In this document: positions 1 to 64,000 of the stretch, one piece after another
How the letters are laid out: every line of letters begins with the position of its first letter
Position numbering within the stretch: the stretch's first letter is position 1
DNA from: Actinomycetota bacterium
GTDB lineage: Bacteria > Actinomycetota > Thermoleophilia > Solirubrobacterales > Solirubrobacteraceae
Direction of reading: 5' to 3'
Assembly: GCA_018268595.1 (NCBI GenBank)
Contig: JAFDWH010000001.1
Span: forward strand, 62,001 to 126,000
DNA: 64,000 nt
The notes under the pieces: model-generated
What the model was told of the DNA's origin: nothing
Database searches by the model: none
What the model saw: the letters and a program-made list of their open reading frames with translations, nothing else
Translations under genes and position numbers: made by a program

Positions 1-1
1 G

Positions 2-91
2 GCCGGCCTGGCGCTCGGCCCCGCCGCGGGCTACGTTGCGATCTCGCTGCTGGAGCGGGCGGGCGGGACGACGTCCCTCACACGCCCGTGA
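2..91 (+). CDS. C-terminal fragment of a membrane transporter-like protein (5' end outside window)
   Basis: An open frame enters from the left edge and stops with TGA at 89-91. It encodes about 29 residues: a Gly/Ala/Leu hydrophobic stretch (LGPAAGYVAISLLERAGG) followed by a short polar tail. That looks like the last membrane helix of a polytopic transporter such as an MFS permease, but so little is visible that the family is a guess. Its end overlaps the convergent SDR gene by 14 nt, which is ordinary in this tightly packed genome. Confidence 0.35.
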   Translation, partial: AGLALGPAAGYVAISLLERAGGTTSLTRP

Positions 92-908
92 CGGGCCCGA
101 CGCGCGGAAAGTCCTCGACGCGGAAGATCTCCGCGATCGGCGGGCGCTGCTGGGCGAGCACTCCGCCGTCAGCCGGGACGAAGCAGCCGGTCACGTAGGC
201 CGCGTCGTCGGAGGCCAGGAAGACGGCCGGGCCAGCGAGGTCCTCCGGCAGGCCGGGGCGCTGCAGCGGCACGGTCTGCGACGACAGCTCGATCGCCTCC
301 TGCGGGACGCCGTCGAGGCTCGGGAAGACCGTGCCGGGGATCAGGCCCACGACGCGCACCCCGTAGGGCGCCAGCTCGATCGCCAGCGCGCGCGTCATCG
401 CCTCGACGCCGCCCTTGCAGGCGTCGTAGGGGACGAGGCCGCGATGGGCGCGAGTCGCGCCGACGCTCGAGACGTTGATGATCACGCCCTCGCCGCGCGG
501 CGCCATCTCCTGCGCGGCCCGCAGCGAGCAGAGGAAGCTGCCCGTCAGGTTCGTCTCGAGGATGCGGTCCCACCACGCCTGGTCGATCTCCAGCACGTGC
601 TTGAAGATCCCGCGCGTGAGCGCCGCGTTGTTGACGACCACGTCGACCTTGCCAAACGCGCTCAGTGTCTCGGTGAAGATGCGGTCGACGTCCTCGCCGC
701 GGCCGACGTGCGCTCTCAGCCCGAGCGCCTCGCCGCCGGCCGCGCGGATCGCCTCGGCCGTCTCCTCGGCGGTCCGCTCCTCGATGTCGACGGGGACGAC
801 CTGCGCGCCCTCCTGGGCGTAGCGCAGGGCGATCGCACGCCCGATGCTCGCGCCCGCGCCCGTCACGATCGCGACCTTCCCCGCCAGCCGTCCGCTGCCG
901 TTGCTCAT
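78..908 (-). CDS. SDR-family NAD(P)-dependent oxidoreductase
   Basis: A 276-residue classical short-chain dehydrogenase/reductase. The cofactor motif TGxxxxxG is at residues 16-23 (TGAGASIG), the NNAA structural motif at 93-96, the catalytic Ser in NVSSVG near 147-148, and YxxxK at Tyr161/Lys165. Length is typical. The start ATG overlaps the stop of the upstream hyuB gene as ATGA (905-908), so it is the third gene of a leftward hyuA-hyuB-SDR operon. It probably oxidises or reduces a hydroxyl/keto intermediate of the pathway that HyuAB opens. The substrate cannot be read from sequence. Confidence 0.9.
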   Translation of the reverse strand: MSNGSGRLAGKVAIVTGAGASIGRAIALRYAQEGAQVVPVDIEERTAEETAEAIRAAGGEALGLRAHVGRGEDVDRIFTETLSAFGKVDVVVNNAALTRGIFKHVLEIDQAWWDRILETNLTGSFLCSLRAAQEMAPRGEGVIINVSSVGATRAHRGLVPYDACKGGVEAMTRALAIELAPYGVRVVGLIPGTVFPSLDGVPQEAIELSSQTVPLQRPGLPEDLAGPAVFLASDDAAYVTGCFVPADGGVLAQQRPPIAEIFRVEDFPRVGPVTGV

Positions 909-2653
909 CCGAGACTCCCTTCATCGCCGCGCAGCCGCGCGGTCTCCGCTTGATCGACGACGTAGTCCTGCGGCAGCCGCACGCGGGCATCCGCCGCGCC
1001 GACGTAGTCGATCGCGACGCCGTAGACCTTCCGCGCCTGCAGCAGGCTGACGTAGCCGTCGACGACGTCGGCGAGCACGCGCGCCGGGTCGCGCAGGAGC
1101 GGATCCCCCCACCCGCCGCCGCCGGGCGTGCGCACCGTCACGCAGGCGTGCCGGTCGAGCGCGACGAGTCGCTTCGTCGGCAGCCAGTCGCCGTCCAGGG
1201 TCAGCTCGCCGGGCGCGCCCAAAAGGCCGCCGGCCGCCCCCTGCGCCGGGAAGCGCGTGCGGTCGACGAGCGCCGAGAGGTTCCAGCTGCGCTGCCCGCG
1301 GCACTCCATCTCGACCACCTGTCCGAGCCCGCCGCGCCACCAGCCGGGGCCGGCCGAGTCGGTCCGCAGCGTGCGGCTGCGGTTCAGCAGCGGCGTCAGC
1401 GCCTCCACGACCTCGGTGGCCACGGCGCCGACGCCGGTCGGGAAGCCGACGGTGCTCAAGCCGTCCTTCATCGCCCGCGCGCCGACGCCGCCGGCGTGGA
1501 ACAGCGTCTGCGCGAAGCTGTCGCCGCCGGCGTCGACGCCGCGCCAGAGCGTCGCCCACAGCGAGTCCGCGGAGCCCGCGAGCAGCCGCTCGGGGAGCAC
1601 GGGCGCGAGCGCGGCGAAGACGAGGCTGGGCAGCATGTGCCCGATGAGGTGCCGCGAGGCGACGGCCGCCGGCGGACGGCAGTTGAGGATCGAACCCTCC
1701 GGGGCGACGATCTCGACCGGACGGAACGAGCCGGCGTTGTGCGGCACGTCGGGGGCGACCGCGGCCTTCAGCGCGAACGACGCGTACGCGCGCGTGTAGT
1801 TGAGGACGTTGTTGATGCCGAACTGGCTCTGGCCGGAGGACCCGTCGAAGTCGAGGCGCACGTCGTCGCCGTCGATCGTGATCGTCACGCGCAGCGTGAC
1901 CGGCTCGTCGAAGCCGTCATTCGACACCTCCGCCGTGTGGACGCCGTCCGGCAGCGCGGCGATCGCCTCGCGCATGGCGCGCTCCGAGCGGTCGATGATC
2001 TCGGCGCCGATCTCGTCGATCCCGTCCAGATGCAGCTCGTCGAGCAGCGACAGCAGGCTGCGCGCGCCGGTGGCGTTCGCGGCCGCCTGCGCGTAGACGT
2101 CGCCGATCGTCTCGTCCGGCGTGCGGACGTTGCCGCGGATCAGCTCGACGAGGTCCTCGTTCACCGCGCCTGCGCGGACGAGCTTCATCGGCGGGATCAG
2201 CAGCCCCTCCTCGTACACCTCGCGCGCCTCGCCGGAGAGGCCGCGCCCGCCGATGTCGGCGGCGTGGCAGGTGCTCGCGAACAGCGCGACGAGCCGCTCC
2301 GCGCGGAAGACGGGCGTCGCGATCGTGATGTCGTGCAGCTGCCCGGTCGTCATCCACGGGTCGTTCGTGATCAGCACGTCGCCGGGCGCGAGCTGCTCGG
2401 CCGGGAAGCGGGCGAGGAAGTGGTGGACGCCGGTCGCCATCGCGTTGATGTGGCCGGGCGTGCCCGACGCCGACTGCGCGACCATCTCGCCGCGCGTGTC
2501 GAAGACGCCGCAGGCGAGGTCGAGCGACTCGCGCACGATCGTGCTGAAGGCCGTGTTGACGAGCGTCGCCTGCTGCTCGTTGAGCGTCGAGACGAGCCGT
2601 TTGGCGACGGCGCCGACGAGGAACGGGTCGAGCTGGGATCTGACGGCGGTCAT
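905..2653 (-). CDS. hyuB: Hydantoinase B / 5-oxoprolinase beta-type subunit
   Basis: A 582-residue HyuB-family protein. Visible family blocks are the N-terminal FSTIVRESLDLACGVFD segment, the NDPWMTTGQLHD block, a PGHINAMATG motif and the C-terminal glycine-rich RTPGGGGWGDP. HyuA and HyuB together carry out ATP-dependent opening of cyclic amides (hydantoin, N-methylhydantoin, 5-oxoproline) or acetone/acetophenone carboxylation, depending on subfamily. I chose ATG 2653, where the protein begins MTAVRSQLDPF, because it overlaps the hyuA stop as ATGA. A longer open frame continues upstream but lies antisense-free inside hyuA and is an artefact. No acetone-carboxylase gamma subunit is nearby, which favours ring opening. 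Confidence 0.92.
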   Translation of the reverse strand: MTAVRSQLDPFLVGAVAKRLVSTLNEQQATLVNTAFSTIVRESLDLACGVFDTRGEMVAQSASGTPGHINAMATGVHHFLARFPAEQLAPGDVLITNDPWMTTGQLHDITIATPVFRAERLVALFASTCHAADIGGRGLSGEAREVYEEGLLIPPMKLVRAGAVNEDLVELIRGNVRTPDETIGDVYAQAAANATGARSLLSLLDELHLDGIDEIGAEIIDRSERAMREAIAALPDGVHTAEVSNDGFDEPVTLRVTITIDGDDVRLDFDGSSGQSQFGINNVLNYTRAYASFALKAAVAPDVPHNAGSFRPVEIVAPEGSILNCRPPAAVASRHLIGHMLPSLVFAALAPVLPERLLAGSADSLWATLWRGVDAGGDSFAQTLFHAGGVGARAMKDGLSTVGFPTGVGAVATEVVEALTPLLNRSRTLRTDSAGPGWWRGGLGQVVEMECRGQRSWNLSALVDRTRFPAQGAAGGLLGAPGELTLDGDWLPTKRLVALDRHACVTVRTPGGGGWGDPLLRDPARVLADVVDGYVSLLQARKVYGVAIDYVGAADARVRLPQDYVVDQAETARLRGDEGSLG

Positions 2654-4776
2654 GCGAGGCTCGGCTTCAGGTCGACGACGAGGGACAGGTTGTCCGCCAC
2701 GGTGAACGCGGCGTCCGGCGGGACGATCAGGGTCGACTCGCGCTCCTCGACGATCGCCGGGCCCTCCGCCGTGTCGCCGGGGCGCAGGCCGTAGCGCGCG
2801 TAGACGGGCGTGTCGACCCACTCGCCGAAGTACGCCGGGCGCTCCCCCTTCGCGCCGCGGTCGGCGACGCCCGCATCGGGCTTCAGCCGCAGCGAGAGCC
2901 CGGGCCGCGGGCCGCTGGAGACGAGGCGCCAGTTGAGCACCTCCACCGGCACCGGCGGGCCCTGGCGCCCGTAGAGGCGCAGATACGCGTCCTCGAACGC
3001 GCGCAGCAGCGACGACGGCCAGTCGTCGTCCGCGTCCGGGACCGGGACGCGGATCTCGAAGCCCTGGCCGAGGTAGCGCATCTCGGCCGAGCGCTCGTGC
3101 ACGACGTCCTCCGGCGCGACGCCGGAGCCGACGAGCAGCTCGCCGCCGCGCGCCTCCAGCTCCGCGAAGATCCCGTCGACCGTCGCGCGGTCCAGGTCCG
3201 CGACCTTCGCCGCGTGCGAGCGCACGAAGTCGAACGTGAGCGGCGCCGTCAGGAAGCCGGCGCTGCTCAGCACGCCGGCGCCGGTGGGCGCCACGACGTG
3301 CCGGACGTCGGCCGCGCGCGCGACGCCGGCCGCGTGCACGGGCCCGGCGCCGCCGAAGGCGTACAGCGGCAGCAGCGAGGGCTCGCGCCCGCGCTCGACG
3401 GCGTGCACGCGGGCGGCGTTCGCCATGTCCTCGTTGACGGCGCGGTGGATGCCCCAGGCCGCCTGCTCGACGCTGACGCCGAGCGGCTCCGCGATCCGCT
3501 CGCGGATCGCCTCCCGCGCCGCCTCGACGTCGAGCATCATCGCGCCGCCGAGGAAGTAGCCGGGGTTCAGGTAGCCGAGCACGAGGTCCGCGTCGGTGAC
3601 GGTCGGCTCGACGCCGCCCTGCCCGTAGCAGACGGGCCCCGGCTGCGACCCGGCCGAGTCGGGGCCGACCTTCAGCAGGCCGAGCGCGTCGATGCGCGCG
3701 ATCGAGCCGCCGCCGACGCCGATCTCGATCATGTCGACGACGGGCGTCTTGATCGGGAGGCCCGAGCCGGCCTTGAGCCGGTACACGCGGTCGACCTCGA
3801 AGCCGGTGCTGATCAGCGGCCGGCCGTCCTCGATCATGCACAGCTTCGCCGTCGTCCCGCCCATATCGAACGAGAGCAGGTCGGCGTGGCCCTGGTCGCC
3901 GCCGATCGCGGCGGCGGCGAGCGCGCCGGCCGCCGGGCCGGACTCGAGCAGGCCGATCGGCCGCCGCTTGGCCGTCTCGACCGTCGCGATGCCGCCGTTG
4001 GAGAGCATCACGAACAGCGACCCCGTGACGCCGAGCCCGTCGATCCGCTCCTCGAGGTCGCTGAGGTACCGCGCGACGCGGTCCTGCACGTAGACGTTGG
4101 CGAGCGTCGTCGAGGCGCGCTCATACTCGCGGATCTCGGGCGCGACGTCCGACGAGAGGCCGACGCGCAGCTTCGGCGCCGCCTGCGCCACGACCGCCGC
4201 GGCGGCGCGCTCGTGCTGCGGGTTGGCGTAGCTGTGCAGGAACGCGATGCCGAGCGCCTCGACGCCGCGCGCCTCCAGCTCGCGCGCGATCGCCGCCACC
4301 TCGTCCTCGTCCAGCGCTCGCTCGACGGTGCCGTCGGCGAGCATCCGCTCGCGCACCTCGAGCCGCAGGTGCCGCGGCACGAGCGGCTTCGGCAGCTCGA
4401 TCATCAGGTCGTACAGCTCGTAGCGCCGCTCGGTGCCCATCTCGACCACGTCGCGGAAGCCGGCGGTCGTCAACAGGGCGGTGACGGCGCCCTTGCGCTC
4501 GATGATCGCGTTCGTGACGAGCGTCGTGCCGTGGACGACGCCCTCGACGTCGGCGGCCGGGACACTGGTGCGCGCGAGCACCTCGCCGATCACCTCGCCG
4601 ATCGCGCGGGCCGGCTCGTCGGGCGTCGTGAGCACCTTGCCGATCGCGACGACGCCGTGCTCGTCGGCGAGCGTGAGGTCGGTGAAGGTCCCGCCGATGT
4701 CGACGCCGATGCGGTAGCCGCGGGAGCCGGCCTGCGCTGCGGCGGCCGGGCTGCCGGTGGTGGTGGGTCTGGTCAT
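2650..4776 (-). CDS. hyuA: Hydantoinase A / 5-oxoprolinase alpha-type subunit (ATP-dependent)
   Basis: A 708-residue HyuA with the actin-like ATPase signature GVDIGGTFTDLTL near the N-terminus and the second phosphate-binding block FDMGGTTAK about 290 residues later. It would phosphorylate the amide carbonyl of a cyclic substrate for hydrolysis together with HyuB. ATG 4776 (MTRPTTTG) is preferred to an in-frame GTG-type start at 4815, which would put the coding region on top of the promoter. A TTGACA-N17-TAGGCT promoter (4815-4787, minus strand) predicts a transcript start about 4-5 nt before the ATG, so the mRNA is nearly leaderless. The palindrome at 4805-4829 covers the -35 box. Confidence 0.92.
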   Translation of the reverse strand: MTRPTTTGSPAAAAQAGSRGYRIGVDIGGTFTDLTLADEHGVVAIGKVLTTPDEPARAIGEVIGEVLARTSVPAADVEGVVHGTTLVTNAIIERKGAVTALLTTAGFRDVVEMGTERRYELYDLMIELPKPLVPRHLRLEVRERMLADGTVERALDEDEVAAIARELEARGVEALGIAFLHSYANPQHERAAAAVVAQAAPKLRVGLSSDVAPEIREYERASTTLANVYVQDRVARYLSDLEERIDGLGVTGSLFVMLSNGGIATVETAKRRPIGLLESGPAAGALAAAAIGGDQGHADLLSFDMGGTTAKLCMIEDGRPLISTGFEVDRVYRLKAGSGLPIKTPVVDMIEIGVGGGSIARIDALGLLKVGPDSAGSQPGPVCYGQGGVEPTVTDADLVLGYLNPGYFLGGAMMLDVEAAREAIRERIAEPLGVSVEQAAWGIHRAVNEDMANAARVHAVERGREPSLLPLYAFGGAGPVHAAGVARAADVRHVVAPTGAGVLSSAGFLTAPLTFDFVRSHAAKVADLDRATVDGIFAELEARGGELLVGSGVAPEDVVHERSAEMRYLGQGFEIRVPVPDADDDWPSSLLRAFEDAYLRLYGRQGPPVPVEVLNWRLVSSGPRPGLSLRLKPDAGVADRGAKGERPAYFGEWVDTPVYARYGLRPGDTAEGPAIVEERESTLIVPPDAAFTVADNLSLVVDLKPSLA

Positions 4777-4786
4777 GTCGAGCGGG

Positions 4787-4837
4787 AGCCTAGGTCCGAC
4801 GGGGCAGACTGTCAAGTGTTGACAGTCTGACTAGACT
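4787..4837. promoter_or_regulatory. Divergent promoters with 25-bp palindromic operator
   Basis: Between hyuA and the dehydrogenase gene lies a perfect inverted repeat: CAGACTGTCAA at 4805-4815 and TTGACAGTCTG at 4819-4829, separated by GTG. Leftward promoter: TTGACA (4815-4810), 17-nt spacer, TAGGCT (4792-4787). Rightward promoter: CTGTCA (4809-4814), 17 nt, TAGACT (4832-4837). The palindrome overlaps both -35 boxes, so one dimeric repressor could silence both operons. The shape is compatible with a GntR/FCD-type site; no regulator gene lies in this locus. Confidence 0.7.
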
Positions 4838-4848
4838 CTCCGTCCAGC

Positions 4849-5763
4849 ATGAGCGAGCAGCCCGGAACCACCTCCGCCGACCGCATCGGCGTCGTCGGCT
4901 TCGGCGAAGTGGGCGAGGCGCTCGCGCACGAGCTGCTCGCCCGCAGACCGCGGCCGCTCGTGCTCGAGCCGCGCTCCGGCGAGCGCGCGAGCGTGGCCCG
5001 CGCGCAGGCGCTCGGGCTGGAGGTCTCGCGCGACCCGCGGGCGTTCGGCGCCGCCGTCGACGCGGTCGTCGTCGTCGTGCCCGCCCCGCAGGCGCTGACG
5101 ACGGCCGACCTGCTCCTCCCCCACCTCGGCCCGGCCGTCCTCTACACCGACTGGACCGCGAAGAACCCGCAGGTGCGCGACCGCATCGCGGCGGCGTGCG
5201 GCCAGCGCCGGTTCGCCGACGTCGCGATCGCCGGCACCGTCACGTGGTCCGGGCGCCCCGTCGAGCTGCTGGCGAGCGGCGACGGGGCGAGCGACCTGGC
5301 GGCCCTGCTCGACGGCACCCGCTTCCGCGCGCTCGTCGTCGACCCCGTGGTGCCGCGCTCGTGCGAGATCAAGCTCTGCCGCAGCGCGCTCACGAAGGGC
5401 CTCTCCGCGCTGATGATCGAGACATTCGTCGCCGCCCACCGGCTCGGCGTGCTCGACGTCGTCGACCAGGGCCTCGCGCCGTTCTTCGGCGAGGCCTACC
5501 CGCGCCTGCGCGACCTGATGATCGTCACCGCGCTGCCGCACGCGCCGCGGCGCGCGGCCGAGATGGAGGACGCGGCAGCGCTCGTGGAGGAGGCGCTCGG
5601 CGCCGCCCCGATGACGACCGCGTGCCGCGACGTGCTGAGCGCGCTCGTCCCGCTGAAGGCGCAGCTCGGCGCAGAGCCCGGCGACGACTGGCGCGAGATC
5701 GTGCGACAGCTCGACGAGCGCGACGTGCTCCGGGTTCCCAAGGAGACGACATGCACCTCTTGA
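4849..5763 (+). CDS. NAD(P)-dependent beta-hydroxyacid dehydrogenase-like protein (6PGDH fold, DUF1932-type)
   Basis: A 304-residue protein with an N-terminal Rossmann motif GVVGFGEVGEAL (about residues 14-25) and an all-helical C-terminal half. That half contains the IKLCRSALTKGLSALMIE helix, which in 6-phosphogluconate/3-hydroxyisobutyrate dehydrogenase relatives carries the catalytic Lys. Relatives oxidise beta-hydroxyacids or threonate-like compounds. ATG 4849 lies 11 nt after a -10 box, so the transcript is near-leaderless. Its 3' end overlaps the acyl-CoA dehydrogenase gene by 13 nt. First gene of a rightward five-gene catabolic operon. Confidence 0.85.
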   Translation: MSEQPGTTSADRIGVVGFGEVGEALAHELLARRPRPLVLEPRSGERASVARAQALGLEVSRDPRAFGAAVDAVVVVVPAPQALTTADLLLPHLGPAVLYTDWTAKNPQVRDRIAAACGQRRFADVAIAGTVTWSGRPVELLASGDGASDLAALLDGTRFRALVVDPVVPRSCEIKLCRSALTKGLSALMIETFVAAHRLGVLDVVDQGLAPFFGEAYPRLRDLMIVTALPHAPRRAAEMEDAAALVEEALGAAPMTTACRDVLSALVPLKAQLGAEPGDDWREIVRQLDERDVLRVPKETTCTS

Positions 5764-6893
5764 CGAGACCGTTCCGCGAAGGCTGGATCGAGGAGACCGA
5801 CGCGGCGATGGCCGCGCTCGGCGCCGCCCACGCCGCGGAGCTGCGCGCCTGCGAGCGCGAGGGCCGCTTCCCCGCCGCCATCTACCGCGAGATGGCCGGC
5901 AACGGATGGGTCGGGACGCTCACGCCGGTCGAGCACGGCGGGCTCGGGGCCGGGCCGACCGAGTACTGCGTCGTCGCCGAAGGCGTCGGCCGCCACGGGC
6001 TCGTGACGCCGCAGACGGCGGCGCAGGGGCAGCGGTGGCTGCTCGAGTGGGGCAGCGACGAGCAGCAGCGCGCGTACCTGCCCGCGATCGCCTCGGGCGA
6101 GCTCGTCTTCAGCGAGTCGATCTCCGAGCCAGGCGTCGGCTCGAGCTTCAAGCAGATGCGCGCGACCGCGCGGCGGGACGGCGGCGACTGGGTCATCAAC
6201 GGCTCCAAGACGCACGTCAACCTCGGCTGCGAGAGCGGCCTCACGATCGTCTACGTGATGGTCGACGGGCAGCTCACGTCGTTCCTCGTCGAGACCGACG
6301 TGCCGGGCGTCGAGACGACCCACACGCACCCGATCGGCCTGCGAATGGTCCCGACGGCCGACGTCACGTTCACCGACGTGCGCGTGCCAGCCGGCGCGCT
6401 GCTCGGCGAGATCGGCGGCGGGATGGCCACGTTCCTCACGACCTTCAATCTGTCGCGGCTCGGCAACGCCTCGGAGCTGATCGGGCTCGCGCGGCGCGCG
6501 CTCGTGGAGGCGACCGACTACGCCCGCGAGCGGCCGGTCGGCGACGGCGTCGTGACCGACTTTCAGGCGATCCAGTGGAAGATCGCGGACTGCTACGACG
6601 CGCTCTACGCCGCGTCGCTCGCGCGTGACCGCGCGCTGCTGGTCGCCGAGGCGGGCGAGGACTTCTCGCTCGAGACGAGCCTCGCGAAGAAGCTCGCGAT
6701 CGACGCCGGCGAGCGCGTCAGCCAGGAGGTGTTCGCGCTGCTCGGCGGGCACAGCCTCTACCGCGAGCAGCCGTTCGAGCAGATCCTCGCCGACATCAAG
6801 GTCCTGCGAGTCGCCGGCGGCTCGCATGAGATCCTGCGCAACTATGTCGCCCGCCGCGTCCTCAAGTCGGCGAGCTACGAGGGCCTGCGATGA
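5751..6893 (+). CDS. Acyl-CoA dehydrogenase family protein
   Basis: A 380-residue flavoprotein of the usual ACAD length. Family blocks: FSESISEPGVGSSF (FAD/substrate loop), DWVINGSKTHVN, and the C-terminal LLGGHSLYREQPFEQILAD and AGGSHEILRNYVAR. In medium-chain enzymes the last block reads YEGTxxI with the catalytic Glu; here that Glu position is Gly, so the base may sit elsewhere, as in the isovaleryl/long-chain subgroups, or the enzyme is not a standard dehydrogenase. ATG 5751 follows AAGGAG at 5740-5745. It overlaps the next gene as ATGA. It likely desaturates the CoA ester made by the adjacent ligase. Confidence 0.9.
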   Translation: MHLLTRPFREGWIEETDAAMAALGAAHAAELRACEREGRFPAAIYREMAGNGWVGTLTPVEHGGLGAGPTEYCVVAEGVGRHGLVTPQTAAQGQRWLLEWGSDEQQRAYLPAIASGELVFSESISEPGVGSSFKQMRATARRDGGDWVINGSKTHVNLGCESGLTIVYVMVDGQLTSFLVETDVPGVETTHTHPIGLRMVPTADVTFTDVRVPAGALLGEIGGGMATFLTTFNLSRLGNASELIGLARRALVEATDYARERPVGDGVVTDFQAIQWKIADCYDALYAASLARDRALLVAEAGEDFSLETSLAKKLAIDAGERVSQEVFALLGGHSLYREQPFEQILADIKVLRVAGGSHEILRNYVARRVLKSASYEGLR

Positions 6894-8383
6894 GCGAGAG
6901 CCTCGCCGGCTTCCTGCTCGCGACGGCCGAGACGCGCCCGGACCTGCGGATCGGCGTCGTCGACGGCGGCCTCACGCTGCGGGAGGCGGTCGACGCCGGC
7001 CTGCGCGTGGCGGGCGCGCTGGAGGCGGCGGGACTCGGCCCGGGCGCGCGGATCGCGATCGTCGAGGGCACGAGCGACGCCTGGTTCGCCTTCTGGATCG
7101 GCTGCCAGCTCGCGGGCGTCGAGACGGCGCTCGTCAACCCGAGCTACCCGCCGGACCTGCTCGCGAAGATGATGCGGCGGCTCGAGCCGGCCGCTGTCGC
7201 GACGGCGAGCGGCGAGCCGCCGCGAGACGAGCCGGCCGCGACGCGCCGCATCGGCTTCGGCGGCGCCGCCGGCGGCGCGCTGACGATCGATGGCGTCGCG
7301 GTCGCCGGCGAGCCGAGCGACGCCGCGGGCGGGCTCGCGCGCGGCGCGCTCGAAACCGCCGGCTACATGCACACGTCCGGCACGTCCGGCCCGCCGAAGT
7401 TCTGCGCGCAGTCGCACCGCTACTTCCTGCGGCTCGCGCGCTTCATCGCCGACACGTTCTGCCTCTCGCCGGCGGACGTCGTCTTCGCGCCGCTGCCCGC
7501 CTTCCACGTCAACCCGCTCGGCTACGGCTTCCTCGGGGCGCTCGCGGGCCTGGCCGACACGCGCACGACGAGCCGCTTCTCGGCGTCGAGCTTCTGGCCG
7601 GCGGCATGCGAGGTCGGCGCGACCGTGCTCGTGCTGCACGGCCCGCCGGTCGAGATCCTCAAGCGCCGCACCGACGGCGCGGACGCCGCCGGCCACCGCG
7701 TGCGCGCTGCCTTCCTCGGCGACCAGGAGTTCCTGACGCGCTTCGGCGTGCCGCTGTCGTTCAGCGGCTACGGCTCGACCGAGGCGGCCGGCCTCTGCCA
7801 CGCCTGGACGTGGCGCCGTGGCGAGCCGGTCGAGCTGCCGGAGGGCATGACGCGGCTCGGCGGCCGGCCGCGGCACGACGTCGAGTGGGAGCTCGCACCG
7901 GACGGCGAGATCCGCGTACGCGAGCGCGAGCCGGGCGTGCTGTTCAGCGGCTACATGGAGCACGGCCGGCTCGAGCCGGTGACCGACGCGGACGGCTGGT
8001 TCGCGACCGGCGACCTCGGTCGCCGCGACGACGACGGTCGGCTCGTGTTCATCGAGCGCCGCTCGGACTCCGTGCGCGTGAAGGGCGAATACGTGCCGCT
8101 GATGTACGTCGAGGCCGCGTTCGCCGAGGCGGACGGCGTCGCCGACGTGGCAGCCTGGAAGCGCCCCGGCGAGCTGGGCGACGACGAGCTGGTGCTCTAC
8201 GTCATCCCCGCGGCGGACGAGCTGCCGCTCGACGCGATCCGCGCGGCGGCGGCGCGGCTGCCCGCATTCATGCGACCGGCCGCCGTCGGGCGCATCACGG
8301 AGATCCCGCGCGACCCCGGCATCAGAAAGGTGCAGCGCCGGCGCCTCGACGCCGACGCCGCGAGCGAGTGGGTGGAGCTGTGA
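6890..8383 (+). CDS. AMP-dependent acyl-CoA synthetase/ligase (CaiC-like)
   Basis: A 497-residue adenylate-forming enzyme. The phosphate-binding P-loop reads MHTSGTSGPPK (around residue 160), the A5 motif GYGSTEAAG near 295, the A7 Asp in GWFATGDLGR and the A8 hinge RRSDSVRVKGEYV. The C-terminal lysine region is IPRDPGIRKVQR. It converts a carboxylic acid to its CoA thioester via an acyl-AMP. ATGA overlap with the acyl-CoA dehydrogenase gene implies the product is passed on directly. Overall look is carnitine-CoA ligase-like; the true substrate is unknown and is presumably the acid released by HyuAB and the hydrolase. Confidence 0.9.
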   Translation: MSESLAGFLLATAETRPDLRIGVVDGGLTLREAVDAGLRVAGALEAAGLGPGARIAIVEGTSDAWFAFWIGCQLAGVETALVNPSYPPDLLAKMMRRLEPAAVATASGEPPRDEPAATRRIGFGGAAGGALTIDGVAVAGEPSDAAGGLARGALETAGYMHTSGTSGPPKFCAQSHRYFLRLARFIADTFCLSPADVVFAPLPAFHVNPLGYGFLGALAGLADTRTTSRFSASSFWPAACEVGATVLVLHGPPVEILKRRTDGADAAGHRVRAAFLGDQEFLTRFGVPLSFSGYGSTEAAGLCHAWTWRRGEPVELPEGMTRLGGRPRHDVEWELAPDGEIRVREREPGVLFSGYMEHGRLEPVTDADGWFATGDLGRRDDDGRLVFIERRSDSVRVKGEYVPLMYVEAAFAEADGVADVAAWKRPGELGDDELVLYVIPAADELPLDAIRAAAARLPAFMRPAAVGRITEIPRDPGIRKVQRRRLDADAASEWVEL

Positions 8384-9201
8384 TCTCCGGCGTCGTCGAC
8401 CTGCACGTGCACGGCGGCCCAAGCCTCATCCCGCGCCACGCCGCCGACCCGCAGATGGTGGCGATGCACCGCGACGCCGGCGCCGAGGTCGTGGTGCTGA
8501 AGGCGCACGAGGGCTCGACAGCCGAGCGCGCCGCGCTGTGCGGCCCGGACGTGCTCGGCGGGATCGTCCTCAACTCGCCGGTCGGCGGCGCGAACCCGTC
8601 GGCGGTCGAGACCGCGGCCGGCCTCGGCGGCCGCATCGTGTGGATGCCGACGACGTCGGCCGCGAACCACCAGCGCACCGCCTGCTCGGAGGAGCTGAGC
8701 ATCCACAGGCACCTCACGTTCCGGCTCGTGCCGGTCGTCGACGACGGCAGACTGCGCGAGGAGTGGTCCGAGGTGCTGGAGGTGTGCGCGCAGCACGACC
8801 TCGTGCTCGCCTCCGGCCACCTGTCCGCGCGCGAGACGCTGGTGCTGTTCGGCGAGGCGCGCCGGCTCGGCGTCACGCGGCTGCTCGTCAACCACCCGCT
8901 GCTCCCGTTCCAGGAGTGGGACGACGAGCTGATCCCGGCGTTCGCGAGACTCGACGCGCACCTTGAGCTCGGCATCCTTGCCGACCTCGTGCAGCAGCCC
9001 GGAGGACGGCTGTCGAAGGAGCTCACGCGCGTCTACCCCAGCTCGCTGCTCGTGTTCGGTTCCGACCTCGGACACGCCGACTACCCGACGCTCGACGAGG
9101 CGCTCGGGCCGTGGGTCGACGAGCTGTCGAGACACACCGGCGAGGCGCGGGCGCTCGAGGTGCTGCAGACGAACGGCCGCGCGCTGCTCGGCATCGGCTG
9201 A
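8380..9201 (+). CDS. Amidohydrolase-like metal-dependent hydrolase (possibly DUF6282)
   Basis: A 273-residue protein that begins with an amidohydrolase-type metal motif, DLHVHGGPSLIPRH, at about residues 7-20. Further candidate ligands are H in VLKAHEG, H in ASGHLSARE, H in LVNHPLL and D in FGSDLGHADY. This pattern fits a TIM-barrel metal hydrolase, possibly the DUF6282 family. The GTG start at 8380 overlaps the ligase stop as GTGA, and no ATG precedes the metal motif. As part of the operon it probably hydrolyses an amide, lactam or lactone intermediate. The reaction is inferred from fold only. Confidence 0.75.
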   Translation: MISGVVDLHVHGGPSLIPRHAADPQMVAMHRDAGAEVVVLKAHEGSTAERAALCGPDVLGGIVLNSPVGGANPSAVETAAGLGGRIVWMPTTSAANHQRTACSEELSIHRHLTFRLVPVVDDGRLREEWSEVLEVCAQHDLVLASGHLSARETLVLFGEARRLGVTRLLVNHPLLPFQEWDDELIPAFARLDAHLELGILADLVQQPGGRLSKELTRVYPSSLLVFGSDLGHADYPTLDEALGPWVDELSRHTGEARALEVLQTNGRALLGIG

Positions 9202-9253
9202 GCCGCGCGCCGGCGCCGGCGGCCGCCCACCCAACCCCGAGAAGGAGCAAGCG

Positions 9254-9640
9254 ATGACCGTCACCCGCATCCCCTCCCCGTCCCCCTTCGCGCCGGTCGT
9301 CGGCTTCAGCGCCGGCGTGCGCGCCGGCGACCTCGTGCTCGTCGCGGGCGTGAGCGCCACCGCCGCCGGCGGCGAGCTCGTCGGCGGCGACGACGCCTAC
9401 GCGCAGACGCGCGAGACGCTGCGCAAGATCGAGGAGATCCTGAGCGCGGCCGGCGCCCGCCTCGACCAGGTCGTGCAGACGCGCATGTACATCGCCCGGC
9501 GCGAGGACTGGGCGCAGGTCGGCAGAGCCCACGGCGAGGTGTTCGGCGAGGTGCTCCCGGCGTCGGCGATGCTCGTCACCGGGCTCGTCGACCCCCGCAT
9601 GCTCGTGGAGATCGAGGCGGTCGCGCACGTTGGCGACTGA
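9254..9640 (+). CDS. RidA/YjgF/UK114-family protein
   Basis: A 128-residue RidA superfamily member. Typical blocks are LVLVAGVSATAAGG, AQTRETLRKIEEILSAAGA and QTRMYIARREDW, with the C-terminal VEIEAVAHV. RidA proteins hydrolyse reactive enamine/imine intermediates to ketones and ammonia; many subfamilies sit in catabolic operons. The C-terminal catalytic Arg of canonical RidA (RxxVEVxA) is seen as the DPRMLVEIEA Arg. The start is supported by GAAGGAG at 9241-9247. It lies 52 nt after the hydrolase gene, probably the last gene of the operon, and suggests that the pathway generates an imine from a nitrogen-containing substrate. Confidence 0.88.
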   Translation: MTVTRIPSPSPFAPVVGFSAGVRAGDLVLVAGVSATAAGGELVGGDDAYAQTRETLRKIEEILSAAGARLDQVVQTRMYIARREDWAQVGRAHGEVFGEVLPASAMLVTGLVDPRMLVEIEAVAHVGD

Positions 9641-9685
9641 CGCGCCGGCGCACGCGTCGGGCACCCTACGCGCCGCCGGCCCGCC

Positions 9686-10426
9686 CTACGCGCCGCCGCG
9701 CCCGACCTGCGAGCCGCCGGTGACGTGCTCGGTCCCGTCGGCGAGACGCACCCACGCCTTGTGCGTGCCGTCGTAGTCCGGGCCCCACAGCAGCAGCGTC
9801 GCGGGCTCGCCGGCGACCGTGCAGGGCTCCGGCGCGGGCGCCTCGCCGTCCAGCAGCGCCCGCACGAACGGGTTCTCGCGCCGCTCGCGGGCGATCGTCG
9901 TCGGCGCACGATGGCCGGGGCGCACGCGCGTCTCGCCGGGCAGCGCGAGCAGCCGCTCCAGCGACGCGCGCAGGTCGGCGAGGCCCGTCGCCTGCGGCGC
10001 GCGCGTGCCGCCGACCGTGCCGGCGAACAGCACGTCGGCAGTGAAGACGTCGGTCCCGTCCACGAGGAAGGCGAGATGCCCGTGCGCGTGGCCCGGCGTG
10101 TGCAGGCACTCGATCGCGAGCGCCCCCTGCTCGATCCGCTGCCCGTCGGTCAGCGTCTCGTCCACCGACCCGTCCGGCAGCTCCTGCGCGGTGAGCGGGT
10201 GCGCGAGGACGCGCGCGCCGAGCTCGCGGTAGCCGTCGAGGCGGACGTGGTCGACGTGGTGGTGGGTGAGCAGCACGACCGGGACCGTCAGCCGCTCGCG
10301 CTCGATCTGCTCCAGCAGCGGGCCGGGGACCCCGTTGCCGTCGATCAGGACGCCGGTCCCGGCCTCGTCGTCGAGCAGGTAGGCGTTCGAGAGGTAGTCC
10401 TCGCTCTCGGTGCGGTGGAGACGCAT
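9686..10426 (-). CDS. MBL-fold metallo-hydrolase (glyoxalase II-like)
   Basis: A 246-residue metallo-beta-lactamase-fold protein with the metal signature HHHVDH (LTHHHVDHVRLDG) and downstream ligands H in TPGHAHGH, D in FTADVLF and H in RPGHRAP. It has a C-terminal extension of about 60 residues. It follows the class III alcohol dehydrogenase with a TGATG junction (its ATG shares one base with the upstream stop). In mycothiol-using actinobacteria an MBL gene sits next to S-(hydroxymethyl)mycothiol dehydrogenase, so hydrolysis of an S-formyl thiol ester is a sensible guess for this pair. Confidence 0.85.
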   Translation of the reverse strand: MRLHRTESEDYLSNAYLLDDEAGTGVLIDGNGVPGPLLEQIERERLTVPVVLLTHHHVDHVRLDGYRELGARVLAHPLTAQELPDGSVDETLTDGQRIEQGALAIECLHTPGHAHGHLAFLVDGTDVFTADVLFAGTVGGTRAPQATGLADLRASLERLLALPGETRVRPGHRAPTTIARERRENPFVRALLDGEAPAPEPCTVAGEPATLLLWGPDYDGTHKAWVRLADGTEHVTGGSQVGRGGA

Positions 10427-11532
10427 CAGGAGAACCCGATCACGGAGCGGACGCCGTCCTGGCGGTGCATCAGGTCGAAGCCCTCGTTGACCTGCTCGAG
10501 CGAGATGCGGTGCGAGACGAACGCGTCGACGTCGATCTCGCCGGCCAGGTAGCGGTCGACGAGCTGCGGCACCTGGTCGCGGCCCTTGACGCCGCCGAAG
10601 GAGGACCCGCAGACGCGGCGTCCGGTGATGAGCAGGCGCGGGACGACGTCGAGCGTCTCGTCCTTGCCGGCCACGCCGCACATCGTCGCGAGGCCCCAGC
10701 CCATGCGGGCCGCCTCGACCGCCTGCCGCATCACGCCGACGAGGCCGGTCGCCTCGAACGTGTAGTCGGCGCCCATCCCGCCGGTCTCCTCCAGCACGCG
10801 CTCGACCGTCCCGTCGCCGCCGATCCAAGTGTCGGTCGCGCCGTGGTGGCGCGCCATCGCGAGGCGCTCCTCCGACAGGTCGATGCAGACGATGCGCTCC
10901 GCCTTCTGCAGCCGCGCGCCGGCGACGGCACCGAGCCCGACCATGCCGGCGCCGAAGACGACGACGGTCGAGCCCTCCTCCACCTGCGCGGTGAACATCG
11001 CGGCGCCGATGCCGGTCGAGAGCCCGCAGGCGAACAGGCAGGCGGCCTCGAGCGGCGCCTCGGGATTTACCTTCGCGAGCGCGATCTCCGGCACCACGGT
11101 ATGCGTCGCGAACGTCGAGGTGCCCATGAAGTGGCGGATCGGCTCGCCGTCGCGCGTCAGGCGCGTCGTCCCGTCGGGGAGGAAGCCGAGGTTCTGCTGC
11201 TCGCGGATCGCGGTGCAGATGTTGGTCTTCGGCGAGCGGCAGTGCTCGCACTCGCGGCACTGCGGGGAGAACAGCGTGACGACGTGGTCGCCCACGGCGA
11301 CGTCGCGCACGTCGGGTCCGACCGCCTCGACTACGCCGGCGCCCTCGTGGCCGAGGACCGTCGGCGCGTAGCCGGACGGGTCGACCCCGGAGGCGGTGTA
11401 CATGTCGGTGTGGCAGACGCCGCACGCGACGAGCCGGACGAGCACCTCGCGTCCGCGCGGCTCCGCGAGGTCGAGGTCGGTGACGTTGAGCGGCTGGCCG
11501 AACTCCTCCAGCACCGCGGCGCGGATCCTCAT
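10426..11532 (-). CDS. Zinc-dependent class III-type alcohol/formaldehyde dehydrogenase
   Basis: A 368-residue medium-chain dehydrogenase. Catalytic zinc ligands appear in ACGVCHTD, GHEGAG and ACLFACGLSTG. Four structural-zinc cysteines are in the PQCRECEHCRSPKTNIC segment, and the NAD motif is GAGMVGLGAV. The PKTNIC and HFMGTSTFATH blocks are characteristic of class III enzymes (S-hydroxymethyl-thiol dehydrogenase). In this lineage the thiol could be mycothiol or another low-molecular-weight thiol. It overlaps purC as ATGA (11529-11532) and the MBL gene by one base, so the three are one transcript. A thiol-linked formaldehyde route coupled to purine synthesis is unusual. Confidence 0.88.
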   Translation of the reverse strand: MRIRAAVLEEFGQPLNVTDLDLAEPRGREVLVRLVACGVCHTDMYTASGVDPSGYAPTVLGHEGAGVVEAVGPDVRDVAVGDHVVTLFSPQCRECEHCRSPKTNICTAIREQQNLGFLPDGTTRLTRDGEPIRHFMGTSTFATHTVVPEIALAKVNPEAPLEAACLFACGLSTGIGAAMFTAQVEEGSTVVVFGAGMVGLGAVAGARLQKAERIVCIDLSEERLAMARHHGATDTWIGGDGTVERVLEETGGMGADYTFEATGLVGVMRQAVEAARMGWGLATMCGVAGKDETLDVVPRLLITGRRVCGSSFGGVKGRDQVPQLVDRYLAGEIDVDAFVSHRISLEQVNEGFDLMHRQDGVRSVIGFS

Positions 11533-12410
11533 GCCGCCGTCCGCTCCAGCCAGGCGTCGAACGGCTGGCCCGTGATCAGCTCGTACGCTTCGACGTACTT
11601 CGCGCGCGTGGCGGCGACGACGTCGTCGGGAATCGGCGGCGCGGGCGGCTTCTTGTCCCACCCGGTGCCGGACGCCCAGTCGCGCACGAACTGCTTGTCG
11701 AAGCTCGTCTGGCCCCTGCCGACCGCGTAGCCCTTTACGGGCCAGAAGCGCGAGGAGTCGGGGGTCAGCACCTCGTCGCCGAGCGTCAGCGCACCGTCCG
11801 CGCCCTTGCCCAGCTCGAACTTCGTGTCGGCCAGGATCACGCCGCGCGAGCGGGCGTGCTCCGCCGCCTTCGCGTACAGCTCCACCGAGGCGTCGCGCAC
11901 GCGCTCGGCGAGCGCGCGGTCCCCGCCCAGCAAGTCGATCGTCTGGTCGAAGTCGATCGCCTCGTCGTGGCCGACCTCGGCCTTCGTGCTCGGCGTGTAG
12001 AGCGGCTCGGGCAGCTGCTCGGACTCCTGCAGGCCCGGCGGCAGGTCCAGCCCGGACACCTTGCCGGTCGCGAGGTAGTCCTTCCAGCCGGAGCCGGTGA
12101 TGTAACCGCGCACGATGCACTCGACCGGCAGCATCGACAGCTTCTGCACCACGAGCGCGCGGCCGCGCACCTCCTCCGGCACGCCGTCCGTGGCGGAGAC
12201 GAAGTGGTTCGGGATCCGGTCCGCGAGCAGCTCGAACCAGAACACCGACAGACCCGTGAGGACCTTGCCCTTGTCCGGGATCGGCGTCGGGTGGATCGCG
12301 TCGTACGTCGAGATCCGGTCGGTCGCGACCAGCAGCAGCCGATCGCCGAGGTCGTACAGCTCACGGACCTTGCCAGAAGCGATCAGGGGCAGGTCGGAAA
12401 GTGCGGTCAT
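11529..12410 (-). CDS. purC: Phosphoribosylaminoimidazole-succinocarboxamide synthase (SAICAR synthetase)
   Basis: A 293-residue SAICAR synthase that condenses CAIR with aspartate using ATP in purine synthesis. Visible family blocks are GKVRELYDLGDRLLLVATDRIS at the N-terminus, VECIVRGYITGSGWKDY, ADTKFELG and LTPDSSRFW with KQFVRDW. Length matches the longer bacterial/yeast-type enzymes. ATG 12410 starts MTALSDLPL. A minus-strand TATACT at 12458-12453 could be its -10 box, giving a leader of about 35 nt. It is the first gene of a purC-dehydrogenase-MBL chain. Confidence 0.96.
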   Translation of the reverse strand: MTALSDLPLIASGKVRELYDLGDRLLLVATDRISTYDAIHPTPIPDKGKVLTGLSVFWFELLADRIPNHFVSATDGVPEEVRGRALVVQKLSMLPVECIVRGYITGSGWKDYLATGKVSGLDLPPGLQESEQLPEPLYTPSTKAEVGHDEAIDFDQTIDLLGGDRALAERVRDASVELYAKAAEHARSRGVILADTKFELGKGADGALTLGDEVLTPDSSRFWPVKGYAVGRGQTSFDKQFVRDWASGTGWDKKPPAPPIPDDVVAATRAKYVEAYELITGQPFDAWLERTAA

Positions 12411-12512
12411 CGTGGTCACCGAGGCCGAGTAGCGGACTGATGTTGAGTTGACAGTATACTTTCGATCAGCGCTCTGCAGCTGAGGGCGCCCGTTGCGGAC
12501 TCCCCCCCTCCC

Positions 12513-13556
12513 ATGACCGATCCGCTCGAAGCCCTGCCGGTTCGCCTCGCTGCACACACTGACGAGACGCGACGGGCGCTCGTGGCGCCGGACAGCTTCA
12601 AGGGGACGATCGCCGCGGCCGACGTGGCAGCGGCGATCGCGCGCGGTGTACGTGCCGCCGGCAGCACGGCGGTCGAGCTGCCGGTCGCCGACGGCGGTGA
12701 GGGGACGATGGACGTCCTCGTGCGCGCGCTCGGCGGCGAGCTCCACACGGTCGTCGCGAGCGATCCGCTCGGCCGACAGGTGCAGGCGAGCTGGGCGTTG
12801 CTGACCGACGGGCGCACCGCCGTCGTAGAGGCCGCGCAGGCGAGCGGACTCGGACTGGTCGGCAGGACGGAGCGCGGCCCGGCCACGGCGTGGGCCGCCT
12901 CGACGCGCGGCACCGGCGAGCTGATCGCCGCCGCGGTCGCCGCCGGCGCCGAGCGGGTCCTCGTGACGGTCGGCGGCTCGGCGACGACCGACGGCGGCGC
13001 GGGCGCACTGGAGGCGCTCGCGGAGGTCGACGTCGGCGACGTCGCGATCGACGTGCTCTGCGACGTCACGACGTCGTTCGAGCAGGCGCCCGCCGTGTTC
13101 GCCCCACAGAAGGGCGCTGATGCGTCAACCGTCGCACAGCTCGAGCGTCGGCTCACCGCGCTCGCAGCGACGTTCGCGCGCGACCCGCGGGACGAGCCGA
13201 TGACCGGTGCCGCTGGCGGGCTCGCCGGCGGCCTCTGGGCACAGCACGGCGCGCGGCTCGTCTCAGGCGCCGCCTACGTGCTCGACGCGCTCGGCTTCGA
13301 CGGCCTCGCGCGCAGCACGACGCTGGTCGTCACAGGCGAGGGCCGCCTCGACCTCCAGACGCGCCAGGGCAAGATCGTCGGCGAGATCGCCCGCCGCTGC
13401 CGCGGAATCGGCGTCCCCTGCCACGCAGTCGTCGGCCGCAACAAACTCGCTCCGCACGAGCGGGACGAGATCGGCATCGCCGCCATCACCGAGGCCGGCA
13501 CGATCGCGGCACTCGAAGCTGCCGGCACGGCGTTGGGCCGACGCGGCGCCGGCTGA
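12513..13556 (+). CDS. Glycerate 2-kinase (GarK/GlxK family)
   Basis: A 347-residue glycerate kinase of the type that phosphorylates glycerate to 2-phosphoglycerate with ATP. The family start APDSFKGT lies near residue 27, followed by PVADGGEGTMD, ATDGGAGALEA-like VGGSATTDGGAGAL and the C-terminal VVTGEGRLDLQTRQGK. The annotated start has no evident Shine-Dalgarno; the conserved core begins about 25 residues in, so a downstream GTG near 12580 is possible. Divergent from purC. With the 2-hydroxyacid (glyoxylate/hydroxypyruvate-type) dehydrogenase at 33 kb it could serve glyoxylate/glycerate metabolism. Confidence 0.92.
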   Translation: MTDPLEALPVRLAAHTDETRRALVAPDSFKGTIAAADVAAAIARGVRAAGSTAVELPVADGGEGTMDVLVRALGGELHTVVASDPLGRQVQASWALLTDGRTAVVEAAQASGLGLVGRTERGPATAWAASTRGTGELIAAAVAAGAERVLVTVGGSATTDGGAGALEALAEVDVGDVAIDVLCDVTTSFEQAPAVFAPQKGADASTVAQLERRLTALAATFARDPRDEPMTGAAGGLAGGLWAQHGARLVSGAAYVLDALGFDGLARSTTLVVTGEGRLDLQTRQGKIVGEIARRCRGIGVPCHAVVGRNKLAPHERDEIGIAAITEAGTIAALEAAGTALGRRGAG

Positions 13557-13642
13557 GACAGACGCCGCGGCTGGCGAGACAGAAAATCGGGCCCTGTACC
13601 GCAGAGCCTCCCGAAACGACCTTTCTCAGGGGGAGGTGCTTC

Positions 13643-13665
13643 CATAGCGGGGGCGGGTTTTGAAC
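13643..13665 (-). repeat. Degenerate copy of a tRNA 3' end (candidate relic attachment site)
   Basis: This 23-nt segment matches the 3' end of the tRNA-fMet gene at 32944-32966 in 21 of 23 positions and in the same orientation; a CCGCGACC block follows in both copies after a 6-nt insertion here. No complete tRNA can be folded: the T-stem no longer pairs and there is no anticodon arm. It lies in the 283-nt gap between glycerate kinase and the acyl-CoA ligase, which otherwise shows only a possible hairpin (CCTCCC 13607-13612 with GGGAGG about 13630) and no credible gene. Confidence 0.5.
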
Positions 13666-13839
13666 AGACATCCGCGACCGCCTACCGGATCGTCGAGCAG
13701 CGGGACCTGTCGTAGAAACGGGCAAGAGCCGGTTAATGACCCACCGGCCTATGTGCCGATCTTTGAGGCGGCGGGAGGCAGTAACCCGCGCGCGCCGCTG
13801 CGTGCTTCTCGATGATCTCCGCGACCCGGAAGACCTAAG

Positions 13840-15465
<1,626 letters not shown>

Positions 15466-15485
15466 CGTTCGCTCTCCTCTCCAGC

Positions 15486-15818
15486 TCACACGATGGGCGG
15501 GTCGACGACCACCTCGTAGCGCACGATCCGCTCGCCGTCCGGACACGCGTCGTGCGCGCGCGCGAGCGCGGCGTCGAGCATGCCGCGCACGCGCGGATCG
15601 GCCGCCGCGGAGCCGATCGACGTGTCCTCAAGGCCCTGCTGGATCGCGCGCGACCTGACGAGCAGCGGATCGAGCCGGACGAGCGCGACGAAGCCCTCGT
15701 CCTGCGCGCGCAGGACGACGTCCGCGACCAGCGGCGAGGCGGCGCGCAGCAGGCGCACTGCGGCGCGCTTCCAAGAAGGCTCCACGTTCGTCGCGTGCAC
15801 GAGGTTCGTCGGCGACAT
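15486..15818 (-). CDS. Small protein of unknown function in the E1/E2 operon
   Basis: A 110-residue predicted soluble protein that I do not recognise. It is mostly helical-looking, with LLRAASPLVADVVLRAQDEG and a C-terminal IVRYEVVVDPPIV strand; it has no signal peptide, cysteine cluster or obvious catalytic motif. Its ATG is one base from the E2 stop codon and its stop is 20 nt before the ligase start, so it is clearly co-transcribed with them. A role as an accessory or regulatory subunit is possible but unproven. Confidence 0.6.
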   Translation of the reverse strand: MSPTNLVHATNVEPSWKRAAVRLLRAASPLVADVVLRAQDEGFVALVRLDPLLVRSRAIQQGLEDTSIGSAAADPRVRGMLDAALARAHDACPDGERIVRYEVVVDPPIV

Positions 15819-15819
15819 G

Positions 15820-17087
<1,268 letters not shown>

Positions 17088-17091
<4 letters not shown>

Positions 17092-19409
17092 GGCAGCAGG
17101 TCCAGTGCGGCGCCGACGATCGTGTCCGTGTCGATGCCGAAGTAGCGGTAGAGGTCGTCGACGTCGCCGCACTGGCCGAAGTCGTCGACGCCGAGACAGG
17201 TGATGGGAACGTTGCGCACGGCGCCGAGGAAGCTCAGCGTGTGCGGGTGGCCGTCGAGCACGGTCACGAGCGGTGCCGCGCGCTCGGCCGGGAGCAGCTC
17301 GTCGAGGATCGCGTCCTCGCCGTCGTCGAGGCCGCGGCGTGCTTGCAGCGCCCGGAACAGCAGGTCGGGCGAGGTGAGGCACAGCACGTCGGCGGCGACG
17401 TCGGCGGCGGCCAGCTCGTCGGCGGCGGAGAGCGCCTCGGGTACCATCACGCCGACGGCCGCGATCGTCACCGCCGGCGAACCTTCGGCGCGTCGCAGCG
17501 CGTAGCCGCCGGCGAGCACGGCGCGACGGCGCTGCTCGCGCGCGGCCGGGTCGTCCGGGACGGCGGCGAGCGCCTGGTCGAGCGGGCGCGTCGAGAGGCG
17601 GAAGTACGCGTTGGTGCCGCCGGGCTTGCCGAGCCGGCCGAGCGCGTCGAGCAGCGCCCATTCGAGGTCCTGCCCGAAGGCCGGCTCCCACGCGATGCAG
17701 CGCGGCTGCTCGATCCCGACCGACGGCGTGATGATCGACTGGTGCGCGCCGCCCTCCGGCGCGAGCGTCACCCCGGACGGCGTGCCGACGAGGATCGACT
17801 GCCCGCCCGCGTACATGCCATAGGACCACGGCTCCAGCGCGCGGGTGACGAACGGGTCGTAGAGCGTGCCGATCGGCAGCAGCGGCTGCCCGTCACGCGA
17901 CCACGTCGCGCCCAGCTCACCGAGCAGGCAGACGAGGTTCACCTCCGCGATGCCCAGCTCGATGTGCTGGCCGTGCTCGCTCTCGCGCCATCTCACCAAG
18001 GTGTCGGTGTCGTCGGCGAACCAGTCGATCCGCTCGCCGACGTTCCAGATCCCGACCTTGTTGAGCCAGCCGCCGAGGTTCGTCGAGGAGGCCACGTCGG
18101 GGCTCACCGTCACGACCCGCGTTGCCGCCTCGGGAGCGCCGTTCGCGAGGTCGACGAAGAAGCGGCCGAACGCCTGCTGCGTCGATGCCCTGCCGCTGTG
18201 CGCACGGCCGAGGTCGACGGGGACCGCCGGTGGCGCGGCCGGCGGGCGCGGCTCGCGCTCCAGCCGTGCCGCCACCTCGCGGCACAGCTCGGCCTCCGGC
18301 GAGTGCTCGCCGAACTCGGCCCACGGGTCCTCCGCGTCAGCACCCAGCTCACCCGCCAGCTGCTCCCACTGCGTGCCGCTCAGCAGCGCCGAGTGGTTCG
18401 CCGGATGGCCCTGCGTCGGCAGTCGCCACGCCTTGATCGTGTAGGCGAAGATCACCGACGGGCGGTCGCTGACCGCGTCCGCCTCGGCGTAGGCGTCGAG
18501 CAGCCGCTGCAGGTCGTGGCCGCCGAGGTCGCGCACGGCGGCCGTCAGCTCCTCGTCGTCCAGCTCGCCGACGATCCGCTCGACGTCGCGCCGGCCACGC
18601 CCGGCCCCCGGCAGCCGCTCGCGCAGCTCCGCGGCCGGCGAGCGCAGCAGCCGCTGGTACTCCTCGTTGCCCATCTCGTCGATCCGCGCGCGCAGCGCCC
18701 CGCCGCCGCGCCGCTCGAACAGCCCCTCCAGCCGGCGCCCGTACTTGACCGTGATGGTGTGCCAGCCAGCCGCCTCGAACATCCCGGCGATGCGGCCGTG
18801 GGCGATGTCCGGCACGACCCGGTCGAGCGACTGGCGGTTGAGGTCGACGATCCACAGCAGCTCGCCGAGGCGCGGCACGACCGGGTCGACGAGCGCCTCC
18901 CAGATCGCGCCCTCGTCCAGCTCCGCGTCGCCCAGCAACGCGATCTGGCGGCCGCCCTGCGGCACGTCAAAGTGGCCGGCGACGTAGCGATGCGCGAGCG
19001 CGCTCCAGATCGTGGCCGTCGCGCCGATCCCGACCGAGCCGGTCGAGAAGTCCGCCGGCACCGGATCCTTCAAGCGCGACGGGTAGGACTGCAGGCCGCC
19101 GAACTCGCGCAGCGTCGTCAGGTATCTGCCGTCGAGCTGCCCCAGCAGGTACTCGATCGCGTGCAGCACCGGCGAAGCGTGCGGCTTGACCGACACGCGG
19201 TCCGGCGCGCGCAGGTGGTGAAACCACAGCGCCGTCATGATCGACGCCATCGACGCCGACGAGCTCTGGTGGCCGCCGACCTTCACCCCGGAGGGCGTTC
19301 TGCGCACTCTGTTCGCGTGATGGATGATCGACGTGGCGAGCCACAGCACGCGACTCTCGACGGCCTCCAGCACGTCGAGTTGCGAGCGGGTGGGAGCGGC
19401 GGTGGTCAT
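17088..19409 (-). CDS. Pyruvate/2-oxoacid dehydrogenase E1, homodimeric transketolase-like
   Basis: A 773-residue ThDP enzyme with both transketolase halves in one chain. The ThDP motif is GDAELDEGAIWEAL followed by NRQSLDRVV; the pyrimidine-binding domain includes ESEHGQHIELGIAEVN. The sequence resembles AceE-type E1 and related transketolase-like proteins but is shorter than enterobacterial AceE (about 890). ATG 19409 gives MTTAAPTRSQ; an upstream in-frame alternative would extend into the shared promoter region with the Lrp gene. Operon mates E2 and an acyl-CoA ligase suggest oxidative decarboxylation of pyruvate or a branched 2-oxoacid. The divergent Lrp-type gene is the obvious regulator candidate. 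Confidence 0.9.
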
Positions 19410-19483
19410 GCGACGATTGTTTCCGTAGATCTGCGCCACTGTCCAGCTGTCTGATCGCTGATAGGCCGATATGCGCACAGTCT

Positions 19484-19513
19484 TTGCGTCAATACGCGAA
19501 TCCTCGTTATGCT
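19484..19513 (+). promoter_or_regulatory. Promoter of the Lrp/AsnC gene, predicted leaderless
   Basis: TTGCGT (19484-19489), an 18-nt spacer and TATGCT (19508-19513) form a sigma-70-like promoter. The -10 box ends only 6 nt before the ATG at 19520, so transcription should start at or next to the initiation codon. The -35 region lies in an imperfect palindrome, TTGCGT-CAAT-ACGCGAA (19484-19500), a plausible Lrp-type autoregulatory site. Confidence 0.55.
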
Positions 19514-19519
19514 TATGCC

Positions 19520-19966
19520 ATGCCGCGCACGGATTTGGACGACATCGACCGCCGCATCCTTGAGCTGCTCGTGGAGGACGGCCGCCGGTCCGCCAGCGAC
19601 GTCGGCCGCGCGGTCGGCCTCTCGCCCGCCGCCGCTAAGCGGCGCATCGACCGGCTGGAGCAGCTCGGCGTGATCGGCGGCTACCGCGCCGTGCTCGACC
19701 ACGCCCGCCTCGGCAGCCAGATCGAGGCGTTCATCGAGCTGCGATTCGCCGGCGCGACCCAGGTCGACGACATCGAGGCCGTCGCCGCCGGCATGCCCGA
19801 GGTGGTCGAAGCGTTCACGACCGCCGGCGACCCCGACGCGCTCATGCGCGTCCGCGTCACCGACCTCGACCACCTCAAGCGCGTCGTCGACCGCATTCGC
19901 CGAACCCGCAAGGTCACCGGCACGAAGACGCTGATCGTGCTCGGCAGCGCGAGCCCGGGCCGCTGA
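19520..19966 (+). CDS. Lrp/AsnC-family transcriptional regulator
   Basis: A 148-residue Lrp-type protein. An N-terminal winged helix-turn-helix (LDDIDRRILELLVEDGRRSASDVGRAVGLSPAAAKRRIDRLE, residues 4-46) is followed by the RAM ligand-binding domain. It is divergent from the E1/E2 operon, 110 nt away, which is the classic arrangement for a local regulator sensing an amino acid or keto acid. ATG 19520 is chosen over an upstream in-frame TTG because the promoter's -10 box ends 6 nt before it. Confidence 0.93.
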   Translation: MPRTDLDDIDRRILELLVEDGRRSASDVGRAVGLSPAAAKRRIDRLEQLGVIGGYRAVLDHARLGSQIEAFIELRFAGATQVDDIEAVAAGMPEVVEAFTTAGDPDALMRVRVTDLDHLKRVVDRIRRTRKVTGTKTLIVLGSASPGR

Positions 19967-20002
19967 GCGACCCGCGGCGGGGGGCCGCTGACATCTGCGT
20001 TC

Positions 20003-20033
20003 AGTAAAAGAACAAACCACTTGTTCTTTTACT
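20003..20033. promoter_or_regulatory. 13-bp perfect inverted repeat, AT-rich operator candidate
   Basis: AGTAAAAGAACAA (20003-20015) and TTGTTCTTTTACT (20021-20033) are exact reverse complements separated by ACCAC. The block is strikingly AT-rich for this genome and is followed directly by TATACT (20034-20039), a good -10 box 38 nt before the exported-protein ATG. It could instead be a terminator hairpin for the Lrp gene, but it has no GC core or clear U-tract, so an operator is preferred. Confidence 0.55.
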
Positions 20034-20077
20034 TATACTCGACTACGGTGCGCCTCGCAAACGACCGCGGAGGATCG

Positions 20078-21727
20078 ATGAACCCTTTGAGGCGCGCGCC
20101 GGCGACAATTGCGCTGGCGACCATTCTGCTCGTGCTCCTCGCGTCTGCAGCGAGCGCTGCCCGTTCCACGCCGGGTGACCTCTCGCCCGCCGCGGCACGC
20201 CTGCTCGACGCCGCCCACAGGAGCCACGGCCCACTCCCCTTCGCCGTCTCCGCGGCGGGGCCCGGATGCCTCGCCGAGCCGACGCCCGGCCCCGACGTGC
20301 ACGTCAACTGCCGCGCCGCAGACGACGGCGCCGCCAACGACATCCAGAGCGAGGTCTCCGTCGCCGCCCGCGGCCGCACGGTCGTCGTCGCCTTCAACGA
20401 CTTCTCCGTCTGCTGCGACGAGATCGCCCTTACCGGCTACGCGGTCTCCACCGACGGCGGCCGCACGTTCGTCGACCGCGGCCCGGCGCCGCCGACCGCG
20501 AACGTCAAGCCGTTCGGCGACCCGTGGCTCACGAAGGGCTCGGACGGCAGCATCTACCTGACGACGCTCGCGCTCAGCTCAGCCGACATCGGCACGGCCG
20601 AGTCCGAGATCGCGATCTACCGGATGCGGCCGGGCAGGACGACCTTCGAGCTGTTCGCGATCCCGGTCCGCCTCGGGTGGTTCCTGGAGACGCTCGCCGA
20701 CAAGGCGGCGCTCGCGATCGACCGTCAGCAGGGCCAGGATCGCTTCTCCCTCACCTGGACGCTTGAGGCGGCGGACGACGACGCCGAGGACCCGATCATG
20801 CTGACCGACTCGCTCGGCGGCGCCACCTGGCGCACGACCCGCGTGAGCGACGGCGACGTCTGCGGCGCCTGGTCGCAGCCGACCTTCGCGGACAGACGGC
20901 TGTTCGTCTCCTGGCTCGAGCTGCCGGCCTTGTGCGCCGGTAGCGAGGGCGAGGGCGAGTTTCCCGATCTGGCCGCCGCGGACGAGCCGACCGGCGACGA
21001 CGAGGCGGAGGCCGGCGACTGGTCGGGCGAGAACAAGATCGCCGAGATCGACCTGCGCACCGGCGCCCCCCGCTTCGAGTCGCTCATCTCCGACGTAAAG
21101 GGGACCGGCGACGCCGTGATCGAGTGCGGCAGCGCCGAGCGCCAGGTGATCGAGACCGCGCCCGGGCACGCCGCGCGGCTCGAGCCGGGCGCGACCGTGG
21201 TCGCCGACGGCGAGGGCGTCCTGTACGCCGTCTGGAGCGATCGACCTGACGGCGTCGGCGGCGACGACGACAACGCGACGCGGATCTGGCTCTCGTTCAG
21301 CCGCGACCACGCGCGCACGTGGAGCGAGCCGCGGGTCGTCAGCGGGCCGCTCGGCCCGGGCATGCGCGACCGCTTCATGCCGTGGCTCACGCTCGACGGC
21401 GATCGCCTCGCGGCGATGTGGTACCACCGCGTGCCCGCGCTGCCGGAGGATCTGCTGCAGGTCGACGTCCGCTACATCAGCCTCGCGTACGGCAACCACG
21501 GGCCGGCGCCGATCTCCCCCGAGATCGTCGTCAGCAGCCGGCAGTTCCCGCTCGTGACCACGGTCCCCAACCCGTTCCCGGCGGCGAACTGCTACATGGG
21601 CGACTACAACGGCATCACGTCGGACCACGGCCAGCTCTACGTGGCGTGGGGCGACAACCGCCTGGGCGATCCCGACATCTTCCTGGCCCACCCGGCAACC
21701 GCGGCAAGAACGGACGCTATTCGATGA
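20078..21727 (+). CDS. Exported Asp-box (BNR/sialidase-like propeller) protein
   Basis: A 549-residue secreted protein. Residues 1-28 form a signal peptide (MNPLRRAP, hydrophobic core, ASAASA cleavage region). Asp-box repeats (SxDxGxTW/F) are visible as VSTDGGRTF and SFSRDHARTW, indicating a beta-propeller like sialidases, though no sialidase catalytic triad can be assigned. An acidic segment (about residues 290-325) interrupts the propeller. ATG 20078 has GGAGGATCG upstream; an upstream in-frame start would add non-signal sequence. Its stop overlaps the M17 peptidase ATG (ATGA), so a secreted binding or hydrolytic protein is expressed together with cytoplasmic peptidases. Confidence 0.82.
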   Translation: MNPLRRAPATIALATILLVLLASAASAARSTPGDLSPAAARLLDAAHRSHGPLPFAVSAAGPGCLAEPTPGPDVHVNCRAADDGAANDIQSEVSVAARGRTVVVAFNDFSVCCDEIALTGYAVSTDGGRTFVDRGPAPPTANVKPFGDPWLTKGSDGSIYLTTLALSSADIGTAESEIAIYRMRPGRTTFELFAIPVRLGWFLETLADKAALAIDRQQGQDRFSLTWTLEAADDDAEDPIMLTDSLGGATWRTTRVSDGDVCGAWSQPTFADRRLFVSWLELPALCAGSEGEGEFPDLAAADEPTGDDEAEAGDWSGENKIAEIDLRTGAPRFESLISDVKGTGDAVIECGSAERQVIETAPGHAARLEPGATVVADGEGVLYAVWSDRPDGVGGDDDNATRIWLSFSRDHARTWSEPRVVSGPLGPGMRDRFMPWLTLDGDRLAAMWYHRVPALPEDLLQVDVRYISLAYGNHGPAPISPEIVVSSRQFPLVTTVPNPFPAANCYMGDYNGITSDHGQLYVAWGDNRLGDPDIFLAHPATAARTDAIR

Positions 21728-23118
21728 CGACGATGGAGTGGATCGACACCGCCCCCGCCGACGCCGCGACCTGCGTGCTGGTCGCCGGCGACGACCCGAC
21801 CCCGACGGTGCCCGGAGCGGCGCCAGAGCTCCTCGCACACCTGCGCGAGCAGCTCCGCGAGGACGGCCCCGTCGCGCACGCGCTGACGAGCGACGACGGC
21901 GCGCCGCGCGCGCTGTTTGTCGTGGCGGCCGGTGGCGACGCGACGGCGCTGCGGACGGCCGGGCGGACACTCGGCGAGCAGCTCGTCGGCAGCGCGCTCG
22001 CGGTCGCGCTGCCGTCGGCCGAGCTGGACGTGCAGCCGTTCTTCGAAGGGCTCGCGATCGCGCGCCACCGCCCGCTCGCGGACGGCGAGCAGGTCCTCGC
22101 GGTCGCGACGGCGCCAGCCGCGGCCGGCGTCGTCGGCCGCGCCGGCGCCGTCGCGCAGGCGGCCAACCGCGCGCGCGACCTGATCGCGCTGCCACCCTCC
22201 GAGCTGACGCCGGACGACCTCGTCGCCGCGGCGCGCCGGCAGGCGCAGGAGCTCGGGATCGCGTGCGACGTGCTCGATGGCGACGCGCTCGCCGCCGGCG
22301 GCTACGGCGGGCTGCTCGGCGTCTCGGCCGGCAGCGTGTTCGGCCCCGCGCTGGTCGAGCTGCGCTACCGCCCCGTCCCCGACGCGGCGCCGGTCGCGCT
22401 CGTCGGCAAGGGCGTGACGTTCGACGCCGGCGGCCTGCAGGTCAAGACGACCGCGATGGAGCTGATGAAGGCCGACATGAGCGGCGCCGCGGTTGCGCTC
22501 GGCGCGCTCGCGGCGGTCTGCGCGCTCGGCGTGCCGATCAACATCGACGTCGTGCTCGTGATCGCCGAGAACATGCCGGGGCCGAACGCCTACCGCGCGG
22601 GCGACCGCATCACGCAGCTCGACGGGACCACGACCGAGGTCACGAACACCGACGCCGAGGGCCGCCTGATGCTGGCCGACGGCATCGTGCACGCGCGCCG
22701 CGGCGGCGCGCGCGCGATCGTGGACGTCGCGACGCTCACCGACCCGTTCGCGCTCGGCGACGAGCTGTGCGCGATCTGCAGCGCCGACGACGCGCTCGCG
22801 GACCAGCTCGTCGCCGCCGGGCGCGCGGCCGGCGAGCCGGCCTGGCCGCTGCCGGTGTGGCGCGGCTACCGCAGCTGGCTCGACTCGGCGGTCGCGACGC
22901 GGCGCAACTACGCCGCCGAGCGGGGGTTCGGCGGCATGCCGTTCGCGGGCACGATCACGGCCGCCGTGTTCCTCTCGGACTTCGCCGGCGACGTCCCGTG
23001 GGCGCACTTCGACATCGCCTCCACGGCGATGCACACGCAGGGCACCGGACCGTGGCCGGCCGGCCCGGCCGCGCCCGGCGTCGCGACGCTGGTGCGCTGG
23101 CTGGAGGGGCTCGCATGA
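21724..23118 (+). CDS. Leucyl aminopeptidase family protein (M17)
   Basis: A 464-residue M17 metallopeptidase that removes N-terminal residues from peptides in the cytosol. The C-terminal catalytic domain shows the metal/active-site blocks VGKGVTFDAGGLQVK, MKADMSGAAV and the family signature NTDAEGRLMLADG. Length is slightly shorter than E. coli PepA. It overlaps both the exported-protein gene (21724-21727) and the P1 peptidase gene (23115-23118) as ATGA. It forms a translationally coupled peptidase set with the next two genes. Confidence 0.93.
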   Translation: MTTMEWIDTAPADAATCVLVAGDDPTPTVPGAAPELLAHLREQLREDGPVAHALTSDDGAPRALFVVAAGGDATALRTAGRTLGEQLVGSALAVALPSAELDVQPFFEGLAIARHRPLADGEQVLAVATAPAAAGVVGRAGAVAQAANRARDLIALPPSELTPDDLVAAARRQAQELGIACDVLDGDALAAGGYGGLLGVSAGSVFGPALVELRYRPVPDAAPVALVGKGVTFDAGGLQVKTTAMELMKADMSGAAVALGALAAVCALGVPINIDVVLVIAENMPGPNAYRAGDRITQLDGTTTEVTNTDAEGRLMLADGIVHARRGGARAIVDVATLTDPFALGDELCAICSADDALADQLVAAGRAAGEPAWPLPVWRGYRSWLDSAVATRRNYAAERGFGGMPFAGTITAAVFLSDFAGDVPWAHFDIASTAMHTQGTGPWPAGPAAPGVATLVRWLEGLA

Positions 23119-24200
23119 CGCTCCCGCGCGCGCTCGGCGTCCCGCTCGGCCGCTTCCCGACCGGCCCCGCGAACGCGATCACCGACGTCGCCGGCGTGCG
23201 CGTCGGCCATCGCACCGTGCGGATCGATCCGCCGGACAGCCCGGCCGGCGAGGTGCGCACCGGCGTCACGGCGATCTGGCCGCACGAGGGCACGCCGTGG
23301 GTCGAGTCGGTGTATGCGGGCGCGAGCGTGCTCAACGGCCACGGCGAGCTGATCGGGCTCGCGCAGATCCGCGAGTGGGGGCTCCTGCGCTCGCCGCTGC
23401 TGCTGACGTCGAGCGTGTCGATCGGGCTCGTCTACGACGCCGCGACGCAGTGGGCCTTCCGCACCGACCCCTCGCTGTTCCGCAGCAACTTCCTGATGCC
23501 CGTCGTCACCGAGGTCTCGGACGTCGCGCTCAGCGACGCGGCCGCCTTCCCGCTCACGTATGCGGACGTCGCCGCCGCGCTCGAGGCCGCCACGACCGAC
23601 GCCCCCGCCCAGGGCGCGGTGGGCGCCGGCACCGGGACCATCTGCTACGACCTCAAGGGCGGCATCGGGACGGCGTCGCGCACGCTGGAGGCGGGCGACG
23701 CGAGCTGGACGCTCGGCGCGCTCGTGCTCACGAACTACGGCGAGCGCGTCAACCTGACGATCGGCGGGGTCGACGTCGGGCGCCGGCTCGAGCTGCCGAT
23801 CCCACCGCAGACGCACGACGGCTCCTGCGTCGTCGTCGTCGCGACCGACGCGCCGCTGCTCCCCCACCAGCTGGAGCGTCTGTCCGTGCGCGCGGGCATC
23901 GGGCTCACGCGCAGCGGCGCGTTCGTCGGCCACACCTCGGGCGAGATCGCGATCGCCTTCTCGACCGCGCAGCGCGTCGCCTTCGCCGAGCGCGGGGCGA
24001 TCCGCGTCGCCGCCGTCGCCGACGGCTTCAACGACGCCTTCAACCCGCTGTTCGAGGCGACCGTCGAGTGCGTGCACGAGGCCGTCCTCAACTCGCTGTT
24101 CGCGGCCGAGACGACGGTCGGCTTCCGCGGCGCGACCGCCCACGCGCTGCCCGTCGACGTCGTGCTCGACCTGCTGCGCGCGCACGGGGTGCTCGCGTGA
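23115..24200 (+). CDS. P1-family peptidase (DmpA/BapA-type L-aminopeptidase/D-esterase)
   Basis: A 361-residue Ntn-type hydrolase. The self-cleavage site and nucleophile are visible in HDGSCVVVVATDAPLLPHQLERL, where Gly-Ser is the precursor cleavage bond in DmpA. The N-terminal NAITDVAGVRVGHRT and the GAVGAGTGTICYDLKGG block are also conserved. Members cleave N-terminal residues including D-amino acids and beta-amino acids from peptides. Together with the M17 and M20 enzymes and the facing transporter/diaminopropionate lyase operon, it suggests degradation of unusual peptides (D-, beta- or diaminopropionate-containing). Confidence 0.93.
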   Translation: MTLPRALGVPLGRFPTGPANAITDVAGVRVGHRTVRIDPPDSPAGEVRTGVTAIWPHEGTPWVESVYAGASVLNGHGELIGLAQIREWGLLRSPLLLTSSVSIGLVYDAATQWAFRTDPSLFRSNFLMPVVTEVSDVALSDAAAFPLTYADVAAALEAATTDAPAQGAVGAGTGTICYDLKGGIGTASRTLEAGDASWTLGALVLTNYGERVNLTIGGVDVGRRLELPIPPQTHDGSCVVVVATDAPLLPHQLERLSVRAGIGLTRSGAFVGHTSGEIAIAFSTAQRVAFAERGAIRVAAVADGFNDAFNPLFEATVECVHEAVLNSLFAAETTVGFRGATAHALPVDVVLDLLRAHGVLA

Positions 24201-25312
24201 GCGCTGGCGCCGTCGCCGCGTCGCAGGCCGAGGCGCTGCTCGGGAGCCTCGTGCGCCGGCGCAGCGTCAACCCGCCGGACACCGAGGAGGGGGTCGTCAA
24301 GGAGCTCGAGGCGTTCTTCGCCGCGCACGCGATCCCGACCTGGCGCGAGCCGGTCGCGCCGGGGCGGCCGAACCTCTACGCGCGCGTCGGCGGCGACGGT
24401 CCGACGCTGCTGCTCAACGGCCACACCGACACCGTCCCGGCCGGGGACGGCTGGCAGCACGACCCGTTCGCCGGCGACTGCCTCGACGGGCGGCTCTACG
24501 GCCGCGGCGCGGTCGACATGAAGGGCGGTCTGACCGCGTGCGCGCTCGCGCTCGCGGCGCTCGCTCCACAGGCGGACGCGCTCCCCGGCGCGGTCCTGTT
24601 CGCGGCGTTCGTGGACGAGGAGGTCGGCGCCTCGGGCGCCCGCCACGCCGTGGAGCACGGCTTGCGCGCCGACGCGGCGATCGTCGCCGAGCCGACGCGG
24701 ATGCGCGTCGTCGCCTCCAGCAACGGCCAGATGACGTTCCACGTGCGCCTGCACGGCGTGGCGGGGCACAGCAGCGCCCCCGCCGCCAGCCACGACAGCA
24801 TCGCCGACGCGCTCGACCTCGCGCTGCTGCTGCGCGGCACGGGCGCGCCCTACCTGGTCGGCAAGATCGCCGGCGGGATCGCGCCGAACGTGGTCGCCGA
24901 CGCGTGCGAGCTGGAGATCGACCGTCGCGTGCGCCCGCACGAGACGCTCGCCGGCGTGCGCGACGAGCTCGACGGGCTGGTCGCGCGGATCGCCGCCGGG
25001 GCGCCGCGGGTCCCCGAGGTCGCGGTACCGCTGTCGGTCCCGTCCGCCGCGCTCGCGCACGACCACCCGGCGGTCACCGTGCTCGCCGGCGTCTGCGGCG
25101 ACCACGAGCCGCCGCTGCACGCCGACGCCACGACCGACGCCGGCTGGCTGCACGCGGCCGGCATCCCGTCCGTGATCTGCGGGCCGGGCGACCCCGATCT
25201 CGCCCACCGCGTGGACGAGCACATCGCCGTGCGCGACGTCGCCGACGCCGCCGACGCCTACCGGCGCGCCGCCACGCCGCTCCTGCTCGCGCTGTCCGCC
25301 GCCCGGCACTAG
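24197..25312 (+). CDS. M20-family metallopeptidase (ArgE/DapE-like)
   Basis: A 371-residue di-zinc peptidase/deacylase. Metal ligands are seen in NGHTDTVP, GRGAVDMKGG and FVDEEVGASG, with the bridging His of the dimerisation domain in GVAGHSSAP. Members hydrolyse N-acyl amino acids or dipeptides. The GTG start at 24197 overlaps the P1 peptidase stop (GTGA). The GntR regulator begins 13 nt downstream, completing a run of five co-directional genes from 20078. Confidence 0.92.
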   Translation: MSAGAVAASQAEALLGSLVRRRSVNPPDTEEGVVKELEAFFAAHAIPTWREPVAPGRPNLYARVGGDGPTLLLNGHTDTVPAGDGWQHDPFAGDCLDGRLYGRGAVDMKGGLTACALALAALAPQADALPGAVLFAAFVDEEVGASGARHAVEHGLRADAAIVAEPTRMRVVASSNGQMTFHVRLHGVAGHSSAPAASHDSIADALDLALLLRGTGAPYLVGKIAGGIAPNVVADACELEIDRRVRPHETLAGVRDELDGLVARIAAGAPRVPEVAVPLSVPSAALAHDHPAVTVLAGVCGDHEPPLHADATTDAGWLHAAGIPSVICGPGDPDLAHRVDEHIAVRDVADAADAYRRAATPLLLALSAARH

Positions 25313-25325
25313 GGTCCATCTCACC

Positions 25326-26147
25326 GTGACCGTCGAGCGCACGCACACGAACGACGAGGCCGGCAACGGGTCCGCGCGGGTCTTCCATCCGATCCGCGGC
25401 TCGCGACCGGTGTTCGAGGTCGTCGATCAGCTCACGTTCGCGATCCAGTCCGGCGCCTACGGCGAGGGTGCGCGCCTGCCGACGATGCCCCGGCTCGCCG
25501 AGGCGCTCGGCGTGAGCATCCCGACGATCGGCGAGGCTGTCCGGCTGCTGACCGAGGCCGGGGTGCTCGAGGTTCGCCGGGGAGCGACGGGCGGCATCAG
25601 CGTCGCGTCGCCCTACGTGCCGGCGCGGTTGCTGAAGCTCTCCACGCAGGTGCGCGCGCGTTCGCTGCGCCCGATCGTGGAGGCGCGGCGGCCGGTGGAG
25701 ATCGAGCTGGCCGCGCTCGCCGCGCAGCGCGCGACCGAGGCGGACTTCGACGCGATGGAGGCAGCCAACCGCGATCTCGTCGCCTTCCGCGGCCAGCAGC
25801 CACAGTGGGGCATCGCGCACAACGCGTTCCACTACGCGATGGGCCGGGCGGCGCGCAGCGAGCTGCTCGCGCACATGCAACACGAGATCCTGGAGGAGAT
25901 CGCGATCCTGCTCGACAACTACGGCGATCGCTTCTCGGACCCGGAGCGGACGCTGCGCGAGCATCGCGAGACGCTGGCCGTGCTGCGTCGACGCGACCCC
26001 GCAGCCGCGCGGGAGGTGATGAGCGTCCACCTCGGCGAGTTCGAAGAGCTCGCCGAGGCGTTCGACCGCCAGCTCGCCGAGGCCGAGGCCGAGGCGGCCG
26101 TCAAGTCTCCTGCGGTGCGACGCCGAGACCCGGCGACGCAGCGTTGA
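25326..26147 (+). CDS. GntR-family transcriptional regulator (FadR/FCD subgroup)
   Basis: A 273-residue regulator. A winged HTH (VFEVVDQLTFAIQSGAYGEGARLPTMPRLAEALGVSIPTIGEAVRLL, residues 28-75) precedes an all-helical FCD ligand domain with possible metal ligands at HNAFHYAMG and VHLGEF. Such proteins sense small acids or amino-acid derivatives. Last gene of the peptidase operon; its 3' end overlaps the convergent dppF-like gene by 47 nt, so read-through from either side would produce antisense RNA. Likely targets are the peptidase operon and the facing lyase/transporter operon. Confidence 0.92.
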   Translation: MTVERTHTNDEAGNGSARVFHPIRGSRPVFEVVDQLTFAIQSGAYGEGARLPTMPRLAEALGVSIPTIGEAVRLLTEAGVLEVRRGATGGISVASPYVPARLLKLSTQVRARSLRPIVEARRPVEIELAALAAQRATEADFDAMEAANRDLVAFRGQQPQWGIAHNAFHYAMGRAARSELLAHMQHEILEEIAILLDNYGDRFSDPERTLREHRETLAVLRRRDPAAAREVMSVHLGEFEELAEAFDRQLAEAEAEAAVKSPAVRRRDPATQR

Positions 26148-26916
26148 TCAGCTCGCGCGTGTAGGCGTCGAGCGTCTGATCGCGAATCTCGCCGGGCGTC
26201 CCGGACGCGACCACGTGTCCGTGGCGCATCACCAGCAGACGGTCGCAGAACGCCATCGCGGTCGGCAGGTCGTGCGTGATCATCAGGATCCCCATGCGCC
26301 GCTCGCGGCACATCGCGTCGAGCAGGTGCAGGATGCCGGCCCGCACCGAGACGTCGAGCATCGAGACCGGCTCGTCGGCGATCAGCAGCGCGGGCTCGGC
26401 CGCGAGCGCCGCGGCGATCGAGACGCGCTGGCGCTGGCCGCCCGACAGCTCGTGCGGCCGCCGCGCAGCGAAGTCGTGCGCAGGCCGCAGGCCGACCGCG
26501 TCGAGCAGCTCGAGCGCCCGCGCCGCTCGCCGCTCGCGCCCGCGCTCGAGCCCGTGCACGATCATCGGCTCCTCGACGAGCGCGGTCACCGTCATGTGCG
26601 GGTTGAGCGAGTCGAACGGATCCTGCATCACGAGCTGGGCGGGCCGCCGCAGGCGCCGGACCGCCGCGCCGCTGCGGCCGCCGAGCCGCTGGCCGAGCAG
26701 TCGCACCTCCCCTGAGCCGACCGGCGCGAGGCCGAGGATCGCACCGGCGATCGAGCTCTTGCCGGAGCCGGACTCGCCGACGAGCCCGACCAGCTCGCCG
26801 GCGCCGACGTCGAAGCTGACGCCGGCGACGGCCGGCGGGGCGCCGGCGTGGCGGCGCCCCGCCTGGTAGCGAACGACGAGGTTGCGGATCGACAGCAGCT
26901 GCTCGCCGGCGCTCAT
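26101..26916 (-). CDS. Dipeptide/oligopeptide ABC transporter ATP-binding protein (DppF/OppF-like)
   Basis: A 271-residue ABC ATPase with Walker A GESGSGKSS, signature LSGGQRQRVSIA, Walker B LLIADEPVSMLD and H-loop MITHDL. It lacks the C-terminal cysteine cluster seen in its partner. The protein starts MSAGEQLLSIRN; ATGA overlap with the upstream dppD-like gene at 26913-26916. Its end overlaps the convergent GntR gene by 47 nt. Fifth and last transporter component of the leftward operon. Confidence 0.93.
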   Translation of the reverse strand: MSAGEQLLSIRNLVVRYQAGRRHAGAPPAVAGVSFDVGAGELVGLVGESGSGKSSIAGAILGLAPVGSGEVRLLGQRLGGRSGAAVRRLRRPAQLVMQDPFDSLNPHMTVTALVEEPMIVHGLERGRERRAARALELLDAVGLRPAHDFAARRPHELSGGQRQRVSIAAALAAEPALLIADEPVSMLDVSVRAGILHLLDAMCRERRMGILMITHDLPTAMAFCDRLLVMRHGHVVASGTPGEIRDQTLDAYTRELINAASPGLGVAPQET

Positions 26917-27872
26917 CGACTCACCGCCCGATGGCACGCGACCTGCACCGCGTCCAGCTCACGCAGCTCGGGGCGGGCGGCGCAGACGTCCGCGGCGCGC
27001 GGGCAGCGCGGCGCGAACGCGCAGCCGCTGCCGAGGTCGCGCAGGTCTGGCGGGGCGCCGGGAATCGACACGATCTGGCCTTTCGTGGAGGTCATCGTCG
27101 GCGTCGCCGCCAGCAGCAGCGCCGTGTAGGGATGGTGCGGAGCGCCCGTCACCTCCGCGGCCGCACCGCGCTCCACGATGCGGCCGCCGTACATCACCGC
27201 GATCTCGTCGCAGAAGTGCGCGGCGAGCCCGAGGTCGTGGGAGACGAGCACGACGGCGAGTTGCAGCTCGCGGCACAGCTCGTCGAGCAGCGCGACGATG
27301 CGCTGCTCCACGAGCGTGTCGAGCGCGGTCGTCGGCTCGTCGGCGAGCAGCAGGCGCGGCTCCCCGGCGAGCGCGATCGCGATGCACGCGCGCTGGCGCA
27401 TGCCGCCCGACAGCTCGTGCGGGTAGGCGCGCGCGAGCGTCGGCGACAAGCCGACCCGCTCGAGCAGGTCGTCCACGCGCGCGCGGGCCAGCTGCGCGTC
27501 CGCGCGCACCTCGGCCCGCAACCCCTCGCGCAGCTGGGCACCGATCCGCTGCACCGGGTTGAGCGCGTTCATCGTGCCCTGGAAGACGACGCCGACGTCG
27601 CGTCGTGCGAGCGCCGGGATGCGACCGCCGGCGATGCCCGAGAACTGGTCCACGCCGGCGATCGAGACGCGGCCGCCGACCGTCGCGGAGGCGCTCAGCA
27701 GCCCGGCGATCGCCAGCAGCGTCGTCGTCTTGCCGCAACCGGACTCGCCGATCAGGCCGAGCCGCTGCCCGGGCGCCAGCGAGAACGACGCGTCGCGCAC
27801 GATCCGCGTGGGCGGTCCGTCGTGCGCGACCGCGACCTCCACGTTCAGCCGCTCGACCTCCAGGACGTTCAT
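26913..27872 (-). CDS. Dipeptide/oligopeptide ABC transporter ATP-binding protein (DppD/OppD-like)
   Basis: A 319-residue ABC ATPase: Walker A GESGCGKTTT, signature LSGGMRQRACIA, Walker B LLLADEPTTALD, H-loop VSHDL. The C-terminal oligopeptide-transporter extension contains the four-cysteine cluster (GSGCAFAPRCPRAADVCAARP...VACH), which in relatives can bind an Fe-S cluster. ATGA overlaps join it to the DppC-like gene upstream and the DppF-like gene downstream, so the two ATPases are made in step. Confidence 0.93.
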   Translation of the reverse strand: MNVLEVERLNVEVAVAHDGPPTRIVRDASFSLAPGQRLGLIGESGCGKTTTLLAIAGLLSASATVGGRVSIAGVDQFSGIAGGRIPALARRDVGVVFQGTMNALNPVQRIGAQLREGLRAEVRADAQLARARVDDLLERVGLSPTLARAYPHELSGGMRQRACIAIALAGEPRLLLADEPTTALDTLVEQRIVALLDELCRELQLAVVLVSHDLGLAAHFCDEIAVMYGGRIVERGAAAEVTGAPHHPYTALLLAATPTMTSTKGQIVSIPGAPPDLRDLGSGCAFAPRCPRAADVCAARPELRELDAVQVACHRAVSR

Positions 27873-28738
27873 GCGTCCTCCCCGGCGGTGCGGTCGGCGA
27901 CGGCGAAGCCGGTGCGCGACAGGCGCGGCGCGCGCAGGCGCGTGCCGGCGCGGTCCTCGACAGCCGAGCCGACCAGGTTGCAGGCGAGCACGACGATCGC
28001 GATGCAGATCCCCGGCGGCACGAACGCCCACCAGGCGCCGCTGCTCGCCGCCGCGCGGCGGAACGCGTCGGCGATCATCGTCCCCCACGAGACGGTGTCG
28101 GCGCTCTCCAGCCCGAGGAACGCCAACGCCGACTCGAAGAAGATCGCGACCGAGATCGTCAGCACGCAGTTGGCGGCGATCAGCGCCCGCACCTGCGGAA
28201 GGACGTGGTGGACGATGATGCGCGTGCGGCTCGCGCCCATCGCGCGCACCCGCAACACGTAACTGCGCTCGCGCACCGTCAGCACCTCCGCGCGCAGCAC
28301 GCGCGCGCTCGGCGTCCACAGCAGGGCGCCGATCACCAGCACGACGTGCCACAGGCTCGGTCCCCAGACCGTCGAGATGACGATCATCAGCGGCAGCGCC
28401 GGGACGACGAGGAAGTAGTCCGTGATGCGCATCAGCACGCCGTCCACCAGGCCACCGCTGTAGCCGGCGATCACGCCGATGCTGGCGCCGATCGCGATCG
28501 CCACGAAGCTGGCCGCGACCGCGACGACCATCGAGACGCGCGCGCCGCCGATGCAGAGCGACAGGACGTCGCGTCCGGCGTCGTCGGTCCCGAGCGGATG
28601 CGACCACGAGGGCGGCTGGAAGACGCCGCCGACCTGCTCGTGCAAGCCGTAGGGCGCGATCGCGGGGCCCAGCAGCGCCGCCACGCAGAACAGCGCGAGC
28701 ACGGTCAGGCCGACGCCGAACGCGGACGGGCGCCTCAT
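27869..28738 (-). CDS. Dipeptide/oligopeptide ABC transporter permease (DppC-like)
   Basis: A 289-residue permease with an N-terminal membrane helix (FGVGLTVLALFCVAALLGP), the HPLGTDDAGRDVLS motif typical of DppC/OppC, and an EAA-type cytoplasmic loop (RVRAMGASRTRIIVHHVLP). About six hydrophobic segments are visible. It overlaps the DppB-like gene upstream and the DppD-like gene downstream by 4 nt each. Confidence 0.93.
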   Translation of the reverse strand: MRRPSAFGVGLTVLALFCVAALLGPAIAPYGLHEQVGGVFQPPSWSHPLGTDDAGRDVLSLCIGGARVSMVVAVAASFVAIAIGASIGVIAGYSGGLVDGVLMRITDYFLVVPALPLMIVISTVWGPSLWHVVLVIGALLWTPSARVLRAEVLTVRERSYVLRVRAMGASRTRIIVHHVLPQVRALIAANCVLTISVAIFFESALAFLGLESADTVSWGTMIADAFRRAAASSGAWWAFVPPGICIAIVVLACNLVGSAVEDRAGTRLRAPRLSRTGFAVADRTAGEDA

Positions 28739-29709
28739 GCCCTGCGGCTCACGCGGACGCGCGGATCGAGCGCCCGGTAGAGGAGGTCGACGGCGAGGTT
28801 CGTCAACACCACGACGACGGTGACGACGAGGAACGCGCCCTGGAGCATCGGATAGTCGCGCGCGCCGACGGCGTTGGCGATCGCGAGCCCGATGCCGGGC
28901 CACGAGAACGCCGCCTCGATCAGCACGATGCCCGCGACGAGCGACCCGAGCGTGAGGCCGAACAGCGTCGTCACCGGCAGCAGGGCGGTCCGCAGCGCAT
29001 GGCGGCGCACGACCTGCCAGCTCGACAGGCCCTTCGCCCGCGCCGTGAGGATGTAGTCCTCGCTGAGCGACTGGAGCAGCGAGGCGCGCACGACGATCAT
29101 GAACTGGCCGTAGGCGACGAGCGCGTAGCAGACGGCGGGCAGCAGGGCGTGGTGCGCGACGTCGAGCGCATGCGCCAGCCCGCTCTGCTCGACCGCGAAC
29201 GGATCGGAGGCGCCGGCGGTCGGGAGCCAGCCGCTGGTCAGCGAGATCAGCACGATCGCGACCCACTGCGCCGGCAGCGCATAGAGCACGAGCGCGGTCC
29301 CGCGCGACGCGTGGTCGACGGCGGTGCCGTGGCGCCATACGGACAGCAGGCCGGTGGCGACGGCGATCACGACGGCGAGCAGCAGGCCGGGGAGCGCGAT
29401 GATGCAGGTCTGTCCGATCGCCGTCCAGAGGTTGTCGGCGACCGGCAGGCGGTTGGCGAACGACACGCCGAGGTTTCCGTGCGCGAGCTGGCCGAGGTAG
29501 GCGAGGTACTGGTGCCAGAGCGACTGGTCGAGGCCGAACTCGTGGCGCAGCGCGTGGCGCAGCGCCGGGGACGCCCCCGGGACGTGCGTCAGGTCTGACG
29601 CGTCCCCGGGAGCGAGCCGGAACAACAGGAAGTTGAGCGTGACCGCCAGCAGGATGGTGGCGGCCGCGCCCAGCAGCCGACGGGCGACGTAGGGAACGCC
29701 CGTCGGCAT
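28735..29709 (-). CDS. Dipeptide/oligopeptide ABC transporter permease (DppB-like)
   Basis: A 324-residue permease (if started at ATG 29709, MPTGVPYVARR). Features are the N-terminal helix, the FRLAPGD motif, the LDQSLWHQYLAYLGQLAHGNLGVS extracellular block and the EAA loop TARAKGLSSWQVVRRHALR. An upstream ATG at 29757 would add 16 residues but overlap the binding-protein gene by 31 nt, so the internal start is preferred. Co-transcribed with the binding protein 17 nt upstream. Confidence 0.92.
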   Translation of the reverse strand: MPTGVPYVARRLLGAAATILLAVTLNFLLFRLAPGDASDLTHVPGASPALRHALRHEFGLDQSLWHQYLAYLGQLAHGNLGVSFANRLPVADNLWTAIGQTCIIALPGLLLAVVIAVATGLLSVWRHGTAVDHASRGTALVLYALPAQWVAIVLISLTSGWLPTAGASDPFAVEQSGLAHALDVAHHALLPAVCYALVAYGQFMIVVRASLLQSLSEDYILTARAKGLSSWQVVRRHALRTALLPVTTLFGLTLGSLVAGIVLIEAAFSWPGIGLAIANAVGARDYPMLQGAFLVVTVVVVLTNLAVDLLYRALDPRVRVSRRA

Positions 29710-29726
29710 CAGGCTGCTGACAGCGC

Positions 29727-31355
29727 TCAGCCGTCGACTGTTGCCTGCGTCAGCCACTGCTTGGACTCGTAGTTGATGATGAGCGGCGTGGCGGGGACGT
29801 CTCTGACGGCGTCGCGGTATGCGTTGATCACGCCCGCCGTGTAGATCGGCAGGAGCGGCTTGTCGTCAGCGATCTTCTGCTGCATCGCACGGACTGTCGC
29901 CACGCGCGCGTCGCCTTCCTCCGTCGCCTGCTTGGCGAACATCGCGTCGTACTCCTTCTCGCAATAGCCGCTCTCGTTGATCCCGCCGAGCTGGCCGCAC
30001 AGCGGAAGCGCGAGCATCAGGGTCGGGTCGAGCGGCGGCGCGTAGTCGTCGACGCTGAACGCGAACCGCTTGTAGTCGTCGGCGGTGACCGCTTGCAGGT
30101 AGCTGGCGGCGTCGGAGCCGCGCAGCCGCAGCTCGATGCCGATCTGCTTGAGGTCCTCGGCGATCAGCTCGATCACGCGGGGCGCCCCCGTGACGCCCTG
30201 CGCGAACAGGACGTCGTACTGCATCGGATGCCCGTCGGCGACGCGGATGCCGCCGGAGCCGCGTCTGTAGCCGGCGTCGTCGAGCAGTCTGTTCGCGGCC
30301 GCGACGTCGGTGCTCGGCGCGGTCACGCCGGGGTCGTGCCATGGGGTGAGCGTCGGCGGGACGATCGAGCCGCCTACGACCCCGGTCCCGAGCGAGACGG
30401 TCTCCACGATCCGCTCGCGGTCGATCGCCATGTCGATCGCGTCGCGTACGGCCGGGTTCAGCAGCTCGGGATGGCTCGTCTGCTTGTTGGAGTTGATTCC
30501 CAGCAGCACGGTGTCCGTCCCGGGGTGCGTCTCGACGCGGATTCCCGCCGTCGACTTCAGCGTCGGCATCACCGTCGGCGGCACCTCGTAGGCCGCGTCG
30601 ATCTGGTTGCTCTTCAGCGCGGTGACCATCGCGTCGTTGCTCGTGAAGAATTGGAAGCCGAACGAGGCCAGCTTCGGCTTGGGACCGTAGAAGCCCTCGT
30701 TGCGGCTGAACAGGGCGAGCGCGTTGGGCGTGTACTTCTCGAGCGAGAAGGCGCCGGCGGTGACCGGGTCCAGGTTGGCGAAGGTGCGCAGCTGCGCGCC
30801 CGATCCGGTCGCGTATCTCGCCCACACGTGCCGCGGCAGCACGGGGACGTTGGCCATCCCGTAGGCGGCGGTGGAGACCGGGGCCGCGTAGCGGACGACG
30901 ACCCGCGTCGGCGAGGGGGCAGTGACGGACGCGATCCCGCCGAGCGCCGGCGCGAAGCCGGCCGTCGCGCCGTCCTGGTACTTGAGCAGCGTCTGGTAGG
31001 TCCACGCGACGTCGTCTGCGGTGAGCGGCTTGCCGTCGCTCCAGCGCGCGCCGTCGTAGGTGGTGAGGGTCCAGGTCTTGCGGTCCTTGGAGACCGCGTA
31101 GGACTTCGCGAAATCTCCGACGATTTGTCCGGCCGCGTCGTACTGGAGGAGATACGGGTACAGCATCCGATAACTGGTGAGCGCAAACAGGTTGCTACCC
31201 ACCAGTGGGTTGAGCGAGTCGATCTTCGAGCTCGCGTCGCCGATCCGGAGCTGCCCCCCGGACGAGGAGCTGCTCGAGCTGCTGTTGTCGCCGCCGCCGC
31301 ACCCGGCGGCGACGAGACAGACGATTGCGAGAACCGCTGCTGCTGCACGGCGCAT
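29727..31355 (-). CDS. Peptide ABC transporter substrate-binding lipoprotein (SBP family 5)
   Basis: A 542-residue extracytoplasmic binding protein. The lipobox is LVAAGC with Cys19, followed by a Gly/Ser-rich tether including eight serines. Family-5 blocks include TYDGARWSDGKPLTADDVAWTY and PAVRDAIDMAIDRERIV. It would capture peptides or related compounds outside the membrane for the DppBCDF-like machine. It lies 6 nt downstream of the diaminopropionate ammonia-lyase gene. AGA arginine codons are frequent in it compared with most neighbours. Confidence 0.93.
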   Translation of the reverse strand: MRRAAAAVLAIVCLVAAGCGGGDNSSSSSSSSGGQLRIGDASSKIDSLNPLVGSNLFALTSYRMLYPYLLQYDAAGQIVGDFAKSYAVSKDRKTWTLTTYDGARWSDGKPLTADDVAWTYQTLLKYQDGATAGFAPALGGIASVTAPSPTRVVVRYAAPVSTAAYGMANVPVLPRHVWARYATGSGAQLRTFANLDPVTAGAFSLEKYTPNALALFSRNEGFYGPKPKLASFGFQFFTSNDAMVTALKSNQIDAAYEVPPTVMPTLKSTAGIRVETHPGTDTVLLGINSNKQTSHPELLNPAVRDAIDMAIDRERIVETVSLGTGVVGGSIVPPTLTPWHDPGVTAPSTDVAAANRLLDDAGYRRGSGGIRVADGHPMQYDVLFAQGVTGAPRVIELIAEDLKQIGIELRLRGSDAASYLQAVTADDYKRFAFSVDDYAPPLDPTLMLALPLCGQLGGINESGYCEKEYDAMFAKQATEEGDARVATVRAMQQKIADDKPLLPIYTAGVINAYRDAVRDVPATPLIINYESKQWLTQATVDG

Positions 31356-31361
31356 TTGCCT

Positions 31362-32555
31362 CTACTCCTGTTCGCTTGCCCCGGCCGCGATCGGCGCGGT
31401 CGCTGGATTGCTGGCGTCGGCACCTTCGGTGCAGATCACGACGACGTCGCTGATCGACGGTCTTCCCGCTCCGGCGATCCGATGGAGCAGGCCGCGTTCG
31501 CTCAGCGCGAGCAGCCCGGCGAGCCCCGCGGCGCCGGTCGCCCCGGCGTCGACGCCGCCTTCGCGCAACAGCGCGATCGCGGCCTCGGCGGTCGCGTCGG
31601 AGATCGCAACGAAGCTCGAGTAGGTCTGCGCGAGCGCCGGCAGCGCGATCGTTGACGGCAGCTCGGCGTTGAGGCAGTCCATCACCGAGGTGTGCGGCGC
31701 GGGCGCGGACGTGAGCTTGCCGGCCACGGCCGACGCGTAGACACAGGCTGCGCTGAGTGGCTCGACGCCGACGAGCGCGGGCCGGTGCTCGCGCCCGCCG
31801 TCGGCGAAGTGGTGAGCGGCGGCCTGGGCGAGCGCGCCGACACCGATCTGCACCACCACCGCGTCGGGGCGGGCGTCGCCAAGCGCGTCGTCGATCTCGG
31901 CGAACAGCGTGGCGTAGCCGTCGGTGATCCACTCGGGGACGAGCTCATAGCCGTCCCAGGCTGTGTCGGAGATGAGCAGGCAGCCGGGCTCCGCGTCGGC
32001 GACGCGCTCCGCGTGGCGAACGGCGTCCTCGTACGTGCCGCCCACCCGCTCGACGTCGGCGCCATGCCCGGCGATGTGCGCCACGCGCGTGGCGAGCGTC
32101 GCCGCTGGCACGAAGATGCGCGTCGCGAGGCCGTGCTCTGCGCCTACGCGAGCGACTGCACGGCCGTGGTTGCCGTCGGTGGCGGCGACGAGCGTGAGCT
32201 CGCCGAGCTTGGCGCGGCGGGACGCGAGCGCGGCGGCCGCTCCGGCGGCGAACGGGTCGAGTCCCAGCCGCTCGCAGAGCAGCCGGTGCACAGCCCACGA
32301 GACGCCGAGGACCTTGAAGGCCGGGAGGCCGAAGCGGCGCGTCTCGTCCTTGACCCACACGCGCGCGATCCCGAGCGCGCGAGCGGCCTGCGGGAGCGGG
32401 ACGAGCGGGCGAGGCTCGTACCCGGCGCTCGCCCGATGGAACGCGACGCTCGCGGGGACGCCGCGGTGGGAGAGCGGTCGGGGCGCTGCGTCGCGAACCG
32501 CGATGCAGGCGTCGCGGTCGCGGAAGATCTCGTGGAAGACGGATTCGGAGGACAC
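31362..32555 (-). CDS. Diaminopropionate ammonia-lyase-like PLP enzyme
   Basis: A 397-residue fold-type II PLP enzyme, matching the length of E. coli YgeX/DpaL. The Schiff-base Lys is in GLPAFKVLG, the substrate loop is ATDGNHGRAVA, and the C-terminal half has GATGAAGLAGLLAL. DpaL-type enzymes convert 2,3-diaminopropionate to pyruvate and two ammonia; other members deaminate Ser/Thr. The GTG start at 32555 lies 8 nt after a -10 box, so the mRNA should be leaderless; no ATG fits the frame. First gene of an operon with a peptide transporter, suggesting uptake and breakdown of diaminopropionate-containing peptides. Confidence 0.85.
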   Translation of the reverse strand: MSSESVFHEIFRDRDACIAVRDAAPRPLSHRGVPASVAFHRASAGYEPRPLVPLPQAARALGIARVWVKDETRRFGLPAFKVLGVSWAVHRLLCERLGLDPFAAGAAAALASRRAKLGELTLVAATDGNHGRAVARVGAEHGLATRIFVPAATLATRVAHIAGHGADVERVGGTYEDAVRHAERVADAEPGCLLISDTAWDGYELVPEWITDGYATLFAEIDDALGDARPDAVVVQIGVGALAQAAAHHFADGGREHRPALVGVEPLSAACVYASAVAGKLTSAPAPHTSVMDCLNAELPSTIALPALAQTYSSFVAISDATAEAAIALLREGGVDAGATGAAGLAGLLALSERGLLHRIAGAGRPSISDVVVICTEGADASNPATAPIAAGASEQE

Positions 32556-32591
32556 AACATCAATCTATAGGAGTTTTGATGTTTGTGTCAA
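32556..32591 (-). promoter_or_regulatory. Lyase/transporter operon promoter with operator palindrome
   Basis: On the minus strand TTGACA (32591-32586), a 16-nt spacer and TATAGA (32569-32564) make a near-consensus promoter. The predicted start falls at about 32556-32557, adjacent to the GTG. An inverted repeat, AACATCAA (32556-32563) and TTGATGTT (32576-32583) with a 12-nt centre, brackets the -10 box and would let a dimeric regulator block it. Confidence 0.65.
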
Positions 32592-32735
32592 CAGAACCGC
32601 CCTCCTGCGCCGAAGCGGGCGCGGGCAAGCTCGGTCGGCGCGGGCACGGACCCTCCACCGAAGCGCGGATCTCCACCGACCGGACCTGGCGCTCGGGGCA
32701 CAGCATGGCCAGCTCCATGGCCTCGTCCACGCCGG

Positions 32736-32919
32736 GCGCACGAGATCCTCGCGCTGCTGGACGCCGTGCCCGACCTTGAAGGACGGCGACCCAGAGAAGC
32801 TGGCCGCGCTGTTCCGCGGCTTCGACGTCACCGCCAGCTCCGACAAGAAGCTGCGGCGCCTGGAGCTGAGCGCGCTCGTCACCGCCGAGCTGGTCACTGA
32901 CGCCGAAAAGAAACGACCC
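32736..32919 (+). pseudogene. C-terminal remnant of a large serine recombinase/integrase (frameshifted)
   Basis: One frame encodes AHEILALLDAVPDL (32736-32777); after a frameshift the adjacent frame continues KDGDPEKLAALFRGFDV and then a KKLRRLELSALVTAELV segment. This matches the helical C-terminal end typical of actinobacterial large serine recombinases (LLDALPDL, EAFDV, YDK, VTAEL). No catalytic domain is present, and the reading runs directly into the tRNA-fMet gene. It is a decayed integrase tail beside a tRNA, the usual place for one. The rest of the 32556-32945 gap shows no other gene. Confidence 0.6.
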
Positions 32920-32932
32920 CGAGGGGCGGTCG
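32905..32932 (-). terminator. Intrinsic terminator of tRNA-fMet
   Basis: On the minus strand, downstream of the tRNA, CGACC (32914-32918) pairs with GGTCG (32928-32932) around a GC-rich loop, and the transcript then runs into TTTCTTTTC (complement of 32905-32913). This is one of the few hairpin-plus-U-tract terminators in the window. Confidence 0.7.
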
Positions 32933-32945
32933 CGGGACTTTGGCA

Positions 32946-33019
<74 letters not shown>

Positions 33020-33089
33020 GCGTGGACGCAACAGTATAGCGCCTCGTGCGCGAGAGCCGAAGCCGGCGCGCGCGCATACGATGCCGCCG

Positions 33090-34034
33090 ATGGCACGTGT
33101 CTTCGTCACCCGCCAGCCGGTCGGCGACGCGCTCGAGCGCCTGCGCGCGGCGGGCCACGAGGTCGACGTCTGGCCGGACGGCGAGCCGCCGTCGCGCGAG
33201 GCGCTCAGCGCCCACGCGCAGCAGGCCGACGCGCTTCTCACGATGCTCAGCGACGCGATCGACGCGGACTTCCTGGCCGCCAACGCGCACCTGAAGGTGA
33301 TCGCCAACTACGCCGTCGGCCTCGACAACGTCGACCTCAATGCGGCCGCGGCCCACGGCATCCCCGTCGGGCACACGCCGGACGTGCTCACCGACGCGAC
33401 CGCCGACCTCGCCTTCGCGCTGCTGCTCGCCGCCGCGCGCCGCATCCCGCAGGGCGCCGAGGCCGTCAAGCAAGGCAGATGGGGCACCTGGCAGCCGGAC
33501 GGCCTGCTCGGTGTGGACCTCGTCGGCACGACGCTCGGGATCGTTGGGGCCGGCCGCATCGGCGCGGCGGTCGCGCGCCGCGCGCGCGGCTTCGAGATGC
33601 GCGTCCTCACCGCCACGAGCCGCAGCGGCACCCCGCTCGACACCCTGCTCGCGCAGTCCGACTTCGTCTCGCTCCACGTCCCGCTCACCCCGCAGACCCG
33701 CCACCTGATCGACGCGCACGCGCTGCGGCGCATGAAGCCGACCGCGATCCTCGTCAACACCGCGCGCGGACCGGTCGTCGACACGCACGCGCTCATCGAG
33801 GCGCTGCACGCCGGCACGATCGCCGGCGCCGCGCTCGACGTCACCGACCCGGAGCCGCTGCCGCCCGACCACCCACTGCTGCAAGCGCCGAACGTCCTCG
33901 TCGTGCCGCACGTCGGCTCGGCGACCACGCGCACGCGCACGGCGATGACCGAGGTGGCGGTCGACAACCTGCTCGCCGGCCTCGCGGGCGAGCCGCTGCC
34001 GCATGCAGCCCCGCGGCCGGCGACGGCCGCGTAG
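33090..34034 (+). CDS. D-2-hydroxyacid dehydrogenase (glyoxylate/hydroxypyruvate reductase-like)
   Basis: A 314-residue NAD(P)-dependent dehydrogenase. The Rossmann motif is [13 protein letters not shown]; the catalytic triad is seen as Arg in NTARGPVVD, Glu in DPEPLP and His in VPHVGSAT. The block [12 protein letters not shown] is typical of GhrB/glycerate dehydrogenases. ATG 33090 is chosen; another in-frame ATG at 33081 is equally possible. It reduces glyoxylate/hydroxypyruvate or oxidises D-glycerate and could supply the glycerate kinase at 12.5 kb. 13 nt separate it from the Ppx/GppA gene. Confidence 0.9.
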
Positions 34035-34047
34035 CATCCGCTGCCGC

Positions 34048-34980
34048 ATGCGCGTCGGCGTCGTCGACATCGGGACCAACTCCACCCGCCTGCTGATCGC
34101 CGACGTCGCGGACGGGGCGATCGCCGAGCTCGACCGCCGCTCGGAGGTCACCCGCCTCGGCCAGGGCGTCGACGCTTCGGGCCGCCTCACCGACGAGGCG
34201 ATGGAGCGCGTGTTCGCGACGCTCGACGCCTACCGCGACGCGCTCGACCGCCACGACGTCCCCGCCGGCGCGCGCGTGGCGGTCCTCACGAGCGCCGCGC
34301 GCGACGCCGCCAACGGCGCCGACTTCACACGCCGCGTGGTCGAGGACTACGGCCTCGACGCGCGCACGATCGCCGGCGAGCGCGAGGCGCAGCTGACGTT
34401 CCGCGGCGCGACCCACGGCCGCGACTCACAGGACAGCACGCCCCTGCTCGTGGTCGACATCGGCGGCGGCTCGACCGAGCTGATCGTCGGGGCGGCCGGC
34501 GGCGACGAGCCGAGCTTCCACGTCTCGCTGCAAGCCGGCGTCGTGCGTCAGACGGAGCGCCACCTGCACCGCGACCCGCCGCCACCCCACGAGCTGCAGC
34601 AGCTCGCCGACGAGGTGCGCGCGACGATCGAGGCGGGCGTCCCGGAGGCGGTGCGGGCCAGCGCGCGCGGCGCGGTCGCGGTCGCCGGCACCGCCACCTC
34701 GCTCGCGGCGATCGACCAAGAGCTGGACCCCTACGACCCGCGCCGCGTGCACGGCTACGTGCTCGGGCGGGCCGAGGTGGAGCTGCTGCTCGCACGGCTC
34801 GCGCAGATGCCGCTCGCGGAGCGCCGCAGGGTGCGCGGGCTGCACCCGGATCGCGCGCCGACGATCGTCGCCGGCGCGGCGATCCTGCTCGAGACGCTGC
34901 GCGCCTTCGGCCTCGACCGCGCCGAGGTCTCCGAACACGACCTGCTGCACGGGGTCGCGCTCGAACGCGCCGGGCGCTGA
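34048..34980 (+). CDS. Ppx/GppA-family phosphatase (exopolyphosphatase)
   Basis: A 310-residue ASKHA-fold phosphatase. Phosphate 1 motif: VVDIGTNSTRLLIADV; phosphate 2: VVDIGGGSTELIVG; the catalytic Glu lies in the AGEREAQLTF segment. It has only the core domains, without the C-terminal HD extension of E. coli Ppx, like the short actinobacterial Ppx proteins. It degrades polyphosphate or the pentaphosphate alarmone. After the stop, a hairpin built on CACCG-CTTAT-CGGTG (about 35022-35036) may act in termination. Confidence 0.92.
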   Translation: MRVGVVDIGTNSTRLLIADVADGAIAELDRRSEVTRLGQGVDASGRLTDEAMERVFATLDAYRDALDRHDVPAGARVAVLTSAARDAANGADFTRRVVEDYGLDARTIAGEREAQLTFRGATHGRDSQDSTPLLVVDIGGGSTELIVGAAGGDEPSFHVSLQAGVVRQTERHLHRDPPPPHELQQLADEVRATIEAGVPEAVRASARGAVAVAGTATSLAAIDQELDPYDPRRVHGYVLGRAEVELLLARLAQMPLAERRRVRGLHPDRAPTIVAGAAILLETLRAFGLDRAEVSEHDLLHGVALERAGR

Positions 34981-35174
34981 GGTCGCGCGCTCTGACTGCC
35001 TGGGCGCGTCACCGCGCGCCCGCCTGTGCACCGCTTATCGGTGATCTGACAGGCCGGCACGACTACGAACACATGCCCATACCAGATCACACTGAGTAAT
35101 GAGCTGGACGCATGTTCGATTGTCCGGTCCATGACACCCTAGGAATATGACCCAGTCGGGCACTGGGGTTGCGT

Positions 35175-35340
35175 GCGAACGCCTCCCTTTGTTCCCGGCT
35201 CATAGGCTCGGGCGAAGCCGCATCAACGGCGCCTCCCGCCGTCCGAGCCACCGATACGGCCCTTTCACGGCACGTACCCCTGCCCGTCCTGATGGGGCCA
35301 CTTCGAGGAAGCCGTCCACATGACGTGGGCGGCTTCCTCA
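35175..35340 (+). ncRNA. Candidate structured RNA A
   Basis: In the 373-nt gap between ppx and the ThDP enzyme, GTTCCCG (35191) and ATAGG are followed by a 10-bp stem (35205-35214 with 35240-35249, one G-U). The stem encloses hairpin GCCG-CATCAA-CGGC (35217-35230) and the single-stranded run GCCTCCC (35231-35237). The same order of motifs, with compensating stem changes, recurs at 37201-37261. A strong hairpin ends the unit at 35339. The plus strand is favoured because both copies end in a hairpin on that strand. Family unknown to me. Confidence 0.5.
35305..35339. terminator. Strong 15-bp hairpin terminator candidate
   Basis: GAGGAAGCCGTCCAC (35305-35319) pairs with GTGGGCGGCTTCCTC (35325-35339) around a 5-nt loop, all paired if one wobble is allowed. 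Only a weak T-rich tail (ACTTAAC) follows on the plus strand. It could end candidate RNA A, and on the other strand the ThDP enzyme transcript. Confidence 0.6.
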
Positions 35341-35353
35341 CTTAACGCGGCCG

Positions 35354-37018
35354 TCAGGCCAGGTTCGACTTGCGCGGGTAGACGACGCTCGGGTCGGTCA
35401 GCACGTTCACGAGCGCCGGCACGCCGGCGGCGAACGCGCGCTCCAGCGCGCCGCGCAGCTCCTCCGGCCGCTCGACCAGCTCGCCGTGCCCGCCGAGCGC
35501 GCGCACGACCTCGTCGTAGCGCGTCGCCGGCCGCAGCTCGGCCGCGACCGAGTAGCCGTAGAGGAACTCCATCGGGTGCTTCTCCAGCGCCCAGATGCCG
35601 TTGTTGCCCATCACGCCGACGACGTTCACCCCATGCCGCGCCAGCGTGTCGTACTCCATCCCGGAGAAGCCGAACGCGCCGTCGCCCAGCAGCAGCACCA
35701 CCTGCCGCTCCGGTCTGGCGAGCTTCGCCGCCAGCGCATAGCCGGGACCGGACCCGAGGCAGCCGAACGGCCCCGGGTCGAGCCAGCAGCCGGGCTCGTA
35801 CGAGTCCACGACCCGGCCCGCGTAGGAGACGAAGTCGCCGCCGTCGCAGACGACGATCGCGCCCCTGTCGATCACCTCGGCGAGCCCACGGTACACCCGC
35901 ATCGGGTGCAGCGGCGCGCGCTCGTCGTTCAGCTCCGCCGCCTCGGCCGCGTGCTTCTCGGACTCGACCCCGCGCAGCTGCTCGACCCACGTCCGCGTGC
36001 GCGCCGCGCCGCCGCCCGCCGACGCGGCCGCCTCGCGCAGCGCGTCGAGCGTCGCCGGCAGCGCCCCGTACAGCTCGGCCGCGACCGCACGCGGATGCTC
36101 GCGCAGCGGCTCGGCGACGTCGATCGCGACGATCTCCGTCTGCGACCCGAACGCCTCGCCGAAGCCGAGGCGGAAGTCCATCGGCACGCCGATCACCAGC
36201 GCCACGTCGGCGTTCGTCAAGGCGGCGCCGCGCGCACGGGAGAAGAACAGCTCGTGGTCGGCCGGCACGCAGCCGCGCGCCAGCCCGTTGAGGAAGACGG
36301 GCACGCCGAGCTGCTCGGCGAGCGCCCGCAGCGCCTCCTCGCCGTGGCCCCAGTAGAGGTTCGTGCCCGCCATCACGACCGGCCGCTCGGCCTCGCCCAG
36401 CAGCCGCCCGGCGCGCTCGAGCGCGCCGCCGTCGGAGCAGCCCGGCCCGCGCCAGGGCTCCAGCAGCGCCGCGTCGCTCGCCGGCTCCTCGGCCTCGCTG
36501 AAGACGTGGTCCATCGGGAAGTCCAGGAACGCCGGGCCCGAGTGCGGCGTCATCGCGACGCGCAGCGCCTCGTCGACCATGCCGGGGATCTCGGCCGTCG
36601 CGTCGGGCGTCGCGGCGAGCTTCGTCAACGGGCGCACGAACGGGACGTGGTCGATCTCCTGCAGCGAGCCGCGGCCCCAGCGCAGCGCCGGCGCACGTCC
36701 GCCCAGCACGAGCAGCGGCGAGTTGTTCGACTGCGCCGAGCCGATCGCGCTGACCGCGTTCGTGACGCCGGGACCCGCCGTCACGGCCGCGACGCCGGGC
36801 GTCCGTGTGACCTTCGCCCAGCCCTCCGCGGCGAACGCGGCGGTCTGCTCGTGCCGCACGTCGACGATGTCGATGCCCTCCTCGCGGCAGCCGTCGTAGA
36901 TCGGGAAGATGTGGCCGCCCGAGAGCGTGAACAGCTTGCTCACGCCATGCGCCCCCAGGCGCCGCGCGATCAGCCGCCCGCCGTGCAGGCGCGTCTGCTC
37001 CGTGGTGTCAGTGGACAT
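35354..37018 (-). CDS. ThDP-dependent enzyme of the acetolactate synthase family
   Basis: A 554-residue ThDP enzyme. The catalytic Glu is in [15 protein letters not shown], the central FAD/nucleotide-type domain follows, and the C-terminal ThDP-Mg motif runs from [11 protein letters not shown] to MGNNGIW (GDG-x26-NN). It resembles acetolactate synthase large subunits and the related oxalyl-CoA/2-hydroxyacyl-CoA lyase group; no small regulatory subunit is nearby, so a catabolic role is as likely as branched-chain amino-acid synthesis. ATG 37018 (MSTDTTEQT) is used; longer frames run into the structured RNA region. Confidence 0.88.
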
Positions 37019-37185
37019 GCAGGCGATGCTAGATGGCCCGCGTTGTGGCCGCGCCGGACGAGCGGCGCAGGCGCCGCACACCGTCGCGGCGCACGTGGCG
37101 TATGAGGCGCGTATGACGGCCGACCAGCCCCCTTGCGGCGGCTCGACCGCTTCCGGATCATGGCCGTGGGCCAGGAGATTCATGG

Positions 37186-37360
37186 CACGAAGGCTCCTCG
37201 GTTCCCGACATAGGTCGGACGTGGCCGGCGGGAACGCCGGCCGCCTCCCTAGCGTCCGACCGGCGACGCACAGCTCCCGCGAGCAGGGACCCCCGACCCT
37301 GGCTCGCCCCCTTCGGAGCTGCGACTACAAGCGGGGCTCGGCACTGACGCCGAGCCCCGT
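37186..37360 (+). ncRNA. Candidate structured RNA B, related to RNA A
   Basis: GTTCCCG (37201-37207) and ATAGG are followed by a 9-bp stem (37213-37221 with 37253-37261) enclosing an 8-bp hairpin with GGAA tetraloop (37223-37242) and the run GCCTCCC (37243-37249). This is the same architecture as RNA A at 35191-35249, with covarying stems. A second domain pairs CAGCTCC (37271-37277) with GGAGCTG (37315-37321) and contains a GCGAGC/GCTCGC inner stem. A terminator follows at 37332. The 306-nt gap from 37019 to 37324 holds no protein gene that I can support. Confidence 0.5.
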
Positions 37361-38890
37361 TTGCGTCTGGGGCTGCGTCAACGCGCGCGGGGCCCACAGC
37401 TCGACGCGCTCGCGCTTGCCCTTCAGCGGCGCGGCCGGGCGCGCGTCGAAGCCGCCGTGGTCGAGGCACAGCAGCCGCTGCGTGGCGTCGGTCACCAGCA
37501 CCGCGTCGCCGGTCTGGCGCGTCACCTGCTCGACGCGCGCGGCGGTGTTGACGGGGTCGCCGATCACGGTGAACTCGACGTGGCCGCCGCCGCCGACCGT
37601 CCCCGCCACGACGAGCCCTGAGTTGACGCCGATGCCGACGCGCAGGCTGCCCTCGTAGCGCTCCTGCACCGCGCGCGCGATCTCGATCGCCGCGGCGACC
37701 GCGCGGTCGGCGTGCGCGACGATCGGCTCCGGTGCGCCGAAGACGCCGAGCAGTCCGTCGCCGACGTACTTGTCGGGGTAGCCGCCGTGGCGCACGAGCA
37801 GCGGCACGACGAGCTCGTAGAACTCGTTGAGGCGGTCGACGACCTCGCGCGCGCTCGCGCGCTCCGCGAAGCGTGTGAAGTCGCGGATGTCGAGGCACAG
37901 GATCGAGACCTGCAGTTCCTCGCCGTCGAGGTCGACCCCGTCGCGCAGCACCATCTCCGCGACGTTCGGGCCGACGTAGGCGCCGAACGCCTCGTGCAAC
38001 CGCTCGCGCTCCTGCAGCCCGGCGACCATGTCGTTGAAGGAGCGCGCGAGCCGGCCGGTCTCGTCAGCCGAGACGACCGGCACGCGCGTGCGCAGGTCGC
38101 CGCGGCGCACGCGCTCGGTCGCTTCGCGCAGCCCGTCGAGCGGCCCGAAGATCGAGCGCGACAGCAGGATCGTCAGCTCGAGCGAGATCGTGAAGGCGAG
38201 CACCAGCGCCACCACCACCGCCGGCCCGAGGTCCGCGAGCCGCGCGTCGTGGCGGTTCAGCTCGATGCCGGCCACGATCAGGCCGGTCAGCACGTTGATC
38301 GCCGGCAGCCCGAGCAGCAGCCGCCAGCGCAGCGGCACGCCGCCGCGGCCGGGCTCGAAGTCGTCGGGCATCTGCAGCGCCACGTCCGCGAGCACCGGCC
38401 GCAGCAGCGACTCCATCGCGTAGAAGCGGACCATCGCGACGTAGAACAGCGTCATCAGCATGCCCGCGAAGATCGCGAGCGCGGCCGACGGGGGCAGGCC
38501 CAGCTCGACGGTCGCGAACGTCCCGAACGGCACGATCACGAGCAAGATCGGCACCGTCCGCAGGCGGCGCGCGTACGTGGTCGGCATGAACGCGAGCGCG
38601 CGCCAGGCGTCGGCGGTGCCGACGCGGTCGCGCGCGCCCTGGAGCCAGGCGTCGACCGGCGCGAGCTGCCGCCGCGCGAGCAGCGTCGAGCTCGCGTTGT
38701 CGAGCGCCACCAGCAGCTCCGCGACGACGAGCAGCACGACGAAGCTCCGGTCGCTCATCGGCTGGTACAGCCGCAGGAGCGCGAGGCCGCCGAGCACCAC
38801 GAGGTGCGCGAGCTGGAACTGGAGGACGACGACCGTCAGCGGGTATCGCCGGCCGAGCCGGCGATACAGGTATCGCAGTGCTCGGTCCAT
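37325..38890 (-). CDS. Membrane-anchored class III adenylate/guanylate cyclase with HAMP domain
   Basis: A 521-residue protein. Six hydrophobic segments lie at about residues 18-40, 46-66, 112-132, 134-153, 190-210 and 222-243, then a HAMP domain (243-296) and a C-terminal cyclase domain. Metal-binding Asp residues are Asp334 (CLDIRDFTRF) and Asp378 (DKYVGDGLLGVFG); NTAARVE supplies the transition-state Asn/Arg. The layout matches the mycobacterial Rv1318c-Rv1320c group. ATG 38890 starts MDRALRYLY; an upstream extension of 65 residues looks non-coding. Its 3' end overlaps the RNA B terminator. Confidence 0.92.
   Translation of the reverse strand: MDRALRYLYRRLGRRYPLTVVVLQFQLAHLVVLGGLALLRLYQPMSDRSFVVLLVVAELLVALDNASSTLLARRQLAPVDAWLQGARDRVGTADAWRALAFMPTTYARRLRTVPILLVIVPFGTFATVELGLPPSAALAIFAGMLMTLFYVAMVRFYAMESLLRPVLADVALQMPDDFEPGRGGVPLRWRLLLGLPAINVLTGLIVAGIELNRHDARLADLGPAVVVALVLAFTISLELTILLSRSIFGPLDGLREATERVRRGDLRTRVPVVSADETGRLARSFNDMVAGLQERERLHEAFGAYVGPNVAEMVLRDGVDLDGEELQVSILCLDIRDFTRFAERASAREVVDRLNEFYELVVPLLVRHGGYPDKYVGDGLLGVFGAPEPIVAHADRAVAAAIEIARAVQERYEGSLRVGIGVNSGLVVAGTVGGGGHVEFTVIGDPVNTAARVEQVTRQTGDAVLVTDATQRLLCLDHGGFDARPAAPLKGKRERVELWAPRALTQPQTQTGLGVSAEPRL
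37332..37363 (+). terminator. Rightward intrinsic terminator after RNA B
   Basis: CGGGGCTCGGC (37332-37342), loop ACTGAC, GCCGAGCCCCG (37349-37359), then TTTGCG. The stem is perfect. It lies inside the last codons of the leftward cyclase gene, and the T-tract follows on the plus strand, so it serves a rightward transcript, most simply RNA B. Confidence 0.65.
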
Positions 38891-38963
38891 CCCAGCAGGG
38901 ATTGTGACAGCGGGGCGCCACGATGCCAGCCCCGATGAGGAAACGCTAAAGCTCGGCGGCGGA

Positions 38964-39590
38964 CTACGACGCGCCCGGACGCGCGACCGCACCCGCCGCC
39001 TGCGACAGCCACGCGGTGATGTGCGGCTCCCCGCAGTAGAGCCGCCGCTCGTACTCGAGCGCCGGCAGCATCGTCCCGCCGGCATGGCCGACGGAGCGGC
39101 CCGCCATGCCGATCTGGTGGTCGCGCCGCGGGTCGCGCGCCGCGACGAGCGCCCCGTCGACGTCGAGCCCGGCGGCGGCCGCGGCCTCCGCGAGGATCTC
39201 CGGGTCCTCGAGGTCGAAGCCGCCGCAGAACGCGAGCCGCCCGGCGGCGACCGCGAACGCGGAGCAGCAGCCGTGCTCGTTCGCGTAGGTCGCGACGCGC
39301 ATCGCGGTCGGCACGCGCGACGGGAAGCGCTCCGGCCAGACGAGCGGCATCCGCAGCGCCTGGGCGCGCCGCTGCGCGGTCGCGAGGACCGCCTCGTCGC
39401 GCGCCTGCGGCTGCGGCAGCGTCGCCGGGCGCCACATGGCGGCGCCGACGCGCCGCTCGATCCGTTCCGCGACGAGGTACGTGAAGGGCGACGCCAGATC
39501 GAAGTAGAGCGTCGTCGGTGCCGTCGTGTCGGGCGCCTGCGGAACCGCCCGGCGCGGACGGCGCTGCGTGAGCTGGATCACCTCAGCCAT
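38964..39590 (-). CDS. DsbA-family thioredoxin-fold protein (2-hydroxychromene-2-carboxylate isomerase-like)
   Basis: A 208-residue protein whose fold marker YFDLASPFTYLVAERIE matches the HCCA isomerase/DsbA group, where a Ser or Cys opens the active helix (here SPFTYL, no CxxC). The C-terminal AGRSVGHAGGTMLPALEY has the cis-Pro region. Such proteins use glutathione or another thiol to isomerise or transfer substrates. ATG 39590 has GAGGAGGCAG directly upstream. Divergent from the HxlR gene 229 nt away, which may control it. That gap holds only a candidate regulatory stretch around 39765-39790. Confidence 0.78.
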   Translation of the reverse strand: MAEVIQLTQRRPRRAVPQAPDTTAPTTLYFDLASPFTYLVAERIERRVGAAMWRPATLPQPQARDEAVLATAQRRAQALRMPLVWPERFPSRVPTAMRVATYANEHGCCSAFAVAAGRLAFCGGFDLEDPEILAEAAAAAGLDVDGALVAARDPRRDHQIGMAGRSVGHAGGTMLPALEYERRLYCGEPHITAWLSQAAGAVARPGAS

Positions 39591-39819
39591 CTGCCTCCTC
39601 CTCCCCTCGAGCACGTCGACGACCGCTCGGACGTCCCCTCCCCGCGGACGACCCGATACGGCGAATGGTGCACGGCGCACGCCCTGGATGCGCCGCACGG
39701 CAATCGCGATGCACTGTACGGCCCGGTGAGCGCGTCAAGGAATCCCCTCGGCTACCCGTCAGTCGGTTAATCTGTATCACGGTAGGTAGGTCCAAAGCAC
39801 ACGAAAGACGGAGGTCGCC

Positions 39820-40509
39820 ATCCCACCCGCTCCCCCGCCCAAACGCCATCCTTACGACCAGTGGTCGCCAGACGCGCGCGCGCTGGATCTCGTCGGCGAC
39901 AAGTGGACGCTGCTGATCGTGCGAGACCTCGTCAGCGGCCCGCGCCGCTTCGTCGAGCTGCAGCGCACGCTGCCCGGAATCTCGACGGAGCAGCTCCGCT
40001 CGCGGCTCAACCGCATGGTCGCCGACGGCCTGCTGACCCGTCAGCGCTACCGCGAGGTGCCGCCGCGCGTCGACTACGAGCTCACGGAGAGGGCTCGCGA
40101 CCTCGTCCCGGTCCTCGGCGCGCTCGCGCGCTGGGGCTACGAGTGGTCGTGGACCGAGCCGCGTCGCAACGAGGCGATCGACATCGGCGCGATCTTCCGG
40201 CTCGCGCCGGGGCTGCTGACGCTGCCCCGATCGCTGCGCGGCACCGTCGAGCTGACGGTCGCGGACCGGTCGAAGGACAGAGAGACCAAGCAGTACACCG
40301 TGATCGTGAAGCGCGGCGACGTCACGCTCGAGGAGCGCGCCGAGCCGGAGGCCGACGCTCAGGTCGCCGGATCGGAACGTGCATGGATCGACGCCCTCGT
40401 CCCCGACGGCGTCACGAGCGGCCTGGAGATTCGCGGCGACGCGCGTCTCGCGACCGCGATCCTCGAAGGTCTCACGCCCGCCTCGACGCGGGCGACGGCC
40501 GTCGCCTGA
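39820..40509 (+). CDS. HxlR-family regulator with C-terminal SCP2-like domain; apparent AUC start
   Basis: The frame encodes KRHPYDQWSPDARALDLVGD then KWTLLIVRDLVSGPRRFVEL, a complete HxlR winged helix, followed by a C-terminal region (about residues 130-225) resembling an SCP2 sterol-carrier domain. No ATG, GTG or TTG exists between the upstream stop (39787) and GTG 39919, which would delete half of the HTH. GGAGG at 39810-39814 is placed 5 nt before an ATC at 39820, so initiation at AUC is the best reading. A sequencing error is the alternative. 229 residues from ATC. Confidence 0.82.
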   Translation: MPPAPPPKRHPYDQWSPDARALDLVGDKWTLLIVRDLVSGPRRFVELQRTLPGISTEQLRSRLNRMVADGLLTRQRYREVPPRVDYELTERARDLVPVLGALARWGYEWSWTEPRRNEAIDIGAIFRLAPGLLTLPRSLRGTVELTVADRSKDRETKQYTVIVKRGDVTLEERAEPEADAQVAGSERAWIDALVPDGVTSGLEIRGDARLATAILEGLTPASTRATAVA

Positions 40510-40532
40510 GCTGGCGGCGTCTCTCATGCGTG

Positions 40533-40560
40533 GACCGCGCGGCCTCCGGGCTGCGCGGTC
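40533..40560 (+). terminator. GC-rich hairpin downstream of the HxlR gene
   Basis: GACCGCGC (40533-40540) pairs with GCGCGGTC (40553-40560), with an inner GGCC/GGGC pairing, followed by TTCGCC. It lies 24 nt after the HxlR stop. The T-tract is poor, as in most hairpins here. The rest of the gap to the tRNA (40561-40729) holds no recognisable gene. Confidence 0.5.
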
Positions 40561-40729
40561 TTCGCCTGTCGCGCCGACACGGCTTTCCCACCTCACATTC
40601 CTACGCTACGCCTCCGCGTCAAGGATCGTTCGAACGCGGACGTTTACGTCGTAGGTTGGCATCGCAAAGCTCCGAAGTCGGTTCTGACGACACCCTCCCC
40701 GGGCTCGTAGACTGCCGCCACAGGACCCA

Positions 40730-40812
40730 GCCCGGGTGGCGGAACGGCAGACGCAGCCGACTTAAAATCGGTGGTCCCCAGGGGCGTGTGGGTTCGACTC
40801 CCACCCCGGGCA
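40730..40812 (+). tRNA. tRNA-Leu (UAA)
   Basis: An 83-nt class II tRNA: acceptor GCCCGGG/CCCGGGC with A73, anticodon stem-loop CCGA-CTTAAAA-TCGG giving anticodon TAA, a variable arm (TGGTCCCCAGGGGCGT) and T-arm GTGGGTTCGACTCCCAC. CCA is not encoded. The next gene's ATG is only 4 nt beyond the 3' end, so the tRNA and that mRNA are probably one precursor. Confidence 0.96.
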
Positions 40813-40816
40813 CTCG

Positions 40817-41650
40817 ATGACCCTCGGCTTCTGGATCTCCGACGCCTGCCTCGTCGGCGTGCAGAGCGCGCTCGTCGCACTGCCGCGCGGCCGTGCGCCC
40901 GCCCCGCTGGAGCGCCTCGCGCAGCGGCTCTCGGGCCGCGGCTGGGCGCTCGTGCCGCTCGCCTCGATCGTCTTCGTCGTGGTCGCGATCGGCGCCGCGA
41001 GCGCGGTCGCGGACGGGCTCGCGTGGCTCGCGCTGATCGCCGTGCCGCCGCTCGCGGCGGGGGCGCTCGGCGCGACGATGCGCGGCGGGCGTCCGTGGCT
41101 CGCGCCGCTCGTCGTCCCGCTGTTCGCGCTCGCGTGGTGGCGGCGCGGCACGCTCGTGGGCGAGGCCGCGGCCGTGCTGCTGTCGGCGCTCAGCTGCGTC
41201 ACGCTCGGCGTGCTGCTGACGGCGGTCGCGCCGCGCGGCTGGCTGAAGGCCGGGATCGTCGCGATGGCGGCGGTCGACGCCTACCTCGTCGCGACCGAGC
41301 TGCTGCAGCCGGCCAACGACGTGCTGAACGCCGCCGCGCCGCCGGCGCACCTGCCGCAGCTGCAGCGGGCGCTGCTCGGCGACGCGCTGATGGGCTACGG
41401 GGACCTGTTCGTCGCCGGCGTCTTCGGCGCGCTCGTGGCGGCGGAAGCGCGCGCCGAGCGCCCGGGCGACGCGCCGTGGCGCTGGGCGCTCGTCGTGCTC
41501 GCGCTCGCGCTCGCGTTCGACCTGCTGTTCCTCGTCGTGGACGTGCTGCCGGCGACGGTCCCCGTTGCGCTGACGCTGCTGCTGCGGGAGGGCCTGCGGC
41601 GGCGGGAGCGCCGCCGCGCCGTCTCTACGCGCGCACGCGCGGGAATATGA
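40817..41650 (+). CDS. Polytopic membrane protein with presenilin/SPP-like GxGD aspartyl-protease motifs
   Basis: A 277-residue protein with about eight hydrophobic segments (roughly 45-62, 64-84, 93-108, 117-137, 143-160, 190-207, 223-243, 244-257). Three motifs occur in the order of signal peptide peptidase/presenilin proteases: an Asp in a membrane helix (AAVDAYLVAT, Asp154), GYGDLFVAGVFGAL (Asp196; compare GxGD of SPP) and a PAL-like LPATVPVAL (244-252). The first motif lacks the usual Tyr. It starts 4 nt after tRNA-Leu and ends 49 nt before a membrane-tethered sigma factor gene, a possible substrate. Prepilin peptidases also carry GxGD, but their following Lys is absent. Confidence 0.6.
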   Translation: MTLGFWISDACLVGVQSALVALPRGRAPAPLERLAQRLSGRGWALVPLASIVFVVVAIGAASAVADGLAWLALIAVPPLAAGALGATMRGGRPWLAPLVVPLFALAWWRRGTLVGEAAAVLLSALSCVTLGVLLTAVAPRGWLKAGIVAMAAVDAYLVATELLQPANDVLNAAAPPAHLPQLQRALLGDALMGYGDLFVAGVFGALVAAEARAERPGDAPWRWALVVLALALAFDLLFLVVDVLPATVPVALTLLLREGLRRRERRRAVSTRARAGI

Positions 41651-41699
41651 GCGGAAAAGCGCCGAAAAGGCGCAACTTTCGCCGCTGCTACGGTGTCTC

Positions 41700-43286
41700 G
41701 TGAGTCGAGTGGAGGCCTCAGCTCTCACCCAACCGCTGTCGGGGACGCACGGACGCTCGCCGCTGCTGCGGTTGCAGTCCGACGAGCGCCTGATCGCGCT
41801 CGTGCGGCGCGGCAACCACGGCGCGTTCGAGACGCTCGTCGCGCGCTACCAGTCGCGCCTGCTCGCCTTCTGCCGCCACATGCTCGGCTCGCGCGAGGAC
41901 GCCGAGGACGTGCTGCAGGAGGTCTTCGCCGCCGCCTTCAACGCGATCCTCGCCGACGACCGGCCGATCAACGCGCGGCCCTGGCTCTACCGCATCGCGC
42001 GCAACCGCAGCCTCAACCACCTGCGGCGCGCCCAGCCGATCGGCGTCGACTCGATGGACGTCCACTACTCCGAGCACGGCGCGACGACCGCCGACAAGGT
42101 CGACAAGCGCGAGCAGTTCCGCGAGCTGATCGCCGACGTCCAGGAGCTGCCCGAGACGCAGCGCACCGCGCTGCTGCTGCGCGAGATCGACGCGCTCTCC
42201 TACGAGCAGATCGCCGAGGCGATGGAGACGACGATCCCGAGCGTCAAGTCGCTGCTCGTGCGCGCGCGCGTGTCGCTCGCCGAGGCGGCGGAGGCACGCC
42301 TGCTGTCGTGCGAGGACGTGCGCATCGAGCTGGCCGAGATCGCCGAGGGGCTGCGCCGGCGCACGACGCCGCCGGTGCGCCGCCACCTGCGCGCGTGCGA
42401 GCGCTGCGCCACGTTCCGCACGGAGCTGCGCGCGACCAGCAAGGCGCTCGCGCTGCTGCTGCCGGTCGGGCCGTTCCTGCTGGCGAAGAAGGTGCTGCTC
42501 GCGCACATCGGCCTCTCGTCCGTCGCCGGCGCCGGCGGCACCGGCGGGGCCGGCGGCGCCGCAACCGGCACCGCCGCGGTCGGCGCGCTCGCCGGCGGTG
42601 CGGGCGCGACCGGCAGCGGCGGCCTCGTGTCGGCCGGCCTCGGCGCGCTGGGCGCGAAGGCCGCCGCCGGCATCGCCGCCGCCGCGCTCGTGACGGCGGG
42701 CGCGGTCGAGATCGAGCACACGGCGCCGCGGCACGCGAGCCCGCGCTCGCACGTGGTCGCCCAGCAGCCGGACCGGCCCGTCGTCGCGGCGGTCGTGCAG
42801 CCGGCGCCGGCGCGCGTGCAGCGTGCGCTGGACGCCGCCGCCGCGAAGCCCCCGCGCCCGGCCGACGCGGGCGACAAGCGGCGACCGGCGACCACGACGA
42901 CGCAAACGGCCCCGCAGCCGACGACCACGACGCCCGCACCAGCCCCCGCGGTGACCGCCGAGCCGGGGCGCACGCAGCTCGAGACGAGCGCCACCACGTT
43001 GCCCTCGACGCTGCCGGCCACCGCGCCGCCGCCGACGCTCGTCCCCGTGCCGGCGCCGACCGGCGCGGCTCCGGCGACCACCCAGCCGCCCGCGACGAGC
43101 ACCACCCCCGCGCCGCCGCCGGCGAGCACGACGCCCGTGCCGCCGTCGTCGACCTCCCCGCAGCCGCCGCCGATCGCGCTGCCGCCCGTGGACGACCCCG
43201 GGACCGGGACCGGCACAACCCCGGCGCCCCCCGCGGAAGCCGGCCCGGACGACGGCACGCCGTCCCCGCCGGCCGACGAGCGGTAG
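41700..43286 (+). CDS. ECF sigma factor fused to zinc-finger anti-sigma domain, membrane segment and Pro/Thr-rich tail
   Basis: A 528-residue chain. Sigma region 2 is at about 28-110 (EDAEDVLQEVFAAAF), region 4 at 140-200 (LPETQRTALLLREIDALSYEQIAEAM). Next is a zf-HC2/ZAS-like domain with Cys204 and HLRACERC (His229, Cys233, Cys236), then Gly/Ala-rich hydrophobic sequence with a probable membrane span at 317-336, and a roughly 190-residue Pro/Thr/Ala tail. Sigma and anti-sigma parts are thus covalently joined and probably tethered. GTG 41700 is the first start and GTG 41709 an alternative; no Shine-Dalgarno. A small hairpin, GCGCC-GAAAA-GGCGC (41659-41673), lies in the 49-nt gap upstream. Confidence 0.88.
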   Translation: MSRVEASALTQPLSGTHGRSPLLRLQSDERLIALVRRGNHGAFETLVARYQSRLLAFCRHMLGSREDAEDVLQEVFAAAFNAILADDRPINARPWLYRIARNRSLNHLRRAQPIGVDSMDVHYSEHGATTADKVDKREQFRELIADVQELPETQRTALLLREIDALSYEQIAEAMETTIPSVKSLLVRARVSLAEAAEARLLSCEDVRIELAEIAEGLRRRTTPPVRRHLRACERCATFRTELRATSKALALLLPVGPFLLAKKVLLAHIGLSSVAGAGGTGGAGGAATGTAAVGALAGGAGATGSGGLVSAGLGALGAKAAAGIAAAALVTAGAVEIEHTAPRHASPRSHVVAQQPDRPVVAAVVQPAPARVQRALDAAAAKPPRPADAGDKRRPATTTTQTAPQPTTTTPAPAPAVTAEPGRTQLETSATTLPSTLPATAPPPTLVPVPAPTGAAPATTQPPATSTTPAPPPASTTPVPPSSTSPQPPPIALPPVDDPGTGTGTTPAPPAEAGPDDGTPSPPADER

Positions 43287-43304
43287 CGACCCGCGCGCAG
43301 CCGC

Positions 43305-44225
43305 TCAGGCGGCCGCGACGAGCCCGATCACCTTCATGCGCCGCTCGAGCGCCTTCAGCGCGAACGCGCGCGTCTCGGCGATCGTGACGCCGAACAGCTC
43401 GACGGCGTCGTCGTCCGGCGCCCACTTCGGCTTCAGCACCGCCTCCGCGATCGGCGCGACCTCGCCGAGCGCGCGCTGGATCGCCGTGACGTGGCGCGGG
43501 TCCTCGCGCGCCAGCTCGCGCAGGAAGCGCGCGCCGAACGCGACGTGGCGGTGCTCGTCGCGCGCGACGTTGGTGAAGCCCTCGACGAACGCGGGCAGCG
43601 TCCCCTCGCGCTCGTTGTAGTCGATGATGAAGTGCTGGCCGGTGAGCGCGAGCATCCCCTCGATCACCATGTGGTAGATCGTGACCGCCTCGACGAGCGC
43701 CTCGAGGTCCTCGGGCTCGACCGCCAGCCGGTCGACGCGCCGCTTCAGCAGCTCGTCGAACAGCACGCCGAACTCCGGGTTGAGGTGCTCGCTCGTCTCG
43801 GCGAGGCGCTCGTCGAGCCCGTCGGCGTGCAGCACTCCGACCTCGCTGTAGAAGCGGTCGAAGAAGGCGACGTGCCGCGCCTCGTCGGCGATCTGCGTCG
43901 ACAGGAAGATGCGCATGTCCTCGCTCGGCGCGGCGCGCATCATCGGGCCCAGCTCGGCGGTGACGCGCTGCTCGCCGACGAAGAACGAGGACAGCCCGTA
44001 CATGCGCGCGTAGCGCTCGTCGGCGCCGATCCGCTCGTGCCAGTCGATGCGGTCCTGCGTGAAGTCGAGGTCCTGCACCGCCCACTGCTGGCGCTCCCAC
44101 AGCGAGTACAGCTCGCGGTAGGTGAGCAGGTTGGCCTCGCCGCGGTCGGCGCTCTCCAGCAGCGCCGGGTCGCTCGTGGCACGGAAGTCGACGCGGGCGG
44201 TGCGGGAGCCGGCGGTGTCGGGCAC
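43305..44225 (-). CDS. R2-like ligand-binding oxidase (R2lox), ribonucleotide-reductase R2-like
   Basis: A 306-residue ferritin-like helical protein. Metal-ligand motifs are visible as GEQRVTAEL (Glu), IADEARHVAFF (ExxH), IYHMVIEGMLALTG (Glu) and VARDEHRHVAFG (ExxH). The MLALTG block and the RQQWAVQDLDFTQDR N-terminus match mycobacterial Rv0233-type R2lox, which carries a Mn/Fe site and oxidises a bound long-chain fatty-acid-like ligand. It is not a radical-generating R2 by context: no nrdE/nrdA is present. GTG start at 44225. Convergent with the sigma gene, 18 nt apart. Confidence 0.85.
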   Translation of the reverse strand: MPDTAGSRTARVDFRATSDPALLESADRGEANLLTYRELYSLWERQQWAVQDLDFTQDRIDWHERIGADERYARMYGLSSFFVGEQRVTAELGPMMRAAPSEDMRIFLSTQIADEARHVAFFDRFYSEVGVLHADGLDERLAETSEHLNPEFGVLFDELLKRRVDRLAVEPEDLEALVEAVTIYHMVIEGMLALTGQHFIIDYNEREGTLPAFVEGFTNVARDEHRHVAFGARFLRELAREDPRHVTAIQRALGEVAPIAEAVLKPKWAPDDDAVELFGVTIAETRAFALKALERRMKVIGLVAAA

Positions 44226-44284
44226 CCGTCCAGCCTAACCGACCCTTGGCTGGCCGGCCAGCAGGAACCTCGTCGAGGCCGCTA

Positions 44285-44860
44285 CTACGGCCCGGGCTCG
44301 CCGCCGGCGACGAGCGCGCCGGCGCGACGGCCGTCGATCAGGACCGCGTAGCGGCCCGCTCTGAGGCCGGGGACTCGCATCGCGACCCGCTTGCCGGCGG
44401 GGACGCGCAGCGCGTGCGGCACGGGCCCTCGCAGCGCGAGCGTGTGCGCCCGGCGGTCCTTCGAGCGCAGCGAGATCTCGACCGCGAGGAAGGCCGGCAC
44501 CGTGATCGTCCGCGGCTTCAGTCGACCGTGTGCCGTGATCGTGAACGCCGCCGGCACGCGCACCGCCTCCTCGCCGCCTCCGCCGGCGGTGCCGCCCGGC
44601 GACCCGCCGTTGCCGCCTTCGCCGGACATCTCGCCGTTGCGGCCCCCGCCAGGCGGTGCGGTCTGCGCGGGCGTCGTCGGGGCCGTCGCGGTCGGCGCGA
44701 CCGCGGTCGTCCCCGGCTGGGTCGCGTCCGGCGGCGGCGCCGTCGCGTCGGGCGCGCTGGCGGTCGGCGGGGCGCCGCCCGTGCTGCCGCCGCCGCACGC
44801 GCCCGCGGCGAGCGCGAGCGTCAGCGTCGCGGCGAGCGCAAGGCAGCGGGGGAACGGCAC
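44285..44860 (-). CDS. Lipoprotein with Pro/Thr/Gly-rich linker and beta-rich C-terminal domain
   Basis: A 191-residue lipoprotein: basic start, hydrophobic core and lipobox LAAGAC (Cys22), a low-complexity Ala/Pro/Thr then Gly linker (about 23-100), and a small C-terminal beta-rich domain (VPAAFTITAHGRLKPRTITVPAFLAVEI) that looks cupredoxin- or Ig-like but lacks clear Cys/His copper ligands. The GTG start is followed by MPFPRCLALAATL. Function unknown; probably surface-exposed. Confidence 0.75.
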   Translation of the reverse strand: MPFPRCLALAATLTLALAAGACGGGSTGGAPPTASAPDATAPPPDATQPGTTAVAPTATAPTTPAQTAPPGGGRNGEMSGEGGNGGSPGGTAGGGGEEAVRVPAAFTITAHGRLKPRTITVPAFLAVEISLRSKDRRAHTLALRGPVPHALRVPAGKRVAMRVPGLRAGRYAVLIDGRRAGALVAGGEPGP

Positions 44861-44870
44861 GCGCAGGACC

Positions 44871-46034
44871 CTACCGCGCGCCGTAGACCGCCATCAGCCC
44901 TGCGTACCAGGCGTCGGTCGAGTGGTGCGCGCGGGCGCGCGCGAGCGCCGCGGCGCCGGCGGCGGCGCGCGCGGCGGCGTCCGTCCACAGCGCGCGCAGC
45001 GCCGCGGTCCACGCCCGCAGGTCGCCAGCCGGCAGCGCCGCGTCCGCGCCGACCAGCTCGGGGATCCCGCCGCGGTCGCTGCCCAGCACCGGGAGGCCGT
45101 CGGCGAGCGCCTCGATCACCGTCATCGGGCACGGGTCGTCGTTGCGCGCCGGCGCGAGCAGCAGCGCCGCGCCGCGCCGCTCGGCCGCCAGCCGCTCACC
45201 GGAGAGGCGGCCGAGGAACGTCACGTCGGCGTCCGCCGCGAGCGCGCGCAGGCGCGCCTCGTCCGGACCCTCCCCGGCGATCCGCAGCGGCACGCCGGCC
45301 GCCCGCGCCGCCTCGATCGCCACGTCGAAGCCCTTCTCCTCGACGAGCCGGCCGGCGGCCAGCGCGTAGCGGCCGTCGCCCGCCGCCGAGGCGGGCGCGA
45401 TCGTGCGCACCGCGTTCGGCAGCACCGCGATCCGCTCACGCGCGATGCCCAGCTCGCCGAGCCGGTCGGCGAGCGCCGCGCTGACCGCCACGAGCGCGTC
45501 GGCGTGCTCGAGCAGATGCGGCTGCTGAAGCGCGAGCCCGGCGGCATAGGCGACGCCCTCCCCGTAGGAGCCGCGGCAGCGGTGGCGCACGCCCGGCAGC
45601 GTGTTGCGGCCGCGGCAGCGGTAGCACGGCGCGCCGTCGCGGAAGGCGACGCCGATCGCGCACGCGAGGCGGTAGTTGTGCAGGTGCAGGACCGTGCGCG
45701 CGCCGGCCGCGCGCGCCGCCGCCAGCGCGCGCCAGCCGAGCAGCGGATGGACGTTGTGCGCGTGCACGACCTCGGCGCGGTGCAGCCGCACCGCCTTCGC
45801 CACGTCGCCGGGCGCGATCCCGCCGTGCAGCAGCCCGTACGCCGCCGTCGCACGCCCGGCCGACTCGCTGTCGCGCTCGAGCCGCACGACGGCGTGCCCG
45901 CGCGCGGCCAGCAGCGCCTCCAGCTCGTCGACCACGCGCTCCTCCCCGCCGGCCGCGCGGTAGCGGTTGTGCACCAGCAGCACGCGCAGATGCGCGTCGG
46001 CCTGAGACGGCGGGAGCAGGCCCGGGGGGCTCAT
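44871..46034 (-). CDS. Glycosyltransferase family 4 protein
   Basis: A 387-residue GT-B glycosyltransferase. The N-terminal domain starts VLLVHNRYRAAGGEERV and contains the Cys-rich loop CYRCRGRNTLPGVRHRC. The C-terminal GT4 domain has GRLVEEKGFDVAIEA, IAGEGPDEARL and the donor-site LAPARNDDPCPMTVIEALADGLPV (Glu near 310). It would add sugars to a cell-surface polysaccharide or lipid. Divergent from a second glycosyltransferase gene 31 nt away, suggesting a joint surface-glycan function. Confidence 0.9.
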   Translation of the reverse strand: MSPPGLLPPSQADAHLRVLLVHNRYRAAGGEERVVDELEALLAARGHAVVRLERDSESAGRATAAYGLLHGGIAPGDVAKAVRLHRAEVVHAHNVHPLLGWRALAAARAAGARTVLHLHNYRLACAIGVAFRDGAPCYRCRGRNTLPGVRHRCRGSYGEGVAYAAGLALQQPHLLEHADALVAVSAALADRLGELGIARERIAVLPNAVRTIAPASAAGDGRYALAAGRLVEEKGFDVAIEAARAAGVPLRIAGEGPDEARLRALAADADVTFLGRLSGERLAAERRGAALLLAPARNDDPCPMTVIEALADGLPVLGSDRGGIPELVGADAALPAGDLRAWTAALRALWTDAAARAAAGAAALARARAHHSTDAWYAGLMAVYGAR

Positions 46035-46065
46035 CAGGCGAGCGATTCTGGCACGCTGCGCAGCC

Positions 46066-47208
46066 GTGGCGATCGCGCTCGTGACGAACGTGCTGGCGCC
46101 CTACCGCGTCCCGCTCTACGCGCAGCTCGCCGAGCGCTACGACGTCGAGGTGCTGTGCTTCGGCGCCGGCGCGAGCTACGTGCCGGCGTGGTTCGGCGAC
46201 CTCGACGGCCAGCTCGCGGCGGCGCCCTTCCCCGCCCGCCGGATCGACGGCCCGCGCGCCGCGCTCGCGCTCGGCCGCCGCTACGACGCCGCGATCGCGC
46301 CCGTCGCCGGCGGCGCCATGCTGCCGGCGACGTACTTCGGCATGCGCGCCCGCGGCAAGCCGTTCGTGCTGTGGGCGTCTGTGTGGGCGCATCCGCGCGG
46401 CGGCGCGAAGGCCGCGCTCGCCTTCCCGCTCGTGCGCCACGTCTACCGCCACGCCGACGCGGTCGTGACGTACGGCGAGCACGTGCGCAGCTACGTGACG
46501 CGCTACCGCGGCCATGACGACGACGTCGTGATCGCGCCGCAGTCGGTCGAGGCGGAGCTGTTCGGCCGCCCCGTCGAGGCGCAGGAGGTCGCCGCCTGGC
46601 GCGCGGAGGCGGAGCTGGGCGAGGGCCCGCTCGTGCTGTACGTCGGCCGGCTGGTCGAGGAGAAGGGCGTCGCCGACCTGCTCGCCGCGTGGCGCACGCT
46701 CGCGGCCGAGCCGCCCGCCGGCGCCACCGCGCCGGCGCCCTCCGCACCCGCCGCGTCCCCCACGCTCGCCGTCGTCGGCGACGGCCCGCTGGCCGGCGCC
46801 GTCGCCGCCACGCCGCGCACGCGTCTGCTCGGCCCGCTCCCGCGCGAGCGCCTGCCGGTCGCCTACGCCGCCGCCGACGCGCTCGTGCTGCCCTCGATCC
46901 CCACCCCGCGCTTCCGCGAGCCGTGGGGGCTCGTCTGCAACGAGGCGCTCCACCAGGCCACGCCCGTCGTCGCGACGACGGCGGTCGGCGCGGTCGCCGG
47001 CGGGCTCGTGCGCGACGAGCAGGCCGGCCTCGTCGTGCCCCCTGGCGACCCGGACGCGCTCGCGCGCGCGCTCGGCCGCCTGCTCCGCGACCGCGCGCTG
47101 CGCGAGCGGCTCGGCAGCGCCGGCCGCGCCGCGCTCGCCGGCCACACGTACGCGGCGATGGCCGACGCGTTCGGCGTCGCGCTCGCCCGTGCCGGCGCGC
47201 TGACGTAG
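46066..47208 (+). CDS. Glycosyltransferase family 4 protein
   Basis: A 380-residue GT-B enzyme. N-terminal MAIALVTNVLAPYRVPLYAQL is typical of sugar-transferring GT4 proteins; the C-terminal domain has VLYVGRLVEEKGVADLLAAW and the donor motif PTPRFREPWGLVCNEALHQ (EPWGLV-x-NEA). It contains a Pro/Ala-rich insert (about 222-240). GTG start at 46066, 31 nt from the divergent glycosyltransferase, so both promoters must overlap the coding ends. Its stop lies 2 nt from the convergent RAM-domain gene. Confidence 0.9.
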   Translation: MAIALVTNVLAPYRVPLYAQLAERYDVEVLCFGAGASYVPAWFGDLDGQLAAAPFPARRIDGPRAALALGRRYDAAIAPVAGGAMLPATYFGMRARGKPFVLWASVWAHPRGGAKAALAFPLVRHVYRHADAVVTYGEHVRSYVTRYRGHDDDVVIAPQSVEAELFGRPVEAQEVAAWRAEAELGEGPLVLYVGRLVEEKGVADLLAAWRTLAAEPPAGATAPAPSAPAASPTLAVVGDGPLAGAVAATPRTRLLGPLPRERLPVAYAAADALVLPSIPTPRFREPWGLVCNEALHQATPVVATTAVGAVAGGLVRDEQAGLVVPPGDPDALARALGRLLRDRALRERLGSAGRAALAGHTYAAMADAFGVALARAGALT

Positions 47209-47209
47209 C

Positions 47210-47485
47210 TCAGTCGCCGACGTCGAACATCGCGTCGAGGTCGTGTCTGGAGTAGACCTCGAACGCCAGCAGCGTCTGCGTCTTGACGATGCCCGGGAGC
47301 TGCGCGAGCTGCTCGGTGATGACGTGCGCGAGGTCGTGCTGCTCGCGCAGCCGCAGGATCGCTGCGAAGTCCCACTCGCCCGTGATCGAGTACGCCTCCG
47401 CGACGCCCGGCACGTCCGCCAGCAGGCCGCCGAGCTCCGGCAGCGCGGTGCGCTCCGCCTGGATCAGGACGATCGCGTGCGTCAC
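47210..47485 (-). CDS. Stand-alone Lrp/AsnC ligand-binding (RAM) domain protein
   Basis: A 91-residue protein equal to the C-terminal RAM domain of Lrp regulators, without an HTH: AIVLIQAERTALPELGGLLADVPGVAEAYSITGEWDF and IVKTQTLLAFEVYS. Stand-alone versions form rings that bind amino acids and modulate partner proteins. The GTG start at 47485 overlaps the stop of the UPF0173 hydrolase gene (GTGA). Operon order 48484-47210: unknown protein, hydrolase, RAM domain. Confidence 0.85.
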   Translation of the reverse strand: MTHAIVLIQAERTALPELGGLLADVPGVAEAYSITGEWDFAAILRLREQHDLAHVITEQLAQLPGIVKTQTLLAFEVYSRHDLDAMFDVGD

Positions 47486-48156
47486 GACGACCAGCTCTCG
47501 CCCGGCGCCAGCACGACCACCTGCGAGGCCGTCTGCGCCTCGACGTCCGTCTTGAACGCCTGCGCGTCCGTCTCGATCGGCGGGAACGTGTCGTAGTGGA
47601 TCGGCACGACCGTCCTCGCGCCGACCAGGCGCACCGCCTCGACCGCGTCGTGACGGTCCATCGTGTAGTGACCGCCGATCGGCACGAGCGCCACGTCGAT
47701 CTCGCGCCCGCGGCCGACGAGCTGCAGGTCGGAGAAGAGGCACGTGTCGCCGAGGTGGTAGATCGTCGTGCCCGCGAACTCGATCAGCAGGCCGCAGGCG
47801 ATGCTCGGCGTGCCGCCCGGGGAGGTCGAGGTGTGCCAGGCGGGGACGAGCTTCACGGAGCCCCAGTCGAAGGTCTCCGTGCCGCCGAGGTTCGGGTCGC
47901 GCACGTCGACCCCCTCGCCGCCCAGCTCGTTCGCCAGCTCGACGACCGCCACGACGGTCGCGCCGGTGCGCTTCGCGATCGCGACCGTGTCGCCGACGTG
48001 GTCGCCGTGGCCGTGCGAGACGAGGATCGTCGTCGCGTCGAGCTCGTCCGCGCTCGCGGCCGCTCTCGGGTTGCCCGTCAGGAACGGGTCGACGAGCACG
48101 CTCGTCCCGCCGTCGCTCAGCGCGAAGGCCGCGTGGCCCAGGAAGCGCAGCTCCAT
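47482..48156 (-). CDS. UPF0173-family metal-dependent hydrolase (MBL fold)
   Basis: A 224-residue MBL-fold protein beginning MELRFLGHAAFAL, with the metal motif HGHGDH (VSHGHGDHVGD), further ligands in PAWHTS and LGDTCLFSD, and the C-terminal VVPIHYDTFPPIE that defines the UPF0173/YtkL family. Physiological substrate unknown. The ATG follows the upstream small gene's stop by one base and the 3' end overlaps the RAM-domain gene, so the three are translationally coupled. Confidence 0.9.
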   Translation of the reverse strand: MELRFLGHAAFALSDGGTSVLVDPFLTGNPRAAASADELDATTILVSHGHGDHVGDTVAIAKRTGATVVAVVELANELGGEGVDVRDPNLGGTETFDWGSVKLVPAWHTSTSPGGTPSIACGLLIEFAGTTIYHLGDTCLFSDLQLVGRGREIDVALVPIGGHYTMDRHDAVEAVRLVGARTVVPIHYDTFPPIETDAQAFKTDVEAQTASQVVVLAPGESWSS

Positions 48157-48157
48157 C

Positions 48158-48484
48158 TCAGTCCCCTTCCGTCGAATCGTCCAGCGTGCGCGCCAGCTCG
48201 AAGCCGACCGCCACGCCCACCAGCATGCCCAGGCGCGTCTCCTCCGCCACGAGCGTGCCGATCGCCTGCCTGCGCGCCTCGACGTCGCCCGCCTCCGCCG
48301 CCGTCGCGACCGCTTGCTCGTGCGTCTCGCCGAACCAGCCGCCGGCCGCGAGCGCCTCGTCGAGCACACGATGCAGTTGCGGCGCCGCGCGCGCGACCAG
48401 CGCCTGCGCCTCGCGCAGCCGCCCCTCCTCGTTCAGCGCGGCGAGCGCCGCGTCGATCTCCGCGTCGGTGTAGGCGCGCTCCAC
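48158..48484 (-). CDS. Small helical protein of unknown function
   Basis: A 108-residue acidic, probably all-helical protein (MERAYTDAEIDAALAALNEE...). It has no signal peptide, cysteines or recognisable catalytic motif. The regular spacing of Ala/Glu/Arg suggests a helical bundle. Its stop is one base before the UPF0173 gene start, making it the first gene of that operon. I do not recognise the family. Confidence 0.65.
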   Translation of the reverse strand: MERAYTDAEIDAALAALNEEGRLREAQALVARAAPQLHRVLDEALAAGGWFGETHEQAVATAAEAGDVEARRQAIGTLVAEETRLGMLVGVAVGFELARTLDDSTEGD

Positions 48485-48518
48485 TGCGGCGGATCATAAA
48501 GCGGCGCCGGCGCCGGGA

Positions 48519-49295
48519 TCAGCGCGCCGCCGCCAGCCGCGCCAGCGGATAGCCGAGCGCGACGCCCGCCACCAGGCCGGTCGCACCGGCGAGCGGGTCT
48601 GCCCAGTCGACCGCGATCGGCAGCAGCAGGAGCACCACGCCGAAGACGGCGGCGCCGAGCAGGTCGCCGTCGATCTCGCGCCCGCGCCGGGCAGCGCGCA
48701 GATCCGGCAGCGCCCACGCGACCAGCAGCGCGAGCGCCGCGCCGTTGCCGCCGAGCGCGGTCGGGAACGTCTCGGTCGCGGCCACGACCGCCATCCCGCC
48801 GGCGCCGCCGGCGAGGAACAGCAGCGCAACCGCGAGCGGGCCGTGGCGCCGCTCGACGAGCCAGCCGAACAGCGCGATCGCGAACAGCGCGACGAACGCG
48901 TAGCCGCTGTTCTCGTACGCGAACGGCGCCGTCAGCACGTGCCACCAGGCGCCGGTCGGCCTGCCGACGATCGCGACGTCGACGAGGTTCACGACGTCGG
49001 CGCGCAGCAGCACGAACAGCACGAGGCTCGCGCCGACGAGCGCGCCCGTCGCGTACGGCCGCCCGTCGGGCCGGATTCCCGGCATCTCGCCGCGCCGCAA
49101 CGGCCCGAGCGACGGCGCGGGCGCGCGCCGGCGCGCCCTGCGGCGCTCCTTCTCCGCGAGACGACCGTCGCGGTCGAGCTTCGGCGCGCGCTTGCGCAGG
49201 CGGCTGCCGCAGTACGGGCACTCGGTGATGTACGGGCTGACCTCCGATCCGCAGTGCTTGCAGATCACGAACAGATCGGGGCCGCCGCTGGTCAC
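48519..49295 (-). CDS. Rhomboid-fold membrane protein with N-terminal zinc ribbon; catalytic dyad lost
   Basis: A 258-residue protein. Residues 12-29 form a zinc ribbon (CKHC...CPYC), followed by a basic linker and about six membrane segments. The segment PTALGGNGAALALLVAW aligns with the rhomboid GxSG active-site helix, but Ser is Asn; the AHxGG helix, which carries the catalytic His, reads AGATGLVAGVALGY with no His. It is therefore probably a pseudo-rhomboid, which would bind rather than cut membrane proteins. GTG start at 49295. Stand-alone between divergent or unrelated neighbours. Confidence 0.72.
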   Translation of the reverse strand: MTSGGPDLFVICKHCGSEVSPYITECPYCGSRLRKRAPKLDRDGRLAEKERRRARRRAPAPSLGPLRRGEMPGIRPDGRPYATGALVGASLVLFVLLRADVVNLVDVAIVGRPTGAWWHVLTAPFAYENSGYAFVALFAIALFGWLVERRHGPLAVALLFLAGGAGGMAVVAATETFPTALGGNGAALALLVAWALPDLRAARRGREIDGDLLGAAVFGVVLLLLPIAVDWADPLAGATGLVAGVALGYPLARLAAAR

Positions 49296-49349
49296 CCGAT
49301 CGATTCTAGAGCGCCGGCGCAGGCGTCCGGAAGCCTCACAAGACCCGCA

Positions 49350-50456
49350 TCAGCCGACGTCCACGGTCGCCGCGGCGATCTCCGCGACCACCTCGCGCAG
49401 GTCGTGGTTGGCCTCGTGCACGACGAGCTGGCGCGCCGCGCCGTTGCCGCGCTCGAGCAGGTCCTCAACGCCCGCCAGCTCGGCCGCCGAGCCCAGCTCC
49501 TCGGCATGCGGCCGCAGCCGGTCGAGCAACCGCCGCGCCAGCGCGCGCGTGCCGACGCGCTCGCGCGAGGGCAGGTCGACCAGCTCGCCGTCGAGCCCGT
49601 GCCGCGCGGCCAGCCACTTGTTCTCGTCGACCATCTGGTGCGGGTACGTCGTGAGCCGGCCGCCGGCCTCGAAGTGCTCGGCCAGCTCCTTCACCATCGC
49701 CTGGATCAGCGCCGCCAGCCCGATCGTGTGCTCCCAGCGCGTCTGCGCGTCCATCACGCGGATCTCGACCGTGCCGAGGTTCGGGTGCGGGCGCACGTCG
49801 TACCAGAGGTACGTGTAGTCGTCGATCACACGTGAGGCGACCATGAACTCGATCTTCTGCGCGTAGTCGTCCCAGCCGTCGTACGTCGGCGGGATCCCGA
49901 CGCGCGGGAAGGCACGGAAGATCGGCGTGCGGGTCGAGGCGAGGCCGGTCGCGTCGGCGCGCCAGAAGGGCGAGTTCGCCGACAGCGCGAGCAGCACCGG
50001 CAGGTGCACGCGCATCCCGTTGGCGACGTGGATCGCCTTCTCGCGGTCGTCGAGCCCGACGTGCACGTGCTGGCCGAACAGCAGCTCCTGACGCGCCACG
50101 AAGCGCAGGTCGCTGACGAGGTCGCGGTAGCGCGGGCGCGCGACGATCCGCTGCTGCTCCCACATCGCGAACGGGTGCGTGCCGGCGGCGCCGATCGTCA
50201 GGCCTCTCGCGGCGGCCGCCGCGGCGACCTGCGCACGCAGCGCGCGCAGCTCGGCACCCGCCTCGGCCGCGTTCGGACGCGGCGAGGTCGCGATCTCCAG
50301 CACCGACTCCATCAGCTCGGGCTTGACGCGCTCGTCCTGCTGTCCCTCCAGCAGCGACTCGATCGCGTTGACGAGCTCCAGCGTCTCGGCGTCGAGGATC
50401 ATCAGCTCCTCCTCGATGCCGATCGTGTAGTTGGGGCCGCTGAAGTTGGCGTCCAC
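49350..50456 (-). CDS. Carboxylate-amine ligase / glutamate-cysteine ligase type 2 (YbdK family)
   Basis: A 368-residue GCS2-type ligase. Recognisable blocks are YTIGIEEELMILDAETLEL, ARQELLFGQHVHVGLDD, ATGLASTRTPIFRAFPR and RPHPNLGTVEIRVMDAQTR. Family members join glutamate and cysteine weakly or make other amide bonds with ATP. Glutathione is not expected in this lineage, so the product is uncertain. GTG 50456 begins VDANFSGPNY; a longer frame upstream enters the divergent promoter region of the DUF2090 gene. Confidence 0.9.
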   Translation of the reverse strand: MDANFSGPNYTIGIEEELMILDAETLELVNAIESLLEGQQDERVKPELMESVLEIATSPRPNAAEAGAELRALRAQVAAAAAARGLTIGAAGTHPFAMWEQQRIVARPRYRDLVSDLRFVARQELLFGQHVHVGLDDREKAIHVANGMRVHLPVLLALSANSPFWRADATGLASTRTPIFRAFPRVGIPPTYDGWDDYAQKIEFMVASRVIDDYTYLWYDVRPHPNLGTVEIRVMDAQTRWEHTIGLAALIQAMVKELAEHFEAGGRLTTYPHQMVDENKWLAARHGLDGELVDLPSRERVGTRALARRLLDRLRPHAEELGSAAELAGVEDLLERGNGAARQLVVHEANHDLREVVAEIAAATVDVG

Positions 50457-50548
50457 GGGGCGGCAGCGTAGCCGGCGTAGAGGCGGTGCAAACGGCGGCG
50501 CAGGGGTACACTCGGCCGGCGCTGGCACCCGACGAAGGACGAAAATTC

Positions 50549-51466
50549 ATGGCTCTCGGCTACGACGGCAAGCTCTACATCCTCGCGTTCGACCACCGCG
50601 GCTCGTTCCAGAAGAAGATGTTCGGGATCGCGGGCGACCCGACGCCGGAGGAGACGGCGACGATCGCCGACGCGAAGCGGCTCGTCTACGAGGGCATGGA
50701 GCTGGCGGTCGAGCGCGGCGCCGAGGCCGGCGCGACCGGCGTCCTCGTCGACGAGCAGTTCGGCAGCGACGTGCCCGCCCGTGCGAAGGCGAAGGGCCTC
50801 AAGCTCGCGATGCCGGTCGAGAAGAGCGGCCAGGACGAGTTCGACTTCCAGTACGGCGAGGACTTCGGCGCCCACATCGAGCAGTTCGACCCGGACTTCA
50901 ACAAGGTGCTCGTGCGCTACAACCCGGACGGCGACGCGGTGATGAACGAGCGCCAGCTCGGCCGCTTGAAGACGCTTGCCGACTGGCTGCACGCGAACGG
51001 CCGTCTGTTCCTGTTCGAGCTGCTGGTGCCGGCCGAGCCGGCCCAGCTCGAGGCGGTCGGCGGCGACGTCGACCGATATGACAGCGAGCTGCGCCCGGAG
51101 CTGATGCGGCGCGCGATCGAGGCGATCCAGGACTTCGGCATCGAGGTCGACATCTGGAAGATCGAGGGCGTCGACGCGCAGGCGGACGCGCAGATGCTCG
51201 CCGAGCAGACGCGTTCGGGCGAGGGCCGCGAGAACGTCGTGTGCGTGCTGCTCGGCCGCGGCGCGAGCGACGCGAAGGTCGACCACTGGCTGCGCGAGGC
51301 GGCGCCGGTCGACGGCTTCGTCGGCTTCGCGATCGGCCGCTCGATCTGGTGGGACGCGCTCAGAGGCTTCCTCGACGGGTCCGTCGCGCGCGAGGACGCA
51401 ACGTCGCAGATCGCCGACAACTACCTGCGCTTCATCAAGGTCTACGAGCAGCAAGAGGTCGCCTGA
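50549..51466 (+). CDS. DUF2090-domain protein, class I aldolase-like (IolJ-type activity possible)
   Basis: A 305-residue TIM-barrel-like protein starting MALGYDGKLYILAFDHRGSF. The AFDHRGSF block, VDEQFGSDVPARAKAKG and VDIWKIEGVDAQ (candidate Schiff-base Lys) match the DUF2090 domain, which forms the aldolase half of bifunctional 5-dehydro-2-deoxygluconokinase proteins in inositol breakdown. Here it stands alone, with no iol genes near, so the sugar-phosphate substrate is open. ATG 50549 has AAGGA at 50535-50539; TACACT at 50507-50512 may be its -10 box. Confidence 0.85.
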   Translation: MALGYDGKLYILAFDHRGSFQKKMFGIAGDPTPEETATIADAKRLVYEGMELAVERGAEAGATGVLVDEQFGSDVPARAKAKGLKLAMPVEKSGQDEFDFQYGEDFGAHIEQFDPDFNKVLVRYNPDGDAVMNERQLGRLKTLADWLHANGRLFLFELLVPAEPAQLEAVGGDVDRYDSELRPELMRRAIEAIQDFGIEVDIWKIEGVDAQADAQMLAEQTRSGEGRENVVCVLLGRGASDAKVDHWLREAAPVDGFVGFAIGRSIWWDALRGFLDGSVAREDATSQIADNYLRFIKVYEQQEVA

Positions 51467-51518
51467 CTCGTTGCGAACCGAGGCTGCGGCGCGGCATGCG
51501 CGGCCGTAGCCTCGGCGC

Positions 51519-52052
51519 ATGACCTGGCCGCGCGCGCTTCCCTGGATCGCCCTGCTGCTGCTCGCCGGCCTCGTGCTGGGCGACGTGCACGCGCCGCGCT
51601 GGCTCACGGGCGGCGACGGCACGACGCTCGCCGCCGGCGGCACCGCGTCGGCGCGCCTGGAGCGCGTGGTCGACGGCGACACGATCGTCGCCCAGGTCGC
51701 GGGGCGCGAGGAGCGAATCCGCTTCATCGGGGTCGACACGCCCGAGACGGTCAAGCCGAACACGCCGGTGCAGTGCTACGGGCCGCAGGCGCACGACCTC
51801 AACGCGCGCCTGCTGGGCGCGGCCGGCACGCCGCTGACGCTGCGCTTCGACCGCGAGCTGCGCGACCGCTACGGCCGCCTGCTCGCGTACGTCTACCGCG
51901 CCCGCGACGGGCTGTTCGTCAACGCCCGCCTGGTCGCGGCCGGCGCCGCGCGCACGCTCGAGATCGCCCCGAACACGACGTATGCGGCTCCGCTCGGCAC
52001 GCTGCAGCGGCGCGCGCAGGGGGCCGCGCGCGGCCTCTGGGGCGCCTGCTGA
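51519..52052 (+). CDS. Secreted or membrane-anchored thermonuclease (SNase-like)
   Basis: A 177-residue protein with an N-terminal hydrophobic segment (residues 9-22, signal peptide or anchor) and a staphylococcal-nuclease domain. Metal and catalytic residues are visible: VVDGDTIVAQ (Asp), IRFIGVDTPETVK (Arg, Asp, Glu) and RDRYGRLLAYVY (Arg). It would degrade extracellular nucleic acid with calcium. ATG 51519. Stand-alone between the DUF2090 gene and a small membrane gene; a 6-cysteine pattern is absent, only two Cys occur. Confidence 0.9.
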   Translation: MTWPRALPWIALLLLAGLVLGDVHAPRWLTGGDGTTLAAGGTASARLERVVDGDTIVAQVAGREERIRFIGVDTPETVKPNTPVQCYGPQAHDLNARLLGAAGTPLTLRFDRELRDRYGRLLAYVYRARDGLFVNARLVAAGAARTLEIAPNTTYAAPLGTLQRRAQGAARGLWGAC

Positions 52053-52106
52053 GCCGGCGGGACGCGACTCGACGGTGCGGTGCCCGCTGGTAGGGTGTCC
52101 TGCCCT

Positions 52107-52346
52107 ATGAAGATGCGACAGAGCCTCGCTCAGCTCGAGCAGGCCTTCTTCGAGGAGACGGCGCAGGATCGCGTCCGCCGCGAGCGACTGCGCGAGACGG
52201 CCGCTCAGCGCACCCGCCGGCGCCAGCGCGAACGGCTGCACAAGCACGGCAACTGGCGCTTCGGCTTCCTCGTGCTCTCGATCGTCGTGACCGCCGTCGT
52301 GGTGACGATCGCGATGTTCGAGACGCTGTACTACGTGATGGGCTGA
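52107..52346 (+). CDS. Small basic single-pass membrane protein
   Basis: A 79-residue protein: a highly charged helical N-terminal half rich in Arg/Glu/Gln (probable coiled coil, residues 5-48) and one membrane segment (FGFLVLSIVVTAVVVTIAMF, about 52-71) with a short outer tail. ATG 52107 lies 10 nt after TAGGGT (52091-52096), so the transcript is nearly leaderless. Function unknown. The type resembles small divisome or envelope adaptor proteins, but this is only an analogy. Confidence 0.72.
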   Translation: MKMRQSLAQLEQAFFEETAQDRVRRERLRETAAQRTRRRQRERLHKHGNWRFGFLVLSIVVTAVVVTIAMFETLYYVMG

Positions 52347-52368
52347 GCGCCCACCTGGAGCCCGCAGG

Positions 52369-52596
52369 TCACTGCTCGGAGCCGATGTCGCGCAGCGCGG
52401 CGTCGACCTCGTCGCGCGCACCCTCGCCGGCCGACTCCTGCTGGATCTCCAAGTAGACCTCCTTGCGGAAGACCGGAATGTCGCGCGGCGCCTGGATGCC
52501 GATGCGGACCTTCTCACCCATGATCGCGAGGACCGAGACCTCGATGTCGTCCCCGATCATGATGCTCTGGTTGGACTTGCGCGTCAGGACCAACAT
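52369..52596 (-). CDS. csrA: Carbon storage regulator CsrA (RNA-binding)
   Basis: A 75-residue CsrA. The N-terminal [20 protein letters not shown], the central [21 protein letters not shown] and the RNA-binding Arg in the second region are fully conserved. It has a 15-residue acidic C-terminal tail. CsrA dimers bind GGA motifs near translation starts and in many bacteria control flagellin. No flagellar gene or fliW lies in this window, which is odd for csrA. The leader contains GGGAGG and ATGGACA, so autoregulation is possible. ATG 52596; long upstream frame extensions are not coding. Confidence 0.95.
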
Positions 52597-52757
52597 TGCG
52601 CGGTCGCCTCCCTGCTGTCCATAGTGGCCGGAAGAGCGATCGGACGGTGAGGCAAGCGTTCCCGATCCCTCTTGACCAAGGATAGCCACACCCCCTGTCG
52701 CGTTGCCCATTTCCCGGCGGATCGCCGTCCGCCCAGTTTCGCTAGTCTGCCCGGCCG

Positions 52758-53348
52758 ATGGCACGTAGATCGCTTCGCCCCCAACTGAACCAGATCCGCA
52801 CGTGGGTCCGCCAGGGCCGCACGGATGCGTGGATCGCACATCAACTCGAGGTCACGACGCAGCAGATCGCGGCTTTCAAGCGCGAGAACGAGCTCGTGCC
52901 CGACGAGGCGGAGCCGAACGGCGCCGCTGTCGACTTCGATGACGAGATCGACCTGCGCGCCGAGGACGACGCGCTGATCGCCGCCGAGCTCGAGGCCGCG
53001 CAGAAGCAGCGCGAGCGGGAGGAGGCCGAGGCCGCCAAGAAGGCGGCGCGCAGACGGCCCCGCAGACCGGCCGCAGCCGAGGACGAGACCGAGGCCGAGG
53101 CTGAGGGCGACGACGAGGACAGACCCGCCCGTCGCCGCGGCCGTCGTGGCGGTCGCCGCCGCAAGCCGCACGCCGGCGGTCCGCTCGAGGGCACGTTCGA
53201 CCACGGCGACGAGGGCTACGGCCTGTGGCTCGACCCGGCCGTGCAGGACGACCCCGTCTACGCCGAGCACTGGGCCGGGCATCGCCCGGTCGAGATCACG
53301 ATCGAGGAGGACCAGATCGTGATTCGCCGCATCTCCGACGACGGCTGA
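52758..53348 (+). CDS. Conserved-looking hypothetical protein with N-terminal HTH-like and charged middle region
   Basis: A 196-residue protein in three parts: an N-terminal segment ([25 protein letters not shown]) that looks like a small helix-turn-helix, a low-complexity acidic then Arg/Lys-rich middle (about 60-135), and a compact C-terminal domain ([20 protein letters not shown], then [15 protein letters not shown]). Suggests a nucleic-acid-binding protein. ATG 52758 lies 9 nt after TAGTCT (52743-52748). Divergent from csrA across 161 nt. I do not recognise a family. Confidence 0.72.
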
Positions 53349-53384
53349 CCCGTCGCCTCGCCGCCCCGCTCGCCCGCGCCGTCT

Positions 53385-53744
53385 CTACGGCCGGTCGAGC
53401 GGCTGCTGCTGGTGCTCGATCTCGTCCGGCTCGCGCCGGCGACCGCCCGACCAGTCGGACGCCTCGCGCACGTAGCGCGCAAAGGCGGCGTCGCCGGCCG
53501 TCTGCGCGTCCCATGCGCGCGGGTCGTTCGGCACGGTCGCGATCGCGACGTCGAGGCACCAGTCGGTTCCGGCGCTGTACAGCTCGGCCAGCTCGCCGGT
53601 CGTGAACGGGCCGCCGAGCCGGCGGCGCAGCTCGTCGACGATGCGGTCGGCCACGCGCTCGAGCAGGCGCCGCTCGTCCGGCTCCGCACGGCTCAGGCGC
53701 CGTTGGCCGTCGCTCCAGAGCTGCAGGGCGGTGTCGACGTGCAT
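53385..53744 (-). CDS. Hypothetical protein downstream of ftsB
   Basis: A 119-residue soluble protein. It has a helical N-terminal half (MHVDTALQLWSDGQRRLSRAEPDERRLLERVADRIVDELRRRLG), the block FTTGELAELYSAGTDWCLDVAI and a polar Gln-rich end. No signal peptide or known catalytic motif. It lies 33 nt after the ftsB-like gene on the same strand and is probably the last gene of the eno-ftsB run. Family not recognised. Confidence 0.65.
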   Translation of the reverse strand: MHVDTALQLWSDGQRRLSRAEPDERRLLERVADRIVDELRRRLGGPFTTGELAELYSAGTDWCLDVAIATVPNDPRAWDAQTAGDAAFARYVREASDWSGGRRREPDEIEHQQQPLDRP

Positions 53745-53777
53745 GTGCCGCGCAGGCTACCCGCCCGCGCGCCGCAG

Positions 53778-54140
53778 CTAGTCGTTCGGCAGATCGCCGA
53801 CGACGTAGGAGCGCTCACCCGGCTTGACCATCCCGAGGCGGCGCGCCTCGGACTGGAGGGTGCGCGGGTCGCGCAGCGCGCTCGCGCGCCGCTGCAACGC
53901 GTCGTGCTCCTGCTGAAGCTGGCGCAGCTGCGCCTGCTTGGCGTTCGACTCGTGCCACGTCGACAGCAGCGACCGAGCCGGTCCGACGTAGGCGAGCGCG
54001 ACCAGCAGCAGCAGCACGAGCAGCGCCGTGCGCCCGACGCGGTCCCAGCGCACGCGCATCGCGGCGGCGCCGAGCGCGGTCGTGGCGACGGGACGGGCGG
54101 GCTGGCGACGACGACTGGCGGCGGATGCGGCGGGCGGCAT
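53778..54140 (-). CDS. ftsB: FtsB/DivIC-type septum formation initiator protein
   Basis: A 120-residue bitopic protein. A basic cytoplasmic N-terminus (1-37), one membrane helix (TALLVLLLLVALAYVGPARS, about 38-57) and an extracytoplasmic coiled coil (AKQAQLRQLQQEHDALQRRASAL) precede the conserved tail RRLGMVKPGERSYVV. FtsB/DivIC forms the FtsQBL complex at the division site. Position directly after eno is the conserved actinobacterial and firmicute order. ATG 54140 (MPPAASAAS). Confidence 0.92.
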   Translation of the reverse strand: MPPAASAASRRRQPARPVATTALGAAAMRVRWDRVGRTALLVLLLLVALAYVGPARSLLSTWHESNAKQAQLRQLQQEHDALQRRASALRDPRTLQSEARRLGMVKPGERSYVVGDLPND

Positions 54141-54195
54141 TGCGACCCTTTCGCGCGCCGCCCGCGTTCTCCTTCCCGCTGTCGCGAAGAGGCGG

Positions 54196-55641
<1,446 letters not shown>

Positions 55642-56457
55642 TCACCCATCTGAGGACGGGGACTCCGCGGTCAGGCGCCCGCGGGCGTAGTAGGCGAGTT
55701 GCTCGTCAGGCGGGAGATCCTCCCAGGCACGGCCGTCGCGTGCCGCCAACTCGACGGCGGTCTCGACGCGGCCGCGGAAGCGCTCGCTCGCCGCGCGCAG
55801 CGCCAGCTCGGGGTCGACCTTCAGCTTGCGCGCGACGTTGACGGCCGCGAACAGCACGTCGCCCAGCTCGTGGAAGCGTGCGTCGCGGGCCTCCTCGCGG
55901 TCGCCGTCGGCGACCGCCTCCAGCTCCTCCAGCTCGTCTCGTACCGACTGCAGCGGTCCTTCCACGCCCGGGAAGTCGAAGCCGCTCGACGCCGCCCGCC
56001 GCTGCACCTTGCGCGCGTGCAGCAGCGACGGCAGGTTCTCCGGCACCTCGGCGAAGACGCCCTGCTCGCGCCCGGCCTCCGTCTTCTTGATCTCGTCCCA
56101 GTTGCGCAGCACGTGCGCCGCGTCCTCGACCTCGACGTCCGAGAAGACGTGCGGGTGGCGGCGGATCAGCTTCTGGCGGCAGTGCTCGGCGACCGCGGCG
56201 AGGTCGCCGGCGCCGCGCTCCTCGAGCAGCAGCGAGAGGAAGTGGACCTGGAACAGCACGTCGCCCAGCTCGTCGCGCAGCTTGGCGTCGTCGCGCCGGT
56301 GGGCGGCGTCGGCCAGCTCGTAGGCCTCCTCGAGCGTGTGCGGGACGATCGTGCGCTCGTCCTGCTCGCGATCCCACGGGCACTCGCGCCGCAGGCGCCG
56401 GGTCAGCTCGTCGAGGCGCAGCAGCGCCTGCTGGATCTCCGGCCGGCTCGCGCTCAC
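55642..56457 (-). CDS. mazG: Nucleoside triphosphate pyrophosphohydrolase MazG
   Basis: A 271-residue MazG with two tandem all-alpha NTP-PPase domains. Domain 1: RRECPWDREQDERTIVPHTLEEAYELADA with ELGDVLFQVHF (EExxE/ExxD metal sites). Domain 2: ELEELEAVADGD...FHELGDVLFAAVN. It removes non-canonical or excess NTPs. GTG 56457 (VSASRPEIQQ) is chosen because a longer frame would run through the inverted-repeat element at 56471-56632. That element lies 14 nt upstream and must supply or host its promoter. Confidence 0.93.
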   Translation of the reverse strand: MSASRPEIQQALLRLDELTRRLRRECPWDREQDERTIVPHTLEEAYELADAAHRRDDAKLRDELGDVLFQVHFLSLLLEERGAGDLAAVAEHCRQKLIRRHPHVFSDVEVEDAAHVLRNWDEIKKTEAGREQGVFAEVPENLPSLLHARKVQRRAASSGFDFPGVEGPLQSVRDELEELEAVADGDREEARDARFHELGDVLFAAVNVARKLKVDPELALRAASERFRGRVETAVELAARDGRAWEDLPPDEQLAYYARGRLTAESPSSDG

Positions 56458-56470
56458 GCGCGGGAGCCTA

Positions 56471-56632
56471 GTAGGGATCGGCGAGACCCGCGTGAGTGGA
56501 CGGCGGATGGGCGACCAAGCGGAGCGAGAACGCAGGGCCGCCGCAATAGCAGCGCTATGCAAGGCCCGAGGACGACGCCTCCGCGCAGTGTCGACCGCCG
56601 CCGACCGCCGCGCGGGTCTCGCCGATCCCTAC
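56471..56632. mobile_element. MITE-like element, 162 bp, with 22-bp perfect terminal inverted repeats
   Basis: The ends 56471-56492 (GTAGGGATCGGCGAGACC...) and 56611-56632 are exact reverse complements over 22 nt. They are flanked by CTA on both sides (56468-56470 and 56633-56635), a possible 3-bp target duplication; the right CTA is the stop codon (TAG) of the PpiC gene. The 118-nt interior has no ORF but contains a small palindrome, ATAGC-AGC-GCTAT. This fits a non-autonomous transposon remnant; a long RNA hairpin is the alternative. Confidence 0.55.
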
Positions 56633-57805
56633 CTACTTGGCCGTCGTTCTGGCGGCCGTCGTCGGCGTCGCGGCGGGCGTCGAGGTGGTTCTCGGCGTCG
56701 GCGCGTTCTTGCAGAGCTGGACGACGTAGCCGGTGCGGCAGTTCGTCTTGTCCTTCCAGCGTGTCTGGAAGTCTCTGACGTAGGTCGCCATCTTCGTCTG
56801 CTGGCCCTGCTGCTGGAGCAGCGCTCTGATCTGCGTTCTGGCGTCGGACAGCGGCGTCTGTCTCGCGGGCGTGATGCTCACGACGCGCACGACGTAGTAG
56901 CCGAACTGGCCCTTGACCGGCCCGACGATGACGCCCTTCTTGGCTCTGAAGGCCGCTTCGTCGAACGCTCTGTCCTGCTGGCCCTGGCTGACGCCGCGCA
57001 GCACGCCGCCGGTCGCCTTCGAAGCGGCGTCGGTCGAGTACTGTCTCGCCGCCGCGGCCCAGCTCGTGCCGCCCTGGACGGCGCTCTTGGCGGCGTTCGC
57101 CTGCGCCTGCGTTCTCGTCAAGATCAGCTCGACGTCGCGGCGCTCGGGCAGCGCGAACTGCGCTCTGTTTCTGTTGTAGTAGCTCTGGATCTGCGCGTCG
57201 GTGACCACCGCCGAGCTGCTCTGGATCTTTCTCGTGATCTTCGCGGCCAGCACCTGGACCTTGATGCGCTCCAGCACGTCAGCCGGCGTCATGCCCGACT
57301 GCTTGAGGAATCTCTGGTAGGCCTTCTCGCTCGGGAACGACTGTCTCTTCGTCTGCGCGAGCTGTCTCTGGACTTCGGCGTCGCTGGCGGTGACGCCCTG
57401 CTTGGCCGCTTCCTTCTCGACCCAGACGTTCTGGATCAGCGTGCTCATCGTCTGCTGGACGAGCGCTTCGTTCTGCTGTCTGCACTGCGCGCGCAGCGTG
57501 ACGTCGGTCGGGGCCGGCTGGCCTCTCGCCGGTCTCGACTGGCTGCGCAGCGTCGCGACGCATCTCGTGAAGTTCGGCGGGTCGGGGATCACGACCGGCG
57601 CGCCGCCCTGGGCGGAGCCTCTGGCCGTGATCGAGGCCCACTTGTCGTAGTCCGCTCTGGTGATCGGCGTGCCGTCGATGTTCGCGACCGCGTTGCCGGG
57701 GACGCTGGTGTCGGTGCTGCCGCACGCGGCGAGCACGGTCACGGCCACAAAAAAGGCGCCCAGCGCCAGAAGGATGCGAAGTGGTGTCCTCACGAGCAGG
57801 GGCAC
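56633..57805 (-). CDS. Peptidyl-prolyl isomerase lipoprotein (SurA/PrsA-like, PpiC-type)
   Basis: A 390-residue lipoprotein: lipobox LAAC (Cys27), a SurA-N-like helical chaperone region (TLIQNVWVEKEAAKQGVTASDAEV...), a parvulin/PpiC rotamase domain (about 225-330; FDEAAFRAKKG, VKGQFGYYVVRVV) and a Thr/Pro tail. It assists folding of exported proteins. Arginine codon use is odd: by my reading about 22 of 33 Arg codons are AGA, against CGC/CGG in neighbours. GTG start at 57805. Its stop codon adjoins the MITE-like element. Confidence 0.88.
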   Translation of the reverse strand: MPLLVRTPLRILLALGAFFVAVTVLAACGSTDTSVPGNAVANIDGTPITRADYDKWASITARGSAQGGAPVVIPDPPNFTRCVATLRSQSRPARGQPAPTDVTLRAQCRQQNEALVQQTMSTLIQNVWVEKEAAKQGVTASDAEVQRQLAQTKRQSFPSEKAYQRFLKQSGMTPADVLERIKVQVLAAKITRKIQSSSAVVTDAQIQSYYNRNRAQFALPERRDVELILTRTQAQANAAKSAVQGGTSWAAAARQYSTDAASKATGGVLRGVSQGQQDRAFDEAAFRAKKGVIVGPVKGQFGYYVVRVVSITPARQTPLSDARTQIRALLQQQGQQTKMATYVRDFQTRWKDKTNCRTGYVVQLCKNAPTPRTTSTPAATPTTAARTTAK

Positions 57806-57909
57806 TCTAGCGAACCTGTCGAGCTGCGTGCGTCAGTTGCGCCAATCGTTATCCAACTTTTAGCCCCCAGCGGTCGACCGACGCCCTGGAAAGCGGTTAT
57901 TTGCAGGTC

Positions 57910-60900
57910 CTATGCGGCTTCGCGCGTGACCGCGAGCAGCACGTCGGCGGCGCGCACGACGGCCGGGAAGCGCGCGGCGGGGTCCTCGGGGACGCGCATC
58001 GAGAGCTGCGACTTGCCCGACTCGTAGAGCGCCTCCGGGATCTGCTCGCGGATCGCCTTCGCGCGCCGCGAGTCGAGCTCGATCGGCGTGACCGCGAGGC
58101 GCCCGCCGCGGAAGCTGACGGCGCGGGCGCCAGCCTCGCCGAGCTTGATGCGCGCCTGCTGGAGCAGCAGCAGGTTCTCCAGCGGCGGCGGCAGCTCGCC
58201 GAAGCGGTCACGCAGCTCGGTGCGCAGCTCGTGCAGCTCGGCGACCTCGCGCGCGCCCGCGATGCGGCGATGCACGTCGATCTTCGCCTGCTCGTAGGGG
58301 ACGTAGTCGGCCGGCACGTAGGCGTCGACGTTGACGTCGAGTCTGACCGGCTCCCATTCGTCCGCCGGTCCGGCGCCATCGCCGCCAAGCTCCGCGACCG
58401 CCTCGTCGAGCATCTGCATGTACAGCTCGAAGCCGAGCGCGGCGACGTGGCCGGACTGCTCGTCGCCGAGCAGGTTGCCGGCGCCGCGCAGCTCGAGGTC
58501 GCGCATCGCGATCTTGAAGCCGGCGCCCAGCTCCGTGTAGTCGGACAGCGCGGAGAGCCGCTGCGCCGCTTCGGGGGTCAGGGCCGCGGCGGAGGGATAG
58601 AGCAGGTACGCGTACGCGCGCTCGCGACTCCGGCCCACGCGCCCGCGGATCTGGTAGAGCTGCGCGAGCCCGAAGTGGTCGGCGCGCTCGACGATCAGCG
58701 TGTTCGCCTGCGGGATGTCGATCCCCGACTCGATGATGCTCGTCGCGACGAGCACATCCGCCTCGCCGCGCAGGAACGACAGCATCCGCTCCTCCAGCGC
58801 ATGCTCGTCGAGCTGGCCGTGCGCGACGACGAAGCGCGCCTGCGGCACGAGCCCGCGCAGCCGCTCGGCCGTCTCGTCGATCGTCTCGACGCGGTTGTGC
58901 AGGAAGAACGCCTGGCCTCTGCGCGCCAGCTCGCGCTCGATCGCCGCCTTCACGAGCTGCTCGTCGTACTCGCCGACGTACGTCTTGACCGGGCGGCGGC
59001 CCTCCGGCGGCGTCTCGATCACGCTCAGGTCGCGGATGCCGGCGATCGACATCTGCAACGTGCGCGGGATCGGCGTCGCGCTCATCGCGAGGACGTCGAC
59101 CTTCAGCTTGAGCTGGCGCAGCAGCTCCTTCTGCTTGACGCCGAAGCGCTGCTCCTCGTCGACGATCAGCAGCCCGAGGTCTCTCGCGCGCACGTCGCGG
59201 GACAGCAGCCGGTGGGTGCCGATCAGGATGTCGACCTTCCCCTCGCCGAACGCCTTGATCGCCGCTCTCTGCTCGGCCGCCGGGCGGAAGCGGCTGACGT
59301 GCTCGATCGTGAAGGGGAAGTCCTTCAGGCGCTCCTTGAAGGTGCCGTAGTGCTGCTGGGCGAGGATCGTCGTCGGCACCAGCACCATCACCTGTCTGCC
59401 GTCGGCCGCGGCCTTGAAGGCGGCGCGCAGCGCGACCTCCGTCTTGCCGTAGCCGACGTCGCCGCAGACGAGGCGGTCCATCGGGCGGGCGGTCTCCATG
59501 TCGGCCTTGACCTGCTCGATCGCCTCGCGCTGGTCGGGCGTCTCGCGGTAGGGCCAGGCGTCCTCGAAGTCGCGCTGCCAGTCGCCGTCGGGCGGGAACG
59601 CGTGGCCCTCGCGGCGGCGGCGCTCGGCGTAGAGGTTGAGCAGCTCGCCGGCCAGCTCCTGCGCCGCCTTGCGCGCGCGCGACTTGATCGTCTCCCAGCG
59701 GGTGCCGCCGAGCTTGGAGAGCGGCGGGTGCGCGCCGTCGGCGCCGACGTAGCGGCTGATCTTCGCGAACTGGTCGACCGGCAGGAAGACCTTGTCGGTG
59801 CCGGCGTACTCCAGCTCCAGGTAGTCGCGCGTGACGCCCGCGACGGTCTTCGTGTCGAAGCCGGCGAAGCGCGCGAGGCCGTGGTCCTCGTGCACGACGA
59901 TGTCGCCGGTGCGCAGGTCGGTGAAGGAGCGCAGCGCGCCGCGACGGCGGCCGCCTGCCGCGACGCCCCCGGTGCGCGCGGCGCGGCGGCGGAACAGCCG
60001 GTGCTCGGGGATCACCGCGAGTCTGAAGCCGGGCGCGACGAAGCCGTCGCGCAGGCGCGCCTCGGCGAACGCGAGGTCCGCTCCCTGCGGTGCCGAGCCG
60101 TCGACCCAGCGGACCTTCAGGCGCCCGAGGTTGTAGGCGGCGCGCTCGCCCTCCCCCCTCGCGCCGAACGCGACGATCGTGCGGTAGCCGGAGCGCACGA
60201 GCTTCTCCAGCTCCGGCTCGGCGTCTCTGACGCTGCGCGCCGCGACGTCGGCCGCCTGGCCGCGGAACTGGAACGGCTGGTCCTGGTCGATCGCGGAGAG
60301 GTGCACGCGCGCGCGCGTCTCGAGCGCGGTCTCGATCGCGCCGGGCGCGATGTAGAGGTGGTGCGCGTCCTCGTCGTGGAAGGCGTTGCAGACATCCGTC
60401 CAGTGGTCGACGAGCGCGGGCGCGATCTCCTCCTCGGCGGCGATCAGCACGGCCGCGTCGGGCACGAGGTCGAGCATCGCGTGGAAGTCGTGGACGGGCA
60501 GCAGCTCGGCGACGTCGCGACGCTCGCCGGGGTCGTCGCCGATCGCGGCGGCCTCGGCCAGCTCGCGGTGCTCGGCCGCCAGCTCGGCCGCCGGCGCGAT
60601 CTCGACCCGCTCGACGTCGCCGAGCGAGCGTTGCGTGAAGGTCGAGAACCAGCGCAGCGACTCGATCTCGATGTCGAACAGGTCGACGCGGATCGCGTGG
60701 TCCTCGGTCGCGGGGAAGACGTCGAGCAGGCCGCCGCGGATCGCGAACTGGCCGCGGTCCTCGACCTGCTCGACGCGCTCGTAGCCGGCGGCGACCAGCT
60801 CGACGGCGACCTCGTCGAGGTCGAGCAGGTCGCCTCTTCTGAGCGTGAAGCCGTGCGGGCGAAGTCGCGGGTCCGGGACCTTCTCCGACAGCGCGACGGC

Positions 60901-61281
60901 GGAGACGACGACGACCGGCGCGCCGTGCTCGCCGCCGCTCGTGTCCGCGTCGAGCAGCGCGTCGAGCGCCGCGACGCGCAGGCCGACGAGGTGCGCCGGC
61001 GGCGCGAGGTGGGACTCGTAGGTGACGCCGCGGCTCGGGTAGAAGCGGACCGCGCGAGGCGCCAGCCAGGTGCGGAGGTCGGCCGCGAGGTCGCGCGCGT
61101 GGCGGTCGTCGCCGGCGACGACGAGCAGCGGCGTCGCCGGATCCTCGTTGGCGATCGCGGCGATGACGTACGGCTTGAGCGAGGCGCTGGCGAACGCACG
61201 CCCGCCCCGGCTGGCGAGCGCGGCGGTGGCCGGGTCGTCGGCGGCGTATGCGAGGAGGGCGCTGAGCACGGGAGAGGGCAC
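57910..61281 (-). CDS. mfd: Transcription-repair coupling factor Mfd
   Basis: About 1123 residues. In order: UvrB-homology region (AVRFYPSRGVTYESH...), the CarD-like RNA-polymerase-interaction domain (LRTGDIVVHEDHGLARFAGF), RecG-type translocase motor (GDVGYGKTEVALRAAF Walker A, DEEQRFGVKQ Walker B, ATPIPRTLQMSIAG, QIRGRVGRS) and the C-terminal TRCF domain. It removes stalled RNA polymerase and recruits UvrA. Start uncertain: GTG 61281 (VPSPVLSALLAYAADD) is preferred; GTG 61392 would add 37 Arg-rich residues. A 10-bp hairpin (61289-61312) lies just 5' of the chosen start. Confidence 0.96.
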   Translation of the reverse strand: MPSPVLSALLAYAADDPATAALASRGGRAFASASLKPYVIAAIANEDPATPLLVVAGDDRHARDLAADLRTWLAPRAVRFYPSRGVTYESHLAPPAHLVGLRVAALDALLDADTSGGEHGAPVVVVSAVALSEKVPDPRLRPHGFTLRRGDLLDLDEVAVELVAAGYERVEQVEDRGQFAIRGGLLDVFPATEDHAIRVDLFDIEIESLRWFSTFTQRSLGDVERVEIAPAAELAAEHRELAEAAAIGDDPGERRDVAELLPVHDFHAMLDLVPDAAVLIAAEEEIAPALVDHWTDVCNAFHDEDAHHLYIAPGAIETALETRARVHLSAIDQDQPFQFRGQAADVAARSVRDAEPELEKLVRSGYRTIVAFGARGEGERAAYNLGRLKVRWVDGSAPQGADLAFAEARLRDGFVAPGFRLAVIPEHRLFRRRAARTGGVAAGGRRRGALRSFTDLRTGDIVVHEDHGLARFAGFDTKTVAGVTRDYLELEYAGTDKVFLPVDQFAKISRYVGADGAHPPLSKLGGTRWETIKSRARKAAQELAGELLNLYAERRRREGHAFPPDGDWQRDFEDAWPYRETPDQREAIEQVKADMETARPMDRLVCGDVGYGKTEVALRAAFKAAADGRQVMVLVPTTILAQQHYGTFKERLKDFPFTIEHVSRFRPAAEQRAAIKAFGEGKVDILIGTHRLLSRDVRARDLGLLIVDEEQRFGVKQKELLRQLKLKVDVLAMSATPIPRTLQMSIAGIRDLSVIETPPEGRRPVKTYVGEYDEQLVKAAIERELARRGQAFFLHNRVETIDETAERLRGLVPQARFVVAHGQLDEHALEERMLSFLRGEADVLVATSIIESGIDIPQANTLIVERADHFGLAQLYQIRGRVGRSRERAYAYLLYPSAAALTPEAAQRLSALSDYTELGAGFKIAMRDLELRGAGNLLGDEQSGHVAALGFELYMQMLDEAVAELGGDGAGPADEWEPVRLDVNVDAYVPADYVPYEQAKIDVHRRIAGAREVAELHELRTELRDRFGELPPPLENLLLLQQARIKLGEAGARAVSFRGGRLAVTPIELDSRRAKAIREQIPEALYESGKSQLSMRVPEDPAARFPAVVRAADVLLAVTREAA

Positions 61282-61588
61282 GCAGAACGGCCGCGCAAGG
61301 CGTTGCGCGGCCTCCTTCGAGTCTACGCGGCGGCGCTCCGGTCGAGCGTGCGGGTGGCCGGCGGCCGCTGTGGGCATCGAGGGGACGGGCACGCACTGGA
61401 AATACGAATGTCACTTTGCCCCCCTATAGGGAGGGAAAAGATGCAGTGGTCCGAGCGGGCGACCGCAAGCGCGCAATCGGACGCGCGGAACGCGCAGAGG
61501 GAGCGCAGAGACGGCGGCGCCACCGCTCCCTCCCCCTCGTGGCCGACCGGCAAACGCGGCGCACCCCCGCGGGACGCCCGCGCGGAGC
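61282..61588. other. Intergenic region mfd-pth with two hairpins
   Basis: No convincing gene. GGCCGCGCAA (61289-61298) pairs with TTGCGCGGCC (61303-61312) immediately before the chosen mfd start and could act as attenuator or occlude the ribosome site. CCCTATAGGG (61422-61431) is a small palindrome near the likely mfd promoter. GAGGGAGCG (61497-61505) pairs with CGCTCCCTC (61524-61532) about 57 nt downstream of pth, a possible terminator without a U-tract. Confidence 0.45.
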
Positions 61589-62158
61589 TCAGGCGAGCGA
61601 GCGCCGCCCCAGGACGATCGACTCGGCCACGTCGGCGGCGTCCTCGACGAGGGCGCGCACGTCGGCCGCGGGCTCGCGGAAGCGGCCGAGGACGTAGGCG
61701 GCGACCCGGTCGGGGTCGGTCGTGGGCGGGCGGTCCACGCCGATCCGCACGCGCGCGAAGTCAGCCGAGCCCAACTCGCGCTTCAAGGACTTCAGCCCGT
61801 TGTGGCCGGCCAGCCCGCCGCCGAGGCGCGCGCGGATGTCGCCGAACGGCAGGTCGATCTCGTCGTGCAGGACGAGCACGCGCTCGAGCGGGACTCTGAG
61901 CGCACCGCGCGCCGGCCCGGCCGAGCGGCCGGCCTCGTTCATGTACGTCTGCGGCAGCAGCACCGCGACGTGCGGGCGCTCTGCGCCGACGTCCGGCGCG
62001 CCGACGCGGCCATCGGTCAGCAGGCCCGCGTACTTCTTCTTCGCGCGCGGAAGGCCCCAGCGCGCCGCGAGCAGGTTCGCGACCTCGAAGCCGACGTTGT
62101 GGCGCGTGCCGGCGTACTCCGCGCCCGGGTTGCCGAGCCCGACGATCAGCCAGTCCAC
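61589..62158 (-). CDS. pth: Peptidyl-tRNA hydrolase
   Basis: A 189-residue Pth that releases tRNA from dropped peptidyl-tRNA. Conserved blocks: LIVGLGNPGAEYAGTRHNVGFEVA (catalytic His), LLPQTYMNEAG (Asn), VLVLHDEIDLPFGDIRARLGGGLAGHNGLKSL (Asp/His) and FARVRIGVDRPP. GTG 62158 (VDWLIVGLGNPG) is preferred over GTG 62182. It follows rplY by 36 nt, the usual ctc-pth pairing. Confidence 0.97.
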   Translation of the reverse strand: MDWLIVGLGNPGAEYAGTRHNVGFEVANLLAARWGLPRAKKKYAGLLTDGRVGAPDVGAERPHVAVLLPQTYMNEAGRSAGPARGALRVPLERVLVLHDEIDLPFGDIRARLGGGLAGHNGLKSLKRELGSADFARVRIGVDRPPTTDPDRVAAYVLGRFREPAADVRALVEDAADVAESIVLGRRSLA

Positions 62159-62194
62159 GCGCGCCGCTCCGGGCAGGCGCACGGCGCGGTGCCG

Positions 62195-62863
62195 CTACTC
62201 GCCGCCCTCGGAGGACTCGCCGTCGCCGGCGGCCTCGGACTCCGCGGCGGCCTCGCCGACGACCTCGGTCTCCGTCTCGATCTCGTCGCTCGGTTCGGTC
62301 GAGAGCCGCGGCGGGGTGACCGTCGCGACGACCGTCTCGGCGTCGTCGAGCAGCTCCACGCCCTCGGGCGCGGTGACCGCGTCGAGCGTGATCGTGTCGC
62401 CGATCTGGGCGGCCGACACGTCCAGCTCGATCGTGTCGGGGATCGCCGTCGGCAGCGCCTCGATGTTGAGCTCGCGCGTGACCTGCTCGAGCACGCCGCC
62501 GGCCTTCACGCCGGGAGCGTCGTCGGCGCCGGTCAGCTCCAGCACGACGACGGCGCCGATCTTCTGTCTGAGGTCGACGCGCAGCAGGTCGACGTGCAGC
62601 GTGTCGCCGGTGACCGGGTGGCGCTGCTGGTCCTTGAGCACGACGGGCGTCTCGCCGCCGCCGTCCACGGTGAGCGAGATCACGGCGCCGCCGTGGGCGA
62701 GCGCCTGGCGGAGCGTGCGCGCGTCAACCTCGAAGGCGATCGGCTCGCCCTCCCCGCCGTAGACGACGCCGGGCACGAGCCCGGAGCGGCGCAGGCGGCG
62801 GTTGGCGCGGGACCCCTCGACGGTGCGGGGGGAGACGGTGAGCGTTGTGGTGTCGTCGGCCAT
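62195..62863 (-). CDS. rplY: 50S ribosomal protein L25/general stress protein Ctc
   Basis: A 222-residue long-form L25 (Ctc type) that binds 5S rRNA. N-terminal L25 domain: GSRANRRLRRSGLVPGVVYG, VVLKDQQRHPVTGDTLHVDLLRV. C-terminal TL5-like beta domain (about 100-190), then an acidic Glu/Ala tail (190-222). The ATG is near the divergent small membrane gene (62-nt gap). Head of the rplY-pth operon. Confidence 0.95.
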   Translation of the reverse strand: MADDTTTLTVSPRTVEGSRANRRLRRSGLVPGVVYGGEGEPIAFEVDARTLRQALAHGGAVISLTVDGGGETPVVLKDQQRHPVTGDTLHVDLLRVDLRQKIGAVVVLELTGADDAPGVKAGGVLEQVTRELNIEALPTAIPDTIELDVSAAQIGDTITLDAVTAPEGVELLDDAETVVATVTPPRLSTEPSDEIETETEVVGEAAAESEAAGDGESSEGGE

Positions 62864-62925
62864 GAGCGGCGAGGGAGCTTAGCGCAATTCGTGCGCAGCC
62901 CTGCGTGTGACGCTACGCTGAGCTC

Positions 62926-63264
62926 ATGGGAGACGAGACACTTCTCGTCGCACTGCTGGGCGGTCTCCATCTGCTCGGCTTCGGCTTCGCCGCTGTGCTG
63001 CTGCTCCCGCTGTTGCGCGACGAACGGATCGTCCCAGCGCGCCGCGGCGAGGACGAGGACGAAGGCGGCGGCGGCAACGACCGCGTCGGGCCGACGCCGC
63101 GCCCCGGCCCGCGCGGCGGCGGCATCCCGCTGCCGGACGCGGTGCCCGCGCGCGTGCGCCTGCGCGAGCCCGCCCGCCTCGCCGACCTCCTGCCCGCGCC
63201 GCGCCGTCGTCGCGAGCATGCGCCCGCGCCGCTGCCGACGCGCACGCCGGCGCGGACGCGTTAG
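62926..63264 (+). CDS. Small single-pass membrane protein of unknown function
   Basis: A 112-residue protein with one N-terminal hydrophobic segment (LLVALLGGLHLLGFGFAAVLLLPLL, about 6-30), an acidic/Gly patch and a long Pro/Arg-rich basic tail (50-112). No catalytic motif. ATG 62926 is divergent from rplY. Its stop (TAG) overlaps the convergent glycosidase stop by 3 nt (63261-63264 region). Codon pattern is in keeping with coding sequence, but function is unknown. Confidence 0.6.
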   Translation: MGDETLLVALLGGLHLLGFGFAAVLLLPLLRDERIVPARRGEDEDEGGGGNDRVGPTPRPGPRGGGIPLPDAVPARVRLREPARLADLLPAPRRRREHAPAPLPTRTPARTR

Positions 63265-64000
63265 CGGCCGGCCCGCAGCGGCACGTACTGGCGCACCTTC
63301 GCCTGCCCGTCGGCGAGCGTCGCGAACGCCGGCTTGCGCGACCAGTCGAGCCGCACGAGCCCCTTCTGGTGCAGCGGCGGCGCACCCCACGGGTTGCCGC
63401 CGCCCCAGAACGGCCGCACGCGGAACTCCTGCAGCGCCCAGTAGACGCTGCCGGTGAGCCACGGCTTGCTCGCGAACACGCCGAGGTGGAAGCGCACGAA
63501 GTCCTCCTGGAAGGCGTAGGTGCCCTTCTCCTCCACCGGGCCGTCGCGGTTGGCCTCGGCGCCGTACTCGGTCACCGCGATCGCCTTGTGCGGGTAGCAG
63601 CGGCGCAGCGCGTCGAGGAAGCCGGAGAGCTGGTCGCGGTCGGCGATGTTCCCGCCGAAGCCGGTGTACCAGCCGAAGTAGTCGTTCATGCCGAGCAGCT
63701 CGATCGGCGCGTAGGCGGCCTGGCACGGCGTCTCGGGATGGCCGGCGAACGCGAGCGCGACCGGTCGCGTCGGGTCGAGCTGCTTCGCCAGCGCGGCGGC
63801 CGCTCTGAGGTACGACGCCTGGTTGCGCCCGGCGGCGCTCGCCATCTCGTTGCCGACCGACCAGGCCGCGACCGACGGGTGGTTGCGGTTGGCGAGGATG
63901 TTCGCTCTGAGCTGGTCGAGCGCGACGGTGCGGAACAGCGGGCGTCCGAGGTCCGCCTCGGGGAGCTGGTACGTCGCCGGGATCTCCGACCACAGCAGGA
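63261..64000 (-). CDS. Glycoside hydrolase family 2-type glycosidase, C-terminal part (5' end outside window)
   Basis: The frame runs off the right edge; about 246 residues are visible. The (beta/alpha)8 catalytic barrel shows the acid/base Glu in NRNHPSVAAWSVGNEMAS, and the likely nucleophile Glu in AIAVTEYGAEANRDG, followed by YWALQEFRVRPFWGGG and a conserved end. This fits beta-galactosidase, beta-glucuronidase or beta-mannosidase-like GH2 enzymes. No sugar specificity can be deduced. The missing N-terminus, including any signal peptide, lies beyond 64000. Confidence 0.85.
   Translation of the reverse strand, partial: LLWSEIPATYQLPEADLGRPLFRTVALDQLRANILANRNHPSVAAWSVGNEMASAAGRNQASYLRAAAALAKQLDPTRPVALAFAGHPETPCQAAYAPIELLGMNDYFGWYTGFGGNIADRDQLSGFLDALRRCYPHKAIAVTEYGAEANRDGPVEEKGTYAFQEDFVRFHLGVFASKPWLTGSVYWALQEFRVRPFWGGGNPWGAPPLHQKGLVRLDWSRKPAFATLADGQAKVRQYVPLRAGR

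What the first reader, a model, noticed from the sequence alone, without database searches (positions are those of the whole stretch)
40817..43286. Candidate GxGD intramembrane protease next to a membrane-tethered ECF sigma factor
The 277-residue polytopic protein carries the ordered motif set of presenilin/SPP proteases (membrane Asp154, GYGDLFVAGVFGAL with Asp196, PAL-like LPATVPVAL). The next gene, 49 nt on, encodes a sigma factor whose anti-sigma finger and membrane segment are in the same chain. Seen directly: motifs, order, spacing. Known: site-2 or rhomboid proteases release tethered regulators elsewhere, and GxGD proteases cut within membranes. Inference: this protease frees the sigma domain, a one-protein sigma/anti-sigma switch with a dedicated scissor.
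Basis: partly seen in the sequence, partly recalled or inferred. Interest (0 to 1): 0.8.

Follow-up and report, generated by a model that had tools for sequence, protein, structure and literature searches.

The report
Presenilin-like membrane protease in soil bacteria
A bacterial membrane protein next to a regulatory gene is predicted, with high confidence, to have the shape and the two catalytic aspartates of presenilin/signal-peptide-peptidase, a protease type described in the papers I could read only from eukaryotes and archaea, but the neighbouring regulator is probably not its dedicated target.

Summary
The protease half of the finding holds up well; the sigma-switch half does not. The 277-aa protein (40817-41650) has all the motifs described. 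It belongs to a Thermoleophilia family that no Pfam or NCBIfam model recognises. D154, D196, T247 and P249 are invariant in 30 diverse members. AlphaFold2 gives a confident nine-helix model (pLDDT 95.8). The top 20 PDB matches are all presenilin, SPPL2a or archaeal PSH (Z 10-17.8; first unrelated match 5.5). Loop charges give N-out/C-in topology, the SPP orientation, which suits type II substrates. I read it as a bacterial SPP/presenilin-fold diaspartyl intramembrane protease, substrate unknown.

The neighbour is a genuine ECF52-like sigma factor with a fused finger and membrane segment. It is adjacent only within the window's own genus (6 of 7 genomes; 4 kb apart in the seventh). It is conserved in at least 21 high-quality genomes without a detectable protease. 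It carries its own conserved ECF-type promoter, and the genome has site-2 proteases. A dedicated scissor for this sigma factor is therefore unlikely, though cleavage within this genus is not excluded. No proteolysis was shown.

The parts
40817..41650 (+). Presenilin/SPP-fold (GxGD, di-aspartyl) intramembrane protease, 277 aa, 9 TM helices
41234..41293 (+). TM6 (residues 140-159) with first catalytic Asp, D154 (codon 41276-41278)
   Evidence: D154 invariant in 68/68 and 30/30; helix in model
41396..41455 (+). TM7 (residues 194-213) with GYGD, D196 (codon 41402-41404); beta hairpin (184-193) just before it
   Evidence: D196 invariant in 68/68 and 30/30; model
41549..41563 (+). PATVP motif (residues 245-249) at the N-terminus of TM9, in the position of the PAL motif
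   Evidence: T247 and P249 invariant, P245/A246/V248 at least 90%; model
41672..41697 (+). Candidate ECF-type promoter of the sigma gene: GCAACTTTCGCCGCTGCTACGGTGTC
   Evidence: Block conserved in all 7 genomes of the genus, including the one with 4 kb between the genes; a related element in 18 of 21 loci, post hoc pattern, 0.5% of shuffles
41700..43286 (+). ECF52-like sigma factor with fused anti-sigma-type finger, one membrane segment and a Pro/Thr-rich tail; likely start GTG 41709. Neighbour, probably not functionally dedicated to the protease
   Evidence: PMC5826349, PMC8999054
42309..42407 (+). Zinc-finger-like motif C204...H229-x3-C233-x2-C236 of the sigma protein
   Evidence: kept in 20 of 20 orthologues examined
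42651..42713 (+). Conserved membrane segment of the sigma protein (residues about 318-338)
40730..40813 (+). tRNA-Leu (TAA) ending 3 nt before the protease start codon
   Evidence: absent beside 30 other family loci scanned

Best explanation
The 277-aa protein is an intramembrane aspartyl protease with the presenilin/signal-peptide-peptidase fold: nine helices, D154 in TM6 and D196 in TM7 as the catalytic pair, and a PATxP motif at the start of TM9 in place of PAL. Its loop charges put the N-terminus outside and the C-terminus inside. That is the SPP orientation, so it most likely cuts type II (N-in) membrane segments such as spent signal peptides or N-in membrane anchors, working as a single subunit. 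The neighbouring tethered sigma factor is a separate transcription unit of a known kind and is not its dedicated substrate. Shown by computation: family, invariant residues, predicted fold, charge pattern, gene distribution. Inferred: catalysis, orientation of the active site, substrate class.
For: AlphaFold2 pLDDT 95.8, pTM 0.92, 9 helices, beta hairpin before TM7. Foldseek: the eight best PDB matches are SPPL2a, gamma-secretase presenilin-1 and archaeal PSH. VIA-align: the top 20 entries are all this family, Z 10.1-17.8 over 194-260 residues, next unrelated match Z 5.5. D154, D196, T247, P249, Q16, P77 and P180 invariant across the class; spacing D154-D196 of 42 and D196-P245 of 43-49. Loops 1-2, 3-4, 5-6, 7-8 and the C-terminus net positive; 2-3, 4-5, 6-7 and 8-9 neutral or negative. 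SPPs have the N-terminus outside/lumenal and cut type II substrates (PMC7768045; PMC7366577). Present in 97/146 genomes of the family and 76/299 of the class, with changing neighbours.
Against: No biochemical evidence. Sequence profiles find no A22 relationship, so homology rests on the predicted fold. Foldseek E-values are weak (best 1.8e-3) at about 14% identity. The TM9 motif is PATxP, not PAL, and some distant members have GWLD or EYAD instead of GxGD. The Asp-Asp distance was not measured. The 6-of-7 adjacency with the sigma gene within the genus could still reflect function.
Confidence: 0.78

Rival explanations
1. One reading: the protease is the dedicated release protease of the neighbouring single-chain sigma/anti-sigma protein, cutting its membrane segment to free the sigma domain.
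For: Adjacent and co-directional in 6 of 7 genomes of the genus. The sigma protein is predicted type II (N-in) and the protease has SPP orientation, so the geometry fits; its membrane segment is Ala/Gly rich. Release of ECF52 sigma factors by an uncharacterised protease has been proposed (PMC5826349, PMC8999054).
Against: At least 21 high-quality genomes of the family carry the sigma without any detectable protease homologue, and the 13 such orthologues examined keep finger, membrane segment and tail. No adjacency outside the genus: of 75 loci with up to 6 kb flanks, only 4 have the sigma, all in the genus. In G031 two opposite-strand ORFs that look like genes lie between the pair. The sigma has its own conserved promoter-like element. 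Site-2 (M50) proteases are in the genome. SPP/SPPL2 enzymes usually need a short ectodomain (PMC7366577), whereas the sigma tail is about 190 residues.
Confidence: 0.1
2. A prepilin-peptidase-type (A24/FlaK) GxGD protease rather than a presenilin/SPP one.
For: The second aspartate motif GxGD is shared by A22 and A24; one of 30 members scanned touched the A24 profile at E = 2.9.
Against: Nine helices with a PATxP motif at TM9; all leading fold matches are A22; no A24 profile match for the window protein at E up to 10.
Confidence: 0.03
3. A presenilin-fold protein that is not a protease: a pseudo-enzyme or membrane chaperone, or a transporter that converged on the helix arrangement.
For: No activity data; some distant members lose the glycine before the second Asp (GWLD, EYAD).
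Against: Both aspartates are among the few residues that never change across the class while their surroundings do, as expected of a catalytic pair.
Confidence: 0.09

Closest known systems
Signal peptide peptidase / SPPL (MEROPS A22B; human SPPL2a structure 9k93)
   Same: Nine-TM fold (Z 17.8, 245 residues aligned, rmsd 3.7), catalytic Asp in TM6 and in a TM7 GxGD, proline motif at TM9, predicted N-out/C-in orientation
   Different: Bacterial, 277 aa, no extra domain such as PA, PATxP instead of PAL, no detectable sequence similarity (about 14% identity), substrate unknown
Presenilin-1, catalytic subunit of gamma-secretase (A22A)
   Same: Same fold (Z up to 16.5, up to 260 residues), TM6/TM7 aspartates, short helix after TM6 and beta strands before TM7
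   Different: Opposite predicted membrane orientation, short 38-residue TM6-TM7 loop without the long autocleavage loop; partner subunits are not expected but were not tested
Archaeal PSH/MCMJR1 (Methanoculleus marisnigri; PF06550)
   Same: Prokaryotic presenilin-fold protease; model aligns with 4hyg_B (Z 12.1, 219 residues)
   Different: PF06550 finds nothing in this genome or in 396 genomes of the phylum; the new family is a separate sequence family
ECF52-type sigma factors (SCO4117 of Streptomyces coelicolor)
   Same: Sigma domain, zinc finger, membrane segment and Pro-rich extracytoplasmic tail in one chain, as in the window's neighbour
   Different: No carbohydrate-binding domain was found by Pfam in the window protein; group membership was not tested with an ECF classifier

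Membership tests
Presenilin/SPP (peptidase family A22) | Nine-TM presenilin fold | tested here: met
   Model pLDDT 95.8; top 20 structural matches are all A22, Z 10-17.8, first unrelated match 5.5
Presenilin/SPP (peptidase family A22) | Catalytic Asp in TM6 and second Asp in a GxGD in TM7 | tested here: met
   D154 in helix 140-159, D196 in helix 194-213; both invariant; GYGD in 68 of 68, though the glycine varies in distant members
Presenilin/SPP (peptidase family A22) | YD at the first aspartate | tested here: not met
   The residue before D154 is mostly Ala, Val or Ile, never Tyr in the alignments read
Presenilin/SPP (peptidase family A22) | PAL motif at the start of TM9 | tested here: inconclusive
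   Position and P-A kept, but the motif is PATxP
Presenilin/SPP (peptidase family A22) | Match to A22 sequence profiles (PF06550, Pfam scan) | tested here: not met
   No match: at most a remote, separate branch, so I call it presenilin-fold and SPP-like, not a filed A22 member
Presenilin/SPP (peptidase family A22) | Two aspartates within catalytic distance | not testable with these tools
Presenilin/SPP (peptidase family A22) | Asp-dependent intramembrane cleavage, inhibited by L-685,458 | not testable with these tools
   Needs biochemistry
SPP subgroup (A22B) | N-out/C-in orientation | tested here: met
   Charge pattern over 68 sequences: alternating positive loops and positive C-terminus; prediction only
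Prepilin peptidase (A24) | Match to PF01478 or to the A24 fold | tested here: inconclusive
   No Pfam match for the window protein; no A24 chain among the listed structures, which does not exclude it
ECF52 sigma factors (neighbour gene) | ECF sigma domain, zinc finger, membrane segment, Pro-rich extension in one chain | tested here: met
   finger by motif only
ECF52 sigma factors (neighbour gene) | C-terminal carbohydrate-binding domain | tested here: not met
   No Pfam match in the tail, so I call it ECF52-like only

The most novel reading that the evidence does not exclude
A previously unrecognised bacterial branch of the presenilin/SPP fold exists throughout Thermoleophilia, and in this one genus it has been recruited to make the final cut that frees a single-chain ECF sigma/anti-sigma protein: a bacterial counterpart of Notch-type signalling by a presenilin-like enzyme.
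Probability: 0.08. Interest if true: 0.9.

Novelty: new variant of a known kind. Interest (0 to 1): 0.66.

Why it matters
Sources read here describe presenilin/SPP-type aspartyl proteases in eukaryotes and archaea only (PMC4326451, PMC2947513); bacterial GxGD proteases are otherwise prepilin peptidases (general knowledge). A whole bacterial family with this fold, missed by sequence profiles, bears on where the fold came from and offers small single-chain enzymes for structural and inhibitor work. The absence of bacterial members from all literature could not be checked: the key survey (Raut et al. 2021) is not in the library.

Tried and rejected
Sequence routes to A22: Pfam, NCBIfam and PDB profile searches with single proteins and alignments of 19 and 30 members all failed. 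The only PDB hit (a TFIIH-like protein, E 0.27-1) is chance. PF06550 in the own genome and 396 phylum genomes: nothing.

Gene neighbourhood as a clue to substrate: no conserved partner across genera. An apparent conserved upstream gene (cluster C1) was an artefact of antisense reading of the protease gene.

AlphaFold2 on the sigma N-terminal 347 residues with only five sequences was poor (pLDDT 47) and was not used, beyond noting a helix at 312-333.

Alignment-based genome searches of class and phylum failed on the server; single-protein searches replaced them, so distant members are undercounted. hhalign against an A22 alignment was not possible because no A22 sequences could be fetched.

Full report
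Observation. The ORF at 40817-41650 encodes 277 residues with D154, GYGDLFVAGVFGAL (D196) and LPATVPVAL exactly as described, and a sigma-factor ORF starts 49 nt later at 41700. The window is from a Conexibacter-like Thermoleophilia genome (contig C11 of a 3.57-Mb assembly). Its close relatives carry Conexibacter names.

Is it more than chance? Yes. The protein has a paralogue in the same genome (47% identity) and relatives in 97 of 146 genomes of its family, 76 of 299 of its class and 8 of 396 of its phylum, all eight in the same class. In 68 relatives D154, G193-Y-G-D196, G204 and P245-A-T-x-P249 never change, and the spacing is nearly constant. In a 30-member alignment spanning the class (identities down to 31%) the invariant residues are Q16, P77, D154, P180, D196, T247 and P249. 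Some distant members have GWGD, GWLD or EYAD, but the aspartate stays. No Pfam or NCBIfam family matches, and profile searches of the PDB find no presenilin.

Fold. AlphaFold2 on the 68-sequence alignment gives pLDDT 95.8 and pTM 0.92, with nine membrane helices: 3-21, 41-60, 63-87, 93-108, 113-137, 140-159, 194-213, 220-239 and 247-275. It also places a short helix at 163-172 and a beta hairpin at 184-193 just before TM7. D154 sits near the end of TM6, D196 at the start of TM7 and PATVP at the start of TM9. The eight best Foldseek matches in the PDB are human SPPL2a, presenilin-1 in gamma-secretase and archaeal PSH. With VIA-align the top 20 entries are all presenilin/SPP, Z 10.1 to 17.8 over 194-260 residues; the first unrelated entry scores 5.5. 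The tool warns that helical bundles can reach about Z 13 by chance, but the clean gap, the full-length cover and the coincidence of motifs with the right helices make chance unlikely. The distance between the aspartates could not be measured.

Orientation. Averaged over 68 sequences, loops 1-2 (+3.7), 3-4 (+1.7), 5-6 (+0.5), 7-8 (+1.3) and the C-terminus (+4.4) are positive; loops 2-3, 4-5, 6-7 and 8-9 are neutral or negative. By the positive-inside rule the N-terminus is outside and the C-terminus inside. That is the SPP orientation; presenilin is inverted, and SPPs cut type II segments (PMC7768045; PMC7366577). The 38-residue TM6-TM7 loop is too short to resemble the presenilin autocleavage loop. 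Inference: a single-subunit, SPP-like protease for N-in membrane segments.

The neighbour. The 528-residue protein has sigma regions 2 and 4, a C...H-x3-C-x2-C motif at 204-236, one conserved membrane segment at about 318-338 and a Pro/Thr-rich tail. This is the architecture of the known ECF52 group, for which release by an unknown protease has been proposed (PMC5826349; PMC8999054).

Are the two linked? Within the genus they are adjacent in G000, G026, G027, G028, G029 and G030. In G031 about 4 kb lies between them, holding two opposite-strand ORFs that look like genes (a collagen-like secreted protein and a LuxR-type regulator). Outside the genus no adjacency was found. Of 75 relatives with up to 6 kb flanks, only four loci contain the sigma gene, and all four are in the genus. 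In single-contig genomes of other genera the two genes lie about 0.2 to 2.2 Mb apart. The sigma gene is in 133 of 146 genomes, and in 69 of 71 high-quality ones, against 48 of 71 for the protease, so at least 21 good genomes have the sigma without a detectable protease. Thirteen such sigma proteins were read: all keep finger, membrane segment and tail.

Independent expression. Immediately upstream of the sigma gene, a block GCAACT...TGCTACGGTGTC is conserved in all seven congeners, including G031 where other genes intervene. A related GCAAC-N14-17-GTGTC/GGTTC element is found in 18 of 21 loci across the family, against 0.5% of shuffles. The pattern was chosen after looking at the sequences, so that rate is optimistic. 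It looks like an ECF-type promoter, probably autoregulatory (inference). In the window it spans 41672-41697, which makes GTG 41709, aligned with the congeners' start, the likelier start codon than 41700.

Alternative scissors. The genome has several M50 site-2 protease matches. In the characterised case IutY the fused sigma factor is released by Prc and the M50 protease RseP (PMC8999054).

Judgement. Protease fold and catalytic pair: strongly supported. SPP orientation: supported by charge only. Sigma cleavage: geometrically possible, since the sigma is type II and its membrane segment is Ala/Gly rich, but the distribution argues against a dedicated role. Sources read here list the family in eukaryotes and archaea (PMC4326451; PMC2947513); I found no report of a bacterial family, but the key archaeal survey (Raut et al. 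2021) was not readable.

Noticed in passing
window 40730-40817: tRNA-Leu(TAA) ends 3 nt before the protease start codon, leaving no room for a ribosome-binding site; the start is supported by alignment with congeners. The tRNA was not found beside 30 other family loci, so a processed, near-leaderless mRNA is possible.
   Followed up: partly
window 41672-41697 and 18 of 21 sigma loci: A conserved ECF-type promoter-like element (GCAAC-N14-17-GTGTC/GGTTC) precedes the sigma gene in most genera whatever lies upstream, suggesting autoregulation and giving a handle on its regulon.
   Followed up: partly
L002 (G000 C31:304423-305118): A second, divergent copy of the protease (47% identity, motif GYAD) next to a glyoxalase-type dioxygenase gene; genomes of the window's genus carry two copies.
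   Followed up: partly
L052 (G031) about 9797-13772: Two opposite-strand ORFs that look like genes (collagen-like secreted protein; LuxR/AAA regulator) lie between protease and sigma in one congener.
   Followed up: yes
L196, L198, L203, L204, L206, L208, L210, L211: Distant relatives in other orders have GWLD, GWMD or EYAD instead of GxGD while keeping both aspartates; a natural test of how strictly the glycine is needed.
   Followed up: no
window 44644-44741: ARAGORN reports a 98-nt tRNA-Pro inside a region with overlapping ORFs; the length suggests a false positive.
   Followed up: no
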